Of a stretch of DNA of 64,000 nt, positions 1 through 64,000 are shown piece by piece. Source of the DNA: Tissierellia bacterium (GTDB lineage: Bacteria > Bacillota > Clostridia > Tissierellales > Peptoniphilaceae). A program made the position numbers and the translations under genes. How positions within the stretch are numbered: position 1 is the stretch's first letter; every line of letters begins with the position of its first letter. The stretch covers positions 1 to 64,000 of the forward strand of contig JAAYQA010000008.1 in the NCBI GenBank assembly GCA_012519495.1. The letters run 5' to 3'. Under the pieces are notes generated by a model, which did no database searches, had not been told where the DNA came from, and was given only the letters and a program-made list of their open reading frames with translations.

Positions 1-40
1 CGAAGCCATCACAGAAAAAGTCGTAAAAGAGATCAAATAA
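1..40 (+). CDS. 3' end of an unidentified gene
   Basis: The reading frame starting at base 2 gives twelve codons (EAITEKVVKEIK) followed by TAA at 38-40, and a strong terminator lies 15 bases further on. This is only the tail of a protein whose body lies outside the window. The charged, helical end does not identify a family. Confidence 0.55.
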   Translation, partial: EAITEKVVKEIK

Positions 41-55
41 GGTTTTTCCTCTTTT

Positions 56-97
56 CAACCCCGAGAGAGAGTTCTTTTCCTCGGGGTTGTTTTTTTG
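56..97 (+). terminator. Rho-independent terminator
   Basis: A perfect 10-bp stem (CAACCCCGAG at 56-65 with CTCGGGGTTG at 80-89) is followed directly by seven T residues. It ends the transcript of the gene whose tail is at 1-40. Confidence 0.9.
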
Positions 98-120
98 TGC
101 GGGGGTGGTGGGGTGATGGG

Positions 121-545
121 ATGAGGGCTGTCAATCGAAGGAAACAACGCTTGAATCGTTTGCGTGCTGGATGAAATAACATCGCGTGTCGCTTCGCTTA
201 CGCTCGTTATGAAATACACGGCTTTCGCCGTGTGTGAAGCGGAATGATTTATATTTGTAGCGGCGATCGTAGTGGCCGCATTCCATATCGGCCACTACGG
301 GCGAACACGGGGTTGGTTCCTTTCCGTTCGGCGATCTTAAAATCGCCGCTACAAAATATCAATTCTTCCGCTTAACATGCGGCGCAGGCCGCATATATCG
401 CACCGAGCACAAGCAGGGCGCGTAAAGCGCCGCGCGTGCAAGGTATTTCGTATGAGCGTAGCGAATATTTCACACGCCGCAGGCGTATTTCATTGCGCCG
501 AAGGCGCCTGCCGTAGGCCGATTTCATTGTTATTTTCGCCGTCTG
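121..545. repeat. Palindrome-rich intergenic element, copy A
   Basis: This gene-free stretch is made of short palindromes and shares modules with copies near 12.8, 21.3, 23.2, 33.6 and 41.7 kb. It has the right half of the 14-bp inverted-repeat module (CGTTTGCGTGCTGG at 157-170) followed by ATGAAATAAC, the pair GTAGCGGCGAT (about 256) and ATCGCCGCTAC (about 344), and several hairpins of the GCGCCTTCGGCGC type next to ATTTCAT. Short ORFs crossing it follow the palindromes and are not genes. Confidence 0.8.
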
Positions 546-558
546 CTTGTGATACAAT
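530..558 (+). promoter_or_regulatory. Possible promoter of the MATE gene
   Basis: A TACAAT box at 553-558 has a poor -35 (TTATTT, 530-535) at 17-bp spacing. If used, transcription starts near 565, downstream of the ATG at 549. That favours the GTG at 588 as the real start of the MATE gene. Confidence 0.4.
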
Positions 559-587
559 ACGTAGTATTTGAAGGAAGTGAAAAAAAC

Positions 588-1949
588 GTGAAGCAAGCGT
601 CTAAATCCCGTCGCGGGCAGATTTTTTCTATTGCCATGCCGGTGTTTATTGAACTTTTGATGGGCACCCTGTTCGGTATGGTGGACATGATTATGATCGG
701 AAACTCCGGTACCGGAGCCGTCATTACGGAATCCATCGCTGCGATCGGCATTACCAATCAATATATGTTTATCGGACTTTCGCTGGTGAGCGCCTTAACC
801 ACAGGGGCCACAGCCATGATCGCCCGCTATATCGGCGCGAAGCGCGAAGACAAAATCGAGTCGGTCGTGCGCCATATTCTTTTGTTGTCGATGCTCTTTT
901 TGGCGATACCGATTGCGGTATTCGGGATTACGAATACCGATATGATCATGCGCTTTATCGGCGCGGAAGCGGATGCAATTCAGACCGGGCGCGCGTATTT
1001 CCGCGTGATTATGGCGGGCTTTATTTTTCAGGCATTTAACTTTGCGGTATTTGCCTCGATGCGCGGGGCGGCGGATACAAAAAGCCCGATGCGTATCAAT
1101 ATGGCCGTCAATCTGCTGAATGTCGTCGGAAATGCCATTCTTATTTTCGGACTGCTGGGTTTCCCGCGTCTGGGCGTGACCGGCGCCGGTATATCCACCG
1201 CGTTTGCGCAGGTGGTGGCCTTTGTTCTGTGCTTGCGCTATCTGCTGCGCGGCAAACACCATGTCAAACTGACAGGCAAAGAACCCTTCCGGCTCGATAA
1301 AAACGTACTGTACAATCTGGTTATCATCGGAGTGCCCGCGGCGGTGGAACAGGTGCTGTTTCGTGTGGGGATTCTGCTGTATGTACGCACTGTGGCGGGA
1401 CTGGGCACGGCCGTATATGCCACACATCAGCTGAGCCTGAACATTCTCAGCCTGTCATTTACTATCGGGCAGGCCTTCGGGACGGCGGCATCGACTCTGG
1501 TGGGGCGCTCCCTGGGCGAGGAAGATCCGGAGCTCGCGTCCGACTATATGCGCGAAACCCGCCGCTACGGCGTATACTTTTCTCTGATCGTGGCGGTTTT
1601 GTTCTTCTTTTTCAGCAAGCATGTGGTGCGGCTGTACACGGGCGATCCCCAGATTATTACGCTTGCCTCCGGCGTGTTGCGTATGATCGCCGTCATCCAG
1701 CCGTTCCAGGCGGCACAGTTTATCCTGGCCGGCGGCCTGCGCGGGGCGGGTGACACGCGTTTCACTCTGATTTCTACCGGCGTGGGGGTTTTGGTCGTGC
1801 GCAATGTATTCGCATGGATCCTTGTTCTTATGCGGGGCATGGGTCTGACCGGCGCCTGGATTGCTCTCATGATCGACCAGCTGATCCGCTGGATTCTGAT
1901 CACCTATCGCGTGCGCAGCGAAAAGTGGAAACACATTCAGCTGCGCTGA
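588..1949 (+). CDS. MATE family multidrug/metabolite efflux transporter
   Basis: A 453-residue polytopic membrane protein of the MATE family, which exports cationic compounds in exchange for Na+ or H+. It has the family layout of two six-helix halves. The N-terminal half opens with FSIAMPVFIELLMGTLFGMV, and the repeat opens near residue 240 with VIIGVPAAVEQVLFRVG; the RGAGDT loop is typical. I chose GTG at 588 because AAGGAAG at 571-577 is well placed for it; the ATG at 549 has no ribosome site and lies in the promoter. The gene stands alone, so the substrate is unknown. Confidence 0.9.
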   Translation: MKQASKSRRGQIFSIAMPVFIELLMGTLFGMVDMIMIGNSGTGAVITESIAAIGITNQYMFIGLSLVSALTTGATAMIARYIGAKREDKIESVVRHILLLSMLFLAIPIAVFGITNTDMIMRFIGAEADAIQTGRAYFRVIMAGFIFQAFNFAVFASMRGAADTKSPMRINMAVNLLNVVGNAILIFGLLGFPRLGVTGAGISTAFAQVVAFVLCLRYLLRGKHHVKLTGKEPFRLDKNVLYNLVIIGVPAAVEQVLFRVGILLYVRTVAGLGTAVYATHQLSLNILSLSFTIGQAFGTAASTLVGRSLGEEDPELASDYMRETRRYGVYFSLIVAVLFFFFSKHVVRLYTGDPQIITLASGVLRMIAVIQPFQAAQFILAGGLRGAGDTRFTLISTGVGVLVVRNVFAWILVLMRGMGLTGAWIALMIDQLIRWILITYRVRSEKWKHIQLR

Positions 1950-1985
1950 GTGTACCCTGCCCGGAAAGATTTATTAAATTATTGC

Positions 1986-2014
1986 TTTACTTTTCTCCCG
2001 TGATCCGTTATAAT
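1986..2014 (+). promoter_or_regulatory. Promoter of the leu operon leader
   Basis: TTTACT (1986-1991) and TATAAT (2009-2014) are 17 bp apart, giving a start near 2021, just upstream of the first T-box stem I. Confidence 0.75.
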
Positions 2015-2020
2015 CGAAAA

Positions 2021-2256
2021 CATGTTAACAAAAGCGATGGGAAAACGCGTTTCGGGGGAATTCTTCAGCGAGCAGGCGGTGGTGCGAGCCTGCGGATGAA
2101 TCCGGGGCTACTCCTTTTCCCGCATCTTTTCTGAAATAAGCAGTAGGAAAAGACGGTTCGTCCCGTTACAGACAAGAGAAGCGGGCTGTATAAGCAGCCA
2201 ATTCGGGTGGTACCGCGAAACTTTTTCGTCCCAGAAAGTCAACTGGGGCGTTTTTT
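2021..2256 (+). promoter_or_regulatory. T-box leader 1 (tRNA-Leu sensing), first of a tandem pair
   Basis: The invariant T-box GGGTGGTACCGCG is at 2205-2217. Stem I closes by pairing GATGGGAAAA (2036-2045) with TTTTCCCGCATC (2115-2126). The codon lying one base before the 3' strand of that helix is CTC (2111-2113), a leucine specifier. The AGCGAG...GGTGCGAG apical motifs of stem I are present. The terminator is CGTCCCAG (2227-2234) with CTGGGGCG (2243-2250), then six T. Uncharged tRNA-Leu should favour readthrough toward leuA. Confidence 0.93.
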
Positions 2257-2479
2257 ATTGCAGACAGAGAAAAAGTGAACGGACGGAATGTACAGCGAGT
2301 CGGCGGATGGTGCGAGCCGAACAGGAAACCCGGGATCCCTCGTTTCTCTTGCACGTTTTGTGAAAAGAAGTAGCAAAACGGGGTTCATGGCCTTACACAT
2401 GATCGAGTGGCATGTTTTTCATGCAACACGGGTGGTACCGCGTGCGCAAGCACGTCCCTGCGAGAGCAGGGATTTTTTT
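2257..2479 (+). promoter_or_regulatory. T-box leader 2 (tRNA-Leu sensing), second of a tandem pair
   Basis: A complete second T-box follows the first terminator without a gap. T-box GGGTGGTACCGCG is at 2430-2442. The stem I base is AGAGAAA with TTTCTCT (2343-2349), and CTC at 2339-2341 sits one base before that helix, again leucine. The terminator is TCCCTGC-GAGA-GCAGGGA (2455-2472) followed by seven T. leuA's ribosome site starts at 2485. An ORF reading through this leader into leuA is not coding. Confidence 0.92.
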
Positions 2480-2497
2480 ATTTTAGGAGGAGAAGAA

Positions 2498-4024
2498 ATG
2501 ATTCGGATTTTTGACACCACATTACGCGACGGAGAACAATCACCGGGCTGTTCCATGCATCTGAACGAAAAGATCCAGATGGCAAAGCAATTGGAGCGCA
2601 TGGGGGTTGACATTATTGAAGCCGGTTTTGCCATTGCTTCCAAAGGCGATTTTGAGTCGATTTCGGAAGTGGCAAAAGCGGTGAAAGACAGCACGGTGGC
2701 AAGCCTTGCGCGCTGTCTGCCTAAGGATATTGACGCGGCATACGAAGCGGTCCGCCATGCGGAAAGCCCGATGCTACACGTCTTTTTGGCCACATCGCCG
2801 ATACACATGAAATACAAGCTCGAAATGAAGGAAGACGAAGTGTACGAGCGCGCGGTGGAATCGGTGCGTTATGCCAGAAAATTCTGTTCCAATATCGAAT
2901 TCTCGTGTGAAGATGCATCCCGATCGGAACTGCCGTTTTTGTATCGCATTATTGAAGGCGTTATCGACGCCGGGGCAACCACCGTCAATATCCCCGACAC
3001 CGTTGGCTATACAACGCCGCAGGAGTTTGAGGCTTTCATCCGCGCGATCCGCGAAAACACCCCCAATATCGACAAGGCCGTTATATCGGTTCACTGCCAC
3101 AATGACTTGGGGATGGGCGTGGCCAATTCGCTCTCGGCGGTGTTGGCCGGCGCCGGACAGATTGAATGTACGGTCAACGGCATCGGCGAACGCGCAGGAA
3201 ACGCCGCTTTGGAAGAGGTCGTTATGGCGCTGCAGACCCGCAAAGACTTCTATCAAAAAGAGACGCGCATCCGCAGCACGGAAATCATGCGTTCGTCGCA
3301 TCTGCTCTCTAGCATAACGGGCGTGCGCGTGCAGCCGCATAAGGCCATCGTCGGCATCAACGCCTTTGCCCACGAGTCAGGAATTCACCAGCACGGCATG
3401 CTGAAAGAAAAGAGCACCTATGAAATCATGACACCCGAGTCGGTCGGTTTGCAGAAGAATATGATGGTGCTTGGCAAACACTCCGGCAAACACGCCCTGC
3501 GCGACCGGCTCGCCGATTTAGGCTACGAGATCGACAATGCCGAACTGGAAGCGCTGTTTGTGAAGTTCAAGGCGCTGGCCGACGAAAAGAAAACCGTGTA
3601 CGACAAAGATATCGAAGCTCTGCTCATCGGGCAGTATTCCCAGGTGGAAGACGGCTACGAACTGGTCGACTATCAAACCGCTACCAGCGAAGGAAAAGAC
3701 GCCAAAACGATTATCCAGGTCAGCTATCAGGACGAGCGGATCGAGCGCGTGGGTACCGGCAAAGGCCCGATCGACGCTGCCTTTGATGCCATGGCGCAAA
3801 TCACCGGCGAAGATGTCCGGTTGCAGGATTTCTCCATCCACGCTGTGACACAGGGCAAAGACGCTATCGGGGAGACGCTGGTCAAGATCGAGAAAGACGG
3901 CCGTATGTACTCCGGAAAAGGCATGAGCACCGACATTATCAAATCCAGCATATTGGCTTATATGAACGCAATCAATCATATGGAAAGCCGCAGAAAGAGA
4001 GGCCTGAATGGCAACACTGTTTGA
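2498..4024 (+). CDS. leuA: 2-isopropylmalate synthase
   Basis: First committed step of leucine synthesis: acetyl-CoA plus 2-oxoisovalerate gives 2-isopropylmalate. The 508-residue protein starts at ATG 2498, seven bases after AGGAGG (2485-2490), with the diagnostic [19 protein letters not shown]. The HMGL-like TIM barrel fills about residues 1-270, with the metal site HCHNDLG. The C-terminal LeuA dimer domain (about 370-500) usually carries the leucine feedback site. It overlaps leuC by 17 bases and heads leuACDB. Upstream in-frame codons (from 2288) lie inside the T-box RNA and are rejected as the start. Confidence 0.97.
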
Positions 4025-5402
4025 TAAAATCTGGGACCGCCACGTACTGGCAGGCAAAGAAGGAGAAGCGCAGCTTCTGTATGTGGACGGGCATCTGATC
4101 CACGAGGTAACCTCGCCCCAGGCGTTTTCGGGGCTGCGTCTGACAGGACGAAAACTCCGCCGTCCGGACTTGACCTACGCCGTTATGGATCACAATACGC
4201 CCACCACAAAAAAAGAAAGAGAAAACATAACCGATACGGTATCCAAAAAGCAATTGGACGCGCTGCGCAAAAACTGCGACGAATTCGGCGTGGTTTTGTA
4301 CGATATGGACTCGGAGGACAATGCCATTATTCATATGATGGGTCCGGAACTGGGCGTGTCCCTGCCGGGGAAAGTCATCGTATGCGGCGACAGTCACACC
4401 GCCACACACGGCGCTTTCGGGGCGATCGCCTGCGGGATCGGCACGAGCGAGGTCGAACATGTATTTGCCACCCAGACCCTTTGGCAGGCCAAGCCGAAAA
4501 ATCTCGGCGTACGTTTTTGCGGCAGCCTTCCGCGCGGTGTGTATGCCAAGGATATGATCCTCGCTTTGATCGGGACATACGGCAACAATGTCGGAAAAGG
4601 CAGCGCGATCGAATTCTTCGGGGAAGCGGTGGAGCAAATGTCTATGGATGAGCGCATGACCCTTTGCAATATGGCGATCGAAGCCGGCGCCAAATTCGGG
4701 CTGGTTCGACCCGATGAAACCACCTTTGCCTATGTGAAAGACCGCCGCTTTGCGCCGAAAGGGGATGACTTCACCCGCGCCACTGCCGAATGGAAAAAGC
4801 TCTATACCGATGCAACAGAAGACTTCGACACCGTAATCGAGATGGATATTTCCGATCTTGCCCCGCAGATCACCTGGGGCACGGTACTGAATCAGGTGGT
4901 TTCCTATGATGAACCGTTTCCTCCGGTCCAAAACGAAAACGATGAAAAGGCCTACGCCTATATGGATCTGAAACCGGGGCAAACGGCCAAAGAGATTCCC
5001 GTCAGCCATGTATTCATCGGCTCCTGCACCAATGGCCGCTATTCGGACTTTGTCATTGCCGCAGAAATACTGCAAGGCAAAAAAGTAAAAGAAGGCGTGA
5101 CAGGCATTGCCGTACCGGGTTCGCAACGGGTCAAGCGCGCCCTGGAAGAAGCAGGCATTGCCCGGATCTTTATCGATGCGGGTTTCTCCTGGCGGGAAGC
5201 CGGCTGCTCGCTCTGTCTGGGCATGAACCCCGACAAGGTGCCGGCCTATGCGCACTGCGCCTCCACATCCAATCGGAATTTTGAAGGCCGACAGGGAAAA
5301 TACGCCCGCACCCATCTGGTCAGTCCCGCCATGGCGGCCCTGGCAGCCATCCACGGCACTTTTCAGGACAGTCGCCTTTTTGTACCGGAGGAACAAGCAT
5401 GA
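4008..5402 (+). CDS. leuC: 3-isopropylmalate dehydratase large subunit
   Basis: The catalytic [4Fe-4S] subunit of isopropylmalate isomerase works with LeuD in the second leucine step. At 464 residues it matches the long, E. coli-type LeuC. Cluster ligands are visible in [11 protein letters not shown] and [10 protein letters not shown], and the [14 protein letters not shown] motif is intact. It starts inside the end of leuA and overlaps leuD by four bases (ATGA), so translation of the three is probably coupled. Confidence 0.97.
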
Positions 5403-5998
5403 AATTTATCAAACATACAGGAACCGCCGTGCCGTTGTGTATCGACAATATCGACACCGACCAGCTGATACCCAAACAGTATCTGAAAGGTACCGAAAAA
5501 ACCGGCTACGCCGATGCCCTCTTTGACACCTGGCGGTATGATGAAAACGGGGATCCCGTGGCGGAGTTTCCGCTGAACCGTCCGGAATACAGAAACGCGA
5601 GCCTGCTGATCGCGGGCGATAATTTCGGCTGCGGCTCCTCCCGCGAACACGCGGCATGGGCTTTGCAGGATTACGGATTTCGCGTGGTGATCGCCGGGAG
5701 TTTTTCCCCGATCTTTTATATGAACTGGCTGAACAACGGGAATCTGCCGATCCAACTGCCAAAAAGAGACCGCGACGCGCTGGCAGCTCTTCCGCCCGAA
5801 ACGGAAATGGAAGTCGACCTGCAAGAACAAAAGCTGCGGGCAGGCGGGAAGGTGTATTCCTTTGAACTGGATGCCGCCTGGAAAGAGCGCCTGCTCACCG
5901 GCCGCGATGCAATTGATCTGACCCTGGATTTTGAGACAGAGATTTCCGCCTATGAAAAGAAGAATCCCTACTGGCAGGGAGGCTGTCATGCAGGCTAA
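5399..5998 (+). CDS. leuD: 3-isopropylmalate dehydratase small subunit
   Basis: This is the swivelling small subunit that completes the isomerase with LeuC. Its 199 residues are the usual size of the long-type LeuD. The motif [12 protein letters not shown], which shapes the substrate site, is near residue 78. It overlaps leuC by four bases and leuB by eleven. Confidence 0.97.
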
Positions 5999-7058
5999 GA
6001 TCGTTTTGCTTCCGGGCGACGGCATCGGCCCGGAGATTATGGAGCAGGCCGTGCGCGTGCTAAAACGCGTAGCGGAACGCTGCGGGCACACTTTTTCCTT
6101 TCAAACAGAAGCGATCGGCGGGACAGCGATCGACACTTTCGGCGATCCTCTGCCGGAGCATACGCTGGATGCATGTAAACATGCCGACGCCGTCCTTCTG
6201 GGTGCGGTGGGCGGGCCGAAGTGGGACGACACAGCCCCCGCCCTGCGACCGGAAAAAGGGCTGCTGCGCTTAAGAAAGGGCCTGGGGCTCTATGCCAATC
6301 TGCGGCCGGTCACCGTCTATCCGGCGCTTTCTGCCGCCAGTCCCCTGAAACAGGAGATTCTTTCGGAAGGGCTGGATCTTATCGTCTGCCGGGAACTCAT
6401 CGGCGGCATTTATTTCGGCCAAAGAGAAACCAAAACGGTTGACGGCATCCGCACGGCCTACGATGTGGAATCGTACAATGAAACAGAAATTGCCCGCATT
6501 GCCGAACAGGCCTTTCAGCTGGCGGAAAAAAGACGCCGCCATGTCACCCTGGTCGACAAAGCCAATGTTCTGGATTCTTCCAAGCTGTGGCGCACTGTCA
6601 CGAAAGAAGTACAAAAAGAGCATCCGTCCGTGACGCTCGAAACCATGTATGTCGACAATTGCGCCATGCAATTGGTGCGAAATCCCGCGCGTTTTGATGT
6701 CCTTCTTACGAACAATCTTTTCGGCGACATCCTTTCCGACGAAGCGTCCATGATCGCAGGTTCCATCGGCATGCTGCCCTCTGTCAGCTTAGGGGAAGAA
6801 CAGGTGCATCTGTATGAGCCGATCCACGGTTCCGCCCCGGATATAGCCGGAGAAAACAAGGCCAACCCCTGCGGGATGATTCTCTCGGCAGCCCTGCTTC
6901 TGCGCCATTCACTCGGCCTGGAAGAAGAAGCGGTGCGGGTGGAAAAAGCGGTGGAGGCTGCGTTGGAAAAAGGTCTGCGCACAGCGGATCTCGCGGCACC
7001 GGGCGCCTCCATCGCCTCATGCACCACTATGGGAGACGCTGTTTATGCGGGAATCTAA
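5988..7058 (+). CDS. leuB: 3-isopropylmalate dehydrogenase
   Basis: NAD-dependent oxidative decarboxylation of 3-isopropylmalate to the leucine 2-oxoacid. The 356-residue protein starts at ATG 5988 with [17 protein letters not shown] and a GGGAGG ribosome site. Family motifs present are GPKWDD, the substrate-contact stretch LRKGLGLYANLRPV, and EPIHGSAPDIAG near the cofactor site. An ORF starting at 5931 is a false extension into leuD. The stop overlaps the next ABC gene by 14 bases. Confidence 0.97.
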   Translation: MQAKIVLLPGDGIGPEIMEQAVRVLKRVAERCGHTFSFQTEAIGGTAIDTFGDPLPEHTLDACKHADAVLLGAVGGPKWDDTAPALRPEKGLLRLRKGLGLYANLRPVTVYPALSAASPLKQEILSEGLDLIVCRELIGGIYFGQRETKTVDGIRTAYDVESYNETEIARIAEQAFQLAEKRRRHVTLVDKANVLDSSKLWRTVTKEVQKEHPSVTLETMYVDNCAMQLVRNPARFDVLLTNNLFGDILSDEASMIAGSIGMLPSVSLGEEQVHLYEPIHGSAPDIAGENKANPCGMILSAALLLRHSLGLEEEAVRVEKAVEAALEKGLRTADLAAPGASIASCTTMGDAVYAGI

Positions 7059-7848
7059 GCCGCTGATACGCTATCAGGATGTGGTTTTCCAACGGGACGG
7101 CCGCCGTATCCTGACCGGTGTAAACTGGGAAATCGGACCGGGCGAACGCTGGGCGCTCCTGGGACGCAACGGCTCCGGCAAGTCGACTCTTTTGTCGATG
7201 CTGCCGGCCTTGAGCTATCCCACCCGCGGACAGGTAGAGGTGTTCGGGCATGTATTCGGCACCTATCCCTGGGAAAACATTAGAAAGCGGATCAGCTTTG
7301 TTTCCGCCGCGCTGAACCGATTTTTATCCACGCTCAACGCGCTTTGCGTTTTTGAGATCGTGATCAGCGGCCGGTATCTGACGATCGGTCTGTATGAAGA
7401 ACCGGACGAAAAAGTGCAGGAAGAGGGAGCGCGGATGCTGGCGCGTTTTCATCTGACACATCTTTCCGACAAGCGCTTTGTCACTTTGTCCGAAGGCGAA
7501 AAACGCCGTGTACTGACCGCCCGCGCGCTTATGAATCCGGCAGAGCTTTTGGTGCTGGACGAACCCGCCGCCAGTCTGGACATCCGCGAAAGAGAACAGC
7601 TCCTGTCGTCTCTGCAGGAGGAAATGGAAAAAACGGACAAAATCGTATTGTATGTAACCCATAATCTGGAAGAGATCATGCCGTTTATCACCCACGCAGC
7701 CATACTGGATGACGGCCGGATACAAACGGCCGGACGGAAAGAAGACGTTCTTACAGACCGCATTTTATCCGCGCTGTATGCCTGCCGTGTCACCCTGGAC
7801 TGGACCTACGGACGGCCCTGGTTGAAAATTGCACCGAACAACAATTGA
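7045..7848 (+). CDS. Orphan ABC transporter ATP-binding protein attached to the leu operon
   Basis: A 267-residue ABC ATPase with Walker A GRNGSGKST, a signature region written LSEGEKRR (LSGGQ variant), and Walker B LLVLDEP followed by the H-loop VTHN. It resembles single-domain ATPases of the YlmA/ModF type. No membrane permease or binding protein is nearby, and its start lies inside leuB, so it is co-transcribed with leuACDB and under the Leu T-boxes. The function is unknown; it may pair with a permease elsewhere or have a non-transport role. Confidence 0.85.
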   Translation: MRESKPLIRYQDVVFQRDGRRILTGVNWEIGPGERWALLGRNGSGKSTLLSMLPALSYPTRGQVEVFGHVFGTYPWENIRKRISFVSAALNRFLSTLNALCVFEIVISGRYLTIGLYEEPDEKVQEEGARMLARFHLTHLSDKRFVTLSEGEKRRVLTARALMNPAELLVLDEPAASLDIREREQLLSSLQEEMEKTDKIVLYVTHNLEEIMPFITHAAILDDGRIQTAGRKEDVLTDRILSALYACRVTLDWTYGRPWLKIAPNNN

Positions 7849-7926
7849 AATCTCCGCAATACGTGCCGATCGTATCAGGACGATCTGCATCGACACAGCA
7901 TTCACTGAAATTTTTATCGGAATGGG

Positions 7927-7955
7927 TTGACAGTGTGCAAAAGATGCAGTATGAT
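7927..7955 (+). promoter_or_regulatory. Promoter of the ilv operon leader
   Basis: A consensus TTGACA (7927-7932) and TATGAT (7950-7955) are separated by 17 bp. The predicted start near 7962 fits the beginning of the T-box. The 78 bases before it, after the ABC gene, show nothing else. Confidence 0.85.
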
Positions 7956-7961
7956 AAGGCA

Positions 7962-8222
7962 TGATCAAAAGGCAATGGCAGAGCAGCGCGTTCCCTAAAA
8001 GAGCTTCCAGAGAGTCGGCACCCCGGTGAAAGTCGACAGCTCTTGAGAACAAGCCATCTCTCTGCGGCTGTTTCTTCGAAAGCGAGTAGAAGAAAACGGA
8101 TGTCCCCGTTATCATGGACTAAGGCTGATGGGCCTGAGCGACGGCATTATGCCGTAATTAGGGTGGTACCGCGGAGAATCTTCGTCCCTGATCCAAACGG
8201 ATCGGGAATGAGGATTTTTTTA
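7962..8222 (+). promoter_or_regulatory. T-box leader (tRNA-Ile sensing) of the ilv operon
   Basis: The T-box GGGTGGTACCGCG is at 8161-8173. Stem I closes by GCAGAG (7978-7983) with CTCTGC (8060-8065), and one base before the 3' strand is ATC (8056-8058), an isoleucine specifier. The terminator pairs TCCCTGATCC (8185-8194) with GGATCGGGA (8199-8207), extended by weaker pairs and ending in seven T (8215-8221). Low charging of tRNA-Ile should turn the operon on. Confidence 0.92.
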
Positions 8223-8265
8223 TTTCCCGATTGTTCCCATCAAAAAGAATATGGAGGAATGAAAA

Positions 8266-8463
8266 ATGGAAAAATCAATCAGAGCAGAACTATCACTCGG
8301 CATGGACACCTGCATGCGAATCCTGGGCGTGCTCCGCAGAACCAATGTGGAGGCATTGCGCCTGGAAATGGACAATCGGGTCCTGACAATACACGTGAAT
8401 GAAGAAAAAGAACAAACCGCGTTGCATCAGTTGGCCAAACTGGCCGATGTAACCTTACTGTAA
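8266..8463 (+). CDS. Small ACT-domain protein, probable acetolactate synthase regulatory subunit
   Basis: Only 65 residues, essentially one ACT fold ([20 protein letters not shown], then [15 protein letters not shown]). This resembles IlvM-type small subunits (about 85 residues) rather than the two-domain IlvN/IlvH (about 160). It starts at ATG 8266 after GGAGGAATG and lies 13 bases before ilvC. It is first in the operon while ilvB is last, an unusual split. The role as IlvB's partner is inferred from context and fold. Confidence 0.75.
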
Positions 8464-8476
8464 AGGAGAAATAAAC

Positions 8477-9460
8477 ATGTATTACGAAAAAGACGGAGAC
8501 TTAGGGGTTTTTGAAGGAAAGACGGTGGCCGTACTCGGATACGGCAGCCAGGGACACGCGCACGCCCTGAACCTGCGCGATTCGGGCGTACAGGTCATGG
8601 TGGGATTGCGAAAAGAATCCGCCTCCAGAAAAGAAGCGGAAGAACTCGGACTCCCCGTCTATACGGTGGAGGAATGTGCAAAAAAAGCCGATGTCATAAT
8701 GATGCTTCTGCCCGATGAAAAGCAGAAAAAAGTCTATGACGAACAGATCGCCCCCTACTTAAAAGAAGGGCAGTCGCTCGCCTTTGCCCACGGTTTCAAT
8801 ATCCATTTCGGACAGATTGTTCCGCCGGCTTTTGTGGACGTCTTTATGGTCGCTCCCAAAGGTCCCGGCCATCTGGTCCGCCGCGTTTACGAAGAAGGAA
8901 ACGGCGTGCCGGCGCTGATCGCCGTGCATCAGGATGCATCGGGGCAGGCCAAAACCACCGCTTTAGCCTATGCCAAAGGATTGGGCGCGTTAAAGGCCGG
9001 CGTCATCGAAACGACCTTCAAAGAAGAAACCGAAACCGATCTTTTCGGCGAACAGGCCATCCTTTGCGGCGGTGTGACAGAACTCATCAAAGCCGGTTTT
9101 GACACCTTGACAGACGCCGGATATCAGCCGGAAATTGCCTATTTTGAATGCCTGCACGAAATGAAGCTTATTGTCGACCTCATTTACGAAGGCGGGTTTG
9201 AAGGTATGCGCTACTCCGTCAGCGATACGGCCGAATTCGGTGACTACTATTCCGGTCCGCGGGTAATTGACGCCCATGTACGGGAAACCATGCAGGGTGT
9301 CCTGCAGGATGTACAGGACGGTTCTTTTGCCAAAGCCTGGATCGAAGAGAACGAAAGCGGCCGTGCGTTCTACAATCGCCGCAAGGAAGAAGAACTGGCC
9401 CATCCGATTGTGGAAACCGGCCGCAAACTTCGCTCCATGATGCAGTTTATCAGAAAGTAG
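8477..9460 (+). CDS. ilvC: Ketol-acid reductoisomerase
   Basis: Isomerises and reduces acetolactate or acetohydroxybutyrate in valine/isoleucine synthesis. With 327 residues it is a class I (short) enzyme. The Rossmann motif [13 protein letters not shown] and the coenzyme loop GLRKESAS are followed by [12 protein letters not shown] and the C-terminal metal-site helices ([11 protein letters not shown]). Ribosome site AAAGGAG precedes ATG 8477; ilvD begins seven bases after the stop. Confidence 0.98.
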
Positions 9461-9467
9461 GATATAC

Positions 9468-11135
9468 ATGCGTTCCGATACGATGAAAAAGGGCATGGAA
9501 CGGGCGCCGCACCGCGCGCTCTTCCATGCCCTCGGTGTAGACAAAGACGATATGCACAAGCCCTTTATCGGGGTTTGCAATATGTTCAATGAGATCGTAC
9601 CCGGCCATGTGCATCTGCGAGAACTCACAGAACAGGTAAAAAACGGCGTCTATGCAGGCGGCGGCGTACCGTTTGAATTCCCGTCGATCGCCGTATGCGA
9701 CGGCATTGCCATGAATCACGACGGCATGAAGTATTCGCTGCCCTCGCGCGAACTGATCGTCGACACGATCGAGGTCATGGTGCGCGCGCATCCGTTTGAC
9801 GGGCTTGTCATTATTCCGAATTGCGACAAAACCGTGCCCGCCGCAATGATGGCCGCTGCCAAGCTGAATATTCCGACTGTCATCATCAGCGGCGGACCGA
9901 TGCTCGCCGGGCGTTCCGCCCAAGGCGACAAGCTCGACCTCATCTCTTCTTTTGAAGCTGTCGGCGCAAGAGGCAATAACACCCTGTCTGAAGAAGCATT
10001 CACCGACATAGAACAAAACGCCTGCCCGACTTGTGGCTCCTGTGCCGGCATGTTCACGGCAAACTCCATGAACTGCATGGCTGAAGCGCTCGGACTGGCA
10101 CCGGAAGGAAACGGCACTGTACCGGCGGTGTACGCCGAACGCAAAACCATGGCGAAACAAGCCGGCCGTCTGGTGATGAATCTGGTGGAAAAAGACATCC
10201 GGCCGCTGGATATTCTCACGGAAGAAGCCTTCGAAAACGCCCTTGCCGTCGACATGGCTCTCGGCTGTTCCACCAATACCGTTTTGCATCTGAAGGCCAT
10301 TGCCACAGAAGCCGGCGTGGATCTTTCGCTGGAAAAAATGGAAGCCGTCAGTCAGAAAACCCCGCATCTGGTAAAAATGGCCCCGTCCGGTCCGCATCAT
10401 ATGGAAGATCTCCTGCAGGCCGGCGGAATCTACGGCGTCATGGACGAGCTCACCAAAAAACAATTGATCCATACCGATGCGCAAACCGTCTACGACGAAC
10501 CGATCGGTGTGCGTATACAGGGAAAATTCCGTGGCGGTATCGTACGGCCGGTAGAGAATCCGCTGTCAGAAACCGGCGGGATCAAAGTCCTGTTCGGCAA
10601 TATCGCCCCGCAGGGTGCCGTTGTGAAAGTAGCCGGTGTTTTGCCGGAAATGCTCGTAAAAACGCTGCGCGCCCGCGTGTTTGACAACGAGGACGCAGCC
10701 TTTTCCGCCATTATGGGCAATGAGATCCAATTAGGCGATGCCATTATCGTCCGCTACGAAGGTCCCAAAGGCGGGCCGGGCATGAAAGAAATGCTTTCGC
10801 CCACCGCAGCGCTAAACGGCATGGGACTGGATTCCGGCGTGGCCCTGATCACCGACGGCCGCTTCTCCGGCGGATCGCGGGGAGCAGCTATCGGCCATGT
10901 GTCGCCGGAAGCGGCCGAGGGCGGGCCCATCGGCTTATTGCAGGACGGCGACACGATCCGTGTCGATATGATCCAAGGAACGCTGGATGCCGACCTCACA
11001 GAGGCCGAATGGGAAGCGCGCAGAAAAGACTTTGTCCCGCAGCTGCGCCCGGTAGACGGGTATCTTGCCCGTTATCGCGAACACGTCAGCTCGGCTGATA
11101 CCGGCGCCTGTTACAGAAAGGGGGAGAGGGCATGA
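9468..11135 (+). CDS. ilvD: Dihydroxy-acid dehydratase
   Basis: An Fe-S dehydratase that makes the branched 2-oxoacids for valine, isoleucine and, through 2-oxoisovalerate, leucine. The 555 residues show [23 protein letters not shown] and a C-terminal [11 protein letters not shown]. The cluster cysteines are all present. It overlaps ilvB by four bases. Confidence 0.98.
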
Positions 11136-12763
11136 CCGGAGCGGAATTTGTGCTCGAATGCCTGAAAAAAGAAGCGGTAGACACGCTCTTTGCCTATCCG
11201 GGCGGAGCGGTCATCCCCTTGTTTGACGCTATGTACAAAGACGGGAGTTTTCGCGTCGTACGCCCCAGCCACGAACAGGGCGGCTCGCATGCGGCCGACG
11301 GATACGCGCGCAAATCGGGCCGTCCGGGCGTCTGTATCGCAACCTCGGGACCCGGTGTAACCAATACCGTCACCGGCGTTGCCACCGCATATCTGGATTC
11401 GGTACCGCTCGTTTTGATCACCGGGCAGGTGGGTTTTCCTTTGATGTATAAAAACTCCTTTCAGGAAGTCGACACCATCGGCCTGATGATGCCCATCACC
11501 AAACACAGCCGCCTGGTCACCAAACCCGAACACATTGCCGATGCCATAGCGGAAGCCTTTCAGATTGCCTGCAGCGGCAGAAAAGGGCCCGTCGTCGTCG
11601 ACATAACCAAAGACGCGCTCATGGCAGAAGTGACAGACGAAAGCTATACAAAAAGAGAAATCCTGCCTGACACCCGGCACACACAATATACAGAAGAAAT
11701 CCGCGAAGCCTGCCGGCTCATTAGGGAAGCCAAACGGCCCGTTCTGTACGCAGGCGGCGGCGTGATCAATGCAGGGGCGGCACAGGAACTCACCCGACTG
11801 GCTGAACAATGCAATATCCCCGTCGTCAATTCGATTATGGGACTCGGCAGTTTCGACCGAATGCATCCTTTGTCCCGCGGGGTTGTCGGCATGCACGGGC
11901 AGAAAGAAACCAATCTGCTCGTCTATCACTCCGATGTTATCGTCGGCGTGGGGGTTCGCTTTTCCGACCGCGCCATCGGCAATCGAACCGGCTTCACCCG
12001 GGACGCAAAAATCATTCATATCGATACCGACCCTTCAGAATTTGATAAAAACGTCGACACACATGTGCGGATCGCAGGCGATATGAAAGAGATCCTGCGC
12101 GCCATGCAAAATGAACTCACAGATGTCAAAAAAGAAGACACGCCCGCACCCCAAGACCCCGATGCGGACTTTGCCCCGCGCCGGGTTCTCGAAAAACTGC
12201 AGGCAGCCCTTCCGGCGGACACCACCGTTGTAACCGATGTCGGCCAGCATCAGATGTGGACCATGATGTACTGGAAACCGCGCACGCCCCGCACCTTTTT
12301 GACCAGCGGCGGTCTGGGTACCATGGGCTTCGGCATGGGGGCGGCCATCGGCGCAAAAGTCGCCCGACCTGAAAGCCCCGTGGTTCTTATCACCGGTGAC
12401 GGGAGCTTTCGCATGAATCATACAGAACTCCTCACCGCCGTCAAGTATCAGATCCCCTTGCTCGTTGTCATCTTTAACAACCACTCGCTGGGCATGGTAC
12501 GCCAGTGGCAGGGCCTGTTCAACGAAGAACGCTACGCAGAAACCGACGTCTACGACCCGCTGAACACCGAGCTCCTCTGCAAAGCCTACGGCGCAGAGTT
12601 CATGGGCGCATTCCGTGATCCCGACGAGCTGGATGCTATTCTTGCCGAGGAACCGCGGACAAGCGGCGTGCGTGTGCTCGAATATATACTCGACCACGAC
12701 CACGGCGTATATCCCATGGTAGCCTCCGGCGCCGCCATCAATGTCATGTTTGAAAGAAAATAA
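11132..12763 (+). CDS. ilvB: Acetolactate synthase large subunit
   Basis: A thiamine-diphosphate enzyme that condenses pyruvate with pyruvate or 2-oxobutyrate. Its 543 residues have the catalytic glutamate in [16 protein letters not shown] (about residue 48) and the ThDP-binding GDGSFRMN...FNN motif near 425-455. Biosynthetic rather than catabolic use is inferred from the operon. Its probable regulatory partner is the 65-residue ACT protein at 8266. Confidence 0.96.
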
Positions 12764-12769
12764 GCGCCC

Positions 12770-13165
12770 GGGTGCGCCCGGTGGATGGGCAGAAAAGAGA
12801 TACGGGTAGGAAAGCGTACGGTGTTTTGAAAACCGGTCACGTAGCTTGGCGGACGTTTGGCGCAGGCCGGGCAATCGCTTCTTAGCCAATCGCACAGAAA
12901 TACACTGTGCTCTTGGAGAAGCTTTGCATGAGTCTTGCATTGCGTTTTGAAAAGCATCAAAACGCGCAAGGCTTGCAACAGGGTCGGCCACTACGGGTGA
13001 ATGATAGTGGGTTCCGGTCCGTTCGGCGATCTACAAATCGCCGCTACGAATATCAATCCTTCCGCTTCACACGCGGGGCACGCCGCGTATTTCATAACGA
13101 GTGTGAGCGGAGCGACACACGAAGTTATTTCATTGCGCCGCAGGCGCCCGCGTCCGCTGTTGCGT
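12770..13165 (-). repeat. Palindrome-rich intergenic element, copy B
   Basis: This ~400-bp gene-free stretch is the reverse complement of most of copy C (21.6-21.9 kb), with long near-identical blocks such as GGCTAAGAAGCGATTGCC. The element runs up to the aroF promoter. It ends with the palindrome GCGCCGCAGGCGC next to ATTTCATT. Confidence 0.85.
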
Positions 13166-13186
13166 TAAAGTATTTTACATTTCGGC

Positions 13187-13216
13187 TTTACAATTCACAA
13201 TGGGGTGTGGTAGTAT
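13187..13216 (+). promoter_or_regulatory. Promoter of the aromatic operon
   Basis: TTTACA (13187-13192) and TAGTAT (13211-13216) are 18 bp apart, with a start near 13223, about 22 bases ahead of the leader peptide ATG. Confidence 0.65.
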
Positions 13217-13244
13217 AGATCTATCAAAAAACGAGGTAGAGAAA

Positions 13245-13343
13245 ATGAGACAATTTTTCGCACAATTCTATTTTGGCTATTACTTTACGAACGAAAAACG
13301 TAAAGCTATTTTGGGTTGTGCAAGGGAAATCTCTCTAAAGTAA
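13245..13343 (+). CDS. Phe/Tyr-rich attenuation leader peptide of the aromatic operon
   Basis: A 32-codon ORF, ATG 13245 to TAA 13341-13343, preceded by GAGGTAGA. Residues 4-14 read FFAQFYFGYYF: five Phe and three Tyr in eleven positions. A terminator follows 24 bases after the stop and aroF begins right after it. This is the layout of a ribosome-stalling leader peptide: scarcity of charged tRNA-Phe or tRNA-Tyr would stall the ribosome and prevent termination. I did not find one clear antiterminator pairing by eye. Confidence 0.85.
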   Translation: MRQFFAQFYFGYYFTNEKRKAILGCAREISLK

Positions 13344-13366
13344 ACGGATTTAGGACTACGAGACCA

Positions 13367-13397
13367 ACATGCCCCCAAAACAGGGGCATGTTTTTTT
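13367..13397 (+). terminator. Attenuator terminator before aroF
   Basis: CATGCCCC (13368-13375) pairs with GGGGCATG (13383-13390), followed by seven T. It lies between the leader peptide stop and the aroF ribosome site (AGGAGG, 13401-13406), so it must be overcome to express the operon. Confidence 0.9.
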
Positions 13398-13411
13398 ATG
13401 AGGAGGATAAA

Positions 13412-14425
13412 ATGATTGTAAAACTGAAACCGGGTTCGGACCAAAAGCAAATACAGCGTTTGATGCGCTGGATCAAGGAGCAGGGCCTGGAAATTGAATA
13501 TTCCGAAGGGAGTACCTATACCATATTGGGGCTGATCGGTGACACGGCCACGATCGATGCCAATCTGATCCAGGCGATGGAGATCGTCGAGTCGGTGGTG
13601 CGCATACAGGATCCGTTCAAGAAGGTGAACCGGATGTTTCATCCGGCGGACACAGTGATCGAACTGCCCGGCGGAGCAAAAATCGGTGGCGGGCATTTTG
13701 CCGTGATGGCCGGGCCGTGTTCGGTGGAGTCGGAAGAGCAGATTATTGCCGTGGCAAAAAGTGTGAAGGCGGCGGGGGCTACGATTCTCCGCGGCGGTGC
13801 GTTCAAACCGCGTACCTCGCCTTATGCTTTTCAGGGCATGGGAGCCGACGGAATCGAACTGCTCCTGAAGGCGAAAGAAGCAACAGGGCTTCCTATCGTA
13901 TCGGAAATTATGGATATATCCCAGCTGCCGTATTTTGAAGATATCGACATTTTGCAGGTTGGCGCGCGCAATATGCAAAACTTCACGCTGTTGAAAGAAG
14001 TGGGCCGACTGAACAAGCCCGTATTGCTCAAGCGCGGTTTGTCTGCGACGTATCAGGAGCTTTTGATGTCGGCGGAGTATATTATGGCAAACGGCAATAG
14101 CCGGGTCATTTTATGCGAGCGGGGGATCCGCACTTTTGAAACCGGTACGCGCAATACGCTGGATATTACGGCGATTCCGTATCTGAAGGAAAAGACGCAT
14201 CTGCCGGTGGTGGTGGACCCCAGTCATGCGGCAGGGATGCATCGCATGGTGAAGCCTTTGTCGTTGGCATCGGTGGCGGCGGGCTGCGACGGCCTTTTGA
14301 TCGAGGTGCACAATGATCCCGAACATGCGCTGTGCGACGGCCCGCAATCCTTAAAGCCCGGTTCGTTTGACGAACTGGCCGGCCAATTGTTCAAATTGCG
14401 TGCTCTGATGGAAACTGTGGCATGA
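13412..14425 (+). CDS. aroF: DAHP synthase (type I-beta, with N-terminal regulatory domain)
   Basis: First step of the shikimate pathway: PEP plus erythrose-4-phosphate gives DAHP. The 337-residue protein starts at ATG 13412 after AGGAGG. Residues 1-70 form the ferredoxin/ACT-like domain known in the Thermotoga-type enzyme to bind Phe/Tyr; the barrel follows with MAGPCSVESEEQI, RGGAFKPRTSPYAFQG and VVDPSHAAG. Feedback by Phe/Tyr would match the Phe/Tyr leader peptide. It overlaps tyrA by four bases. Confidence 0.95.
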   Translation: MIVKLKPGSDQKQIQRLMRWIKEQGLEIEYSEGSTYTILGLIGDTATIDANLIQAMEIVESVVRIQDPFKKVNRMFHPADTVIELPGGAKIGGGHFAVMAGPCSVESEEQIIAVAKSVKAAGATILRGGAFKPRTSPYAFQGMGADGIELLLKAKEATGLPIVSEIMDISQLPYFEDIDILQVGARNMQNFTLLKEVGRLNKPVLLKRGLSATYQELLMSAEYIMANGNSRVILCERGIRTFETGTRNTLDITAIPYLKEKTHLPVVVDPSHAAGMHRMVKPLSLASVAAGCDGLLIEVHNDPEHALCDGPQSLKPGSFDELAGQLFKLRALMETVA

Positions 14426-15267
14426 AGATCGGCATTGTGGGGCTGGGACTGATCGGGGGTTCTTTTGCCCAAGCGACCAGCCGGCGCACGCATCATGAAG
14501 TATACGGCTTTGACACCCATGCGCCGAGTCTGGAGCGGGCTTTGGGAGAAAAGGCCATTCAGCATCGGTTGACAGAGGAGAATGTGGGGCAGATGGATCT
14601 GTTGCTGCTGGCGGTGGTGCCGCATCTGGCGGTGGCCTATGTGGAGAAGCACGCGGCACAGATTCGCGGTATGGTGATGGATCTGTGCGGGATCAAGCGC
14701 GCGGTGTCCCGGCATATCCGTCCGTTGGCAGAAAAACACGGCTTTTTGTATATCGGCGGGCATCCCATGGCGGGCCGGGAAAACGGCGGCTACGCGAACG
14801 CCAGTCCGCAAATGTTTGACGGTGCGTCGATGATTCTTGTGCCGCATACGGAAATCCCGGAATCCATTAATGCGTATCTGCGTGCGCTGGGTTTTGCAAA
14901 CAGGAAAATTTCCACCGACGAAACGCATGACCGCATGATCGCGTTTACTTCCCAGATGGCGCATGTCGTTTCCAATAATTACTGCAAGTCGGAAGTCGGC
15001 GCGGACCATCACGGGTATTCTGCCGATTCCCTGCGCGATTTAACGCGCGTGGCGGGGCTGAATGCGCAGATGTGGAGCGAGTTGTTTATCGGGAACAAAG
15101 ACTTTCTGCTTTTGGAACTGGATCGTCTGATGCAGGATATCGGGCGCATGCGCGATGCGATCGAGCAGGAAAAAACCGAGGAACTGGAACAGATGCTGGA
15201 AGAAGGGTCGGCGGCAAAATACCGGCTGTTTCCAAGGGGGGTCGCATGCGACGAATATCCGTCTTAA
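14422..15267 (+). CDS. tyrA: Prephenate dehydrogenase
   Basis: NAD(P)-dependent conversion of prephenate to 4-hydroxyphenylpyruvate, the tyrosine branch. 281 residues: Rossmann motif IGIVGLGLIGGSFAQ at the N-terminus and the catalytic-site GGHPMAGRENGGY near residue 113. There is no C-terminal ACT domain, unlike Bacillus TyrA, so feedback may rest on aroF and attenuation. It overlaps aroB by 22 bases. Confidence 0.93.
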   Translation: MKIGIVGLGLIGGSFAQATSRRTHHEVYGFDTHAPSLERALGEKAIQHRLTEENVGQMDLLLLAVVPHLAVAYVEKHAAQIRGMVMDLCGIKRAVSRHIRPLAEKHGFLYIGGHPMAGRENGGYANASPQMFDGASMILVPHTEIPESINAYLRALGFANRKISTDETHDRMIAFTSQMAHVVSNNYCKSEVGADHHGYSADSLRDLTRVAGLNAQMWSELFIGNKDFLLLELDRLMQDIGRMRDAIEQEKTEELEQMLEEGSAAKYRLFPRGVACDEYPS

Positions 15268-16295
15268 CAAAACCGGCCTATTGTGTGGAAATACAAAGAG
15301 GGCTTTTGAACCATTTAAAGGAAGCGGCATTGCCGTATAAAAACCGGACTGTCTTCTTGCTGACCGACTGGCATGTCTGGCCGATATATGGTGCGTTTGT
15401 TGAGGAGGCCTTTGGCGATGCGCTGGTGCAGACTTATGTGTGTCCTGCGGGGGAGACGGCCAAGTCGGTCGCATCCTTTGGCGGGGTGATGGAAGCCATG
15501 GCCGAAGCCGGCTTGCACAGGGACGCTCTGCTTTTGACCTTAGGCGGCGGTGTGGTGGGGGATCTTGGCGGTTTTTGTGCCGCCAGTTTTCTCCGGGGGA
15601 TCGACTTTCTGCAGATTCCCACAAGCCTTTTGGCTGCGGTGGATGCATCGGTAGGCGGGAAAACCGCCATCAATCTGCATGCCGGGAAGAATCTCTGCGG
15701 CGCGTTTCATCAGCCGGTGGCGGTATGGATCGACCCCGATGTGTTTGCCACTCTGCCGGAGGAAAAACGGCTGGACGGTGTGGCGGAAATGCTGAAAACG
15801 GGCGCGATTTTCGATGTGGCGCTTTTTAACCGGATGGCAGAGGGCCTGCGTCCGAATGATGCCGATCTGGAAGAGCTGCTCAGCCGGTGCATACAGTACA
15901 AGGCGGATGTGGTGGCCAAAGACGAAAAAGACCGGGGAGAACGGCAGCTGCTGAACTTCGGGCATACATTCGGCCATGCGGTGGAAGCGCGCTCGGGCTT
16001 TTCTTTGTCCCACGGGCATGCGGTTGCTATCGGAATGGCTATGATGGCAAGAGCCTGCGCAGAAAAAGGCATCTGCCCGGCAGAAACCAAAGACCGGATC
16101 GAACGCGCATTGCAACAAAACGGTTTGCCGATCCGAACCGAGTACGCTGCACAGGAGTTGCTGCCTTTTGTGACGCGCGACAAAAAGATAAAAAACGAGA
16201 GCGTGCAGCTGGTTGTCATGGAAGAACCCGGCAAAGCGCGTCTGCAACCCACTCCTTTGACGGAGGTGGAATCATGGCTGGAGGCAGGGCAATGA
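15246..16295 (+). CDS. aroB: 3-dehydroquinate synthase
   Basis: Second shikimate step. The 349-residue protein starts at ATG 15246 inside the end of tyrA (MRRISVLTKPAYC). NAD-binding and core motifs are GGGVVGDLGGF and PTSLLAAVDASVGGKTAIN; metal-site histidines appear in NFGHTFGHAVE and HGHAVAIGM. It overlaps aroA by ATGA. Confidence 0.95.
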   Translation: MRRISVLTKPAYCVEIQRGLLNHLKEAALPYKNRTVFLLTDWHVWPIYGAFVEEAFGDALVQTYVCPAGETAKSVASFGGVMEAMAEAGLHRDALLLTLGGGVVGDLGGFCAASFLRGIDFLQIPTSLLAAVDASVGGKTAINLHAGKNLCGAFHQPVAVWIDPDVFATLPEEKRLDGVAEMLKTGAIFDVALFNRMAEGLRPNDADLEELLSRCIQYKADVVAKDEKDRGERQLLNFGHTFGHAVEARSGFSLSHGHAVAIGMAMMARACAEKGICPAETKDRIERALQQNGLPIRTEYAAQELLPFVTRDKKIKNESVQLVVMEEPGKARLQPTPLTEVESWLEAGQ

Positions 16296-17530
16296 TCGCT
16301 GTACAAACAAAACAAGTCACAGGCGAGATAAGGGCGATTCCGTCCAAGTCCTATGCGCATCGCGCGCTGATCTGTGCGGCCTTGGCCGACGGGCCTTCCA
16401 CCGTCCGGCTGGCGCGCAGTTCGGTGGATATTGACACGACGGCCCAAACCCTTCGGCAGTTGGGTGCAGATATTCAAAAAGATGCAACGGGTTTTCAGAT
16501 TCTTCCCGTCCGGCACACAGACGATACGCCTCTGCTTGACTGTGCGGAAAGCGGCTCTACACTGCGCTTTTTGCTGCCGGTTGCCATGGCTCTGAAAGAC
16601 CGTGCCCGTTTTACCGGTCGCGGCCGGCTGCCTGCGCGTCCGCTGTCTCCCTTATTGGAGGAAATGGAGAAGAAAGGGTGCGTGTTTTCCGGAAAAAAAC
16701 TGCCGCTGACGGTGACCGGCCGGCTTGCAAAGGGTTCTTTTTTATTGCCGGGTGATATCAGCTCCCAGTATATCAGCGGTCTTTTGCTGGCCGCTCCTCT
16801 CTTGGGCGAAACGGAAGTCCGGCTTACATCCGGGCTCGAATCGGCCGGGTATGTTTTGATCACAACGGAAGTCATGCAGGACTTCGGGGTAAAAACCGTC
16901 CGCACGGAACACGGCTATACGGTACCGGGCGGACAGCACTACCGGGCACGGGATTATGCAGTGGAGGGCGACTGGTCCAATGCGGCGTTTTTCCTGGTGG
17001 CGGGGGCATTGGGAGGCGCTATTCGTCTGCGCGGGCTGAAAGCCGATTCCGTACAGGGCGACCGCGCCATACTGGATGTGCTGCGCGCCTATGGCGCCCG
17101 GGTGGACACCGAAGACGGTATTCTCGTGCAGAGGGACGCGGCACGGCCAATCCGTGTCGACCTGCGGCAAATGCCAGACGCCCTTCCGATACTTTCAGTG
17201 CTGGCGGCTTCTGCCCGGGGTGAGTCCGTCTTTTACGGCGGCGCGCGTCTGCGCCTGAAAGAAAGCGACCGCCTGTACACGAGTGCACAGATGATCCGGA
17301 ATTTAGGGGGCGATGCCGAAGAAACCGAGGACGGCCTCCTTGTGCGCGGCACAGGAAAGCTCACAGGCGGCACCACGTCCTCCTTTGGCGATCACAGGCT
17401 GGCTATGGCGTCGGCCATTGCCTCGCTATTGTGTGACGAACCCGTACGCATCGAAGAACCTGAGGCGGTCAACAAATCGTATCCTGCTTTCTTTTCCGAC
17501 TTTCAGCAATTGGGAGGCCATTATGTTTAG
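16292..17530 (+). CDS. aroA: 5-enolpyruvylshikimate-3-phosphate synthase
   Basis: Sixth shikimate step. The 412-residue protein is taken from ATG 16292, eight bases after GGAGG; an in-frame ATG at 16274 would add six residues. It has the substrate lysine in IPSKSYAHRALICA, the GSTLRFLLP loop, and the second-domain motif RLRLKESDRL. FGDHRLAMA near the end is also typical. Overlaps aroC by eight bases. Confidence 0.95.
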   Translation: MIAVQTKQVTGEIRAIPSKSYAHRALICAALADGPSTVRLARSSVDIDTTAQTLRQLGADIQKDATGFQILPVRHTDDTPLLDCAESGSTLRFLLPVAMALKDRARFTGRGRLPARPLSPLLEEMEKKGCVFSGKKLPLTVTGRLAKGSFLLPGDISSQYISGLLLAAPLLGETEVRLTSGLESAGYVLITTEVMQDFGVKTVRTEHGYTVPGGQHYRARDYAVEGDWSNAAFFLVAGALGGAIRLRGLKADSVQGDRAILDVLRAYGARVDTEDGILVQRDAARPIRVDLRQMPDALPILSVLAASARGESVFYGGARLRLKESDRLYTSAQMIRNLGGDAEETEDGLLVRGTGKLTGGTTSSFGDHRLAMASAIASLLCDEPVRIEEPEAVNKSYPAFFSDFQQLGGHYV

Positions 17531-18617
17531 TACCTTTGGACAAAATATTCGGATCACCGTATTCGGAGAATCACACGGGACGGGGATCGGTGTTGTGATG
17601 GACGGCTTTCCGGCCGGCGAAGCGGTTTCTATGGAGGAGCTGAATCGTTTTATGGCCCGGCGCGCGCCGGGGCAACGTGGCACTACACCCCGCAAGGAAA
17701 AAGACACACCCGAAGTGCTCTCCGGGCTGCAAAACGATACGACAACCGGTTCTGCCCTTGCAATGATCATCCGCAACAAAGACCACCGCTCCGATGACTA
17801 TATAACGGATATTCCCCGGCCGTCGCATGCCGATCTGAACGCGCATCTGAAGTTCGGCGGCCATATGGACATGCGGGGCGGAGGGCCTTTCTCCGGCCGG
17901 ATTACCGCCCCTTTGTGTCTGGCCGGCGGGGTGGCCAAACAGATTCTGGCAAGAAGAGGGATTGCGGTCGGGGCGCATCTGGCGGCTATCGGGGCCATCG
18001 AAGACGCCCGCTGGGATCCGGTGCTTGTTCGCCGAGAAGAACTGGAACAAATCGGCCGGCAGGGCTTTCCTGCGATCGACCCTGCCAAAGCGGACGCCAT
18101 GCTGGATTATCTGGACCGCGTTAAAGACGAGGAGGATTCTGTGGGCGGACGCATCGGCTGCATGGCGACAGGGGTCCCTGCAGGACTTGGCGAACCCAAT
18201 TATCTGAGTGTGGAAAGCCATTTGTCGCATCTTTTGTTTTCTGTGCCGGGGGTGCGGGGCGTGCAATTCGGCACGGGCTTTGCCGCTGCCAAAATGCGCG
18301 GATCCGAACACAATGACCCCATACGCCTGGAAGACGGACGCTTTTATACCCAGACGAATCACGCCGGCGGGATTGTGGGCGGCATCACAAACGGTATGCC
18401 GCTTGTGGTGGAAGTTGCCATGAAACCGGCTGCCAGCATCGGACAAAAACAACGTTCCGTTTCTTTGTCCCAAAACAGGGAAACGGATTTGCGAATCGAA
18501 GGGCGGCACGATCCGTCCATCGCGGTACGGGCCGTACCCGTGATCGAGGCCTGCATGGCCATCACACTGCTTGACTTTATGGAGGGAAAGAATGGAATTA
18601 CAGGACATCAGAAATAA
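17523..18617 (+). CDS. aroC: Chorismate synthase
   Basis: FMN-dependent last step to chorismate. The 364-residue protein opens with FGQNIRITVFGESHGTGIG; RPSHADLNAHLKF and MRGGGPFSGRITAPL are family signatures. The reduced-FMN supply is not encoded here. Overlaps aroA by eight and pheA by 26 bases. Confidence 0.96.
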   Translation: MFSTFGQNIRITVFGESHGTGIGVVMDGFPAGEAVSMEELNRFMARRAPGQRGTTPRKEKDTPEVLSGLQNDTTTGSALAMIIRNKDHRSDDYITDIPRPSHADLNAHLKFGGHMDMRGGGPFSGRITAPLCLAGGVAKQILARRGIAVGAHLAAIGAIEDARWDPVLVRREELEQIGRQGFPAIDPAKADAMLDYLDRVKDEEDSVGGRIGCMATGVPAGLGEPNYLSVESHLSHLLFSVPGVRGVQFGTGFAAAKMRGSEHNDPIRLEDGRFYTQTNHAGGIVGGITNGMPLVVEVAMKPAASIGQKQRSVSLSQNRETDLRIEGRHDPSIAVRAVPVIEACMAITLLDFMEGKNGITGHQK

Positions 18618-19716
18618 GATTGACCGGGTAGACGACGAGATTTTCACGCTGTTCGCAGAACGCATGGCCTTAGCCCGCGAAGTGGCCAAAGAAAAGAAAA
18701 AAGAGGGCACCGGCATACGAAACCGCATGCGTGAACGCGAAATCCTGCAGCGTCAGGCAAAGAAAGATCCGCAACTGGCCACCTATACCCGCATGCTGTA
18801 CAATACGCTGTTTTCGGTGTCAAAGAGTCTGCAGTGGTCAGAAACCAACGGCAAGGGCGATATCCGGGAGAAGATCCGGTTTCTGGACGGCCCCTTCCCG
18901 CGCGAAGGCGTTATCGCCGTACAGGGAACCGAAGGCTCCTATTCGCAGCAGGCAGCCGAGCGCATGTTCCCCATGGGGGAAGTGATGTTTTTCCGCACCT
19001 TTGCCGATGTGTTTCAGGCGGTCAAACAGGGTTTGTGCGACTTTGGCGTCGTTCCGATCGAAAACAGCTCCAACGGTTCGGTGAAAGAAGTGTTTGAAGT
19101 TCTCTCCCATTACGACTTTTCCGTTGTGCGCGAAACGAAGCTCTTTATCGACCACCGTCTTTTGGTGAAACCCGGTGTGAAGCTGGAAGAAATCCGCGAG
19201 ATCTTCTCCCAAAGACAGGCCCTCGGCCAATGCAGCGACTTTTTGCTTAAGCACCCGGAGATTCGCGCGGAAGAATATATGGACACCGCAATGGCGGCGG
19301 CTTTTGTGGCCAATTCCGAGCGCAGGGACGTAGCCAGTCTCTCGTCCAAATACTGTGCCGAGCTCTACGGATTGGAAGCCTTGCCGGTGAAAATCCAGAA
19401 CAGCGAAAACAACTACACCCGTTTTCTCTGCATTACAAAAGATGTCGAAGTGTATCCCGGTTCCAACAAGATTTCCCTGATGGTATCCGCGCCGCACGAA
19501 CCCGGCGGATTGTATCATATTTTGGCACGCTTTGCGGCCTTGGGCCTCAATATTACAAAGCTCGAGTCGCGTTCTATCTCCGGACAGGACTTTGAATTCA
19601 ATTTCTATTTCGACTTTGAAGGCTCGCTGGAAATGCCCGAAGTGCGGTGGCTCATGCAGGATCTGCGCGATAATTCCGAGCGCTTCCAATTCCTTGGCAA
19701 TTATCAGACGGTATGA
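18592..19716 (+). CDS. pheA: Bifunctional chorismate mutase / prephenate dehydratase
   Basis: Makes phenylpyruvate from chorismate in two steps. The 374 residues divide into an AroQ-type chorismate mutase (about 1-85; LQDIRNKIDRVDDEIF), prephenate dehydratase (about 100-280; GTEGSYSQQAAERMF and NNYTRFL), and an ACT domain (about 290-370) holding the LESRSI motif of Phe feedback sites. The start at ATG 18592 follows GGAGGG. The mutase also feeds tyrA, since the window has no separate chorismate mutase. Confidence 0.95.
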   Translation: MELQDIRNKIDRVDDEIFTLFAERMALAREVAKEKKKEGTGIRNRMREREILQRQAKKDPQLATYTRMLYNTLFSVSKSLQWSETNGKGDIREKIRFLDGPFPREGVIAVQGTEGSYSQQAAERMFPMGEVMFFRTFADVFQAVKQGLCDFGVVPIENSSNGSVKEVFEVLSHYDFSVVRETKLFIDHRLLVKPGVKLEEIREIFSQRQALGQCSDFLLKHPEIRAEEYMDTAMAAAFVANSERRDVASLSSKYCAELYGLEALPVKIQNSENNYTRFLCITKDVEVYPGSNKISLMVSAPHEPGGLYHILARFAALGLNITKLESRSISGQDFEFNFYFDFEGSLEMPEVRWLMQDLRDNSERFQFLGNYQTV

Positions 19717-20936
19717 TCTACGGTCTGCTGGGCAGGCGCCTGGGGCACAGCCACTCGCCTGCCATACACCGCATGCTGGGCAATCCCTCTTATGAGCTCT
19801 TTGAACGGGAAGAAGACGAATTGGCCGCCCTGTTTGCCAGAGAAGACATCGGGGGCTTGAATATCACAATCCCCTACAAAAAAACCGTGCTTCCCTATTT
19901 AACAGAGATGACAGACAAAGCCCGCCGTATCGGCTGCGTGAACACCGTCGTGTTTCATGCAGACGGAAGCCGCACAGGCGACAATACCGACTACGACGGT
20001 TTTGCCGGTACGCTGGACGGGTTGGATTATCCGGTCGACGGCAAACGCGCGCTTCTTTTGGGCACCGGCGCCACGTCGCAAACCGTCCGTACCGTACTGG
20101 TCGACCGCGGGGCAAAAGAAGTCCGCCGTCTGGGTAGAGAAGAACTCCCACCGGATGCAGACGCCCGTCATTTTGACCTGCTCATCAACTGCACACCGGT
20201 CGGCATGTACCCGAACAACGGGGAGAGCCTTGTAGATCTGTCCGGTTTTACCCGGCTTTCTGCCGTCATCGATCTCATTTACAATCCGCATCGCAGCCAT
20301 CTGCTTTTGCAGGCAAAAAAACGGGGCATACCCTATGCGGACGGACTGCCCATGCTCGTCCGGCAGGCCATGGCCGCATCGGAACAGTTCATCGGGAAAA
20401 GCTGCGCCAAAGAAGAGGACATTCTGCGCCGCCTGCGCAGGCAGACCGACAGTATTGTCCTCATCGGGATGCCCGGCTGCGGCAAAACCACGGTCGGAAA
20501 GACCCTGGCAGAAAGTCTGCCCAAGACTTTTGTGGATATCGACGAAGAAATAGAGAAGACTGCCGGCAAAACCATCCCGCAGATTTTTCAGGAAGAAGGG
20601 GAAGCGGGTTTTCGCGGGCGGGAAAAAACGGCCATACAGGCAGCCGGAAAAGAACCGAACCGGATCCTTGCCACCGGCGGAGGCGCGGTAAAAGACCCCG
20701 CCAATTACGATGCCCTGGCGCAAAACGGCCGCATCTACTATCTGCAAAGAGAGCTGGAGGCACTGCCCGTACAGGGGCGGCCCCTGTCTGCCGGAGGGCT
20801 TGCTACGCTGCAAACACTGTTTCAGGAGAGAGACCCGCTTTATCGCGCTTTTGCCGACAAATGCATCCCCCCGGGCACCATAGAAGAACAGGCCGCGTGG
20901 ATAAAGGAGGACTTCTATGCAAATTGCCATTATTAA
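19713..20936 (+). CDS. Fused shikimate dehydrogenase - shikimate kinase
   Basis: A 407-residue fusion performing steps four and five of the pathway. Residues 1-240 are AroE: GHSHSPAIHRML, the catalytic lysine in NITIPYKKT, DNTDYDGF and the NADP loop LLGTGATSQTV. Residues 248-407 are AroK: P-loop GMPGCGKTTVGK, FVDIDEEIE, and the GGGAV loop. Both active sites look intact. It overlaps pheA by four bases and aroQ by 20. Confidence 0.95.
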   Translation: MIYGLLGRRLGHSHSPAIHRMLGNPSYELFEREEDELAALFAREDIGGLNITIPYKKTVLPYLTEMTDKARRIGCVNTVVFHADGSRTGDNTDYDGFAGTLDGLDYPVDGKRALLLGTGATSQTVRTVLVDRGAKEVRRLGREELPPDADARHFDLLINCTPVGMYPNNGESLVDLSGFTRLSAVIDLIYNPHRSHLLLQAKKRGIPYADGLPMLVRQAMAASEQFIGKSCAKEEDILRRLRRQTDSIVLIGMPGCGKTTVGKTLAESLPKTFVDIDEEIEKTAGKTIPQIFQEEGEAGFRGREKTAIQAAGKEPNRILATGGGAVKDPANYDALAQNGRIYYLQRELEALPVQGRPLSAGGLATLQTLFQERDPLYRAFADKCIPPGTIEEQAAWIKEDFYANCHY

Positions 20937-21348
20937 CGGTCCCAATCTGAATCTTTTGGGACTGCGTGAACCGGAGATCTACGGTCACGGGACCTTGTCT
21001 GACCTGGAAGCGCTCTTGCAAGAAGAAGCCGGCCGGCTGCACATGCAGCTCAGCTTCTTTCAGTCCAATCACGAAGGAGAAATCGTGGACCATATTCAGT
21101 CCCTCTACGCGCATTGCGACGGCATCATCCTGAACGCCGCTGCTTACACGCATACCTCCATCGCCATTTTGGACGCCCTGAAAGCCGTATCCATCCCCGT
21201 AGTGGAAGTACATCTTTCCGACCCCAAACAAAGAGAAGCCTTCCGGCACCAATCCTATATCGCCGAAGTCGCCGTAAAAACCATAACCGGCCAGGGATTT
21301 GCCGGCTACATCCAGGCGCTGAGATACTTTGCGCCTGCGGCGCAATGA
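20917..21348 (+). CDS. aroQ: 3-dehydroquinate dehydratase, type II
   Basis: Third shikimate step. 143 residues with the type II signature NGPNLNLLGLREPEIYG, including the catalytic tyrosine, and VEVHLSDPKQREAFRH with the catalytic histidine. The last residues (FAPAAQ) and the stop codon are written by the palindrome GCGCCTGCGGCGCAATGA of repeat copy C, so the native C-terminus has been replaced or extended by the element. Confidence 0.96.
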   Translation: MQIAIINGPNLNLLGLREPEIYGHGTLSDLEALLQEEAGRLHMQLSFFQSNHEGEIVDHIQSLYAHCDGIILNAAAYTHTSIAILDALKAVSIPVVEVHLSDPKQREAFRHQSYIAEVAVKTITGQGFAGYIQALRYFAPAAQ

Positions 21349-21925
21349 AATCCAGCACGCAAACGTTTCAAGAAGTTTCTCCTTCGATGGACAGTTACAG
21401 GATCGTTTGCGTGCTGGACGAAATACCTCGCACGCGCCCGGCTTGTGCTCGGTGCGATATACGCGGCGTGCCCCGCGTGTTATGCGGTAGGATTGAGCGC
21501 CTTCGGCGCAATGAAATCGGCCTTCGGCCGACGATATATTCGCTATGCGAATGCGATATAACTTCGTGTATCGCTTCGCTCACACTCGTAACGATATACG
21601 CGGCGTGCCCCGCGTGTTATGCGGTAGGATTGATATGTGTAGCGGCGATTTTAAGATCGCCGAATGGACCGGAACCAACCCTGCGTTCACCTGTAGTGGC
21701 CGGCTCTGTTGCAAGCCTTGCACGTTTTGATGCTTTTCAAAACGCAATGCAAGACTCCTGCAAAGCTTCTCCAAGAGAACAGTGTATATCTATGCGATTG
21801 GCTAAGAAGCGATTGCCCGGCCACGGGCCAAATGTCCGCCAAACAACGCGGCCCGTTTATGAAACGCCGCATACCGACATACCCGTACAACTTTTCTACC
21901 CATCCCATTGGCGCCTTCGGGCGCC
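21329..21925 (+). repeat. Palindrome-rich intergenic element, copy C (longest copy)
   Basis: About 600 bp without a gene. It contains a 38-bp core (21366-21403) between 14-bp inverted repeats CCAGCACGCAAACG (21352-21365) and CGTTTGCGTGCTGG (21404-21417), a run of palindromes such as GCGCCTTCGGCGC and CGGCCTTCGGCCG spaced by AATGAAAT/ACGATATA, a GTAGCGGCGATTTTAAGATC block, and the ~250-bp part shared with copy B. A 275-codon ORF crossing it is an artefact. Confidence 0.88.
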
Positions 21926-21932
21926 TGTTTTA

Positions 21933-21962
21933 TTGCGCTAAAGCCGTCTGCAGTGTTATGAT
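21933..21962 (+). promoter_or_regulatory. Probable serA promoter
   Basis: TTGCGC (21933-21938) and TATGAT (21957-21962) are 18 bp apart, immediately downstream of repeat copy C and 34 bases before the serA start. Confidence 0.55.
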
Positions 21963-21995
21963 AGAAGAACATCATAGTAAAGGAAGTTGGAAAAT

Positions 21996-23162
21996 ATGTA
22001 TCACATAAAGGTTTATAATGCGATTGCCCATGAGGCGTTGGAACGGTTGGATGCAAATGCGTTTGCGATTACGGATGCGGATCCGCAGGGGATCTTATTG
22101 CGCAGTTACAATCTGCGGCAGGAGACTTTGCCGGATTCTTTATTGGCGATTGCGCGGGCCGGCGCGGGGACCAACAATATTCCAGTGGAGGAATGTGCCG
22201 GTAAGGGGATTGTGGTATTCAACACACCCGGTGCGAATTCCAATGCGGTGAAGGAGTTGGTGATCGCTTCGATGATTATTGCGGCAAGGAATCTGGTTTC
22301 AGCCAGTCGCTGGGCGCAGACTTTGCAGGGGGATATAGAGAAGCAGACCGAAGCGGGCAAAAAGCAGTTTCGGGGACAGGAACTCACCGGCAAAACGATC
22401 GGCATTGCGGGCATGGGTGCGATCGGCAGCCGGCTGGCGCGGGATTGTGTCAGTCTCGGGATGCGGGTGCTGGCGTATGATCCGTTTTTTACCGGTGATG
22501 CCCCCTGGAAGAATTCCGCTTCGGTGCGGCAGGTGGACAAGCTGGAGCTGCTGGTGCAGGAAAGCGACTTTATCACATTGCATGTTCCGTACAATAAGCT
22601 GAATCACCATTTGATGAATAGGAAAATGCTGAAAAAGATGCGTCCGGGTGCGGTGCTGCTGAATTTTTCGCGCGGACCATTGGTAGATGCGGACGCACTT
22701 TTGGAACAGATCGGAAAAGGAACGGGGAACCGCTACATTACCGACTTCCCGGAGGAGAAGCTGATCGGACAGGACGGGGTACTGCTGTATCCGCATTTGG
22801 GTGCTTCCACGGGCGAAGCCGAGGTAAACTGCGCCATGATGGCGGTGGAATCGCTGACGGATTATCTGGCAAACGGAAATATTAAGAATTCGGTGAACTT
22901 TCCGGATGTGCATCTGGACGGCCTTTCCGTGTACCGTTTCTGCATTTTTAATCGCAATATTGTGAATATGATCGGCAAGATATCGACCGCCCTTGCCGAA
23001 CGGCAGATCAATATCGAACATATTGTGAACCGAAGCAAAGGCGACTACGCCTATACCATGGTGGATATAGGGGATGTGGATCCGGCGGTTGTGCAGGAAG
23101 TAACGGAGTTTTTGCGGGAGCAGGAAGGCATCGTACGCGTGCGGGTAATTGGAGGACAATAA
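21996..23162 (+). CDS. serA: D-3-phosphoglycerate dehydrogenase
   Basis: First step of serine synthesis from glycolysis. The 388-residue protein starts at ATG 21996 after AAAGGAAG. It has the D-2-hydroxyacid dehydrogenase fold with GKTIGIAGMGAIGSRLA, a catalytic arginine in NFSRGPLVD, and a histidine in LYPHLGASTGEAE. A C-terminal ACT domain (about 315-388) is the usual serine-sensing region. There is no serC or serB next to it; it stands between two repeat copies. Confidence 0.92.
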   Translation: MYHIKVYNAIAHEALERLDANAFAITDADPQGILLRSYNLRQETLPDSLLAIARAGAGTNNIPVEECAGKGIVVFNTPGANSNAVKELVIASMIIAARNLVSASRWAQTLQGDIEKQTEAGKKQFRGQELTGKTIGIAGMGAIGSRLARDCVSLGMRVLAYDPFFTGDAPWKNSASVRQVDKLELLVQESDFITLHVPYNKLNHHLMNRKMLKKMRPGAVLLNFSRGPLVDADALLEQIGKGTGNRYITDFPEEKLIGQDGVLLYPHLGASTGEAEVNCAMMAVESLTDYLANGNIKNSVNFPDVHLDGLSVYRFCIFNRNIVNMIGKISTALAERQINIEHIVNRSKGDYAYTMVDIGDVDPAVVQEVTEFLREQEGIVRVRVIGGQ

Positions 23163-23204
23163 AGCAGGCACCCGAAGGTGCCAAAGAGGGAAGAGCGGCG
23201 AACA

Positions 23205-23375
23205 CAAGGTGAGTTCCGGTCCGTTCGGCGCAGGCCGCGTATTTCATAACGAGCGTGAGCGGAGCGATACGCTAAGTTATTTCCTCCAGCACGCAAACGA
23301 TCCTGTAACTGTCAATCGAAGGAGAAACTTCTTGAAACGTTTGCGTGCTGGATTTCATTGCGCCGTAGGCGCCTT
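23205..23375 (-). repeat. Palindrome-rich intergenic element, copy D
   Basis: This short copy has the complete inverted-repeat module: CCAGCACGCAAACG (23286-23299), 38-bp core (23300-23337), CGTTTGCGTGCTGG (23338-23351), then ATTTCATTGCGCCGTAGGCGCC. The right end encodes the last five residues of the minus-strand gene at 23355. A simple hairpin GGCACC-CGAA-GGTGCC at about 23168-23183 lies between serA and this copy. Confidence 0.85.
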
Positions 23376-24389
23376 CAGGGATTCGACGATTGTTTCTGCG
23401 AAGATTTGTGCCTGGGCGGGCAGTGCGGGGTTTTCTTTTACGGATTGGACATTGTGGGCGCGGACTTCCCAGGTGAAGTGCGGGGGAAGGGCGAAGGTTT
23501 TGTTGATGTGCAGGGCACTGATGAGCTGGCGGCTCAGGAGTTCGGCGCCGCTGTGGCCGGTTACGATGAGGGAGTAGAGGTTTTTGTCGAAAAACTTGCG
23601 TTTGCGAAACAGCGCCGTCATGCGATTGATGGCGCTTACGAAGTTGGCGGGGAGCATATCGTTGTAATTGGGCGTAAGTATGAGGATGCCGTCGGCGGCT
23701 TCAATGGAGGGGTAGAGCTTTTCTACGACATAGTCTTCGTAGATGCAGCGGGAGGCCTCTCCCATTTTTTTGCATAGTTCGTAGGCACATCCGCGGCAGT
23801 CGCGGATGTTTTCGTTTCCGAAAGAGAGCAGATCAATCTGTATGCCGCTAAGATGCGGGCGGATGAGATCCCAGATCGATAGCGTGGCGGACGCGTCGGG
23901 TTTTCCGATGGTCCAGACGGACAGGCGCGGGTTTTCTTTTCGTACAATCTCTTGTTCCAGTCGCCGGGCCAGGCTGTTCAGCTGATCCTGCAGGATTTCT
24001 GCAGGGCTTTTATGTAAGGGTGCGCTGAGCGGGGTGAGATTGTCCAGGTTTTTGGCGGCTTCCACGAGCGATCGGCCGGGCATACGTGCACCGGCCTTAT
24101 TGGCGTGATAGAGAAGCTGTACGCCGGCTTCCCGCGTGTGGAGTGCGGTGGGGCTGTATACGAAGACACCCATTCTTGTGCCGGGTGGAAACAGACCGCA
24201 GTCTTCGATCCAGCGGAGCAAAGCGGGGTCGTAGCTGTGCGACTGCAGATGGGCCGCCAAAAGGATGCGCCCGTTCGGTGTGGACAGGTCGCATTCTTGC
24301 GGGGTGCAGACGGTGTAGTCTGCAAAGGCGTTTTGCAGGGCGCGTTCGATCGTTTTGGGGAAGGAATGCGCACAGAGGAGTTGTTTCAT
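23355..24389 (-). CDS. Flavodoxin-fold oxidoreductase with a cysteine cluster
   Basis: 344 residues, taken from the ATG at 24389 that overlaps the upstream stop (ATGA). The C-terminal half looks like an NADPH-dependent FMN reductase/flavodoxin: LSVWTIGKPDAS, then LILTPNYNDMLPANF typical of the FMN site. A cluster CRGC-x4-C-x8-C near residue 213 resembles iron-sulfur flavoproteins. The N-terminal ~180 residues match nothing I know. It is last in a three-gene unit; its final residues (APTAQ) come from repeat copy D. The role is probably redox, the partner unknown. Confidence 0.7.
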   Translation of the reverse strand: MKQLLCAHSFPKTIERALQNAFADYTVCTPQECDLSTPNGRILLAAHLQSHSYDPALLRWIEDCGLFPPGTRMGVFVYSPTALHTREAGVQLLYHANKAGARMPGRSLVEAAKNLDNLTPLSAPLHKSPAEILQDQLNSLARRLEQEIVRKENPRLSVWTIGKPDASATLSIWDLIRPHLSGIQIDLLSFGNENIRDCRGCAYELCKKMGEASRCIYEDYVVEKLYPSIEAADGILILTPNYNDMLPANFVSAINRMTALFRKRKFFDKNLYSLIVTGHSGAELLSRQLISALHINKTFALPPHFTWEVRAHNVQSVKENPALPAQAQIFAETIVESLKAPTAQ

Positions 24390-25477
24390 ATTTGTACCTG
24401 CCTGAGTATGTGTACGGTTTCTTCCAGACGCCGGTAGAGGGCGCCGGGTACGGTTTGGTGTTCGATCTGTAAATACCCGTCTTTCTGACGGACGCGGCAG
24501 CCGAAGTAAATATCCTTCAGGGCGATGGATCCATAAAACCATTCTCCGCGCAGCCAGGCCAATAGCGTATAGGCGCCGCTGGAAAGACTCGGTCCGTAGA
24601 AGGGTTTTTTTCCGTGGGCACGGATAGTCAGATTGGCGGTTTTGGCGGCCTCTGTGAGGGCCTTTGAGCGCGCGTCGTCATAGTCGGTGAGGGAATTGGC
24701 AATCCAGAGTCCTTCGCCGTGCGGGCCGTAGGCGCGGCCTTCGTGAAGGAACTCCGGTGCGATTTCTTTGGCATAAAAGGCGGCCCGTGCGGCCATGACC
24801 CCCAGTCCGAGGCCAATGATCCGCTCGCGCGGGAAGAAGTCCAGCTCTTTGGCAGAAAAACTGCACAAGGCGTCGACCGGGTCCGACAGGATAAAGAGGG
24901 TGCCCGTAAAGGCGGACGCCCGCAGGAGCTGCAGGTATTCCGACAGGATCTTCCGATTGGCGGCAAACTGCATCATGCGGACATCGTCTCCTTCTTTGAG
25001 GACTGCGGGAACGCCGGCTGATGCCGCAAAGACCAGCGCGTCGCATTCGGTCAGCCGCTCTTTTTCCACTACGTATACATCCGGCATCGGCGTTTGCAGG
25101 TCGGGCGGGCGGCATTGGAGCAGTTCCATGCGCATGGCTTCGGCTTCTTTTGTATTTCTGGCATACAGGCCGATCTGCAGATCATTCTGTCCCATGAGGC
25201 GTAGCCCGAGGGCGCAGTGTGCGCCGACATCGCCCAGCCCGATGATATGAATGCGGGGTTTGTGTACAGGGGCAGGGGCGGTCGCAAACGCATGGGTAAA
25301 CAGAAGCTGTCCTTTTTCTGCATAGGGCTTCAGTTCCGGCACAAAGGTGTAGGGTATGCAGGAAGCGACGGCATCCAGCGACTCATCGCCTTCGGCCTGC
25401 AGGGGGTGGGTCAGCAGAAATTGCGACTTGGCCTGTTTGGGGTCACGGTTTCCCCGGATTCGTATGGTTTTATTCAT
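24386..25477 (-). CDS. Lactate/malate dehydrogenase-like protein of unknown substrate
   Basis: 363 residues. A Rossmann motif IHIIGLGDVGAHCALGL begins near residue 75, after a ~70-residue extension. ILSDPVDALCSF parallels the NPVD segment of LDH/MDH, and YGPHGEGLW parallels the catalytic-histidine GEHGDS segment. Other LDH landmarks, such as the substrate-loop arginines, are not clear, so the substrate cannot be called. It overlaps both neighbours (8 and 4 bases), implying strict co-expression with the 1597-residue protein and the flavodoxin-like protein. Confidence 0.65.
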   Translation of the reverse strand: MNKTIRIRGNRDPKQAKSQFLLTHPLQAEGDESLDAVASCIPYTFVPELKPYAEKGQLLFTHAFATAPAPVHKPRIHIIGLGDVGAHCALGLRLMGQNDLQIGLYARNTKEAEAMRMELLQCRPPDLQTPMPDVYVVEKERLTECDALVFAASAGVPAVLKEGDDVRMMQFAANRKILSEYLQLLRASAFTGTLFILSDPVDALCSFSAKELDFFPRERIIGLGLGVMAARAAFYAKEIAPEFLHEGRAYGPHGEGLWIANSLTDYDDARSKALTEAAKTANLTIRAHGKKPFYGPSLSSGAYTLLAWLRGEWFYGSIALKDIYFGCRVRQKDGYLQIEHQTVPGALYRRLEETVHILRQVQI

Positions 25478-28400
25478 CTTCGCCGGAGCTTCGTATGATG
25501 CTCGCCTCCAGTCGTTTCAAGAGGTGAATGTCGTTTTTAATGGATGCGCTGACATGCAGATCCATATCCTCGACACCTTTGTAGTCGGGAATGCGCGGAT
25601 GATGCAGGACGTCAAAAATATCGCGCAGCGATACGGTTTTTCCGTTCAGATCCAGATACACCCGCTCCAGCTGACTGAACAGCTGATGCGCGTTTTCCAG
25701 ACAGATGCGGCTGAAGGCATACAGCGCTTCATTGGTCCCTTTTTTGATAAACGAAGGCGACACATACGGCAGGAGCATATTGATGGTGGGTATCAGGGTG
25801 CCGTTAACCAGGCGCGTGTCCACCATGTCGCCGCCGATATAGGGATACAGGTCGGATTCCTTGAACCAGTAGCGCAGGCGGGGCACAAAGTAGCAGTAGT
25901 CGACTTCCAGATTTTCCGCCATGGCAAACTCCAGCCCTTTCATGCTGAGGATACCGACAAACATTTTTTCGATCCCGACGCCATTTCTCTCCAGTGCGGG
26001 CTTGACCACGCGGATCCGGTAGCCTTTGTGCAACAGATCGTCGACGAGAAGAACCGGTTTGTCGAACGCGTTGATGATTTTGCACTGATCGTCCAGAGGC
26101 AGATAGTACGGGAACGATTTGATCGTGAAGTTTTTGATGCTTTTACTGAAGGTTTTTTCCGTGTGTATTGTTTTGGTGATGGTATTGGGGACGATTTCTC
26201 CGTTGAGGTGTTCGCCGAAGGGCACGCACATGGCGGGGCCCAGCTTCCGGGGTTGTGTGGGTACAACGGGCACGCCGTTGTAGGCGGTGATCCGTTCGAT
26301 CAGCTTCTGATTGATCATGCTGCGGGTAAAGCTGAGGATCAGCGTGTTGGGGAAAAGCTCGGTGAGGGTTTCTTTCATGCGCTTGCGGTTTTCCCGTATG
26401 ACCTGGGTGACCGACGGATGTGCATTATAGGGTTTTTTGATGAACTTTTCGATATCCAGATTCAGCGTAACAGGATTGGAGGAGTCCACGAGCATGGTGT
26501 CGTGGGATTCTTCTTTGGCCAGATAGCGGAATCCCGACTGGGTCAGCAGATCGGTGTATTCTTTGTTGTAGCGCATTTTGTTGGTAAACAGGATATTGTC
26601 AAAGTTGTGGGACACAATATGCGCAAAAGCCTCGTTGACCAATTCTTCTCGCAGCGAATTGAACCGCCGGCTGATAAAGACACCATGCAGATAGGCGATC
26701 GGGCCGCGGGTGCTCTCCCGGATTGTGGAGATGGTCGGGATATGCCGGAAGTAGTAGTACAGGTCGATGATTTCGATTTTTTCGTACAGCACCACACAGA
26801 GCAGCTCGTCGGTGTCGGTGGCAATAAAGCGCAATACAGTGGGCTTTTCTTCCCGCACATGCACCATAATGTCTTCTTTGGTGACCGAGGTGATGAAGTC
26901 GAGGTCTGACTGCGTGATTTCCCGCGAGGCTTTGAGCGTGTATTGCGAGCTGGTGACCGTGGTTTTGAACGGGTCGTCTCGTTTGTACAGCTTGTGTTCC
27001 ATGATATAGTCGCGCACCATGGGATTGACCAGATGGCTGATATCGCGATTGTTGTCGATGGAGTCGCGGATAAGGGTAGAGCTGATAAACTGAAGGTCCA
27101 GATCCAATGAGACCAGTTCATAAGGACCGGTGACTTTTTCCTGTATGGCTTTTTCGGAATGTTCGCCCCTTTGCTGCCGGCGCATATAAATGAGATGCGG
27201 CAGGGCGCGCAGCGTTTCGTTGTGCCGGTAGGCGCTCGCGTTTTCCACGACATCGGCGCCGACAAGCAGCGTGAGGGTTTTACCGGCAAACAGTTCTTTC
27301 AGCGTCTGCATATTTTTTTCGTTGGCGATATTCATTTGGATATCGGACGGGAAGATATACACATTGCGTTCCGCACTGACCGACATTTCCACGATTTTTT
27401 CGCGCATGAGATAGGGCAGGGGTTTTTTCGACCAGGAGAATTCATCGATCGATACATAGACTTCGTAGCCGAGATTGCGCACGTCGCGGCAGATCGCCAG
27501 ATGCCCGAGCGAAAACGGGTCGAAGGTGCCGGGAAAGAAGGCGACTTTGTCGATATTGGGGATGACAATTTCCCCGCGTGTGAGCTGGTATTCGGTTATG
27601 CATTTGTAGATCTGGTTTAAGGAATAGGCATTGCTGAGATAGGTAAAGCCTTCGTCTTCTGTGGTCAGAAGGGTGAGAATCTTCTTGCCGTATTCGCGCA
27701 GATAATAAGCCTGGGTTTCCTGATAGATGCGGCGGGAGTTGAAAATATACGAGCCCAGTACGGCAAATGCCTCGGTATGCACAAGCAGCTTGGGTGAGGA
27801 AATTACAGAGATCAAAAGTCCGATCAGGCGATTGCGCCGCTTGTTGTGCAGGGTGGCGTCCTCGTTTCCTTTTTCAATGTATTCGTCGTAGAGTTCGATG
27901 GAGCGGCCCAGGGTATGCAAAATGGCGTGCAGGGTTTCCAGCCCGTCGGATTTCAGTTTGACGTCGAAGTCGTCCAGGATCTCGTTGAGTTCCCGCGGTT
28001 CCAGATACAGAAGGATTTCTCCCAAAAACTTGGGGATCATGCGGACAAAATTGTAGTCGTTCATTTCGAGCCCGCGCAAGAGTTCAATGGCGATGTCGTT
28101 GACTTCGGCCGGCTTCATATGCCGTACCAATTGTACGAGATGCCGACCCGCCTGTTCGCGGACAATGTCAAATTCCGATACTTTCAGCAGATTGCAGTAA
28201 TGGAACGCCACATGCAGAAGATGCGCTTCGTGTTCGGTGGCGGCCATGTAGAGGATTTCGATATTGATCTTCTTGACGATCCAGGGGGTTTCCGTTTTCA
28301 GATTGCTGAGGAAAATGCCGGCCGTACTGCTTTGCGGCGAACGGAAGCAGGCCGAAAGCGGTTGCGGCAGGGGGGCAGTTTCGTCGTAGCGCTGTGCAAT

Positions 28401-30263
28401 TTTATACAGCAAAAAGCTCTCCGGAAGGAGATCGCAGGTGTCTTGTGTGGGGATCAGCGCCTGGGCGGCTTCCTGCATACGCGGCCGCAAGGCGAGCTTT
28501 CCTTCGCTCCAGTGCAGGATGTCGAGTACAACGAGGCGGGTTTCTTCTGTGCCGTGATGCAAAAGATCCAGCAGGAAGTCTTCCACGCGTTTGATTTCTT
28601 CTTCGGTCAGAATTTCCAGCGGGGCGGAAAAAAGCGTCCGCGCCAGGATGATGCGGGTTGAGTCGGAGAAGTCGTATTCGGGCTTGAACCATTCCATATA
28701 CAAAGACGGATACGGCGTGTCCTTGCCGCGGATCAGGCGGAAGAGCTCTTCGTGAATATTGATCAGATTGTATTGCAGGCGTTCCTTATGATCCAGCAGA
28801 TTCACATTGGGAAAGAGGATGGTATGCAAGAGATCGTGATAGGCTTTGGTTCCCTGCAGGGTATCGTAGGAAACAGAGGGCGGGATCTCTTTTTTGTAGT
28901 CGTCGTCGTAATTGGCCACCAGATAACCGATCAGGCGGCTGGCGTCACGCCGGATGTCGTCGGCGTCGGCCAGCAGCAGATCAAACAGAAAGTGCATGAC
29001 CATCTTTTTTTGTTTCAGCGTAAAATAGGAAGAATACTCGTATAAAAGATCCAGATACTGCCGCAAGGTGAGCTTGTCGTTTTCACCGCGCACGGCTTCC
29101 ATCAGCGCGTTAAAACTGTCGTCGCGGGAGAAGCGGTGCATGACGGTCAGATTGTGGTCGATGGAGAAGTCGATGATATTGCGGATAACCTTGTCGCCTT
29201 CCAGGAGGGCAAAGTGCGAGAAGGGGTCTCTTTTGTAGGACGGGTCGGGGGCTTCGTTCATATCCACGGAAATACCGAGCCGTTTCAGATACACCTCAAA
29301 GTCCACCAGGCGCGCGTAGACGCGGGTGTAGCGGTTCTTTTTGGCTTCGTCCACATTGTCCAGCTTGTCGAGGATGACCTGATACGATGCGTCGAGCGAG
29401 ATCACCGACATAACATCCTGTCCGTGCTTGCGCAGGTTTTTTACGCGAAAATCGGCGTAGATCAGGATGAGCGCTTCTATCGTGAGATTGTAAAGCTCCA
29501 GGTCCCAGGTGGAATGATTCGTGGCGATGTTTCCCATTTTTTCCAGGCCGCGTGCATCGTACCATTCATAGGTGTAAAAGTAGTGATAATAGGCGATCCG
29601 GCGGGCTTCATCGCCTTTGACACCGTATTTGCCGATGTCGTGGCAGAGCGTGGCACCTGCCACAAGGCCCAGGTCGATCGGGATGTTTTGCGCCTTTAGC
29701 TGGCGGGCGATATGCATCGACAGCGCGTTCACCAAAACGACATGCTGTATGGTGTTAAACCCGCGCACGGAAATGTCGATCTTCATCATTTCGTAGACGA
29801 AGTTTTCTGTGAATTCGCGCTTGAAGGTAAAGTATTCGGGATGAATGTCGGGATAACGTTCTTCGTCGTCGGTCAGAAGCTGCATGGGGTGTTCGACGAG
29901 TTCGGAATCGGCGGATTCCGCTTCCAGCTCGTTGACATAGCGCAGCGTATCCAGAAACAGACGGTGATACGGGATATTTTCCACAACGACGCGGTCGGAA
30001 AAGCCGCGGAAGTTCAGATGGATCGTGTATTCGAAAATTTCTGTGAGCCAGTCGATGACGTCTTTGTTGTAGATGCCCGCATAAAGGGGGTGAAACAGCT
30101 CTGCCAGCGACAGGGCGTCAAAGCGTTTGGCATGCAGCATGCGCGCAAACTGCGCGTCAAAAGCGGGGTCGTTAAAGAAGTTTTCCAGACTCTCGTGGTA
30201 TTTATCAAAAGATGTTCGTCTGAGGGCGTGTTCGAGTACTTGTCTGAGTCCGTGATGGGGCAT
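25470..30263 (-). CDS. Giant multidomain protein: HD domain, nucleotidyltransferase, phosphoribosyltransferase-like
   Basis: A 1597-residue soluble protein with a GGAGG site before ATG 30263. An HD-phosphohydrolase region lies at about 170-330 (LCHDIGKYG near 206). Helical, HEAT-like sequence fills about 400-880. A NadD/CoaD-type nucleotidyltransferase lies at about 905-1085, with FFPGTFDPFSLGHL and ISSTLIRD, both active-site motifs. About 1110-1290 may be GNAT-like (weak). A phosphoribosyltransferase-like domain near 1350-1500 has the PRPP-loop-like VLLVDDLLHKGYR at about 1402. No signal peptide or membrane segment. Annotators may call such proteins cytidyltransferases; I know of no demonstrated function. 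Domain content suggests nucleotide-cofactor chemistry, but this is inference. Confidence 0.8.
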   Translation of the reverse strand: MPHHGLRQVLEHALRRTSFDKYHESLENFFNDPAFDAQFARMLHAKRFDALSLAELFHPLYAGIYNKDVIDWLTEIFEYTIHLNFRGFSDRVVVENIPYHRLFLDTLRYVNELEAESADSELVEHPMQLLTDDEERYPDIHPEYFTFKREFTENFVYEMMKIDISVRGFNTIQHVVLVNALSMHIARQLKAQNIPIDLGLVAGATLCHDIGKYGVKGDEARRIAYYHYFYTYEWYDARGLEKMGNIATNHSTWDLELYNLTIEALILIYADFRVKNLRKHGQDVMSVISLDASYQVILDKLDNVDEAKKNRYTRVYARLVDFEVYLKRLGISVDMNEAPDPSYKRDPFSHFALLEGDKVIRNIIDFSIDHNLTVMHRFSRDDSFNALMEAVRGENDKLTLRQYLDLLYEYSSYFTLKQKKMVMHFLFDLLLADADDIRRDASRLIGYLVANYDDDYKKEIPPSVSYDTLQGTKAYHDLLHTILFPNVNLLDHKERLQYNLINIHEELFRLIRGKDTPYPSLYMEWFKPEYDFSDSTRIILARTLFSAPLEILTEEEIKRVEDFLLDLLHHGTEETRLVVLDILHWSEGKLALRPRMQEAAQALIPTQDTCDLLPESFLLYKIAQRYDETAPLPQPLSACFRSPQSSTAGIFLSNLKTETPWIVKKINIEILYMAATEHEAHLLHVAFHYCNLLKVSEFDIVREQAGRHLVQLVRHMKPAEVNDIAIELLRGLEMNDYNFVRMIPKFLGEILLYLEPRELNEILDDFDVKLKSDGLETLHAILHTLGRSIELYDEYIEKGNEDATLHNKRRNRLIGLLISVISSPKLLVHTEAFAVLGSYIFNSRRIYQETQAYYLREYGKKILTLLTTEDEGFTYLSNAYSLNQIYKCITEYQLTRGEIVIPNIDKVAFFPGTFDPFSLGHLAICRDVRNLGYEVYVSIDEFSWSKKPLPYLMREKIVEMSVSAERNVYIFPSDIQMNIANEKNMQTLKELFAGKTLTLLVGADVVENASAYRHNETLRALPHLIYMRRQQRGEHSEKAIQEKVTGPYELVSLDLDLQFISSTLIRDSIDNNRDISHLVNPMVRDYIMEHKLYKRDDPFKTTVTSSQYTLKASREITQSDLDFITSVTKEDIMVHVREEKPTVLRFIATDTDELLCVVLYEKIEIIDLYYYFRHIPTISTIRESTRGPIAYLHGVFISRRFNSLREELVNEAFAHIVSHNFDNILFTNKMRYNKEYTDLLTQSGFRYLAKEESHDTMLVDSSNPVTLNLDIEKFIKKPYNAHPSVTQVIRENRKRMKETLTELFPNTLILSFTRSMINQKLIERITAYNGVPVVPTQPRKLGPAMCVPFGEHLNGEIVPNTITKTIHTEKTFSKSIKNFTIKSFPYYLPLDDQCKIINAFDKPVLLVDDLLHKGYRIRVVKPALERNGVGIEKMFVGILSMKGLEFAMAENLEVDYCYFVPRLRYWFKESDLYPYIGGDMVDTRLVNGTLIPTINMLLPYVSPSFIKKGTNEALYAFSRICLENAHQLFSQLERVYLDLNGKTVSLRDIFDVLHHPRIPDYKGVEDMDLHVSASIKNDIHLLKRLEASIIRSSGEDE

Positions 30264-30444
30264 GGGGATCCTCCTGTGGTGCTTCGTAATAAAATCGTTT
30301 GTTCTATTTTATCACAGCCCGGCCGATATGTTGATATCCATCACCGCTTCGGGGTGTGGTAGATCCTTACGAAGTAAGCGTTTTGTAAGACGGCTGTCTG
30401 TATACGAATGCGGTTTTATGGTAAACTATGTCCGAGGTGTAACT

Positions 30445-30954
30445 ATGACGGAAATACTGAATGGACTGGAGCGTTTTTTCTCCACGAATATATTTGGAAC
30501 CTTAAGTTTGTATGATGTAATATCCACGGGACTGAAGTATGTCTTTGTGTTTATCATCTACTACTTTATCTTCCATATCATCCGGCTCATTTATCTGGAT
30601 ATTCGCGCAATCGACCGGGACGAAACCCCGTCGGAGGTCTATTTGCGCCTGATTACCCGGCCGGAGACGCTGAACTTTAAAGTAAACGAGATTTACTATC
30701 TGAATCCGCAAAACAGTATCGGTCGGGGCGATGAGAATTCCATCGTTCTGAAGGATCGCTTTATTTCCAAACTGCATGCAAAAATCGCGGAGCAACGGGG
30801 CGCCTATGTGCTGGAGGACTTAAAGTCCGCCAATGGTACCTTTGTGAACGATCGCCGTATTTTGCAGCCCACGCGGCTGAACAATCGCGATGTAGTGCGG
30901 CTGGGCGATGTGGAACTGCTCTTTGTAAACGAGGTGCACGACCATGACGACTAA
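30445..30954 (+). CDS. Membrane-anchored FHA-domain protein
   Basis: 169 residues from ATG 30445. One transmembrane helix (about 27-48, FVFIIYYFIFHII) is followed by a cytoplasmic forkhead-associated domain (about 75-160) with GRGDENSIVL, S-K-LHAKI and SANGTFVND, the phosphothreonine-binding signature. It overlaps the RodA/FtsW gene by 11 bases and precedes a transpeptidase. FHA proteins next to rodA-pbp genes usually link Ser/Thr kinase signals to wall synthesis. No kinase is in the window. Confidence 0.88.
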   Translation: MTEILNGLERFFSTNIFGTLSLYDVISTGLKYVFVFIIYYFIFHIIRLIYLDIRAIDRDETPSEVYLRLITRPETLNFKVNEIYYLNPQNSIGRGDENSIVLKDRFISKLHAKIAEQRGAYVLEDLKSANGTFVNDRRILQPTRLNNRDVVRLGDVELLFVNEVHDHDD

Positions 30955-32182
30955 ACAGGTGACCGAGCGGTCGCTTCGACGCTCGGTTTTTCTATTTCAG
31001 GCACTGGCGCTTTTTTTGGTGATTATTTACGATGCGGAGCGCATGACGCTGAACCGGCTCTATTTTGCCCTGCTGCTGGTCGGGGTTACCTATATTGCCA
31101 ATTTGCTGGTGCGCAAGCTCTTAAAGGGCGAACCGTATCTGTTTATTATTGCGACCTTTTTGCTTTCGATCGGAACGATTATGATTTTCCGCCTGGATTC
31201 CACATCCGGCTTCAAGCAGATTATATGGATCCTGGCGGGTTTCGTGATGTATTTTTTGAGCTATCTTGCCATGCGCTTTATCCCGAAGCTGGACAAGCTG
31301 ACGTTTTTGTATTTCGGGCTGGCCGTGCTTTTGTTTGTTGCAACGCTCGCCGTCGGACGGGAGATCAACGGCGCACGCAACTGGATTATCGTCGGTCCGA
31401 TATCGATACAGCCGACAGAGATTTCCAAAATCCTTCTGGTTCTGTTTATCGCCTCCTATTACAGTCGCTATCATCAGTTTGAAGATTTGCGGGTCAAGAA
31501 TTTTCCGGCCGGAAACTATCTGCTTTTGGGCTGTGTGTATTTTCTGATGGGGCTGGCGGTTTTGCAAAAGGATCTGGGCACGGTGCTGATTTTTGCGGCG
31601 ATCTTTCTGGCCATGCAGTATATCTACGAGCCGAAGCGCAAAATGATTTTGTTTAATTTCTTGCTGATGGCTGGCGGCGGTACGGTGGCCACGCTCTTGT
31701 TTTCCCATATCCGCGTGCGCTTGAGCACCTGGATCAATCCGTGGGAATATATCGACACGATCGGCTATCAGATCACGCAGTCCTTGTTTGCAATCGCATC
31801 GGGCGGCTTTTTGGGCACGGGCATCGGTCTGGGCATGCCGCAGACGATTCCTCTGGCGGAGTCGGACTTTATCTTTGCCGCCATCTGCGAAGAGATGGGC
31901 ATACTTACGGGCATGGGCATTATCATGCTGTTTTTGCTTTTGTGCTACCGCAGCTATAAGATCGCCTTCCGGCAGACGGACTTCTTCAGCCGGGCAGTGG
32001 CGATCGGTCTGGCAACGATGTTTGCTGCACAGAGCATGATTATCTTCGGGGGCGTACTCAAGCTGATCCCCCTGACCGGGATTACCATCCCCTTTGTAAG
32101 CTACGGCGGCAGTTCCATGCTGGCAAGCTTTATCGCCCTGGGGATCCTGCAGTGCCTGTCGGAAGAGAGGGAGCGCGCCTAA
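30944..32182 (+). CDS. RodA/FtsW/SpoVE family peptidoglycan glycosyltransferase
   Basis: 412 residues, about ten membrane helices. SEDS motifs are visible: NGARNWI, PTEISKILLVL, and the C-terminal PLTGITIPFVSYGGSSML. SEDS proteins polymerise lipid II and pair with a class B penicillin-binding protein, encoded next door with a one-base overlap. The sequence alone does not separate RodA from FtsW; the context favours an elongation or general wall role. Confidence 0.92.
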   Translation: MTTKQVTERSLRRSVFLFQALALFLVIIYDAERMTLNRLYFALLLVGVTYIANLLVRKLLKGEPYLFIIATFLLSIGTIMIFRLDSTSGFKQIIWILAGFVMYFLSYLAMRFIPKLDKLTFLYFGLAVLLFVATLAVGREINGARNWIIVGPISIQPTEISKILLVLFIASYYSRYHQFEDLRVKNFPAGNYLLLGCVYFLMGLAVLQKDLGTVLIFAAIFLAMQYIYEPKRKMILFNFLLMAGGGTVATLLFSHIRVRLSTWINPWEYIDTIGYQITQSLFAIASGGFLGTGIGLGMPQTIPLAESDFIFAAICEEMGILTGMGIIMLFLLLCYRSYKIAFRQTDFFSRAVAIGLATMFAAQSMIIFGGVLKLIPLTGITIPFVSYGGSSMLASFIALGILQCLSEERERA

Positions 32183-33582
32183 TGGAAACAAAAAGAACCG
32201 TCCGCCTGGTGGCAGCCGTCAGCGTGCTTTTTGTGCTGCTGGTTGTGTATATGACGTATTTTCAGATTTTTAAGGCCGACAAGATTGCGATGAACTCGTA
32301 TAATCAACGGCTCTCTGTCGATGAAAACGCCGTGGTGCGCGGCGATATATACGACAAAAACCGCGTTTTGCTTGCCACGAGCTATAAGGATGAAGAGGGC
32401 GACAATATACGGGAGTATCTGTATCCGGTCTTGTATGCGCATGTGATCGGCTACAATCATGTGTCGTACGGGAAAACCGGATTGGAGCTTGCGTATAATA
32501 ATGCGCTTTTGAATGTGGACACGCAAAAAACCTTCGGGCAGCTGAAAAACCTGATTGCCCCGACGGGCAAGGGAAACGATCTGGTGCTTACGATCGACAA
32601 TCGTCTGCAGGAACGGGCCTATCAGCAGCTGGAAGGGCACAAGGGTTCCATTGTGCTTTTGAATTACCAAACCGGGGAAGTGCTTGCCATGGCAGGCCGC
32701 CCTTCGTTTAACCCCATGACGCTGGATGCAAACTGGGATGAATTGCTCTCTGATGCGGACAGCCCGCTGATCAACCGTTCCACACAGGGTCTGTATACGC
32801 CGGGTTCTTCTTTCAAAGTCATCACGGCGGCAGCCATACTGGAGAATCTGACCCGGGAAGAGCAGATTTATGAAGATCGGGGCGAAACCGTCATCGACGG
32901 CTATACGATCAAGAACTATCTGAATGAATCCTTCGGCGAGATCGATCTGGAAACGGCGCTGATCAATTCGGTGAATACTTATTTTGCCGACAAGGGGGTG
33001 CAGGTGGGGGCTTCCGCACTGCAAACGACCGCGCGTAAGTTTATGATGAATCAGGCGATCCCGTTTGATATTCCCGTGGCGGAGTCCATATCGCCTTTTG
33101 CCACCGAACGCGGGCTGACAGAAATTGCCGCGGCGTCGTTCGGGCAGGGAAAAACCCTCGTGACGCCTTTGCAGATGGCTCTGGTTATTGCATCGATTGC
33201 CAATGAAGGAAAAATGCCTGCACCGCTTCTGGTGGATCGCGTGATCAGCCCGGAGGGCGAGGTCATCACACAAAAATCACAGTCGACCCTGTCGACCGTG
33301 TTGCCGGAAGGCTATGCGAAGGAATTAAAAGATGATCTGATTGATACAGTAAACGCTGGCACCCGCGCCATGATCGAAGGAAAAATTGTCGGCGGGAAAA
33401 CCGGCACCGCAGAAACCGCCTCGGGTTTGACGCACGCATGGTTTATCGCGTTTCTGGAAGAGGAGGATCTGCCGCTGGCCGTTGCCGTCGTCCTGGAAGA
33501 AGACGACAGCCTGGGCGGACGGACCGCAGCGCCCATAGCCCGGGAAATGTTTCTGGACGCCATGTATCTCGAAATCCCCTAA
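32182..33582 (+). CDS. Class B penicillin-binding protein (transpeptidase)
   Basis: 466 residues starting at ATG 32182. One N-terminal membrane anchor (about 9-27) and a short dimer region precede the transpeptidase domain. The catalytic triad of motifs is complete: SSFK (STQGLYTPGSSFK), SVN (ALINSVNTYF) and KTG (VGGKTGTAET). It is the expected partner of the preceding SEDS protein and resembles PbpA-type enzymes adjacent to rodA. There are no PASTA repeats. Confidence 0.93.
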   Translation: METKRTVRLVAAVSVLFVLLVVYMTYFQIFKADKIAMNSYNQRLSVDENAVVRGDIYDKNRVLLATSYKDEEGDNIREYLYPVLYAHVIGYNHVSYGKTGLELAYNNALLNVDTQKTFGQLKNLIAPTGKGNDLVLTIDNRLQERAYQQLEGHKGSIVLLNYQTGEVLAMAGRPSFNPMTLDANWDELLSDADSPLINRSTQGLYTPGSSFKVITAAAILENLTREEQIYEDRGETVIDGYTIKNYLNESFGEIDLETALINSVNTYFADKGVQVGASALQTTARKFMMNQAIPFDIPVAESISPFATERGLTEIAAASFGQGKTLVTPLQMALVIASIANEGKMPAPLLVDRVISPEGEVITQKSQSTLSTVLPEGYAKELKDDLIDTVNAGTRAMIEGKIVGGKTGTAETASGLTHAWFIAFLEEEDLPLAVAVVLEEDDSLGGRTAAPIAREMFLDAMYLEIP

Positions 33583-33593
33583 TAGCAGAAAGA

Positions 33594-33798
33594 AGCGCCC
33601 TCGGCGCAATGAAATACGCGGCTTGCGCCGCGTGTATAGCGGAAATATCTATATGTGTAGCGGCGATTTGAAGATCGCCGAACGGACCGGAACAGACCCT
33701 GCGTTCATTTGTAGTGACCGGCCCTGTCCCGGCCTGGGCCAAACGCCGATTAAACAACGTGACTTGTGTTCTGATGACCGCATAGAATCGTATAAAAA
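33594..33798 (+). repeat. Palindrome-rich intergenic element, copy E (internally deleted)
   Basis: Starts with GCGCCCTCGGCGCAATGAAAT just after the transpeptidase stop, then carries the GTAGCGGCGATTTGAAGATC block and the right-end sequence seen in copy C, but without the ~130-bp central segment. It runs up to the terminator at 33795. Confidence 0.75.
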
Positions 33799-33822
33799 AG
33801 GGCGCATCCATTGCGCCCTTTC
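33795..33822 (-). terminator. Terminator of the NAD kinase gene
   Basis: AAAGGGCGCA (33797-33806) pairs with TGCGCCCTTT across a four-base loop. Read on the minus strand it is followed by six T. It lies 45 bases beyond the nadK stop and may also act on readthrough from the wall operon. Confidence 0.85.
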
Positions 33823-33867
33823 TCTGTGCCCGCGTATACAGGGTGTGGAATACGGGCGTTTTCGTTT

Positions 33868-34671
33868 TTACAGGAATTTGTCTTTCAGATTGGTCCAGTA
33901 GTAGTTCTTGTCGAACAACAGGCGCTGTATATAGCGTTCTGCGATGTCGAAGCGGAGCCTTCGTATCTGTTTGAAGGAGAGCTCCATCCCGTCGGATATG
34001 ACGAGTAGAGAGCTTTGATAGCGGCGTTCGGGGTAAATATCCATTACGGTGTCGTTGGGAACGACGATGGAATTATACAGCGAACGATAAGCCTTGGTGT
34101 TTAAGGGCGCAAGCGGGGTCAGCTGATAACCGTCTAGTGTGGGATAGAGGATGGCGCCCCCCGCCGAATAATTGTATGCGGTGGAACCGGCGGAGGAGGA
34201 GATGATCAGCCCGTCACCGGAGAAGTCCTGCAGATGCTTTTCGGCGATATCCACAGACAGATGCACTACCTGGGAACTGCGGTTGCGCACGACAAATTCG
34301 TTCAGGGAGTGCAGGTGGAATTCCCGGTCTTTGGTATACACATGGCATTCCATCAGATTGATGCGCTCCAGGGTGTAGTCCCCTTTGTGATAATTGTCTA
34401 CAAAAAGTTCCAGATCGTTTTTGCGGATCTCCTGAAAGAAACCCAGATGCCCGGTGTTGATTCCGACAAAGGGGACGGTGGGAAACGAGGTTTTGTGCAC
34501 AGCGCGCAAAAAAGCACCGTCGCCGCCGATACAGATATTCAGATCGGCTTGTGCCCGGTATTCCCGGGGTACGCTGTAGCCTTTTTCTTCCAGCAGGCGC
34601 GTCAGTTTTCGCATGGTGATCTGTGAGTCTTTGTTTTTATTGGCGATAATATTTATGATACCGGAATTCAT
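33868..34671 (-). CDS. nadK: NAD kinase
   Basis: Phosphorylates NAD to NADP. The 267-residue protein is taken from the ATG at 34671 with a GAGGA site; a longer upstream ORF is not supported. Signatures: NICIGGDGAFLRAVH, INTGHLGFF and the nucleotide-site SSSAGSTAYNYSAGG. Divergent from the pseudouridine synthase gene with a 45-base spacer. Confidence 0.93.
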   Translation of the reverse strand: MNSGIINIIANKNKDSQITMRKLTRLLEEKGYSVPREYRAQADLNICIGGDGAFLRAVHKTSFPTVPFVGINTGHLGFFQEIRKNDLELFVDNYHKGDYTLERINLMECHVYTKDREFHLHSLNEFVVRNRSSQVVHLSVDIAEKHLQDFSGDGLIISSSAGSTAYNYSAGGAILYPTLDGYQLTPLAPLNTKAYRSLYNSIVVPNDTVMDIYPERRYQSSLLVISDGMELSFKQIRRLRFDIAERYIQRLLFDKNYYWTNLKDKFL

Positions 34672-34716
34672 ACGATCCTCCTCAGTGCTAATAGTATAAC
34701 ATGAAAGGGGCCTAAT

Positions 34717-35625
34717 TTGATTGATACCAGAGCGGCGCGGGAAATCCGCCTGAAAAACCGGGAAGAACGTCCGGTGAAGCCGGAGGTTTTGTTTGCCGGG
34801 GAAGGTTTGTCGAGAAACAGCTGGATGGAAGCCTATCGCGCAGGACTTCTGTATGCGGACGGACAGGCGATCGGACGCAATACGCGCATCCCTGCGGGGA
34901 AAAGTCTTGTGGTGCGCATACCGGATGAGCGCAGTGAATATGAGGCGGAGCCGCTTGCGCTGCGCATACTGTATGAGGATGCGCATTTGCTGGTTGTGGA
35001 TAAGGAGGCAGGCTCTCCGATGCTTCCTGTACAGGGGCAGACGAAGGGGTCTTTGGCCAATGGCGTGCAGGGCTATTTTGATCAGACGGGAACGAAACGG
35101 AAGATCCGGTTTATCAACCGGCTGGACCGGGATACATCGGGGATTGTTTTGATTGCCAAGCATCGTTTTATGCAGGCGAAATGCCAAAAGCAGATGGCGG
35201 ACGGCACGATGGAAAAGGGGTATCTGGCCCTGGTGGGAGGTGCTCTGGATACGGGGCGGCATATGCATATTGTGACGCCTCTGCAAAAGGAAACGGACGG
35301 TTTTCGCTATGTACCGGATGAAAACGGACGCGCCTCGCATACGGAACTTACGGTGCTTTTTTCCGGGGCGCTGAGTCTTCTTTCTTTGCAGTTGCATACG
35401 GGCCGTACGCATCAGATCCGGGCGCATCTGTCCTCGATCGGATTTCCCATACTGGGTGATGCGCTGTATGCAGGAAAACAAGCGGAACGGATGTATCTGC
35501 ATGCCTGGCAGTACGGGTTTGTCAACTGGAACGGAAGAAGCATTCGCCTTCGCTGTGCACCAAAGGACTGGGCGGGTGCGCTTGGAATGGAGGAACGGCA
35601 GTTCAATGCACATCTGAACACATGA
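34717..35625 (+). CDS. RluA-family RNA pseudouridine synthase
   Basis: 302 residues. The catalytic-aspartate motif INRLDRDTSGIVL is near residue 132, and LHTGRTHQIRAHLSSIGFPI follows. No other start fits, so it probably begins at TTG 34717 with AAAGGGG at 34704-34710. An N-terminal S4-like region appears short or degenerate. The target uridine (rRNA or tRNA) cannot be told from sequence. Confidence 0.88.
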   Translation: MIDTRAAREIRLKNREERPVKPEVLFAGEGLSRNSWMEAYRAGLLYADGQAIGRNTRIPAGKSLVVRIPDERSEYEAEPLALRILYEDAHLLVVDKEAGSPMLPVQGQTKGSLANGVQGYFDQTGTKRKIRFINRLDRDTSGIVLIAKHRFMQAKCQKQMADGTMEKGYLALVGGALDTGRHMHIVTPLQKETDGFRYVPDENGRASHTELTVLFSGALSLLSLQLHTGRTHQIRAHLSSIGFPILGDALYAGKQAERMYLHAWQYGFVNWNGRSIRLRCAPKDWAGALGMEERQFNAHLNT

Positions 35626-35633
35626 TTGTCGGT

Positions 35634-35662
35634 TTGCAAGACATCGATTTCTGTGTTATACT
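35634..35662 (+). promoter_or_regulatory. Promoter of the 6S-like RNA
   Basis: TTGCAA (35634-35639) and TATACT (35657-35662) are 17 bp apart. There is no coding gene downstream on this strand, only the structured RNA. Confidence 0.8.
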
Positions 35663-35667
35663 GTTTT

Positions 35668-35838
35668 TGTCTTTGAGAGTAAACAGATTTAAATGAAACC
35701 GACATCTTTTATAAGGGATTGTGACTGTTCTGATTTGAATGGCAAGCCCCCTTGCGAGGGGACGTCAGACATCTTAGACAACGAACCCACCTTCACGTAC
35801 TGAAGGTTTTCATTTGTCGTTTACCGCTCAAAGATACT
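35668..35838 (+). ncRNA. ssrS: 6S RNA (RNA polymerase regulator), predicted
   Basis: A ~170-nt non-coding transcript whose two ends pair: GTCTTTGAG...GTAAAC at the 5' side (about 35668-35684) with GTTTAC...CTCAAAGA at the 3' side (about 35818-35834), leaving a long rod with an unpaired middle and an apical GC-rich arm (CCCCTTGCGAGGGG). That architecture, the length and the strong solo promoter match 6S RNA, which mimics open promoter DNA. Family assignment is by shape, not alignment. Confidence 0.7.
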
Positions 35839-35850
35839 AAGCTTCGGCTG

Positions 35851-35896
35851 AAAAAAAGCCCCATGCATCTAAATCAGATGGATGGGGTATTTTTTT
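35851..35896. terminator. Bidirectional terminator between 6S RNA and the PHP gene
   Basis: CCCCATGCATCT (35859-35870) pairs with AGATGGATGGGG (35876-35887) with one mismatch. T-rich tracts occur on both strands (T at 35890-35896; A at 35851-35857). The stop codon of the minus-strand PHP gene lies inside the stem. Confidence 0.85.
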
Positions 35897-36663
35897 CGTT
35901 CCTTGTATTTGAAAATGTATTTGAATCCCATTTCCTTCAGCATCTTTTCGGTTTCGCGGAAGGCGTGATAAATATCGGCCGGTTTATGCGCATCGGAGGC
36001 CATGGTGAGGAGTTCGCCGCCCATTTGCGCGTACAATTGCAGGATTTCCTTTTTCGGATGCGAATACGGCAGCCGGCGGAGTCCGCCTGTGTTTACTTCC
36101 AGCGCTTTTCCGTTTTCGATCAGGACACGAAGGACCGGTTCTACCAGTTCCCGGTAGCTTTCAAACGGCGGTGCGGGATTGTCCGGCAGAAAATAGCGGT
36201 CGATAAAGTCGATATGCGCAAGCGAGTCGTAGTCGCTGTAGTCTTCCAGGCAGCTCAGCATGTCTTCATAATACATGCGGATGGCTTCCTTGGCGGGATA
36301 GCGGCGACTGAGCTCTGTGTATACGTCCATATTGCGTACGGTGTGAATGGCTGCGATAACATGGTCAAACGGGGCGGAGGCCGCAAAGTCGCGGTATTTG
36401 TCCAGTTCGCCGGGCTGCAGCCCGAGTTCTGCGCCGGCGAGGATTTCGATTTTTCCCGCATAGGAATAGCGCAGCTGGCGAAACTTCTTAAAATAGTCTT
36501 CCACCCGGAATACGACGTCAATCTTCTCCGGCCCGATGCCGAATTCGACATGGTCGGTGAAGCAGATGGTTTTTCCGTTTTTCTCCAAAGCGCTTTTTAC
36601 CATGTCCTCCATCAGGATATCGGTGTCGATGGAGAAGTCGCTGTGGATGTGCATATCGTACAT
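35869..36663 (-). CDS. PHP-family phosphatase, histidinol-phosphatase-like
   Basis: 264 residues with the PHP metal motif MYDMHIHSDFSIDTD at the N-terminus, FTDHVEFG, an internal HIDFIDRYF, and SDAHKPADIY near the end, so the trinuclear metal site looks complete. HisK-type histidinol phosphatases share this plan, but there are no histidine genes here and other phosphoester substrates are possible. It is the last gene of a unit with two ABC exporter genes, 18 bases after the second one. Confidence 0.82.
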   Translation of the reverse strand: MYDMHIHSDFSIDTDILMEDMVKSALEKNGKTICFTDHVEFGIGPEKIDVVFRVEDYFKKFRQLRYSYAGKIEILAGAELGLQPGELDKYRDFAASAPFDHVIAAIHTVRNMDVYTELSRRYPAKEAIRMYYEDMLSCLEDYSDYDSLAHIDFIDRYFLPDNPAPPFESYRELVEPVLRVLIENGKALEVNTGGLRRLPYSHPKKEILQLYAQMGGELLTMASDAHKPADIYHAFRETEKMLKEMGFKYIFKYKERKKYPIHLI

Positions 36664-36681
36664 GTTTACCTCCTGCGGTAT

Positions 36682-38649
36682 TTATGATGCCTGCGTTTGC
36701 GCCTGCAGCCGGTGCAGGATGCTGTAGAGCCCGTTTTCGCGCAGTAATTCGTCATGTGTGCCCTGTTCGACCAGATGGCCTTTGGCAAGGACAAATATCC
36801 GGTCGGCGGACTGTATGGTCGACAGACGATGGGCAATGGCTATGGTGGTGCGGTCGCGACTGATTTTTTGCAGTGCGTCCTGTATATAGAGTTCGGTATT
36901 GGTATCGATGGAAGCGGTGGCTTCATCCAGCACAAGAATGGCGGGGTCGGCCAGAAGGGTGCGCGCAAAGGCGAGTAGCTGTCGTTCACCGGATGACAGG
37001 GTCACACCGCGTTCCATGACCTTTTCGTCGTAACCATGGGGAAGCCGGCGGATAAAGGGGTCGGCATTGACATAGCGGGAGACTTCGATCATTTCTTCAC
37101 AGGATGCGTCCGGTTTTCCTACCAGTATATTATCACGAATCGTACCGGAAAACATAAAGACATCCTGCAATACTACACCGATTTCTTTTCGGAGTGCGTT
37201 CAGGTCCATATCGCGGATATCGACGCCGTCGATGGTGATGCGGCCTTTTTGGATATCGTAGTAGCGGGCCATCAGATTGATGATGGAGGTTTTTCCGGCA
37301 CCGGTGGCCCCTACAAAGGCAACGGTCTGCCCGGGTTCGATGACAAAACTGATATCTTGTAAGACCCAGTTTTCGTCATCGTAGGCGAACCAGACTTTGT
37401 CAAACACGATACGGCCGCGGCGTGCGTTAAAGGGTTTGGGGCGGGCAGGTGCGGGGATCGCTTCGTCCGTGTCCAGCACCTGGAAGATGCGTTCGGACGA
37501 GGCCATGGCCGACTGCAGGATATTGTATTGTTCGGTGAGATCAAGGATCGGTTCAAAAAAGCGTTGCAGATAGTCGATAAACGCATACAGCACACCGAAT
37601 TCCAGGAGACCGCCCATCACATGTGCACCGCCGAACCACAAAAGCAGGGCGATCCCCAAAGAGCGGATCATTTCCACCGAAGGGCGGAAAACGGAAAAAA
37701 GAAAAACTTCTTCCCGCGCAATGTCCAGATAGTCCCGGTTCATGGTATGGAATTTACCGAATACTTTTTCTTCCTTTCCGAACGCCTGCGTGACGGACAT
37801 GCCGGATATATTCTCGGACAGATTGGCATTGATCGCCGAGAGTTTGCTGCGGGAACGGCGGAAATTGTCGCGGATTTTTTTGCGGAAAAAGACCGACATC
37901 AGAAGGATAACGGGCGTGATGCTCAGACTCATAAGTGCGAGGCGCAGATCCATGCGGAGCATGACGAGGATGATGCCGATTAAAAGCAGGACGTCCCGGA
38001 TGAGATTCAAAAGCACCGAGGTGTACATCTCGTTCAGGTTTTCGGTGTCGTTGGTGACGCGCGTTACCAGGCGCCCGGTGGCCTGCTTGTCAAAAAAACG
38101 CAGGGAGCGGCCCAGGATATGGGAAAAGGTGCTCTGGCGGATCTCCAGTATGATGCTCTGGCTGGTGCGGTTCAGCCACAGCACCTGCAGATAGTCGGAG
38201 AGAAATTTGATGAGGATGGCAACCAGAAATACACCGCCCAGCTGAAACAGCCGGATCGGGTCTTGGGCCCGGAAGATACGGAGCTCTTCTTCGTTCAGCA
38301 CGCGGTCGGCAGCGCCTAAGCGTCTTAGGACATAGCCTTCGGGTGTTTTTGCAATCTGTGCATCGCCGGTTTCCTGCACGGGCAGCCGGAGGTATTTTTC
38401 CCCTTCAAACAAGAAGCCGTCACGCGGATCATCTGCGGCTACAACGGCCATCGGCTTGTAGAGGCCGTTGATATGATCGTCGATCGCGATTTTTAAAACA
38501 TATGGGCGCAGCAGTTCCAGAAAGGTGGAAAGCAGCATCAAAAGAGCCAATACGACAATCAGCTTGCGATAGGGGCGGGTATAGCCGATGAGCCGGCGGA
38601 TCAGAGGCAGGTCGACAGGCTTTTGGGTGAATTGTTCGTCGTGCATCAT
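36682..38649 (-). CDS. ABC exporter, permease-ATPase half-transporter B
   Basis: 655 residues: six-helix exporter domain (about 25-370), then ATPase with Walker A GATGAGKTS, signature TLSSGERQLLAFARTLL and Walker B ILVLDEATAS. About 85 extra residues between the first two helices form an insertion, as in the larger partner of YheH/YheI-type heterodimers. It overlaps the partner gene by four bases. The substrate is unknown. Confidence 0.92.
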   Translation of the reverse strand: MMHDEQFTQKPVDLPLIRRLIGYTRPYRKLIVVLALLMLLSTFLELLRPYVLKIAIDDHINGLYKPMAVVAADDPRDGFLFEGEKYLRLPVQETGDAQIAKTPEGYVLRRLGAADRVLNEEELRIFRAQDPIRLFQLGGVFLVAILIKFLSDYLQVLWLNRTSQSIILEIRQSTFSHILGRSLRFFDKQATGRLVTRVTNDTENLNEMYTSVLLNLIRDVLLLIGIILVMLRMDLRLALMSLSITPVILLMSVFFRKKIRDNFRRSRSKLSAINANLSENISGMSVTQAFGKEEKVFGKFHTMNRDYLDIAREEVFLFSVFRPSVEMIRSLGIALLLWFGGAHVMGGLLEFGVLYAFIDYLQRFFEPILDLTEQYNILQSAMASSERIFQVLDTDEAIPAPARPKPFNARRGRIVFDKVWFAYDDENWVLQDISFVIEPGQTVAFVGATGAGKTSIINLMARYYDIQKGRITIDGVDIRDMDLNALRKEIGVVLQDVFMFSGTIRDNILVGKPDASCEEMIEVSRYVNADPFIRRLPHGYDEKVMERGVTLSSGERQLLAFARTLLADPAILVLDEATASIDTNTELYIQDALQKISRDRTTIAIAHRLSTIQSADRIFVLAKGHLVEQGTHDELLRENGLYSILHRLQAQTQAS

Positions 38650-40391
38650 GCGAGATTCGCCTCCTGTTCCAGTTGCTGCACTTCATACAGGCGGGCGTAG
38701 TAGCCGCCTTTTTGCATGAGCTCTTCGTGCGTGCCGGATTCGGTGATCCGGCCGTCTTCAATGACGATAATACGATCTGCATGGACCACGCTCATAACGC
38801 GGTGGCTCACAAGAAGCAGGGTCTGTTTGACTTCTTGCAGATGCGAGAGAATATCTTCCTGGGTTTTGGCATCCACTGCCGAAAGGCTGTCGTCGAGCAC
38901 GAGCAGCGGTGCGTCTTTTACGATGGCTCTTGCCAGGGAGATGCGTTGCTTCTGTCCGCCGGATAGGGTTACGCCGCGCTCGCCCAGCACGGTATCATAC
39001 TGTTCGGGGAAGTCCTGTATGGAATCGTGGACCGCGGCAAATTCCGCCGCTTCCCTTGCCGCCGCCTCCGTAAGGGGCGCATCATGGGAAAAACCGATAT
39101 TGTCGAGTATGGTTTCCGAAAACAAGAACACATCCTGTGGCACATAGGCGATTTGACTGCGCAGATCTTTGATCCGGACATCCCGGATATCGACCCCGTC
39201 GAAACGGATGCTGCCTTTTTGGATATCAAAGAAGCGGACGAGCAATTGCGCGATCGTGGATTTGCCGCTGCCGGTCGGACCGATGATACCCAGGGTTTCT
39301 CCCTCCTGTATGGAAAAACTGACATCCTGCAGGGCGTTTCGTTCCTGGCCGGGATAGCGGAAGTTCACATCGGAAAACTCGATCCGGCCGCGCGGGTTTT
39401 TGAGCGCAATGGGTTGTTTTGCTTCCGCAAGGTCCGACTGCACGGCAAAGATCGCATTGAGCCTTTCCATGGAAGCAATGCCCCGCTGCATGATATTGAC
39501 GATAAAACCCATGGCCATCATGGGCCATACGAGCAGACGGATATAGTTGTGCATCGCAATAAAAGTACCGAGGCTCATGCCGCCTTGCATAACAGACATC
39601 GCCCCGTAGAGCAGAAGGACAAGAAAACTCAGGGCGCTGATCAGCATGACCAGCGGTCGGAACATGCCCGATACCTGGATAAGGCGGATGTTCATCCGGC
39701 GATTGTGTTCATTTCTTTCCAGAAACTGGGCCGCGGCGCGTTCTTCGGCGACAAATGCGCGAATAACGCGGATGCCCGAGAAGTATTCCTGTGTGATATC
39801 GCTTAAGGATGAAAAAGAGTCCTGCACATCGCGGGAGCGCTTGTGTATAGTGCGGGAGAACCACCAGACCACCGCCCCTAAAAACGGCAGCGAGGCCAGC
39901 GCGATCAGGGTCGTGCGCAGGTCGGAGGTATAAATCATGACGATAATGGCGAAGACGGTCATGAATGTTGCATCAAAGGCCATCATGATTCCCTGGCCGA
40001 GTGCAAAGCGCACGGTTTGTATGTCATTGGTTGCATGCGCCATGAGATCGCCGGTTTTCTGGCGGTGAAAGAAGTGGGCATCCAGTGTCAGAAGATGCGT
40101 AAAGTATTTGTTTCGCAGTTCGTATTCCAGTTTGCGGGAGGTTCCGATGATGAAGGTGCGCCATAAATAGCGCCCGAACGAAATGCCCGCCCCGATCGCG
40201 ACGATATAGAGGGCATTTTGCAAAAGCAATGCGCGCGTCATCTGACCGGTTTGCAGGAGATCGGTCGCGTATTTCAGCACCTGCGGCAATAAGAGCTGCA
40301 GCAGGTCGACCGCTAATAAAAAGAGCAATCCGAGACCGTATTGCCATTTGTGTTTTGCGATAAATGGTTTCAGTGGAGCAAATGTCCGCAT
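38646..40391 (-). CDS. ABC exporter, permease-ATPase half-transporter A
   Basis: 581 residues: exporter membrane domain (about 15-310), then ATPase with Walker A GPTGSGKST, signature TLSGGQKQRISLARAI and Walker B LLVLDDSLSAVD. The Walker B carries D where E is expected, a common mark of the degenerate site in heterodimeric exporters. AAGGAGG precedes ATG 40391, and a TATAAT box (minus strand, 40416-40421) lies upstream. Confidence 0.92.
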   Translation of the reverse strand: MRTFAPLKPFIAKHKWQYGLGLLFLLAVDLLQLLLPQVLKYATDLLQTGQMTRALLLQNALYIVAIGAGISFGRYLWRTFIIGTSRKLEYELRNKYFTHLLTLDAHFFHRQKTGDLMAHATNDIQTVRFALGQGIMMAFDATFMTVFAIIVMIYTSDLRTTLIALASLPFLGAVVWWFSRTIHKRSRDVQDSFSSLSDITQEYFSGIRVIRAFVAEERAAAQFLERNEHNRRMNIRLIQVSGMFRPLVMLISALSFLVLLLYGAMSVMQGGMSLGTFIAMHNYIRLLVWPMMAMGFIVNIMQRGIASMERLNAIFAVQSDLAEAKQPIALKNPRGRIEFSDVNFRYPGQERNALQDVSFSIQEGETLGIIGPTGSGKSTIAQLLVRFFDIQKGSIRFDGVDIRDVRIKDLRSQIAYVPQDVFLFSETILDNIGFSHDAPLTEAAAREAAEFAAVHDSIQDFPEQYDTVLGERGVTLSGGQKQRISLARAIVKDAPLLVLDDSLSAVDAKTQEDILSHLQEVKQTLLLVSHRVMSVVHADRIIVIEDGRITESGTHEELMQKGGYYARLYEVQQLEQEANLA

Positions 40392-40496
40392 AGCCGCCTC
40401 CTTTTTAAGAACATTATTATATCATATCTTTAAGGTGGAAAAGTTTTGGCAAATGAATTCAATTTGATAAGGCTTACGCGAAAATTGCCGATATTT

Positions 40497-40521
40497 GTTT
40501 ATTTCCCGAGTCGGCGGGTAT
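40497..40521 (+). promoter_or_regulatory. Sigma-B-like promoter before the ytxH-type gene
   Basis: GTTTAT (40497-40502) and GGGTAT (40516-40521) are 13 bases apart, matching the Bacillus sigma-B pattern GTTTAA-N12-15-GGGTAT except one base. No good sigma-A -35 is present. The two genes downstream are homologues of general-stress genes. Confidence 0.6.
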
Positions 40522-40571
40522 AAGAAAGAACAGTAACAACAGCAAGATAAGAATTGTAAGGAGTGAAACAA

Positions 40572-41162
40572 ATGAGCTTAAGAGACGTATTAGACCAGGC
40601 AAGAAGAGAAAGAGAACGAAGAGAACGCGGCGATACAGCGAAGAAAATAGCGGTTGGAACCATTATCGGTTCGATTATCGGTGTAGCATCGGGACTGTTG
40701 TTTGCGCCGAAGGCCGGGAAGGAAACCCGCGAGGACATAGCCGAGTTTGCCCGCGATACGACAGACGAAGTCAAACTGCGTGCGGAAGAAGCCTACGACA
40801 CCCTGCGTGAGAAGGAAGCCCGCCTGCGTGACGATATCAAAGGCAAATACGAAGATTTTGTCGACCGCAATATGACGGAGCTGGAGCCGGTAAAAGAAGA
40901 TCTGCAAAACATCAAAGGCGATGTAAGCAGCCTGCTGAAAAACACGAAGGAAGCGGCCAAAACACAGTTTGTCAAAACAAAATCCGATGCGGAAGAATTA
41001 AAAGACGACGCGGCGGATGTGGCGAACAAGGCGAAGTCGGAAGCGGCCAAAGTAGGCGATGAAGTCGCTGATGCCGCCAAGGATGTAGGCGATCAGGTAC
41101 GCGATTCCGCTAAGGAAGTCAAAGACAAAGCGGAACAGAAAATCGACGAGCATAAGGAATAG
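40572..41162 (+). CDS. YtxH-domain stress-type protein
   Basis: 196 residues from ATG 40572 (AAGGAG upstream). A glycine-rich membrane segment (about 26-45: GTIIGSIIGVASGLLFAPK) is followed by GKETRED, the YtxH hallmark, and a long lysine/aspartate/alanine helical tail of LEA-like repeats (KDDAADVANKAKSEAAK). Such proteins accumulate in stress; the mechanism is unknown. Eight bases separate it from the YtxG-like gene. Confidence 0.88.
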   Translation: MSLRDVLDQARRERERRERGDTAKKIAVGTIIGSIIGVASGLLFAPKAGKETREDIAEFARDTTDEVKLRAEEAYDTLREKEARLRDDIKGKYEDFVDRNMTELEPVKEDLQNIKGDVSSLLKNTKEAAKTQFVKTKSDAEELKDDAADVANKAKSEAAKVGDEVADAAKDVGDQVRDSAKEVKDKAEQKIDEHKE

Positions 41163-41170
41163 AGGACAAG

Positions 41171-41623
41171 ATGGGTGCGGTAACCTTTACACTTAGTGAT
41201 CTGCTCTATACCCTTCTTATCTTAGCCGGCATAGCCGCTTTGATTGCACTGGCTGTTTTCCTGCTGAATTTAGTGAAAACGCTGAAAAAAGTCAATCAGA
41301 TACTCGATGACAACGAGAAGGACATCCAGCGCGTTGTGTCCGACCTACCGGGCATAACCCAAAACGTCAACGCGATTACGACCGAAGCCAATACGCTTAT
41401 TTCTTCGGTCGGGCCGGATGTGCAAAATATCGTGGGCTCTGCCAAACATGTCGTTTCCAATGTGGAGAACACGGCATTGCAGGTAACCGACACGGTCGGT
41501 CTTGTTACCGACTCGGTAGCGGATACGGCACTGAATCTGAAGCACAATGTAAGCAGTGCGCAGGATTATCTGGTGTTTGTAACCGAGGTAGCGGATATTG
41601 TCCGCGCCTGGATACGGAAATAG
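41171..41623 (+). CDS. DUF948 (YtxG-like) membrane protein
   Basis: 150 residues: one N-terminal membrane helix (about 12-36) and a long amphipathic, coiled-coil-like remainder of Asn/Val/Ser heptads, typical of DUF948. In Bacillus the homologous ytxG and ytxH genes are neighbours in a stress operon; the order here is reversed. Confidence 0.85.
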   Translation: MGAVTFTLSDLLYTLLILAGIAALIALAVFLLNLVKTLKKVNQILDDNEKDIQRVVSDLPGITQNVNAITTEANTLISSVGPDVQNIVGSAKHVVSNVENTALQVTDTVGLVTDSVADTALNLKHNVSSAQDYLVFVTEVADIVRAWIRK

Positions 41624-41630
41624 CTTTTAC

Positions 41631-41663
41631 AGCGCGCTTCTCCACAGGAAGCGCGCTATTTTT
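41631..41663 (+). terminator. Terminator of the ytxH-ytxG pair
   Basis: AGCGCGCTTC pairs with GAAGCGCGCT over a short loop, followed by ATTTTT. It lies eight bases after the stop codon. Confidence 0.88.
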
Positions 41664-41671
41664 GTACCCGC

Positions 41672-41845
41672 TGGCGCCTGCGGCGCAATGAAATCCAGCA
41701 CGCAAACGATCCTGTAACTGTCAATCGAAGGAGAAACCTCTTGAAACGTTTGCGTGCTGGATGAAATAACTGCGTGCATCGCTTCGCTCGCACTGGTAAT
41801 GAAATACGCGGCCTGCGCCGCGTGTGAAGTAGTGACCGGGGCTAT
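41672..41845 (+). repeat. Palindrome-rich intergenic element, copy F
   Basis: Begins GCGCCTGCGGCGCAATGAAAT, then the inverted-repeat module: arms at 41695-41708 and 41747-41760, with a 38-bp core at 41709-41746. Relative to the same left flank, the core reads in the opposite direction from copy C. It is followed by TGAAATAAC, TCGCTTCGCTCG and ACGCGGCCTGCGCCGCGT palindromes. Confidence 0.88.
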
Positions 41846-41896
41846 GGATTCTCTTTTTATCGTTTTCCTAAGAAAGCGTTTTTCGTGGGGAAAACA

Positions 41897-41925
41897 TTGC
41901 AAAAGCGTACAGATTGTGGTATTGT
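41897..41925 (+). promoter_or_regulatory. Promoter of the lipid kinase gene
   Basis: TTGCAA (41897-41902) and TATTGT (41920-41925) are 17 bp apart; the start codon is 50 bases on. Confidence 0.6.
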
Positions 41926-41974
41926 TGACGTATTCATACGCGTAGGTTTTCTGACCGGATGAAGGGGGAATTTT

Positions 41975-42862
41975 ATGAAAATTCATTTGATTATCAATCC
42001 TTCCTCGGGGAAGGAATCGGGCGCCCGGAGTGGCACGGAACTCGCCGATATTCTGAGCGCGCGCGGTCATATTGTCAGCCGCAGCTATACGGAGAAAAAG
42101 GGTGACGGTACGGCCTTCGCCATCGATGCCGGAAAGCGGGGCGCAGAGCTCATTGTGGCCTGCGGGGGCGACGGCACCGTCAATGAAGTGGTGCACGGGA
42201 TGGCGCAGGCGGAAGAACGGCTGCCCATTGCCATTTACGCACAAGGTACAGTAAACGATTTCGCAACGCAGCTACAACTTCCTTTGGAGGCGGAGGCATT
42301 CGCGGATATGATCGACAGAAACAAGCGGATGGTTCTGGATGTGGGGCGGATGAATGACCGGACTTTTCTGAATGTGGCGGCTTTCGGTGCGGTATCAAAA
42401 ATCGGACATGAAGTAGACGTGGAGGCCAAAACCATGCTTGGCAGGCTGGCCTATGTGATCGAAGGCATACGAACTGCGCCGGATTTGCTGAACACCCCGA
42501 TGCCGATGCGTATTACGATGGACACCGGAGAGGTGGCAGAGGGTGATTTTCTGTTTGCCGGTATTGCCAACAGCCGGTCGGTCGGCGGGTTTTCGCATTT
42601 TGCCCCGCGCGCGCTCGTAAATGACGGGCTTTTGGATCTGATCATCATCCAACGCACCGACGTGGTCACGCTCGGGCAGATTCTGATGCGCCTGCGTTCC
42701 GGTGAGCATATTGAGCATGAAGGAATTGCCTATTATCAGGCGTCTACATTTGAAGTGACGGCGGAAAACGAAACCGCCATCGATCTGGACGGGGAAGAAG
42801 CAGGCGTTTTGCCGGCGAAAGTACAGGTGCTGCCGGCGCATTTACCCTGCATCATTCCGTAA
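41975..42862 (+). CDS. Diacylglycerol/lipid kinase family protein
   Basis: 295 residues of the DagK/YegS fold: IINPSSGK at the N-terminus, the nucleotide loop ACGGDGTVNEVVHG near 66-80, and YAQGTVNDFA. GGGGGAA precedes ATG 41975. It phosphorylates diacylglycerol or a related lipid, recycling it into phospholipid. Whether it is the essential DgkB or a YegS-like paralogue is open. Confidence 0.9.
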   Translation: MKIHLIINPSSGKESGARSGTELADILSARGHIVSRSYTEKKGDGTAFAIDAGKRGAELIVACGGDGTVNEVVHGMAQAEERLPIAIYAQGTVNDFATQLQLPLEAEAFADMIDRNKRMVLDVGRMNDRTFLNVAAFGAVSKIGHEVDVEAKTMLGRLAYVIEGIRTAPDLLNTPMPMRITMDTGEVAEGDFLFAGIANSRSVGGFSHFAPRALVNDGLLDLIIIQRTDVVTLGQILMRLRSGEHIEHEGIAYYQASTFEVTAENETAIDLDGEEAGVLPAKVQVLPAHLPCIIP

Positions 42863-42887
42863 CGGATCGGAAAGAAGGAGGCTTTAC

Positions 42888-43895
42888 ATGGCAGGAACAC
42901 CAACCATAAAAGATGTGGCAAAATTAGCAGGGGTATCCATATCCACGGTATCCCGTGTAATGAACGACTCCAAACCGGTCAGCCCGGAATCGCGCCGGAA
43001 GGTTTTGGATGCGATACAGAAACTGGATTTCAAACCGAATGAGCTGGCGCGTTCGCTGGTCATGAAACGATCCAATCTGATCGGCGTGGTCGTGAAAGAT
43101 ATCGGCATTCCCTATATGGCGGGGATTATCCGCGGGATTGAAGAGATCGGCAAAATGTATAAGTTCGATATTTTGCTTTCGAGCTCCTACGGGGAAGAAG
43201 ACAGCGAACTGGACACCGTGCAGTTTATGTTTACCAAGCAGGTGGACGGCATCATTCTCGTGTCGGAAAAAACCACCGAACGCGTTGTGGACACGATCAA
43301 AGAGCACAAGTTGCCGTTTTTGATTTTAGACCGCATTTACGAGCAGTCGCGGATCAATACGGTGGATGTGGACTATGAGCAGGCTGTGCAGCTCATTATC
43401 GAATTCCTGGAGAGCATGGGGCATACCCGCATACTGCACGCCGGGCAGAAAAAGGATTCCCGCAGCGGCGCGGAAAAGTTTATCGCCTATCGGGAAGCTA
43501 TGCGAACCCGCGGCTGGGACGAGCATTTTATCCACGTCCCGGGGACAACCTACCGGGAGTACAAAGAAAGCTGCGAAGAACTGGCCGCCTATTGTAAAAA
43601 ACATGCGATCAGTGCCGTCTTCTGTATGGATGATGAGCTTGCGATTGCCCTGATGAATCATTTTTATGACACGGGTGTGGGGGTACCGGAAGATATTTCC
43701 GTCTTCGGTTTCGGCGACGATCCCTACGCGTCCATTCACCGGCCGAAGCTTTCCACGGTGCGCATACCCTATTACGATATCGGTGCGATTGCCATGCGCA
43801 AGCTGATCAAACACCTGCGCAAAGAAGAACTGATGAGCGAAAGCACCAATGTGCCGATTCAGCTCGTAAAGAGAGACTCTGTTGCAAAGAAATAG
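42888..43895 (+). CDS. LacI-family transcriptional regulator
   Basis: 335 residues: helix-turn-helix TIKDVAKLAGVSISTVSRVM at residues 6-25, hinge helix KPNELARSL, then a periplasmic-binding-protein-like sensor domain. There are no sugar genes in the window, so its effector and targets are unknown. AGGAGG precedes the ATG. The next small gene starts inside its end. Confidence 0.92.
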   Translation: MAGTPTIKDVAKLAGVSISTVSRVMNDSKPVSPESRRKVLDAIQKLDFKPNELARSLVMKRSNLIGVVVKDIGIPYMAGIIRGIEEIGKMYKFDILLSSSYGEEDSELDTVQFMFTKQVDGIILVSEKTTERVVDTIKEHKLPFLILDRIYEQSRINTVDVDYEQAVQLIIEFLESMGHTRILHAGQKKDSRSGAEKFIAYREAMRTRGWDEHFIHVPGTTYREYKESCEELAAYCKKHAISAVFCMDDELAIALMNHFYDTGVGVPEDISVFGFGDDPYASIHRPKLSTVRIPYYDIGAIAMRKLIKHLRKEELMSESTNVPIQLVKRDSVAKK

Positions 43896-44256
43896 ACCCA
43901 AACTGAATAAAAGACTGTTGTCGGTGATGCTGGGGATATCCATCGGGCTTGCCATGCTTGTTTCCACGCTGATTGTGTCGGAGAAGGCTTGGGTGGTGCG
44001 CGTCATCGACAATGTGTTCCTGGGAGCGGTTTTGAATCTGGTGTTCATGCTGTATTTTCGCATGCGCGTTTCCCAGGAGGAAAAAGCCCGGTCCGCTGCA
44101 CAGGAAAAACAAAAAAAGGGAAAAACCAAAAAAGAGCGAAACAAGCTGGGTCGGGTGGAAACCCTGCGGCTCATTACTACGCATTTCGGGTGGAGTTCCT
44201 TTGTTTTGTTTGTCCTGTCGGGTTTAGGGACCGTGATCTACACCTTGGCTAAATAA
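43882..44256 (+). CDS. Small two-helix membrane protein, unknown
   Basis: 124 residues if TTG 43882 is the start, inside the end of the LacI gene. Hydrophobic stretches at about 13-35 and 100-120 flank a very basic middle (KQKKGKTKKERNK). I do not recognise a family. Its translation is probably coupled to the regulator. Confidence 0.55.
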   Translation: MQRNRPKLNKRLLSVMLGISIGLAMLVSTLIVSEKAWVVRVIDNVFLGAVLNLVFMLYFRMRVSQEEKARSAAQEKQKKGKTKKERNKLGRVETLRLITTHFGWSSFVLFVLSGLGTVIYTLAK

Positions 44257-44265
44257 TAACAAGAA

Positions 44266-44401
44266 TATACAGTTGCGAAAGTAAACCGGGTCGGATACAA
44301 TGGATTTCCGGAACCGAATTCAGCCACTGTGAGAAACCGGACAGACGAACCGTCTTTATGTCCACATCTGCGCGAGAAGGCCGTTCTCGGGCAGATTTTT
44401 T
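44266..44401 (+). promoter_or_regulatory. Structured leader with terminator before the metal exporter gene (candidate riboswitch)
   Basis: About 130 bases without an ORF. There is a hairpin GGACAGACG-AAC-CGTCTTTATGTCC (about 44338-44362), then a strong terminator, ATCTGC.CGAGAA (44366-44378) with TTCTCG.GCAGAT (44384-44396) and six T. The segment GCCACTGTGAGAAACCGG upstream recalls part of a cobalamin riboswitch core, but the B12 box is missing, and it does not match the yybP-ykoY manganese motif. The ligand is not assigned. Confidence 0.55.
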
Positions 44402-44426
44402 ATGAAGAAAGGATACGAAAAAAGAC

Positions 44427-45503
44427 ATGCGCACGTTGATTGAAGCGTTTTTGTTGATATTCACTGCCGAACTCGGCGATAAGTCGATGCTTTTGGCAAT
44501 GACGTTTGCGACGCGGTTTCCGCTGCCGCAGGTCTTGATCGGGATCTTTTTGGGAATCCTTGCAAACCACGGTATCGCAGTCTGGGTCGGTTCACAGGCC
44601 GGACGGCTTTTGCCGGTCAGCCTGATTCATCCTTTGTCGGGTGTTTTGTTTCTCCTTTTCGCATTTCTCAGCCTGCGGACAGGCGACGAGGAAGAAGAGA
44701 ATGAGCATGCATCGCGGCATATCTGGCTGGCGTGTGCACTGACCTTTTTTGTGGGGGAATTCGGAGACAAGACACAGATCACCGCCATGACGCTGGCCTC
44801 TACACAGCCCGCTCCGCTGGTCCTGGCAGGTACGGTCAGCGCCATGCTGTGTACATCGCTTCTAAGTATCTGGATCGGAACGCGGATCGGAAAGAAAATC
44901 CCGGAGCGGCTGATGCGGGTGCTGTCGGGCCTGGTATTTCTGGTGGTGGGGGTATTCCGATTGCAGGAGAGTCTTCCGATGCCCGCCTGGGTTTTACTTT
45001 TTGCAGGCAGTGTCTCTTTGTATGCTTTTTTTGCCTATCGTATGCAAAAGGCGGTTTCACCCGGGGAAACCCGGCTGCAAAAACGGGCGGAAGCGCTCAA
45101 ACAGCAGCGGGTGTTATTGGAAAAAGCAACAAATCGCATGTGTCTGGGGCAAGAAAACTGCGGCACCTGCGCAGGTGCCGCGTGTATGATCGGTTATGCA
45201 AAAAGATTGCTGCAGGTGGATGAACGGGAAGGATTACAGGCCGATATTACCGGACTGCTGCGCAAGGAGTATCCGAAGGATACCGTGAAAGACGGCCTCC
45301 TGATTATTTTGCGCTATTATGAAACCTATGGCTGGGATGCGGATCCCGATTCACCGCAGAATCGCCTGCGCAAAATCTTCGAGAGCATTCTTTTCGGAAA
45401 AACGCTTGTAGCCGATTCCCTTACGGCATATCTTCAAGCGCTTCGGGCGCTGGATGCGTCGGGAGATTGGCCGGATCCTGAAAGTATTCTTTCACAAAAG
45501 TGA
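44427..45503 (+). CDS. GDT1/UPF0016 (TMEM165-like) cation exporter with Cys-rich C-terminal domain
   Basis: 358 residues. The first ~200 hold two copies of a three-helix unit, each with the family motif: AELGDKSML near 13 and EFGDKTQIT near 110; these acidic loops bind the exported Mn2+ or Ca2+. A ~150-residue cytoplasmic tail is unusual for the family and contains C-x6-C-x2-C-x4-C (CLGQENCGTCAGAAC), a likely metal site. Its last 83 bases overlap the opposite-strand LysR gene. Confidence 0.85.
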   Translation: MRTLIEAFLLIFTAELGDKSMLLAMTFATRFPLPQVLIGIFLGILANHGIAVWVGSQAGRLLPVSLIHPLSGVLFLLFAFLSLRTGDEEEENEHASRHIWLACALTFFVGEFGDKTQITAMTLASTQPAPLVLAGTVSAMLCTSLLSIWIGTRIGKKIPERLMRVLSGLVFLVVGVFRLQESLPMPAWVLLFAGSVSLYAFFAYRMQKAVSPGETRLQKRAEALKQQRVLLEKATNRMCLGQENCGTCAGAACMIGYAKRLLQVDEREGLQADITGLLRKEYPKDTVKDGLLIILRYYETYGWDADPDSPQNRLRKIFESILFGKTLVADSLTAYLQALRALDASGDWPDPESILSQK

Positions 45504-46368
45504 AAAACAGGCGATTGGCCGCAGAGTTCTTGTGATCGGAATGGTGCACAAAAAAGAATTCGCGCGGACGGGACAGTGCTTCAATCGGGTAGGCGGTGTA
45601 GAGACCTTCCTCCAGTCCCTTTTGCGCTTCCAGGTCGGATACAACGGCCTGCCCCATGCCATTGGCCACCATCTCCAGAATGGAGCGGGTGTCTTCTACA
45701 TAGGCAATGACGGTGAGATAGTCTTCGGGGAGTCCGGCGTCTTTTAACGCGGTATCCAAAGTGTTTCTTGTACCGGATCCTTGTTCGCGCAGGATAAAGC
45801 GCATGGGCTGCAATTCCTGCAGCTGCCATTCCCTGCCGTTTTTCGGATGTTCGTTCCCGTTGGAAACAAGAACGAGACGGTCGGAAAAAACGGGATCATA
45901 ATGCAGCCGCTGCGCCGGGTATTTGGCACCGGTAAAGCCGAAGTCGGTCTCTCCCAAAAGCAGATTGTCGATAACCATGCGCGAGTCGCTGTCGGTAATG
46001 GTGAAGGTCGTCTCGGGATATTTTTCGTGAAACGCCTGCATGAGTTTCGGCAGGATGAAGCGGCGGGGGACTGAGCTCGCAAAAATGCGCAGATGACCCT
46101 CCTGCGTGGCGGTGTAGCGCCGGACTTCCGATTTCATGGCATTGTATTCGTCGATAATCCGCTGCGCGTAGCCATGAAACATAAGACCGGCATGCGTCAG
46201 GGAAATCTGCTTTTTGGAGCGGACAAACAAATGCACGCCCAGTTCCTGTTCAATGCTTTTGACGTGATTGGACACGGTTGGCTGCGTGAGGTAGAGGTTT
46301 TCGGCAGTGCGCGTAAAGCTTTTTGTCCGGGCTACTTCCAAAAATGTATTCAGCTGTTTTATATCCAT
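45421..46368 (-). CDS. LysR-family transcriptional regulator
   Basis: 315 residues: winged helix-turn-helix (FTRTAENLYLTQPTVSNHVK) followed by a two-lobed LysR substrate domain, similar to CysL/YwfK-type regulators. It is divergent from the YitT gene. A perfect palindrome lies 13 bases upstream of its start. Its C-terminal coding region overlaps the GDT1 gene tail to tail. Confidence 0.92.
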   Translation of the reverse strand: MDIKQLNTFLEVARTKSFTRTAENLYLTQPTVSNHVKSIEQELGVHLFVRSKKQISLTHAGLMFHGYAQRIIDEYNAMKSEVRRYTATQEGHLRIFASSVPRRFILPKLMQAFHEKYPETTFTITDSDSRMVIDNLLLGETDFGFTGAKYPAQRLHYDPVFSDRLVLVSNGNEHPKNGREWQLQELQPMRFILREQGSGTRNTLDTALKDAGLPEDYLTVIAYVEDTRSILEMVANGMGQAVVSDLEAQKGLEEGLYTAYPIEALSRPREFFFVHHSDHKNSAANRLFFTFVKEYFQDPANLPTHPAPEALEDMP

Positions 46369-46380
46369 AAGACGACCCCC

Positions 46381-46404
46381 TTATAATCCTTGAGCGGATT
46401 ATAA
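46381..46404. promoter_or_regulatory. Perfect palindrome, probable LysR operator
   Basis: TTATAATCC (46381-46389) and GGATTATAA (46396-46404) are perfect inverted repeats around six bases. They sit in the divergent spacer between the LysR and YitT genes, fitting autoregulation or control of both genes. Confidence 0.65.
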
Positions 46405-46492
46405 CAGAAAAAAGAACAATAAACAAATCTTATGCAAGTGGAAAGCGTGGATTTATCGCGTTTATCCAAAACAATTTCCGGAAGGAGGCTTT

Positions 46493-47341
46493 ATGCACAA
46501 ACAAAGTCTGGGCAAACGTATTCTTTTTGTCACCCTCGGTGTATTCATCGTATCCGCAGCACTGCACTGGTTTTTGATTCCGTCGAGTTTAGCGGTGGGC
46601 GGAACATCGGGTCTGGCGATGATTCTCAATCATTATACGCCGAATATCCCTGTCGGAGCGCTGATCGGGGCGCTGAACATCTTTTTGCTGATCGTCGCGT
46701 ATTTTGTGATCGGCCGGGATTTTCTCGGTCTGACCGTCTATGCGAGCATCCTGATGTCTTTTTATCTGCTGGTACTGGAATGGTTGTTTCCTGCAAGCGG
46801 TGTCATCGTCGATGACCTGCTCCTGAATTTAGTATTTGGAATTCTTATCAGTGCAGTAGGAATGGCTATCGTCTTCAATCAGAATGCCAGCACCGGAGGA
46901 ACCGATATTGTTGCAAAGATTATCAGTCTGTTTTTCAATATCGATATCGGGAAATCGCTGATGCTGGTGGACTTTTCCATCGCCCTGCTGGCCGGGCTTA
47001 CTTTCGGCATACAGATCGGTTTGTATGCGCTCTTGGGTGTGATATTAAACTCGTTTATGATCGACGAAATTATCGCCGGTCTGACGCGCAAGGTCAGTGT
47101 GATGATTATTTCTGCAGAACAAAAGGAAATTTTGCGTTTTCTGCATCAGGATCTGGACCGCAGCGGAACCATTTTTGCGGCAACCGGTGCGTATTCCGGC
47201 GCCGACAGGCCTGTAATCATGACGATTCTTTCCCGGAATCAATACATTCAACTGAAACAGTTTGTTCGCAAAATTGACCCGTTTGCATTCATGATAGTAA
47301 ATTATATTCACGAGGTGGAGGGAGAAGGTTTTACCCGATAA
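46493..47341 (+). CDS. YitT-family membrane protein (DUF161/DUF2179)
   Basis: 282 residues. About five or six membrane helices (to residue ~185), with the family motifs GGTSGLAMIL and NASTGGTDIVAKI, then a cytoplasmic DUF2179 domain (about 200-282). GGAGG precedes the ATG. The family's function is unknown. Divergent from LysR, which may control it. Confidence 0.9.
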   Translation: MHKQSLGKRILFVTLGVFIVSAALHWFLIPSSLAVGGTSGLAMILNHYTPNIPVGALIGALNIFLLIVAYFVIGRDFLGLTVYASILMSFYLLVLEWLFPASGVIVDDLLLNLVFGILISAVGMAIVFNQNASTGGTDIVAKIISLFFNIDIGKSLMLVDFSIALLAGLTFGIQIGLYALLGVILNSFMIDEIIAGLTRKVSVMIISAEQKEILRFLHQDLDRSGTIFAATGAYSGADRPVIMTILSRNQYIQLKQFVRKIDPFAFMIVNYIHEVEGEGFTR

Positions 47342-47342
47342 C

Positions 47343-47371
47343 TTGAGATGAAGAGAAAAAGTAAGTATACT
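47343..47371 (+). promoter_or_regulatory. Promoter of the nqr operon
   Basis: TTGAGA (47343-47348) and TATACT (47366-47371) are 17 bp apart, beginning right after the YitT stop and 32 bases before the nqrB start. The operon therefore truly starts at nqrB. Confidence 0.75.
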
Positions 47372-47402
47372 GATATAGAGAAATATCGAGGAGGTGTTTT
47401 CT

Positions 47403-48368
47403 TTGCAGGCGTGGTATAAAAAATACTTTACCCCGCAGAAGATGATGCGCACGGTACTGCTGTCCACCCTTTTGCCGATTTTGTTCGGGATTTATTTGTA
47501 CGGATGGCGCGTACTCGCATTGCTTCTTGTTGTCACGGCGGCCGGTGTGGCAACGGAGTTTTTATTTCAACGGCATTATAAAAAGAAGATTTCGGAAGCG
47601 GTATTCGTTAGCTGCATTCTTTATACATTGACATTGCCGCCTTCTATGCCGTTCTGGATGGCTGTGATCGGCATTGTATTCGGACTCTTTTTCGGAAAGC
47701 TGGTGTTCGGCGGATTCGGTGCGAATCCCTTTAATCCGGCGCTGGTTGCGCGGGCTTTTGTGTATGTAAACTTCCCGGAACCCATGACGATTTCCTGGAC
47801 ACAAAACGCGCACGGACTCCCCGGCGGATTTGCACGCTTCCTGCTGCCCGAGATTGACGCGGTCACAGAGGCCACACCCATGATCTTATTCAACAATACC
47901 GGAAGTACGCAGCCGTTGGGCGATATGATCTTCGGCAATATTCCCGGTGCGATCGGGGAAACTTCCGTCCTTATCATCCTGATTGCCGCAGCGTATCTCA
48001 TTTGGAAAAAGGTGGCTTCCTGGGAAGTCATGGCCGGCGGTGTCGTCAGCTTTATCGTATTGCAGAGCTTTATGTATTATGTAGTAGGTGCACCGGTGGT
48101 GGATCCTTTGTACGGTCTTGTGATGGGCGGTTTTCTGTTTGCCATGGTCTTTATGGCCACCGACCCCATTTCCTGCTGCAAAACGAAGGAAGGCAAGTTT
48201 ATCTTCGGAGCTATTGTCGGCATTGTAACGGTATTGATCCGGGCCTTGTCGCTGTTTAACGGAGGCGCGATGTTTGCCGTTCTGATTGCCAATACATTCG
48301 GTCCGATTGTGGATATCGCCGTACGTGCCGTTAAAAACCGGAAGAAAAACAAGGAGGCGACGGCATGA
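47403..48368 (+). CDS. nqrB: Na+-translocating NADH dehydrogenase (NQR-type) subunit B
   Basis: 321 residues, polytopic. The covalent FMN site is DAVTEATPM (flavin on the threonine, as in NqrB/RnfD), near residue 155. I chose TTG 47403, seven bases after AGGAGGTG; the GTG at 47394 lies within that ribosome site. In known NQR this subunit carries FMN and the ion path with NqrD/E. NqrA, which normally precedes it, is absent. It overlaps nqrC by ATGA. Confidence 0.88.
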   Translation: MQAWYKKYFTPQKMMRTVLLSTLLPILFGIYLYGWRVLALLLVVTAAGVATEFLFQRHYKKKISEAVFVSCILYTLTLPPSMPFWMAVIGIVFGLFFGKLVFGGFGANPFNPALVARAFVYVNFPEPMTISWTQNAHGLPGGFARFLLPEIDAVTEATPMILFNNTGSTQPLGDMIFGNIPGAIGETSVLIILIAAAYLIWKKVASWEVMAGGVVSFIVLQSFMYYVVGAPVVDPLYGLVMGGFLFAMVFMATDPISCCKTKEGKFIFGAIVGIVTVLIRALSLFNGGAMFAVLIANTFGPIVDIAVRAVKNRKKNKEATA

Positions 48369-48970
48369 GCAATAAGTCTTTTATCAAGCCGGTTCTGTTT
48401 ATGGCCATTGTCACCGTATTGTTTGCGGGCAGTCTGGCTGCGGTCAACTATATTACAAAAGACCAGATCCAGTTCAATCAGGATGCCGAACAGCGCCGCA
48501 AGATTCTGAACGTATTTGACCGCCTGCCCGAACAGCAGGATGATGCAACGATTGAACAGGTGTTTAACGATATCATAGTGGAAAAAACCATCGACGGAAA
48601 AACGGGTTACGCCCTGGTGGAAAACGGGGAAGAAGTCGCGTATGCACTGGAAGTGGCCGGTTCCGGTCTGTGGGGGAGCATTGTCGGCTATTTGGGCCTC
48701 AACAGCGACTTCACAGAGACCACGGGAATTGACTTTGTGCAGCAGTCGGAAACGCCCGGACTGGGCGGACGGATCGACGAGACGCCGTATAAGGAGCAGT
48801 TTCGCGGTATCGACATCACAAATGCCCAAAACGGGAATTATCTGGTGAACCGACCTGCGCCCGGCGGCAATATCGACGCGATCTCCGGTGCGACACAAAC
48901 ATCCAATTCCGTTATCAATTTAGTCAACGAGGATCTGGCATCCTTCCTGGCGAATCCGGAGGTGAAGTAA
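48365..48970 (+). CDS. nqrC: NQR-type subunit C (covalent FMN)
   Basis: 201 residues: one N-terminal membrane helix (about 8-28) and an extracytoplasmic FMN-binding domain with the flavinylation motif SGATQTS near residue 179. Flavin attachment needs an ApbE-type transferase, which is not in the window. Confidence 0.9.
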   Translation: MSNKSFIKPVLFMAIVTVLFAGSLAAVNYITKDQIQFNQDAEQRRKILNVFDRLPEQQDDATIEQVFNDIIVEKTIDGKTGYALVENGEEVAYALEVAGSGLWGSIVGYLGLNSDFTETTGIDFVQQSETPGLGGRIDETPYKEQFRGIDITNAQNGNYLVNRPAPGGNIDAISGATQTSNSVINLVNEDLASFLANPEVK

Positions 48971-49594
48971 ATGGCTAAGAAACCCGATGTTCGCGGCGTG
49001 ATGGAAAAGGGATTGTTTTCGGATAATCCGATTCTCTTTCAGGTTATAGGGATCTGTTCGGCACTGGCGGTTACCAATCTGATGCTGAATTCCCTGATTA
49101 TGGGGATTGCACTTGCCTTTGTAACGGCCATGTCTTCTTTGACGGTGTCGGCACTGAGAAACCATACGCCCAATCATATTCGCATGATGGTACAGGTACT
49201 TATCATATCCGCCTATGTTATCCTGGTAGATATTTTCCTGCGGGCTTTTATGCCGGAAATGAGCAAGGCGCTCGGACCGTATGTCGGCCTGATTATCACC
49301 AACTGCATTATCATGGGACGCGCGGAAGCTTTTGCGCAAACGAATGCGCCGTTTATTTCCATGATCGACGGTCTGGCTTCCGGCTTCGGCTATACGATCG
49401 TACTGTTGGCAATTGCTTTTGTGCGCGAGATTTTAGGCTTCGGCACGATCTTCGGCATGATGATTCTGCCCAATGCCACCCGCTGGACGCTGATGGTCAT
49501 GCCGCCGTCCGCTTTCTTCCTGCTGGGCGTTTTAATGTGGATGGCCAATAATCAGCGCATCAAACGAGAACGAAAGGGGATGGAACCGAAATGA
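48971..49594 (+). CDS. nqrD: NQR-type subunit D
   Basis: 207 residues with six membrane helices. FQVIGICSALAVTNLMLNSL holds the conserved cysteine of the inner Fe-S site, and ITNCIIMGRAEAFA the second. It directly follows nqrC (adjacent stop and start) and overlaps nqrE by four bases. Sequence is closer to NqrD than to RnfE, as judged by motif wording only. Confidence 0.9.
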   Translation: MAKKPDVRGVMEKGLFSDNPILFQVIGICSALAVTNLMLNSLIMGIALAFVTAMSSLTVSALRNHTPNHIRMMVQVLIISAYVILVDIFLRAFMPEMSKALGPYVGLIITNCIIMGRAEAFAQTNAPFISMIDGLASGFGYTIVLLAIAFVREILGFGTIFGMMILPNATRWTLMVMPPSAFFLLGVLMWMANNQRIKRERKGMEPK

Positions 49595-50181
49595 TTGATG
49601 TACATCCGTTAGTCATTTTTGTTGCTGCGATATTTACCAGCAATATGATCTTCAGTAATTTCCTGGGCATGTGTTCTTTCATTGCCGTGTCCAAGGAAGT
49701 GGAAACGGCCATTGGCCTGGGGATTGCCGTTACCTTTGTTCTGACCTTTACCACGGTGTTAAACTATCTGATTTACTGGAATATTCTGCAGCCTTTCGGC
49801 CTGGAATACATGATGTTTATCATCTTCATACTTACCATTGCAGCCTTTGTGCAGCTGGTGGAGATGCTCCTGGAGCGCTATGTGGAAAACCTCTACTATG
49901 CGCTGGGGATCTTCCTGCCGCTGATAACCGTAAACTGCGCCATACTCGGGGTATCCCTGTTCATGGTGTACCGCAGTTACAATTTCCTGCAAACCGTGGG
50001 CTATTCGATCGGATCCGGGATCGGCTGGATGCTGGCCATTACCGCAATGGCAGGCGTCAGAAGCCGTCTGAATCTGAAGGCGATGCCCGAAGGTCTCGTG
50101 GGCGCGCCCATTACCCTGATCATTACCGGAATTATGGCCCTGGCTTTTATCGGCTTTTCCGGTATGGTGCAGATCCAGTAG
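49591..50181 (+). CDS. nqrE: NQR-type subunit E
   Basis: 196 residues, six membrane helices, antiparallel partner of NqrD. The motifs FLGMCSFIAVSKEVETA and GIFLPLITVNCAILG match NqrE closely and include both membrane Fe-S cysteines. Confidence 0.92.
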   Translation: MIDVHPLVIFVAAIFTSNMIFSNFLGMCSFIAVSKEVETAIGLGIAVTFVLTFTTVLNYLIYWNILQPFGLEYMMFIIFILTIAAFVQLVEMLLERYVENLYYALGIFLPLITVNCAILGVSLFMVYRSYNFLQTVGYSIGSGIGWMLAITAMAGVRSRLNLKAMPEGLVGAPITLIITGIMALAFIGFSGMVQIQ

Positions 50182-50190
50182 GGGGGCCGT

Positions 50191-51279
50191 ATGCAAGAGA
50201 TACTTTTTACCGCTTTAGTGGTAACCGCGATCGCTTCCGCCCTGGCGGCGGTTCTTACCCTGGCCGACCGCACCGTCGGAAACTACGGCCAGGTGCAAAT
50301 GACGATCAATAACGATAAACAGTTCACCGTAGAAGGCGGCAAGACGCTTTTAAGCACCCTGATCGGTCAGAAGGTCTTTATCCCTTCCGCCTGCGGGGGC
50401 AAGGGTTCCTGCGGCTACTGCAAGGTGAAGGTACACGATGGGGGCGGACCCGTTCTGGCAACGGAAAAGCCGATGCTTACAGAAGAAGAATTGGCAAACG
50501 ATGTTCGCATCTCCTGCCAGATCAAGGTCAAACAGGATATTCAGATTGAGATTCCGGAAGAACTCTTCAATGTAAAAGAGTACGACACTACCGTGGAGCG
50601 GGTCGAGCAACTGACCAAAACCATCAAACTGCTGCGATTTAATCTGGGCGAAGAAACCATCTCCTTTAAACCCGGCCAGTACGTCCAGCTGAAGGCACCG
50701 GCTTACGAAGGCAATGACGAAGAAGTGTATCGTGCCTATTCGGTTGCCTCCAGTGTCAATGACCCGAATCATCTGGAGCTTCTGATCGGTTATACCGGGG
50801 GGATTGCCACCACCTATGTGCACCAGCATCTGAAGGAAGGCGACGAGGTCAATATCAACGGTCCCTACGGCGACTTCCACTATCAGGAAGACGACGGCGG
50901 TCCGATCATTATGGCAGCGGCCGGTACCGGAATGGCGCCGATTCTCTCGATCCTGCAATACATGGCGGATCACGAGATTCAGCGTGAAGCGATCTTCTTT
51001 TTCGGTGCGCGCACGATGGAGGATCTGTTCCTGTCAGAAAAAATGAAGGAATTTGAAGAAAAACTGAATTTCCGCTATGTGCCCGCCTTGTCACGTGAAG
51101 AGTCCGCAGAGTGGACCGGAATCAAAGGACGCGTGCCTGTGGCGATCGACCAGTTTATCAAAGACGGTGCGCCTTATTCCGCTTATTTGTGCGGAAGCCC
51201 GCAGATGATCGACTCCATTCGCGAGTCGCTTAAAGAACACGGCGTACCCGAAGAAAAGATCTATTACGACGAGTTCTAA
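50191..51279 (+). CDS. nqrF: NQR-type subunit F (NADH-oxidising, 2Fe-2S and FAD)
   Basis: 362 residues: N-terminal membrane anchor, a 2Fe-2S ferredoxin domain (about 30-125; CGGKGSCGYC plus ISCQ), then a ferredoxin-NADP reductase-like module (about 130-362) with the FAD motif RAYSVASS and NAD-site segments AAGTGMAPILS and YLCGSPQMID. It accepts electrons from NADH. Its presence, and the absence of RnfB and RnfC, marks the locus as NQR-like rather than Rnf. Confidence 0.95.
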   Translation: MQEILFTALVVTAIASALAAVLTLADRTVGNYGQVQMTINNDKQFTVEGGKTLLSTLIGQKVFIPSACGGKGSCGYCKVKVHDGGGPVLATEKPMLTEEELANDVRISCQIKVKQDIQIEIPEELFNVKEYDTTVERVEQLTKTIKLLRFNLGEETISFKPGQYVQLKAPAYEGNDEEVYRAYSVASSVNDPNHLELLIGYTGGIATTYVHQHLKEGDEVNINGPYGDFHYQEDDGGPIIMAAAGTGMAPILSILQYMADHEIQREAIFFFGARTMEDLFLSEKMKEFEEKLNFRYVPALSREESAEWTGIKGRVPVAIDQFIKDGAPYSAYLCGSPQMIDSIRESLKEHGVPEEKIYYDEF

Positions 51280-51282
51280 CAT

Positions 51283-51311
51283 AAGGAGCGCACCGGCGCT
51301 CCTTCTATTTT
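51283..51311 (+). terminator. Terminator after the nqr operon
   Basis: AAGGAGCGC (51283-51291) pairs perfectly with GCGCTCCTT (51296-51304); the following CTATTTT is a weak U tract, so termination may be partial. Confidence 0.65.
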
Positions 51312-51344
51312 CAAACTGTGCACAGACAGCAAGAAAGGAGTCTT

Positions 51345-52241
51345 ATGATTCCCATTGGAGTATGGCAGGAACTGAAAGTGGACCGGATCAAATCCCACGG
51401 GGCGTATCTGACGCTTCAGCAAGGGACAGAAAACGAGGACATGGACGTTCTGCTGCCGAAAAAGGAAGTCGGGGCACGCATGAAGCCGGGCGATACGGTG
51501 ATGGCTTTTGTGTACCGCGATTCCGATGAAAGAAAGATAGCAACCCTCAGAAAACCCAAAATTGTAGTCGGGGAAGCAGCCGTCCTGCGGGTGAAGGATA
51601 TCACCCGGATCGGTGCGTTTTTGGACTGGGGCCTGGAGAAGGATCTTCTGCTGCCCTTTGCCGAGCAAAACGGCAAGGTGAAAAAAGGGCAGGAGGTTTT
51701 TGTTCGCCTGTATGTGGACAAATCGGACCGCCTGGCTGCCAGCCAGAAAATGCAGGGTTTTTTGCAAGCCGATTCGCCGTATCATGTGGATGATTGGGTG
51801 GAGGGACGCGTGATCGGCAGACATCCGAAGATCGGTGCGTTTGTGGCGGTGGATGACAAATACGAGGCGCTTTTGCCGGAGAAGAATATCTACCGCGCAC
51901 TGGAGCCGATGACCGCCTTGCGTTTCCGCGTCCAGCGGGTGCAGGAGGACGGTCGTCTGATTCTTTCCCTGCGCGATCGGGCGGAGGCCATGATGGATAC
52001 CGATGCGGAGCAGATCCGAAATGCACTGAAAGAAGCAAACGGATTTTTGCCCGTCGATGACAATACAGATCCCGATACGATCCGGAATGCATTCGGCATG
52101 AGCAAATCCGCTTTTAAGCGCGCATTGGGACGCTTGCTGAAATCCGGCGAAATCCGCTTTGCGCGCGGCGGCATTCGCATAAACAACAAAGAAGGAGGCC
52201 CACGTGGCAGAAGACAGAATTATCGCAAAGGTAGAAGGTAA
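51345..52241 (+). CDS. CvfB-like S1 RNA-binding protein
   Basis: 298 residues from ATG 51345 (AAAGGAG). Several S1-like OB folds (ITRIGAFLDWGLEKDLLLPF; GRHPKIGAFVAVDDKYEALL) are followed by a C-terminal winged helix (SKSAFKRALGRLLKSGEI), the plan of CvfB. CvfB affects virulence gene expression in staphylococci; here a general RNA-binding role is likely. Confidence 0.9.
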   Translation: MIPIGVWQELKVDRIKSHGAYLTLQQGTENEDMDVLLPKKEVGARMKPGDTVMAFVYRDSDERKIATLRKPKIVVGEAAVLRVKDITRIGAFLDWGLEKDLLLPFAEQNGKVKKGQEVFVRLYVDKSDRLAASQKMQGFLQADSPYHVDDWVEGRVIGRHPKIGAFVAVDDKYEALLPEKNIYRALEPMTALRFRVQRVQEDGRLILSLRDRAEAMMDTDAEQIRNALKEANGFLPVDDNTDPDTIRNAFGMSKSAFKRALGRLLKSGEIRFARGGIRINNKEGGPRGRRQNYRKGRR

Positions 52242-52944
52242 ACCGGTTTATTTTTCGCAGGTGATGCGCACGATCGCCGAAATGGGAGAACAGGGCAGAG
52301 AGCTGCATTCCGATGAAGGATTTCGGCAGGTAGGAGACGAATTGGTCCATCAGGAACTGTTGCTCCTGGATGCCAAGGAAAAGAAGCTGGACGCCGATGA
52401 AGAGTATCAGAAGGCGGTCGCACACATGAAAGAAGAGCTGCTGAAACAATATGCGATGAACAAGCTCTTGCGTGGCGTACAACCGGAAGAAGACGAGCTG
52501 ACAGAATACTACGAGAGCCACAAGGACCGGTTTGGCGGCATGAAGATGAAGGCGCGTCATATACTGGTGGATTCCGAAGAAAAGGCGGCAGAGATCCTGG
52601 AAGAAATCCGGGGCGGCCGCGATTTCTCGGAAGCGGCCAAAGAATATTCGAGCTGTCCTTCGGCTAAAGAAGGCGGGCATCTGGGCGAATTCGGTCCGGG
52701 ACAAATGGTCAAAGAGTTCGACGATATTGTGCAAACAGCAGAAATCGGTGTACCGGTCGGCCCGGTAAAGACGCAGTTCGGCTATCACCTGATTCTGGTC
52801 GACAACAGGGACCAAACCGTACCCTCCTTTGAAGCGGTGAAAGAACAGGTTCGGCAGCAATACGGACTCCTGAAACAGCAGGAAGTGTATATCAACAAAA
52901 TGAACGAGCTCAAAAAATTGTATAAAGTAGAGAAATTCCAATAA
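52204..52944 (+). CDS. Cytoplasmic parvulin-type peptidyl-prolyl isomerase
   Basis: 246 residues starting at GTG 52204, after GGAGG and inside the end of cvfB. A SurA/PrsA-like helical N-terminal part is followed by the rotamase domain (about 115-205; KARHILVDSEEKA, GGHLGEFGPGQMV, TQFGYHLI). There is no signal peptide or lipobox, so it is not the exported PrsA. Confidence 0.88.
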   Translation: MAEDRIIAKVEGKPVYFSQVMRTIAEMGEQGRELHSDEGFRQVGDELVHQELLLLDAKEKKLDADEEYQKAVAHMKEELLKQYAMNKLLRGVQPEEDELTEYYESHKDRFGGMKMKARHILVDSEEKAAEILEEIRGGRDFSEAAKEYSSCPSAKEGGHLGEFGPGQMVKEFDDIVQTAEIGVPVGPVKTQFGYHLILVDNRDQTVPSFEAVKEQVRQQYGLLKQQEVYINKMNELKKLYKVEKFQ

Positions 52945-53016
52945 AAATCATGCATGATCCGTGGGATACATGTTTGTTATGGGTATATACGCACTAATAC
53001 CAAAGAGAGGAGCTCC

Positions 53017-53508
53017 ATGATGAAAAAAGACGAACTGGCCGTATTATCACAAGCCATACTCAATGAGGTAGAGGGGTACGAGTTCTACACAATGGCTGCA
53101 TCCAACAGCAAAGGCGAAAGCAAAGACGCGTTTTTGCAATTGGCGGAAGAAGAAAAGAAGCACGCGGAATATCTGCGTGACCTGTCCGACAAACTGACAA
53201 ATTCCGATGAGGAAAAATTGCAGTTTGCCTACGAACTGAATCCGCCCTCACCCGAGATTTACAAATGGGAGAAGCTGGATGTAAAAGAAGCATCCCTGGC
53301 CATGACCGTTTTTTCGATCGGTATGCAGATGGAAAAAGACGCGATCAAATTCTACACCGAAGCCAGAGATAAAACGGAAGTCGATGAGCTGCGCGAGATC
53401 TATCAAATCCTGATCAAATGGGAAGAAGTGCATCTGAACGAATTTACCCAACAGTACAATGTGTATAAAAACGAGTGGTGGGCCGAACAGAACTTCGCAC
53501 CGTTCTAA
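53017..53508 (+). CDS. Ferritin-like (rubrerythrin-type diiron) protein
   Basis: 163 residues. Four-helix bundle with diiron ligands in ILNEVEGYEFY, LAEEEKKHAEYL and IKWEEVHLNEF. There is no C-terminal rubredoxin domain. Two ATGs stand together (53017 and 53020) after GAGAGGAG. A role in peroxide or iron handling is likely and fits the nearby methionine sulfoxide reductases. Confidence 0.82.
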   Translation: MMKKDELAVLSQAILNEVEGYEFYTMAASNSKGESKDAFLQLAEEEKKHAEYLRDLSDKLTNSDEEKLQFAYELNPPSPEIYKWEKLDVKEASLAMTVFSIGMQMEKDAIKFYTEARDKTEVDELREIYQILIKWEEVHLNEFTQQYNVYKNEWWAEQNFAPF

Positions 53509-53519
53509 ACGGCCGGCAA

Positions 53520-53552
53520 AGCCGATCTCGTCGTGACGGGATCGGCTGTTTT
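53520..53552 (+). terminator. Terminator of the ferritin-like gene
   Basis: AGCCGATC.CGTC pairs with GACG.GATCGGCT over a two-base loop, followed by GTTTTA. It lies 11 bases after the stop. Confidence 0.85.
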
Positions 53553-53576
53553 ACTTTATAGAAAGTGTGATACTTT

Positions 53577-53951
53577 ATGAAAGCATTACAGCAATTCTTC
53601 TACTTGCTGGGATTTCTTTTTATCAGTCGCCTACTGACCGTTCTTTTACATATTCCCGTGCCTTCCACGATTGTGGCCATGCTGCTTTTGCTGGCCATGC
53701 TGGAACTGGGAATCGTCAAGGCACACTGGTTTGAAGAAATCCAGAAGTTTTTACTGCAGCATATCCTTTTGTTTTTGATTCCCGTAGCGCTTTCTTTTGT
53801 CGGAGTACTGCATTTGCTGCAGGATACCTGGCTGCGTCTGCTGGTAATCATTATTGTTTCCAGTACGGTTACTTTCGTAGTGACGGCAAAGACCATCGAC
53901 CGGATGATCGGAAAGGAGAATAAGCATGTACGCAGTGACACAGTCGATTGA
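53577..53951 (+). CDS. lrgA: LrgA/CidA family holin-like protein
   Basis: 124 residues with about four membrane helices (FISRLLTVLLHIPVPSTIVA, then HILLFLIPVALSFVG). LrgA/CidA proteins modulate murein hydrolases, cell death and metabolite export. Weak ribosome site. It overlaps lrgB by 26 bases. Confidence 0.9.
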   Translation: MKALQQFFYLLGFLFISRLLTVLLHIPVPSTIVAMLLLLAMLELGIVKAHWFEEIQKFLLQHILLFLIPVALSFVGVLHLLQDTWLRLLVIIIVSSTVTFVVTAKTIDRMIGKENKHVRSDTVD

Positions 53952-54618
53952 GTTCGGTTTATTCCTGACGATCGGTTTGTATCTTTTGTCGGTAGAGATC
54001 ATCAAACGGCTTAAACAGCCCTGGCTGAATCCGCTGCTTCTCTCGATTGTGATGGGCTCTCTGATTCTCTGGGGAATGAAGATTCCCTATGAGGATTATG
54101 CCTACGGTGCCAGCTGGATCGGTTATCTGCTGACACCGGCGACGGTTTGTCTGGTCCTGTCGTTTTATCGGCAGTCGCATCTGTTTAAGAAGCATTGGAA
54201 ACCCGTATTGGCAGGCGTTGTGGCAGGTGCGGTTGCCGGTATTGTCGTCACGGTGATACTCATTTACCTTTTGGATATCCCGGAAGTGCTGCGCCATACG
54301 CTGATGACAAAAAACAGCACCGGACCGATTGCGCTGGAGATCGCCGGTCTTTTACAAAGACCGAAGGATCTTGTCATGCTGATGGTGGTCGGATGCGGTT
54401 TGTTCGGTTTTGTCGTGGGCAACCCGATTTTGCGTCTGATGGGAATCAAGGATCCCGTTGCACGCGTTGTGGCCTTTGGCGCCACTTCGCATATTGTCGG
54501 AACGGCCAAAGCAATAGAAAACAGCAAAGAAGAAGGTGCGATGAGTTCGGTTGCCATTTTGATTACGGGACTGGTGTATCTCGTACTGGTTCCTCTGCTG
54601 TTTTTGGTATGGAGGTAA
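53926..54618 (+). CDS. lrgB: LrgB/CidB family membrane protein
   Basis: 230 residues, polytopic, with the LrgB landmarks KNSTGPIALEIAG, and ATSHIVGTAKAIENSKEEGAM near the end. AAAGGAG precedes ATG 53926. It works with the preceding LrgA. The two-component regulator LytSR is not in the window. Confidence 0.93.
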   Translation: MYAVTQSIEFGLFLTIGLYLLSVEIIKRLKQPWLNPLLLSIVMGSLILWGMKIPYEDYAYGASWIGYLLTPATVCLVLSFYRQSHLFKKHWKPVLAGVVAGAVAGIVVTVILIYLLDIPEVLRHTLMTKNSTGPIALEIAGLLQRPKDLVMLMVVGCGLFGFVVGNPILRLMGIKDPVARVVAFGATSHIVGTAKAIENSKEEGAMSSVAILITGLVYLVLVPLLFLVWR

Positions 54619-54622
54619 ATAA

Positions 54623-55099
54623 ATGACAGAAATTGTAGTAGCCGGAGGTTGCTTTTGGGGCGTAGAAGAGTTTATGTCGCGCAAGCCGGGTGTTTTGGAA
54701 ACCGAAGTCGGCTACGCCAACTGCAAAGAAGAAAATCCCGATTACCGGCGCGTGTGCACTGGGATTACCGGTTGTGCAGAAGCCGTCCGCATAGAATTTG
54801 ATGAAAATATACTCCCCGTGGAAAAGCTTTTGCAGGCGTTTTTCTCTGTGATCGACCCGACGGTTGTCAATCGGCAGGGGCCAGATGTCGGTACGCAATA
54901 CCGGACCGGCCTGTATTATGCGGATGCCGAACAAAAAGAAGCGTTTTTGCGCGCCAAAGAAGACGTACAGCGCACACTTTCGGTTCCGGTGGTGACAGAA
55001 GTACGGCCGCTGGAAAACTTCTGGCCGGCAGAAGAGTATCATCAGAAGTATCTGAAAAAGAATCCGGGTGGCTACTGCCACATTCCTTTGGATAGATGA
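54623..55099 (+). CDS. msrA: Peptide methionine (S)-S-oxide reductase
   Basis: 158 residues with the catalytic [10 protein letters not shown] at residues 8-17 and later QYRTGLYY. It repairs oxidised methionine in proteins. There is no fused MsrB. It overlaps the next reductase by four bases. Confidence 0.95.
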
Positions 55100-55581
55100 T
55101 CGACTTTTCCCGTGTGCTGGCCATGGCCAAAGAAGAACGATATGCCCTGCTTCCGGTGCTCATCCGACACGAGCTGCAGGCAGAACCCAACCGACTGGCA
55201 AATCTCTCCAATATAGCCGCCATTTTGTATCATGGAATGGGCGATGTCAGCTGGGCGGGTTTTTATCTGTTTGACGGATCCGATTTGGTCCTCGGACCGT
55301 TTCAGGGGCGACCGGCGTGCACCCGTATCAGCACGGATGCCGGCATCTGCGGACGCAGCTATACGAAAAATGATACTGTCATCATTCAAAACGTACACGA
55401 AGACCCCGACCACATCGCCTGCGATGCGCGCACCAATGCCGAAATAGTTCATCCGGTGCGGTTAAAAAACGGACAAAAAGGGGTAATAGATATTGACAGT
55501 CTACAAGTAAACCGATTCACTGCAGCGGACGCCGCATTGCTGCAGGCGGTCGGGCATTTATTGGAAACCATGGCTGACTGA
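55096..55581 (+). CDS. msrC: Free methionine-(R)-sulfoxide reductase (GAF domain)
   Basis: 161 residues, a GAF fold carrying the three cysteines of fRMsr: [20 protein letters not shown] and [16 protein letters not shown]. It reduces free Met-R-SO and complements MsrA in one operon. The GVIDIDS segment is typical. Confidence 0.92.
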
Positions 55582-55593
55582 AAGGAGTTTTTC

Positions 55594-57039
55594 ATGACGC
55601 AATCCGGATACGAATCGCGATTGTTCCATTATTTTGAAGAAATCTCCCGGGTGCCCCGCTGCTCGGGGAACCGGGCGGGAATCGCCCGGTGGCTGGAGGA
55701 TTTTGCCGTGTCGCAGGGCCTGGATTATAAGCGGGACGAAGCAGACAATGTCCTGATCTTTAAGCCGGGAAGCGGCGGGAAAGAAAAGGCACCTCCGATT
55801 GCTTTGCAGGGACATACGGACATGGTGTGCGAAAAAGCGCCCGACTCCGATCACAATTTTGAAACCGATCCGATAGAACTGATCCGCGAGGGAGATATCC
55901 TCCGAGCCAACAAAACGACATTGGGCGGCGACAACGGCATTGCTGTTGCCATGATACTGGCACTTCTGGAAGATAAGGAATTGGCCCACCCGCCTTTGGA
56001 AGCCGTGTTTACTTCCGATGAAGAGACCGGTTTGATCGGGGCGCATGCCCTGGCACCGGATGCGTTTTCGGCCAAACGGCTGATCAATATCGACTCGGAA
56101 GCCGAAGGCATCCTCTGGACCGGTTGCGCCGGTGGTGAAACCATCGAGATGACACTGCCGATCACAATGACCGGTGTCGAAGATCTGCAGGCGGCAGAGC
56201 TGTATGTGGAGGGACTGACCGGCGGCCATTCGGGACTGGAGATTCACCGCAAACGCCACAATGCAATCAAGGTATTAACCGAAGTTCTGAATCGCCTGAA
56301 AGACGAGATCCCGATCGGCCTGGACCGGATACAGGGCGGCACCAAGCACAATGCCATCCCGCGGGAAGCCTATGCCCGCTTGGTCTTTTCTGCAGAAGAC
56401 AAAGATGCGGTTATGGACTATACAAAAAAAATCGCAGACGAATTAGTCGAAGTTTATGCACAAAAAGGATACGAGGATCAGCCTCTTATCCGGATAGAAG
56501 AAGCCGCTCTACCCGAACGCGCCTTTTCTTTGGAATCATTTGAAAACGTGCTGGCCTGTCTGACATTACTCCCAAGCGGGGTATACAGTATGAGTCCCCA
56601 TATTGAAGGACTGGTGCAGACATCCAACAATCTGGCGGTAGTGTCGTCTGACGACACCGAGGTGCAGATTATTACCTCCATCCGTTCCAGTGCGGCGGAA
56701 GATACGGACAAATTGCGCGGCAAGATTATTTCGACTGCGGAAATTGCCGGGGCAAAAGTAGAAACATCGGGCGGGTATCCCGCCTGGGAAGTAAAAGAAG
56801 AGTCGGCACTGCGCGATACCTTTGCGCGCGTGTTTGAAACCATGTATGGTAAGAAACCGGAGATAACGGCCGTGCATGCGGGTCTGGAAACGGCCCTTTT
56901 TGCGGATCGGGATCCGGAGATGGATTTGGTCTCCCTTGGACCCGATATGTACGAAGTGCACACCCCGCAGGAACATCTAAGCATCGGCTCGGCACAGCGC
57001 GTGTACGATCTGCTGCGTGCGGTTTTACAGGAACTATAA
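55594..57039 (+). CDS. pepD: Aminoacyl-histidine dipeptidase (M20 family, PepD)
   Basis: 481 residues. Metal ligands in LQGHTDMVCEK, LGGDNGIAVAM and TSDEETGLIGA; the dimerisation lid carries LTGGHSGLEI. Hydrolyses Xaa-His and other dipeptides in the cytosol. AAAGGAG precedes the ATG. Confidence 0.94.
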   Translation: MTQSGYESRLFHYFEEISRVPRCSGNRAGIARWLEDFAVSQGLDYKRDEADNVLIFKPGSGGKEKAPPIALQGHTDMVCEKAPDSDHNFETDPIELIREGDILRANKTTLGGDNGIAVAMILALLEDKELAHPPLEAVFTSDEETGLIGAHALAPDAFSAKRLINIDSEAEGILWTGCAGGETIEMTLPITMTGVEDLQAAELYVEGLTGGHSGLEIHRKRHNAIKVLTEVLNRLKDEIPIGLDRIQGGTKHNAIPREAYARLVFSAEDKDAVMDYTKKIADELVEVYAQKGYEDQPLIRIEEAALPERAFSLESFENVLACLTLLPSGVYSMSPHIEGLVQTSNNLAVVSSDDTEVQIITSIRSSAAEDTDKLRGKIISTAEIAGAKVETSGGYPAWEVKEESALRDTFARVFETMYGKKPEITAVHAGLETALFADRDPEMDLVSLGPDMYEVHTPQEHLSIGSAQRVYDLLRAVLQEL

Positions 57040-57054
57040 TAACAGGAGGTTACG

Positions 57055-57435
57055 ATGAGCCAAGAGCACAATCACACAGCGCACGATCATGACTGCGGCT
57101 GCGATCATCCCCACGACCACAATCACGAGCACGAGGAGTACGATACCATTATCCTGACACTCGATGACGATTCGGAGCTGGAGTGTATCGTACTGGATGT
57201 TTTTGAAGTGGATGAGAAAGCCTATATCGCACTGGTCAGCATTGAAGAAGAACAGGTGCTGATTTATCGCTATCTGGAAGTGGAAGGCGGAGAAGAAGAC
57301 GAGTTTACGCTGGATACGATTGACGACGAAGAAGAATTTGAACTCGTCAGCCAGGCGTTTAATGAGCTGTTTATTGAAGAAATCGATGAGGAAGAGTGGG
57401 AATCGGTTGACGGAAACGAGCCGGAAGAGAATTAA
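57055..57435 (+). CDS. DUF1292 protein with a His-rich N-terminus
   Basis: 126 acidic residues. The body (about 28-110) is the YrzB-like DUF1292 domain of unknown role (TIILTLDDDSELECIVLDVF). The first 28 residues contain ten His and two Cys (HDHDCGCDHPHDHNHEHE), suggesting metal binding. AGGAGG precedes the ATG. Confidence 0.85.
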   Translation: MSQEHNHTAHDHDCGCDHPHDHNHEHEEYDTIILTLDDDSELECIVLDVFEVDEKAYIALVSIEEEQVLIYRYLEVEGGEEDEFTLDTIDDEEEFELVSQAFNELFIEEIDEEEWESVDGNEPEEN

Positions 57436-57472
57436 AGAAAAGGGAGCCGATGCAAATGCGGCTCCTTCTGTT

Positions 57473-58315
57473 ATGGAAAAAACCCGCGTAAAAATGCTCT
57501 GCCTGGATCTGGACGGCACGCTTCTGACCGATGAAAAGACGGTATCCAAAGAGAATGTAAACGCCGTACAGGCGGCTTATGAAAAAGGCGTTGACATTGT
57601 CGTGGCAACGGGCAGGCAATACCGTAAAGCGAGAGATTTTGCCGCCTGTCTTTCTCTGCCTGTCACCATTATTGCAAACAACGGAGCCAGTATCCGCCAT
57701 AGCACCGATGACCGGCGCGTGTATTTCAGCCCGATGCCTATGGTCCTGGCGAAAGAAATCATCGGTTTGGCAAAAGATTTCGGTATCGCACCGATTGTGC
57801 ATGTGGACCGGTACGACGAAGGAAAAGATATTGGTATCGGACCGGATGTGTCACAGGATGTAGTGGAACGTTACGGGCTTTTGGACAGCGACTGGGTTTT
57901 CCGGGTGGATACATGGAGTGACACCGCCCTGCGCGATGCGGTTTCGATGGTGTTTTTCGGATCGCGTCGGCAGATTGCCCGCTGGCATGAACACCTGTCG
58001 CAGCGCTTTTTGCCCCCCTATGTTATGCATCATTTGGTCAATCTGCAAAAGTTTGAAGCGATGCTGGAAGTATTGGGCGACACAGGAAACAAATGGCACG
58101 GCATCCGCGAACTGGCAAATCAAAAGAAGATTCTCCCCCGGGAGATTCTGGCCATCGGCGACGACAACAACGATATCGAGATGCTGAAAAACACAGGCTT
58201 CTCCTTTGCACCAAAGAATGCCACACAAGAGGTGAAAAAGGCGGCCGCGCGCGTTTTAGATCAAACGAACAACGAACACGCCGTAGCGGCAGCCATTGAA
58301 GAGGTGATCCTATGA
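57473..58315 (+). CDS. Cof-type HAD-superfamily phosphatase
   Basis: About 280 residues: catalytic LCLDLDGTLLTDEKTVS at the N-terminus, motif II VATGRQYRKA, and AIGDDNNDIEML near the end, with a Cof-type cap between. The start is uncertain: ATG 57473 has no ribosome site, and the AGGGAGCC upstream lies inside a hairpin (57443-57465), so an upstream unusual start is possible. Acts on a sugar or nucleotide phosphate. Overlaps the radical SAM gene by ATGA. Confidence 0.87.
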   Translation: MEKTRVKMLCLDLDGTLLTDEKTVSKENVNAVQAAYEKGVDIVVATGRQYRKARDFAACLSLPVTIIANNGASIRHSTDDRRVYFSPMPMVLAKEIIGLAKDFGIAPIVHVDRYDEGKDIGIGPDVSQDVVERYGLLDSDWVFRVDTWSDTALRDAVSMVFFGSRRQIARWHEHLSQRFLPPYVMHHLVNLQKFEAMLEVLGDTGNKWHGIRELANQKKILPREILAIGDDNNDIEMLKNTGFSFAPKNATQEVKKAAARVLDQTNNEHAVAAAIEEVIL

Positions 58316-59256
58316 GGCCCTGGCGGACGATGTCATCGCGTCTGATGGAAGTCTACGGGGAGAAGGTCTACAAGATCCCGATCAAGCTGCAGCTGACCTG
58401 CCCCAATCGCGACGGAACGGCAGGGCGAGGCGGTTGTATCTTTTGCGGTGAAGAAGGCGGTTCTTTTGAAAATGAACCGGCCGGTACGCCTATACACGAG
58501 CAACTGGCCCGGGGCCGGAAGCGACTGGAAAAAATCGGACCGAAAAAGTATATTGCGTATCTGCAGAACTTTTCCAATACCTATATGCCGGTACCGGTTC
58601 TGAAAAACATACTGACCGCCTGTCTGGAAGAGGATATTACAGGTATAGCGATTGCCACGCGCCCGGATTGTTTCCGGGAGGAACACGCGGACCTTCTGCA
58701 GGAGCTGCAAAGAAACAGCGGACGGGAAATAACCGTGGAACTGGGTTTGCAAAGCCCCAATCACAGTACTCTGAAAAAAATCAACCGGGGCCATTCCCCG
58801 GCCGATTATGTACGGGCACAGCTGCTGTTGCGGGACTACGGACTCCGGTCCTGCGTGCATCTTATTCCCAATCTGCCCTGGGACAATAAAGAGGACGCGG
58901 TAGAGGCAGCCAAGCTTGTTTCGGCTTTAGGAGTCGATGAGGTTAAGCTGCATGCGCTGTATATTGTAAAAGATACCGCATTGGGGCGCATGTATGAACG
59001 GGGCGAAATCCGGATGGGCACTAAAGAGGAATACCAGGAAACGGTCATTCTCTTTTTGCGGCATCTGTCGGAAGACATGGTAGTGCAGCGTGTGATCGGG
59101 CGCGCACCCAAAAAGAATGCACTTTTTTGCAACTGGAATACGTCCTGGTGGAAGATCCGGGATGAAATTGCTTCGCAAATGGTTTATAATGGATGGAAAC
59201 AGGGTGACCTTCGGGAGCAGGATCGGGGGATCTTGCTGTCGGACGGGGCGAACTGA
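58312..59256 (+). CDS. TIGR01212-type radical SAM protein (YhcC-like)
   Basis: 314 residues. The cluster motif CPNRDGTAGRGGCIFC has the family's unusual spacing near residue 25, and ELGLQSPNHSTLKKINRGH is typical. The substrate is unknown; related proteins are thought to act on RNA. Confidence 0.9.
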   Translation: MRPWRTMSSRLMEVYGEKVYKIPIKLQLTCPNRDGTAGRGGCIFCGEEGGSFENEPAGTPIHEQLARGRKRLEKIGPKKYIAYLQNFSNTYMPVPVLKNILTACLEEDITGIAIATRPDCFREEHADLLQELQRNSGREITVELGLQSPNHSTLKKINRGHSPADYVRAQLLLRDYGLRSCVHLIPNLPWDNKEDAVEAAKLVSALGVDEVKLHALYIVKDTALGRMYERGEIRMGTKEEYQETVILFLRHLSEDMVVQRVIGRAPKKNALFCNWNTSWWKIRDEIASQMVYNGWKQGDLREQDRGILLSDGAN

Positions 59257-59275
59257 AAAAGAAAGGTGTGAGGGT

Positions 59276-59698
59276 ATGGTTACATTTATTATCGGGAAAT
59301 CCGGAAGCGGGAAGACGAGATGGCTCATCGAGGAGGCAAATAACGACCTTCGGACAGGGCATGAGAATATCGTATTCATCGATACGGACGATTCCCACAT
59401 TTTTACATTGGATCACAGTATACGACTGATCAACGCAAAGGACTTTCATATCGACTCGAAAGAAAAGCTCTATGGCTTCTTATGCGGGATCATTTCAAAG
59501 GATTACGATATAGAAAAGGTATATCTGGACGGTATATACGAGATCATCGACTTGTCCAAGGAAGAGATCAAAACCCTCACAGCGTGGCTGGATCAGATAA
59601 CCGAGGAATTTGGGGTGAAATTCTATGTCGGATTTGAAAAAGACGTGGATACGCTGCCGGAACATGCCCAGAACAACGCAGTTCTGCTGCACGACTAA
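59276..59698 (+). CDS. Small P-loop protein, unknown
   Basis: 140 residues from ATG 59276. Walker A is IIGKSGSGKT at residues 5-14; a hydrophobic strand VYLDGIYEIID near 83 may serve as Walker B. Sometimes such proteins are labelled PilT-like, but there is no pilus system here. The function is not known. A terminator follows. Confidence 0.75.
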   Translation: MVTFIIGKSGSGKTRWLIEEANNDLRTGHENIVFIDTDDSHIFTLDHSIRLINAKDFHIDSKEKLYGFLCGIISKDYDIEKVYLDGIYEIIDLSKEEIKTLTAWLDQITEEFGVKFYVGFEKDVDTLPEHAQNNAVLLHD

Positions 59699-59710
59699 TA
59701 GATAAACCGA

Positions 59711-59735
59711 GAAGGGCTGCGGCCCTTCTTTTTTT
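59711..59735 (+). terminator. Rho-independent terminator
   Basis: GAAGGGC (59711-59717) and GCCCTTC (59722-59728) with seven T. It separates the P-loop gene from the next promoter. Confidence 0.92.
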
Positions 59736-59742
59736 GCGATAT

Positions 59743-59772
59743 TAGACAATAGCAATCGAGTTATGAGATAAT
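59743..59772 (+). promoter_or_regulatory. Promoter of the hypothetical-yggS-sepF operon
   Basis: TAGACA (59743-59748) and GATAAT (59767-59772) at 18 bp, 22 bases before the first ATG. Confidence 0.6.
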
Positions 59773-59793
59773 ATCGGCAGGTAGGAGTGTGTC

Positions 59794-60339
59794 ATGTTAA
59801 GTGAAAGAGACAAGCTGCGCAGGGTGCTGGCAGAACGAAACCGGCTGATCGACAAACTGGACCGGCGGCTTTTGACAAAAGAAGAATTCCATTCGGAGAA
59901 TTACAGGACATTGTGCCGCTGGCAGATGAAACCCTATCCGGTGATTCGCTCGCTGGAAGAAGGCATTTATAACTATCAGTATTACAATACGCTGGCGAAG
60001 GAATGGCAAAGGCGCGCGGGATGTGCGCCGGAGAAAAACCGGACTCGTTTTGTGCGAGAGATCCGAAACTTTTTTTGTATGAAAGACGCATGCATTCTGC
60101 AAATGCTGCAGCTGGATCAGAATGAGCGGATCGAGGCTTATTTCGTACACACGGCATCCATAGGCCTGAGAAACCGCCTGTTGGAAATTGTCTATCCCGA
60201 TAGGGAAAAGATCGTTTTACATACGCTGAGTCCGGATATATTGCAGACCGTACAGCGGATGGGTGTCTTTACGGCAACGATCCGCCGATCCAGAATACAC
60301 GATTATATCAATACGCGTGAGACCGAGGAGGTTAGATAA
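59794..60339 (+). CDS. Conserved-looking hypothetical protein
   Basis: 181 residues, soluble and basic, with an N-terminal helical part (MLSERDKLRRVLAERNRLI) and segments FHSENYRTLCRW and EIRNFFCMKDACIL. I do not recognise a family. It is first in a run leading to yggS and sepF, eight bases before the next gene. Confidence 0.75.
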   Translation: MLSERDKLRRVLAERNRLIDKLDRRLLTKEEFHSENYRTLCRWQMKPYPVIRSLEEGIYNYQYYNTLAKEWQRRAGCAPEKNRTRFVREIRNFFCMKDACILQMLQLDQNERIEAYFVHTASIGLRNRLLEIVYPDREKIVLHTLSPDILQTVQRMGVFTATIRRSRIHDYINTRETEEVR

Positions 60340-60347
60340 GAGTCAAT

Positions 60348-60719
60348 ATGAGTAAACTGCTTTTGTTTTTTGCTGTCCTGTTTACCGTTCGCATTCTTCG
60401 CAATGTCTTAGCGGTGATACGGGAAAAAATTGCCTTGTCCAACAATATGATTGTGATTGAAAGCGATCATATTTCCAATGAGGATCTGAAGCGCGCCGAG
60501 GTAAAAATGTTTATGATACAGGGAAAAAAGATCCACGCAGGGGATCAGATCAAAGTGATTACCAAGTTCAAGGATAAAATTGAAGGTATGGTGCTGGGGA
60601 TTGATACCAAGCAGGAAGCGCTGATTCTTGCGGATGAGGCATCGGTTATGGATATTCAGTTCGGAAAAATTGCCGATGTCAAGCTGATCAGTCGGTACGG
60701 AAAGTTCTTTACTTTCTGA
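60348..60719 (+). CDS. Hypothetical protein with N-terminal membrane helix
   Basis: 123 residues: a membrane segment at about 3-22, then a small beta-rich domain (GDQIKVITKFKDKIEGMVLG) like an SH3 or KOW barrel. No family recognised. Its stop shares one base with the next start (TGATG). Confidence 0.7.
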   Translation: MSKLLLFFAVLFTVRILRNVLAVIREKIALSNNMIVIESDHISNEDLKRAEVKMFMIQGKKIHAGDQIKVITKFKDKIEGMVLGIDTKQEALILADEASVMDIQFGKIADVKLISRYGKFFTF

Positions 60720-61807
60720 TGAAAAAGAATCAACGAAAGCGTCTGCACAGAGACCTGCTCCTCGTACTGATCGTTTTGCTATTGGGTTTTTTAGGTGCAA
60801 GAGAAGTCTATCAGCGCTTGTACGGGCATCGTACGCTCGTTCTTACCGATACGGTACGGTATGAAAAACGCGTGGATTTTACCGGTGCGGTGCTGTACGA
60901 TCAGGTGGTAGTAGAATCGGAAGATGCGCAGATCGATCCCGCTTATGACGGGAAACGAGTCGGTGCACATGCAGAAATCGGCCGCATGGCGGAAATAACG
61001 AAGAAGGATACAGGCGATCGCAAAGAACCCGAAGAGCTGATCGATGCGATAAAAACCCGTCGTTTTGATGCGATTACCTCGCTCGTGTCCCTGCTTCCGG
61101 AGGAGACGGAGATAACGGAAGACCTCCCGGAAGAGGAGCCGGAAGAGTCAGAGGACGATATTCCTCCGCCCACACAGTATGTGCCGTCCACACCGTATCG
61201 GATAACAGACGGAACCATTGTATTGGGAGAGGCGGCGTATGTGTCGGCCAAACCGGACGGATTTGAATCTCTCCTTCCGTATGACGGTATGGAGCAAATG
61301 CGGGGGTCGGATATCACCGCACTGCAAGACTATCCGCCGGCAGCAAAAGAAAAAGCGGGCTTTACTCTGATCAACGATCACCGCTACGGGATCGCTCTTT
61401 TGACAGAGCAGCGTCTTGAGCCGGCCGGGCAATACGAACTGCAGATCGGAGATGCGGTTTTGCAGGGCAACAGCCGCAAAAACCACGGCAGCGGCGAAGG
61501 CTCCTTTATCCTTTTGGATATGGACGAAGGCTTTCCGGACATTTACCCGCAGCGTTTTATCCGGGGATCGATTATTGTCCGCGCCTACGAAGCCCTGAAG
61601 ATTCCTGTTGGCGCCTTCGCGGAAGTAGAGGGGGAGGTAGGCGTCTTTTTGAAAAACGACGATGCGATTGTGGAATTCGTTCCGACACCGGAAAAAGAAG
61701 AGGAAGATGGATTTGTATATCTGCCCGTAGACGGCAGTTCCCTTCGTGTCTATGACGAAATATATCTGCATCCGTCCGGGGTGAAAGAAGGAGATTTTAT
61801 TGAATAG
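60719..61807 (+). CDS. HlyD-like membrane-anchored protein upstream of the division cluster
   Basis: 362 residues: one N-terminal membrane helix (about 12-30), a first beta segment (VDFTGAVLYDQVVVES), an acidic linker (ITEDLPEEEPEESEDD at about 121-136), and further beta domains ending VYDEIYLHPSGVKEGDFI. The plan resembles HlyD-type adaptors, though no transporter is adjacent. A wall or envelope role is inferred from neighbours only. It overlaps yggS by eight bases. Confidence 0.7.
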   Translation: MKKNQRKRLHRDLLLVLIVLLLGFLGAREVYQRLYGHRTLVLTDTVRYEKRVDFTGAVLYDQVVVESEDAQIDPAYDGKRVGAHAEIGRMAEITKKDTGDRKEPEELIDAIKTRRFDAITSLVSLLPEETEITEDLPEEEPEESEDDIPPPTQYVPSTPYRITDGTIVLGEAAYVSAKPDGFESLLPYDGMEQMRGSDITALQDYPPAAKEKAGFTLINDHRYGIALLTEQRLEPAGQYELQIGDAVLQGNSRKNHGSGEGSFILLDMDEGFPDIYPQRFIRGSIIVRAYEALKIPVGAFAEVEGEVGVFLKNDDAIVEFVPTPEKEEEDGFVYLPVDGSSLRVYDEIYLHPSGVKEGDFIE

Positions 61808-62471
61808 AAAAGAAGAACTGGCACAGTCCCTGTCGCGCGTACGCGCAGAACTATCCGAAATGACAGACCGGGCCATCCAATTGGTGGTTGTAACCAAAAC
61901 CTATCCGGTGGAAGATCTGCTTTTGTTGTACGAACTGGGCGTACGTGATTTTGGCGAAAACCGCGTACAGGAACTGGCAGAAAAAGCGCCGCAACTGCCG
62001 GACGATGTCCGTTTTCATATGATCGGTTCTTTGCAGAGCAACAAGATCAACGCATTGTTGCCGCATGTTCACATGCTGCAGTCCCTGGACCGGGTATCCC
62101 TGGCAAAAGCACTGGGTAAACGCCTGAAAAAACCGCTGGACACCTTGCTGGAGATCAATATTGCCGACGATGCAAACAAGCAGGGTATGGATCCGGAAGA
62201 AATACCGGCCGTACTTGCGGCCGTGAAACCATTTCCATTGCTGCGCGTGCGTGGTATGATGGTGATGGGTTCGCACACCGACGATGATTCGGTGATACGC
62301 GAGGATTTCAAACGGGCAAATCAACTCTTTGCCTCACTGAAAAAAGAAGAAAACGAGCAAGTGCGCATGGAGATTCTCTCGATGGGAATGAGCGGCGACT
62401 ACCGGATTGCGGCACAGGAAGGTGCAAGCATGATACGCGTAGGCAGTGCGATACTGGGCGAAAGGAGCTAA
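61800..62471 (+). CDS. yggS: YggS-family PLP homeostasis protein
   Basis: 223 residues from TTG 61800, preceded by GAAGGAG and overlapping the upstream stop. The PLP lysine is in VVTKTYPVEDL (about residue 32); FGENRVQEL, FHMIGSLQSNK and LSMGMSGDYRIA are family signatures. It buffers pyridoxal phosphate and often stands beside sepF, as here. Confidence 0.94.
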   Translation: MNRKEELAQSLSRVRAELSEMTDRAIQLVVVTKTYPVEDLLLLYELGVRDFGENRVQELAEKAPQLPDDVRFHMIGSLQSNKINALLPHVHMLQSLDRVSLAKALGKRLKKPLDTLLEINIADDANKQGMDPEEIPAVLAAVKPFPLLRVRGMMVMGSHTDDDSVIREDFKRANQLFASLKKEENEQVRMEILSMGMSGDYRIAAQEGASMIRVGSAILGERS

Positions 62472-62479
62472 TAAGCGCA

Positions 62480-62920
62480 ATGAGAGACAGACTGAAAAAT
62501 CTTTTGGGATTAAACGAGGATCCCTATCTGGACGAATACGACGAAGTGGAAGACGATTACAAAGAAGACACGCAGGTGCCCGCGATTGCCGGCGGCACGA
62601 CGGAAAAGGAGGAGCACAGAATGAATACCGTTGGATCAGGATTAAAACCGAAACTCGTGATACACGAACCGATCACATATGAAGATGGCCCCAAGATTCT
62701 TGACGATATCAAAAACCGGAAGATCGTCGTCATCGATTTTGAGACCCTCGAACTGGAAAAAAAGAAACAGATCTTTGAGTTTGTCAACGGCGGTATTTAC
62801 TCGATGGAAGCGCAGATCCGCAAAGTGACAAAAGATATTTTTGTGGTCGCCCCCAAAGGCGTCGATGTAGAAGGCAAACAGCTGGATAATTTCCCGATTA
62901 AATCCGAGTATCCGCTCTAA
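62480..62920 (+). CDS. sepF: Cell division protein SepF
   Basis: 146 residues: an N-terminal amphipathic membrane-targeting segment (MRDRLKNLLGL), an acidic linker, and the SepF core from about 60 (IVVIDFETLELEKKKQIFEF, then IFVVAPKGVDV). SepF tethers and bundles FtsZ at the septum. The operon position matches other Gram-positive division clusters. Confidence 0.93.
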   Translation: MRDRLKNLLGLNEDPYLDEYDEVEDDYKEDTQVPAIAGGTTEKEEHRMNTVGSGLKPKLVIHEPITYEDGPKILDDIKNRKIVVIDFETLELEKKKQIFEFVNGGIYSMEAQIRKVTKDIFVVAPKGVDVEGKQLDNFPIKSEYPL

Positions 62921-62921
62921 T

Positions 62922-63185
62922 ATGTTTGTTTCTGTTCTGCGAAATATCGTCACCCTGCTGCAGCTCGTCATATTTGTTCATGTCGTTTTGCATTTTCTGC
63001 CGAATATTCCCTCGCATCCGATTACCGATGCCATACACCGGGCAGCGGAATTCCTCAACACACCGGCCCGCCGTTTGTTTGACGCGCTGGGGATACGCCG
63101 CGGACCGCTGGACTGGACCCCGCTTTTTACGATCTTTTTGTTGAATATCGGAGAAGCGCTGGTGCTGAAACTGCTCTATGGATAG
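62922..63185 (+). CDS. YggT-family membrane protein
   Basis: 87 residues with two membrane helices flanking FLNTPARRLFDALGI, the YggT motif (normally P-x-R). It follows sepF by one base and overlaps ylmH by eight. The role is unknown, but it is conserved beside sepF. Confidence 0.9.
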   Translation: MFVSVLRNIVTLLQLVIFVHVVLHFLPNIPSHPITDAIHRAAEFLNTPARRLFDALGIRRGPLDWTPLFTIFLLNIGEALVLKLLYG

Positions 63186-63951
63186 AAAAAAACTGCTGGA
63201 CTGGATCTCCTCTCAATCGGAAGAGAATCGGTTGACGTGCAGGCGAATTCTGGATGCCCTGCTTCGCGCACAAAGGGACGGAACCGGCGCCTGCACCTTA
63301 TTTTTGTCGCCGGAACAAAAGCGGGCGGCCGAATCGGTGCTCGCCCATTTTCCGCAAATCCGTACGCGCTTTTATCCGGAAGATACGGAACGACAGGTTC
63401 TGTGCCTGACAGGCGGTCCGGAGGATCCGACCGAACATCTGGATCTTAAGCTGCTGCAGATTGCAGGGGATGGAGCGCTGTCGCATCGTCATATTTTAGG
63501 GGCTGTCATGGCTACAGGCATAGAGAGGGATCGTGTAGGCGATATCCGCACAGAGGATACGATCGCGCAAATGCTGGTCAAAGACAGTGTTGTGGGCTAT
63601 CTTTGTGAAGCATTGCGACAAATCGGCCGGCAAAGAGTCCGGCTTTCAATAGCGGAAACCTTGGCGTTTACGATCCGGGAACAGCAGGGCGAAACAGAAC
63701 GGATCATCGTATCATCGCCCCGTATGGATGCGGTGGTAGCTGCTGTGACCCGGCAGGCCAGAAACAAGGCGCAGACACTGATCCGGCAGGGACGAATCAA
63801 ACGAAACCACACGGTGGAAACCGACGCAAAAAAGACCCTCTCGGTGGGCGATGTGCTGTCCGTACGCGGATACGGAAGATACACGCTGTTGTCGGAGGAA
63901 GGGCCTACCCGCAAGGGGAATTGTGTCTTTACCGTTTCACATACAAAATAA
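63178..63951 (+). CDS. ylmH: YlmH-type S4-domain RNA-binding protein
   Basis: 257 residues: an N-terminal YlmH domain (with DVGDI-like DRVGDIRTED near 118) and a C-terminal S4 domain at about 180-240 (KTLSVGDVLSVRGYGRY). YlmH associates with stalled large ribosomal subunits in Bacillus; it is a standard member of this cluster. Confidence 0.92.
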   Translation: MDRKKLLDWISSQSEENRLTCRRILDALLRAQRDGTGACTLFLSPEQKRAAESVLAHFPQIRTRFYPEDTERQVLCLTGGPEDPTEHLDLKLLQIAGDGALSHRHILGAVMATGIERDRVGDIRTEDTIAQMLVKDSVVGYLCEALRQIGRQRVRLSIAETLAFTIREQQGETERIIVSSPRMDAVVAAVTRQARNKAQTLIRQGRIKRNHTVETDAKKTLSVGDVLSVRGYGRYTLLSEEGPTRKGNCVFTVSHTK

Positions 63952-63961
63952 AGGAAACCAA

Positions 63962-64000
63962 ATGCCATATATTGTATTGTTTATCGCGCTGATAGCGCTG
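63962..64000 (+). CDS. 5' end of a membrane-protein gene, truncated by the window
   Basis: ATG 63962 after AAAGGAAACC opens with MPYIVLFIALIAL, a hydrophobic start. Signal peptidase II (lspA) is often found after ylmH and would fit, but thirteen residues cannot prove it. Confidence 0.45.
   Translation, partial: MPYIVLFIALIAL

Follow-up and report, generated by a model that had tools for sequence, protein, structure and literature searches.

Among the systems described so far, the closest to the locus studied here are NadD and its fusions with YqeK, in which YqeK removes faulty NaAD analogues (PMC9426524). The PncB-NadD branch of NAD salvage, the L-lactate/malate dehydrogenase superfamily and the Isf/FMN reductases (PF03358) are also related to parts of it. 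In the present study, the window (the whole analysed stretch of 64,000 nucleotides from a Tissierellia bacterium) was found to carry three consecutive genes on the minus strand. Gene 1 (25470..30263) encodes a 1597-aa protein of five modules, gene 2 (24386..25477) a 363-aa homologue of the LDH/MDH-like NAD-binding dehydrogenases, and gene 3 (23355..24389) a 344-aa protein with a flavodoxin fold (FMN_red). Genes 1 and 2 overlap by 8 bases and genes 2 and 3 by 4 bases (ATGA). The start of gene 3 was placed at the ATG at 24389 by alignment with relatives, where the mechanical ORF list gives 24542. We verified the overlapping minus-strand reading frames reported in the initial annotation together with their motifs, which in gene 1 are LCHDIGKYG, FFPGTFDPFSLGHL, ISSTLIRD and VLLVDDLLHKGYR. 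Pfam matches above the cut-offs were HD (residues 171-271) and CTP_transf_like (909-1067) in gene 1; Ldh_1_N was matched in the gene 2 protein and FMN_red in the gene 3 protein. No description of this set of three genes was found in the literature searched, which agrees with the initial annotation, and the set is apparently undescribed.

Relatives of the gene 1 protein were found in Tissierellia, Clostridia and Atribacterota, and they number at least 539 in public genomes. The arrangement of the genes is far beyond chance, because an LDH-like gene and then a flavoprotein gene follow gene 1 on the same strand in 74/81 and 66/81 loci, respectively. The loci that miss a neighbour are mostly contig ends or carry a 5-kb insertion. 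Of 196 genomes from the class of the window, 16 have gene 2 and the very same 16 have gene 3, a co-occurrence with a chance of 10^-23 if the two were independent; gene 1 is present in all 16. Gene 1 also turned up in a 17th genome, where its contig is truncated. Furthermore, the trees of the unit genes have 26-42 of 63 splits in common, and shuffled trees have at most 3. At the level of sequence comparison, these results show that the three genes were inherited and kept together, and the survey bears out the proposal that they form a real unit; the absence of co-occurrence that would have spoken against it was not observed.

The nucleotidyltransferase with two active-site motifs that had been proposed for gene 1 was confirmed as a domain of the NadD fold whose ATP site is intact (residues 905-1096; 26976..27551, minus strand), and it matched NadD 4rpi_B with Z 19.9 and rmsd 2.5 over 185 residues. 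Its motifs FPGxFDPxxxxH and SSTxIR are kept. Among the relatives, GxFxPxxxxH and SSTxIR are present in 80-81/81, with Ser or Thr in place of the first His of HxGH, and P911, G912, F914, D915, H921, S1061, S1062 and R1066 are found in 81/81. The acceptor motifs of NadD are changed: PPHK, SYT and Trp have given way to DEFSWSK (940-946), NIAN (with a 4-residue deletion) and Y1012, of which DEFSWSK and Y1012 are again present in 81/81 relatives. Since the ATP-motif residues and the acceptor-site replacements are both this constant, they speak for an enzyme that is probably active on another acceptor. Gene 1 remained below the NadD cut-off (TIGR00482, 112.45 bits), with 63.7 bits in the protein and 68 in the genome search, and below that of CoaD (TIGR01510, 103.3 bits) with 37.6 bits. 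A housekeeping NadD or CoaD identity was ruled out by canonical copies elsewhere in the genome, where NadD-YqeK and CoaD are both encoded away from the unit. A canonical NadD above the cut-off was found in 17/18 carriers; the exception (G350) is perhaps due to an assembly gap. This part of gene 1 is prone to misannotation as an enzyme of NAD biosynthesis.

The HD domain (residues 140-330; 29274..29846, minus strand) was compared with the dinuclear ligand signature described in PMC8177086, and the set H...HD...H...H...D (H174, H208, D209, H227, H250, D271) was invariant in 81/81 relatives. The same source reports an Arg just before the first His as strict in HD phosphatases; none is found at that position, which is T171 in 74/81 relatives. 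The HD motif of the initial annotation stands as a dinuclear-type HD domain, but one from which the arginine held universal in HD phosphatases is absent. Direct profile comparison of this domain with YqeK of the same genome, made with a single-sequence template, gave no signal, and a PDB sequence search with the HD, PRTase-like and GNAT-like domains and with gene 3 gave no significant match. Between the HD and NadD-like domains lies a HEAT-repeat solenoid (residues 380-900; 27564..29126, minus strand), for which Pfam HEAT matches were obtained in 29/46 relatives and VIA-align gave matches to HEAT proteins with a best Z of 15.9. The domain list of the initial annotation had overlooked these repeats as well as a GNAT-like domain.

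Gene 1 resembles NadD and NadD-YqeK in fold, in ATP motifs and in having an adenylyltransferase and a dinuclear HD domain on one polypeptide. It differs from NadD-YqeK in that the HD domain comes first and the NadD domain 600 residues later, with HEAT repeats in between, in its replaced acceptor motifs and missing phosphatase Arg, and in the addition of GNAT-like and PRTase-like domains, two redox partner genes and a canonical NadD alongside. An alternative is that the unit serves metabolite-damage control or NAD(P) maintenance. Gene 1 would then recognise pyridine dinucleotides that are faulty, or by-products resembling Ap4A, and break them down or adenylylate them anew. Its LDH-like and flavin partners would act by reduction or oxidation on a hydroxy acid or nucleotide that is damaged or a metabolic dead end. 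The proofreading role of NadD-YqeK fusions (PMC9426524), the shared polypeptide of HD and NadD and the heavy NAD(H) flux of the carriers, which are fermenters, are in favour of it. However, the carriers already possess NadD-YqeK or NadD, the acceptor site of gene 1 is not NadD-like and the phosphatase Arg is lacking, and we consider this explanation unlikely.

Downstream of the NadD-like domain, residues 1107-1263 (26475..26945, minus strand) adopt a GNAT fold (8zt3, Z 15.7, 143 residues). The acetyl-CoA pyrophosphate loop Q/RxxGxG/A is not present in this domain, and the alignment gives NLxQIxLTETL instead. The next domain (residues 1285-1485; 25809..26411, minus strand) is type-I-PRTase-like. 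The PRPP loop of canonical type I PRTases consists of an acidic pair and a T/S-G-x-T phosphate loop. In the loop VDDLLHKGYR of gene 1, the acidic pair is kept (D1408 in 81/81 and D1409 in 75/81 relatives) and the phosphate loop is HKGYR; one relative (L004) has SDEVINRG at this place. K1364, H1367, D1408, G1414 and R1416 are present in 81/81 relatives. The window protein has no match to PF00156, which matched weakly in 22/46 relatives (best E 3.6e-4), and profile comparison of the domain gave E 2e-4 with a probability of 45%. In a confident structure model the region has the alternating strand and helix order, and one structure match, to uracil PRTase (E 3.9e-4), was obtained with poor superposition from a multi-domain model as the query. 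The PRPP-loop-like PRTase of the initial annotation is retained as a PRTase-like domain with a non-canonical PRPP loop. Gene 1 shares with the PncB-NadD branch the logic of a phosphoribosyltransferase acting ahead of an adenylyltransferase, and differs from that branch in that its PRTase-like domain resembles type I, is fused and has this non-canonical loop.

The divergent loops of these two domains suggest binding and not catalysis, and they would suit a role in nucleotide signalling or sensing. An adenylylated signal would be produced by the NadD-like domain and broken down by the HD domain, and the PRTase-like and GNAT-like domains would sense ligands (PRPP, purines, acyl compounds) and control the two redox proteins. 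HD domains often degrade signals (PMC8177086), and a HEAT scaffold suits a multi-protein complex. However, the residues of the PRTase-like pocket are conserved as strictly as those of an enzyme, and the only consistently linked genes are the two redox genes, with no gene for a signal output. We regard a signalling function as unlikely.

The gene 2 protein shares with L-lactate and malate dehydrogenases the Ldh_1_N match and the equivalents of LDH Arg109, Arg171 and His195 (R167, R231 and H253, kept in 75-76/76 relatives). It differs from them in M228 at the position of Asp168, a member of the LDH catalytic dyad (Met in 75/76 relatives), in D199 at that of Asn140 (Asp in nearly all relatives), in an extra N-terminal region and in its score of 40.9 bits against L-lactate dehydrogenase TIGR01771, far below the cut-off of 303.55. 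Its earlier assignment as LDH/MDH-like can be kept, with a rearranged active site. Gene 3 had been called a Cys-rich flavodoxin-like protein, in accordance with its FMN_red match and four invariant Cys (C198, C201, C206 and C215). In common with Isf and the FMN reductases, it has an FMN_red domain together with four Cys, which could bind a 4Fe-4S cluster. The compact motif of Isf is CX2CX2CX4-7C; the spacing in gene 3 differs from it (CX2CX4CX8C), and the protein has about 160 additional residues at its N-terminus that match no Pfam family.

Within the class, the unit tracks the genes for glycine reductase and selenium closely, and outside it less so. GrdB was present in 16/17 carriers and 10/179 non-carriers (Fisher p 7e-16, not corrected for shared ancestry), SelA followed a similar pattern, and a general marker of amino-acid oxidation was found nearly everywhere. 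Of 52 wider carriers from beyond the sample of the class, 18-19 are without GrdB, including all six Atribacterota; a strict link to glycine reductase was ruled out as a rule by this absence in a third of them. Around the loci no further conserved partner genes were found, and the neighbours are those of particular lineages (serine dehydratase, NfnAB-like, glutamate dehydrogenase); in Tissierellales, serine dehydratase genes lie directly upstream of the unit. The GrdB and SelA association and these serine dehydratase genes favour a step devoted to catabolism or electron transfer in the fermentation of amino acids (glycine/serine, Stickland), with the LDH-like protein acting on a hydroxy or oxo acid, the Fe-S flavoprotein carrying electrons and gene 1 activating the substrate by adenylylation, but the wider carriers without GrdB, the otherwise unconserved neighbours and a statistic that ignores shared ancestry make it quite improbable. 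The loci scanned have no riboswitch of the NAD, PRPP or FMN type that belongs to the unit; at one locus, an FMN riboswitch precedes a neighbouring transporter-like gene and not the unit. Anti-phage defence was ruled out, as the three proteins have no PADLOC match, no viral home and housekeeping neighbours, and so was a plasmid or mobile element, the sole PLSDB match being a 2.6-Mb replicon of Acetoanaerobium noterae filed as a plasmid, in a record without gene annotation.

Our preferred, though still tentative, explanation is that the unit makes or turns over an NAD-like compound carrying an adenylyl group, in the manner of a PRTase followed by NadD, and that the two redox partners use it. The three genes would be a single self-contained biochemical system, in which gene 1 may run the logic of pyridine-nucleotide salvage in one polypeptide on a HEAT scaffold. 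The PRTase-like domain would bind or make a base-ribose-5'-phosphate, and the NadD-like domain would use ATP to attach AMP to it, yielding an NAD-like dinucleotide, or would adenylylate a similar acceptor. Product that is incorrect or in excess would be cleaved by the metal-dependent HD domain, in the way that YqeK serves NadD, and the LDH-like protein and the Cys-containing flavoprotein may supply, use or recycle the redox chemistry of the compound. The presumed setting is that of strict anaerobes living on amino acids. This proposal is supported by the co-occurrence and tree congruence of the genes, the NadD fold, the conservation of ATP, acceptor, HD and PRTase-like residues, the precedent of NadD-YqeK fusions and the separate canonical NadD and CoaD; the non-canonical PRTase loop, the missing HD Arg, the lack of Asp168 in gene 2 and of a riboswitch for the unit count against it. 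In its boldest form, in which a single PRTase/adenylyltransferase polypeptide in hundreds of anaerobes makes and recycles a new dinucleotide redox cofactor (base-ribose-PP-adenosine, not NAD) for its own dehydrogenase and flavoprotein, we think it rather unlikely.

At least several hundred species of anaerobes carry the unit, and its enzyme of about 1600 residues has active sites that are almost invariant over two phyla. If the new cofactor were real, it would join the nucleotide redox coenzymes, of which very few are known. Even without a new cofactor, the unit points to an undescribed metabolic step of amino-acid-fermenting anaerobes.

The three overlapping minus-strand genes form a genuine conserved unit. 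Gene 1 (30263-25470, 1597 aa; Pfam HD and CTP_transf_like above curated cut-offs) overlaps gene 2 (25477-24386, 363 aa; Ldh_1_N above the curated cut-off) by 8 bases, and gene 2 overlaps gene 3 (24389-23355, 344 aa; FMN_red above the curated cut-off) by 4 bases; this layout and every motif named in the initial annotation were recovered in the window. Scanning about 85,000 species genomes yielded at least 539 proteins related to that of gene 1, and the best 80 of these, kept with the window as 81 loci, include Tissierella, Sedimentibacter, Alkaliphilus, Caloramator, Acidaminobacter, Anaerotignum, Anaerovorax, Natronincola, others and Atribacterota. The LDH-like gene directly follows gene 1 on the same strand in 74/81 loci and the flavoprotein gene directly follows the LDH-like gene in 66/81, with 4-base ATGA-type overlaps common at the second junction. 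Loci without this order are mostly at contig ends, and two genomes have an insertion between genes 1 and 2. At loci L119 and L120 (genomes G423, G319), genes 1 and 2 are separated by glutamate-synthase-like genes and, on the opposite strand, by an ammonium-transporter-like gene, and a riboflavin-transporter-like gene lies upstream of gene 1; at locus L102, such an upstream transporter gene is preceded by an FMN riboswitch.

The supposed co-occurrence of the genes also held elsewhere. Of the 196 genomes in the window's class, 17 carry gene 1; gene 2 and gene 3 both occur in an identical subset of 16, and the one left over is an incomplete assembly in which gene 1 itself is cut. None of the 196 had gene 2 or gene 3 alone. 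The identical 16-genome set has a chance of about 10^-23 under independence, a figure that shared ancestry weakens, but the absence of genomes with only gene 2 or only gene 3 is untouched by this. The gene trees had 26-42 of 63 splits in common, against no more than 3 once shuffled; in them, the window protein was placed with Tissierellales relatives, and the six Atribacterota formed one clade. The unit seems to have been passed on mostly vertically and lost many times: it is missing from 4/5 genomes sampled in the window's family. In genome G444, a second full-length gene 1 (L121, C9:107844-112610), lacking its two partner genes, lies about 35 kb from the complete unit. A full-length relative of gene 1 with 41.6% identity (L132) is carried by NZ_CP154629.1 (pTPELB2) of Acetoanaerobium noterae, entered in PLSDB as a plasmid and, because of its 2.6-Mb size, probably a chromosome.

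Gene 1 was modelled with confidence by AlphaFold2 as two separate halves, built on 46 relatives (N-terminal pLDDT 86.7, pTM 0.87; C-terminal pLDDT 88.5, pTM 0.89). The HD domain (residues about 140-330; Pfam HD) has H174, H208-D209, H227, H250 and D271 invariant in 81/81, which in sequence is the complete H...HD...H...H...D ligand set known from YqeK and other dinuclear HD enzymes (PMC8177086). The Arg preceding the first His, described as strict in HD phosphatases (PMC8177086), is missing from gene 1 proteins, with T171 there in 74/81. HEAT repeats (380-900) are followed by a NadD-fold domain (905-1096; Z 19.9 to M. tuberculosis NadD), in which FPGxFDPxxxxH and SSTxIR are retained. Its acceptor-side motifs are swapped (PPHK to DEFSWSK, SYT to NIAN with a four-residue deletion, Trp to Y1012), and the replacements are as invariant as the kept motifs. 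The alignment references were the canonical NadD from the window's genome and a presumed B. subtilis NadD sequence. As judged from these motifs, the ATP site is intact and the acceptor site is different from that of NadD. A GNAT-like domain (1107-1263; Z 15.7 to 8zt3), in whose alignment the acetyl-CoA loop was not found, is followed by a PRTase-like domain (1285-1485; loop VDDLLHKGYR, with SDEVINRG in the distant relative L004). Here the model has the type I PRTase strand/helix order, and K1364, H1367, D1408, G1414 and R1416 are conserved in 81/81. The HD and nucleotidyltransferase assignments of the initial annotation were borne out by Pfam and by the NadD fold; its PRTase assignment has weak sequence support, and the domain is called PRTase-like here.

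The two redox proteins have conserved cores, according to their alignments. Gene 2 can be aligned with lactate/malate dehydrogenases, and R167, R231 and H253, equivalent to Arg109, Arg171 and His195, are retained in nearly all 76 relatives. In these, LDH Asp168 is replaced by Met228 and Asn140 by Asp199, and this new Asp may act in place of the missing Asp168. Gene 3 encodes a flavodoxin-like protein of the FMN_red type; it has four invariant Cys, spaced CX2CX4CX8C, and its N-terminal region is without domain assignment. None of the unit's proteins reached an NCBIfam equivalog cut-off (TIGR NadD, gene 1, 63.7 of 112.45 bits; LDH, gene 2, 40.9 of 303.55 bits), and the general adenylyl/cytidylyltransferase domain model TIGR00125 was the sole NCBIfam model passed.

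We tentatively propose, at somewhat short of an even chance, that the PRTase-like step would supply the adenylyltransferase step, that the HD domain would clear products, as in NadD-YqeK fusions with HD-dependent product removal (PMC9426524), and that the product would be an NAD-like adenylylated compound tied to the two redox proteins. It is rather unlikely that the unit serves NAD(P) or dinucleotide maintenance, and a signalling system is just as doubtful. A specific fermentation step is less probable again. A housekeeping NadD/CoaD role was ruled out, since the window's genome has separate genes for a canonical NadD-YqeK fusion and for a canonical CoaD, and canonical NadD was above cut-off in 17/18 carriers tested. 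All individual domains belong to known superfamilies. PADLOC gave zero matches for the unit's proteins, and open-access full-text searches for the domain combination found no account of such a system, in line with the initial statement that no described one was known. The whole system, known here from sequence and models, matches no nameable kind, but it could prove a variant of pyridine-nucleotide salvage.

In other Tissierellales, the unit is immediately preceded by serine dehydratase genes; the remaining neighbours vary among loci. In the window, a SerA-like 2-hydroxyacid dehydrogenase gene with an ACT-like end (21987-23162, plus strand) is convergent with the unit, and a connection of the unit with serine is possible. 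Genes for FHA-domain and FtsW-like proteins and one for a likely PBP (30262-33582, plus strand) are divergent beside the unit. This divergent group is also found close to the unit in Acidaminobacter and at several loci of Tissierellia, and therefore the chromosomal site is conserved there. The plus strand also carries a 6S RNA (35665-35840; RF00013, 52 bits), overlapping the start of an ORF listed at 35752, and two T-box leaders (RF00230; 2028-2236 and 7966-8192) ahead of genes at 2288 and 8477.

Within the class, full-length GrdB (glycine/sarcosine/betaine reductase B, PF07355) was found in 16/17 carriers versus 10/179 other genomes (Fisher p 7e-16, uncorrected for ancestry), and SelA in 16/17 versus 17/179 (p 1.5e-13, likewise uncorrected). 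Indolepyruvate oxidoreductase, a marker of amino-acid oxidation, was present in 144/196. In the wider set of carriers, a substantial GrdB match was found in 33/52, and in 0/6 of the Atribacterota among them. These counts indicate that the unit is a property of amino-acid-fermenting anaerobes, with glycine reductase often, and not always, alongside.

Follow-up and report, generated by a model that had tools for sequence, protein, structure and literature searches.

A terminator-bearing leader ahead of a GDT1-family exporter gene in a Tissierellia bacterium

The locus and its leader

The analyzed DNA is a stretch of 64,000 nucleotides from a Tissierellia bacterium, here called the window. It is part of contig C78 of a genome of 1.79 Mb in 110 contigs. 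Between positions 42888 and 45503 three genes follow each other on the plus strand (Table 1), namely a LacI/CcpA-type regulator, an open reading frame of 124 amino acids and, after a gap of 170 nt, a GDT1-family gene of 358 amino acids. The small open reading frame has no Pfam family above the cut-off. The product of the third gene matches PF01169 with 139.7 bits (cut-off 27), and the alignment contains both ExGD(R/K)(S/T) motifs of GDT1/UPF0016, which confirms the family named in an earlier note on this DNA. The gap ahead of this gene extends from 44257 to 44426, that is, from the stop codon of the small open reading frame, which ends at 44256, to the ATG at 44427.

Table 1. Genes and sequence features around the leader of the GDT1-family gene (window positions)
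Feature	Position	Strand	Evidence
LacI/CcpA-type regulator gene, first of the local co-directional run	42888..43895	+	PF00356 and PF13377; in G001 and G012, too, an orthologue precedes GDT1
Small ORF of 124 aa resembling a membrane protein; its TTG start overlaps the LacI gene	43882..44256	+	40% identical orthologue in congener G001
Predicted long-range stem ACAGT...ACTGT, contains the GCCACTGT segment	44268..44331	+	75 of 500 shuffles as stable, not beyond chance
Sigma-70-like promoter candidate TTGCGA-17-TACAAT within the leader	44273..44301	+	weak, 9 of 12
Hairpin 2, GGACAGACG-aac-CGTC-ttta-TGTCC	44339..44363	+	equalled in stability by 8 of 500 shuffles
Intrinsic terminator (hairpin 44366-44396, T tract 44396-44401)	44366..44401	+	0 of 300 shuffles
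Shine-Dalgarno-like AAGAAAGGA of the GDT1 gene	44405..44413	+	sequence
GDT1-family (UPF0016) cation/proton antiporter gene	44427..45503	+	PF01169; ELGDKS and EFGDKT motifs

The gap carries an intrinsic terminator of the sequence ATCTGC-G-CGAGAA-ggccg-TTCTCG-G-GCAGAT in which a G.G mismatch interrupts the 12 base pairs (-18.4 kcal/mol). When the gap was shuffled 300 times with dinucleotides preserved, no equally strong combination of hairpin and T tract arose, and we regard it as a genuine intrinsic terminator. It is missing from the output of a simple terminator scan, probably because of the G.G mismatch. The hairpin begins 110 nt past the preceding stop codon. Its stem ends 30 nt and the last T of the tract 25 nt before the ATG of the GDT1 gene; the earlier note had rightly described a leader with a hairpin and a strong terminator at this place and had counted 26 nt. 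Between the terminator and the ATG there is too little room for a whole sigma-70 promoter with its start site.

The remainder of the leader is less conspicuous. Hairpin 2 (-9.0 kcal/mol) is fairly unusual compared with the shuffles. The 5′ part as a whole (44257-44364) is matched in stability by 70 of 500 shuffles, which is not beyond chance, and the portion that would be transcribed from the inner promoter (44308-44364) by 303 of 500. Folding of the whole leader gives a z of -2.2, probably carried mainly by the terminator. Promoter candidates of the kind seen within the leader were found six times in 4.8 kb on both strands, against 4.8 expected by chance. If this promoter were real, the 5′ half of the leader as delimited by the earlier note would lie outside its transcript, and use of the promoter would split the predicted long-range stem in two.

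We found no mutually exclusive antiterminator pairing in the leader. The best partner for the 3′ arm of the terminator (44319-44336, -9.8 kcal/mol) is equalled by 260 of 500 shuffles and the best partner for the 5′ arm (44286-44297) by 207 of 500, both at chance. A resemblance of CTGTGAGAA in the leader to CTGCGCGAGAA of the terminator 5′ arm, considered as antiterminator mimicry, was rejected with a pairing energy at chance. Sequestration of the ribosome-binding site by the 3′ arm of hairpin 2 was likewise rejected (equalled by 215 and by 147 of 1000 shuffles).

Known RNA families and the GDT1 genes of relatives

At gathering cut-offs Rfam reports two T-boxes and a 6S RNA in the window and nothing at the GDT1 leader. 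At 35665-35888 the 6S RNA is followed on the plus strand by a strong hairpin with a T tract. With E up to 10 the region 44000-44600 yields only noise-level viral, viroid, sRNA or frameshift models. Thus, the leader matches no known riboswitch family, as the earlier note had supposed.

The usual candidate at such a place is the manganese riboswitch yybP-ykoY (RF00080). According to PMC7380456, a UPF0016 gene stands under the Mn2+ riboswitch in 328 of 333 screened strains having one. The earlier note had not seen this motif, and indeed RF00080 does not match the region 44000-44600 even at E ≤ 10. In a search of 61 genomes, the genome itself and its congener have no match, while 12 of the 61 have one somewhere at E ≤ 0.001. 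None of these passes the Rfam gathering cut-off, which therefore seems to under-call the class in this order. As a positive control, RF00080 was found ahead of GDT1 in four of five order-level relatives tested (L004, L010, L016 and L017; E between 1.5e-06 and 0.0018, all below the gathering score). The relatives with such diverged copies preceding GDT1 are G042, G048, G050 and G058. Upstream of GDT1 in L007 there is no RF00080 match at E ≤ 0.1. The leader of L007 looks like an even more reduced Mn2+ riboswitch.

Homologous leaders could not be detected. BLAST of the leader against 101 genomes gave the self-match only. A single-sequence covariance model (R1), built from one sequence entered twice and therefore of low sensitivity, recovered only the leader itself in 61 genomes (its own and 60 relatives), besides two further hits with E of 2.4 and 5.0, and nothing convincing at 30 GDT1 loci (one hit, E 5.3). 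A conserved, covarying aptamer among homologous leaders, as expected of a riboswitch, was thus not found in the 61 genomes and 30 loci. Two further scans of genome contigs for relatives gave none in the first and 35 loci in the second, with L060, apparently the contig of the congener G001, as the only close relative. The leader is single-copy in its own genome; BLAST matches of 14-18 bases (E 0.3-1.9), considered as second copies, lie in coding sequence or a T-box leader and were discarded as chance.

The more notable comparative point is that the same-family species examined mostly have no leader at all before GDT1. Of the eighteen same-family relatives with a GDT1 match, 15 were examined. 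The other three are G034, where the match is weak, G103, a short fragment, and G150, whose match lies at the end of a contig; the fragment L003, from G001, was also set aside. The leader is absent in all 15, and in 14 of them GDT1 starts at most 33 nt from the preceding open reading frame. In the fifteenth, L022, a TATAAT-like element follows a terminator that lies 76 nt ahead of the start. In relative G012 GDT1 comes 32 nt after the LacI gene. In the congener G001 the LacI gene, the orthologue of the 124-aa frame, a 140-aa frame and GDT1 all overlap or abut and form a packed operon without leader. The 140-aa frame (L046, 1830-2252) thus occupies the place which the leader has in the window. 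It has no Pfam family, and its protein was not found in the genome studied here in a search run without a positive control. That the leader is a remnant of this frame was considered and rejected as there is no significant match (best E 0.27).

Among 30 relatives, terminators at most 60 nt before the GDT1 start occur in L004, L007, L008, L009 and L010. Those of L004 and L010 go with Mn2+-riboswitch matches. In L009, from relative G040, a plain terminator lies 37 nt ahead of GDT1 in a gap of 71 nt, so that the position of a terminator is by itself not diagnostic.

Terminators of the same layout in the genome

We surveyed terminators with dG ≤ -12 in 313,585 bases, that is, the window and 13 stretches of five contigs, using crude longest-ORF gene calls. 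There are 75 intergenic terminators, 27 of which lie between genes of the same strand, and in nine of these the next start follows within 45 nt. Four of the nine lie 6-63 nt past the preceding stop, the layout of a plain terminator. The other five, the GDT1 terminator among them, lie at least 110 nt past it. One of these five looks like the end of a coding sequence and was dropped as a false positive. The three genuine others precede a DAHP synthase gene with a Phe/Tyr-rich leader peptide (MRQFFAQFYFGYYFTNEKRK...), an aspartokinase-like gene preceded by a T-box (72.4 bits, E 7.5e-16, below the gathering cut-off of 93) and a leuA-type gene behind tandem T-boxes. All three belong to recognisable attenuators. 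The name aspartokinase-like is taken from the sequence of the gene and not from a family search, and the survey list leaves out the T-box terminator at 8176-8217, whose next start is 49 nt on. For comparison, the distance to the preceding stop was measured for 51 terminators and is at most 60 nt for 27 of them.

The region 13245-13412 of the window encodes the leader peptide MRQFFAQFYFGYYFTNEKRKAILGCAREISLK with five Phe and three Tyr in 11 residues, followed by a terminator at 13366-13392 and the DAHP synthase gene (PF00793), and is likely a Phe/Tyr leader-peptide attenuator. PMC8632094 mentions a uORF motif before aroF in Acholeplasma. The T-box is the commonest attenuator within the window. 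Of the tandem T-boxes at 2028-2498 Rfam gathering gives only the first; the second was recognised by GGGTGGTACCGCG and a terminator at 2454-2473. The T-box of the aspartokinase-like gene lies at 12143-12346 of L108.

Possible function of the leader

We suggest, with somewhat better than even confidence, that this is a lineage-specific, terminator-bearing leader which reduces transcription of the exporter gene by attenuation. As no whole promoter with its start site fits behind the terminator, GDT1 would have to be transcribed by polymerases that get past it. They could arrive from the operon of the LacI gene and the 124-aa frame or have started at the weak promoter candidate at 44273-44301. 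Most of them would stop at 44396-44401, and GDT1 would then be made from the read-through fraction. This fraction may be fixed or may be raised by a signal, be it a protein, the ribosome or an ion; an RNA sensor is not recognisable in the leader.

The main argument for attenuation comes from the survey, where three of three genuine comparison terminators are attenuators, a comparison of three cases only. The position of the GDT1 terminator fits this layout, the terminator is beyond chance, and the GDT1 family is typically under Mn2+ control (PMC7380456). Against attenuation stand the alternative pairings at chance level, the weak promoter candidate, the lack of conservation of the leader in any relative and the plain terminator before GDT1 in L009.

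The last case leads to a serious rival, an ordinary intrinsic terminator of the unit of the LacI gene and the 124-aa frame, with GDT1 expressed by incomplete termination and no regulated switch. We consider this a real possibility, albeit on balance not the probable one. Only the terminator and the small hairpin exceed the shuffles, a switch-like competing pairing is missing and the genes form one packed operon in the congener, all of which agrees with a plain terminator. Its hairpin, however, lies 110 nt past the preceding stop, farther than the 60 nt or less of the 27 terminators mentioned above, and the lack of promoter room behind it also argues against this reading.

A new, rare riboswitch for Mn2+ or another metal with the terminator as expression platform appears unlikely. 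GDT1 genes usually stand behind the Mn2+ riboswitch (PMC7380456) and the genome has no RF00080 match, so that another sensor is conceivable; length of the leader and position of the terminator would fit, and beyond position no positive evidence was found. Yet the 5′ part is no more stable than shuffles, a competing antiterminator is missing, no copy was found elsewhere, and the leader is absent in the 15 same-family relatives examined. The new or diverged metal-sensing RNA of the earlier note is not supported: apart from the terminator and the small hairpin nothing exceeds the shuffles, neither an antiterminator nor a partner of the ribosome-binding site rises above chance, and neither the genome itself nor 60 relatives yielded a further copy. 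The lack of conserved structure among relatives, which that note named as a refutation, takes the strong form that the relatives have no such leader. Quite improbable, too, is a very narrowly distributed metal-responsive switch that would replace the missing Mn2+ riboswitch in one lineage, where hairpin 2 (44339-44363) and the stem 44268-44331 would do the sensing and the terminator would give the output.

Leader-peptide attenuation would require that a ribosome on a short open reading frame, for example MDFRNRIQPL at 44300-44332 or a frame from 44359 across the terminator, decides on terminator formation. The genome has a convincing example at 13245-13392, but no short frame in the GDT1 leader is preceded by a good ribosome-binding site or repeats a telling codon several times in a row, and we give this mechanism very little credence. 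Finally, a degenerate cobalamin riboswitch, considered for the resemblance of GCCACTGTGAG, can be practically dismissed and is refuted as far as sequence allows: only the eight bases GCCACTGT speak for it, whereas RF00174 gives no score up to E 10 and a B12 box is missing, and two true members elsewhere in the genome (contigs C36 and C87) reach 95.8 and 78.8 bits, so that the echo is most likely chance.

If this is a terminator leader and no more, the finding would matter little. If it is regulated, it would show how a GDT1 exporter is controlled in a clade that for the most part shows no sign of the usual Mn2+ riboswitch, and it would offer a simple example of how an attenuator can arise inside a single genus.

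Compared with known systems, the leader shares with yybP-ykoY (RF00080) the type of gene, as this riboswitch is the usual control element of GDT1/UPF0016 genes, and differs in having no match to it. With the cobalamin riboswitch (RF00174) it has the eight-base string in common, but neither model score nor B12 box. From T-box leaders (RF00230), whose terminator is similarly placed, it is set apart by the lack of a T-box sequence and of a model match. In layout the leader resembles a transcription attenuator with an intrinsic (Rho-independent) terminator in the 5′ leader: while a recognisable sensor or antiterminator is missing in the GDT1 leader, both have a G+C-rich hairpin with a T tract shortly before the coding sequence and a long spacing from the preceding stop.
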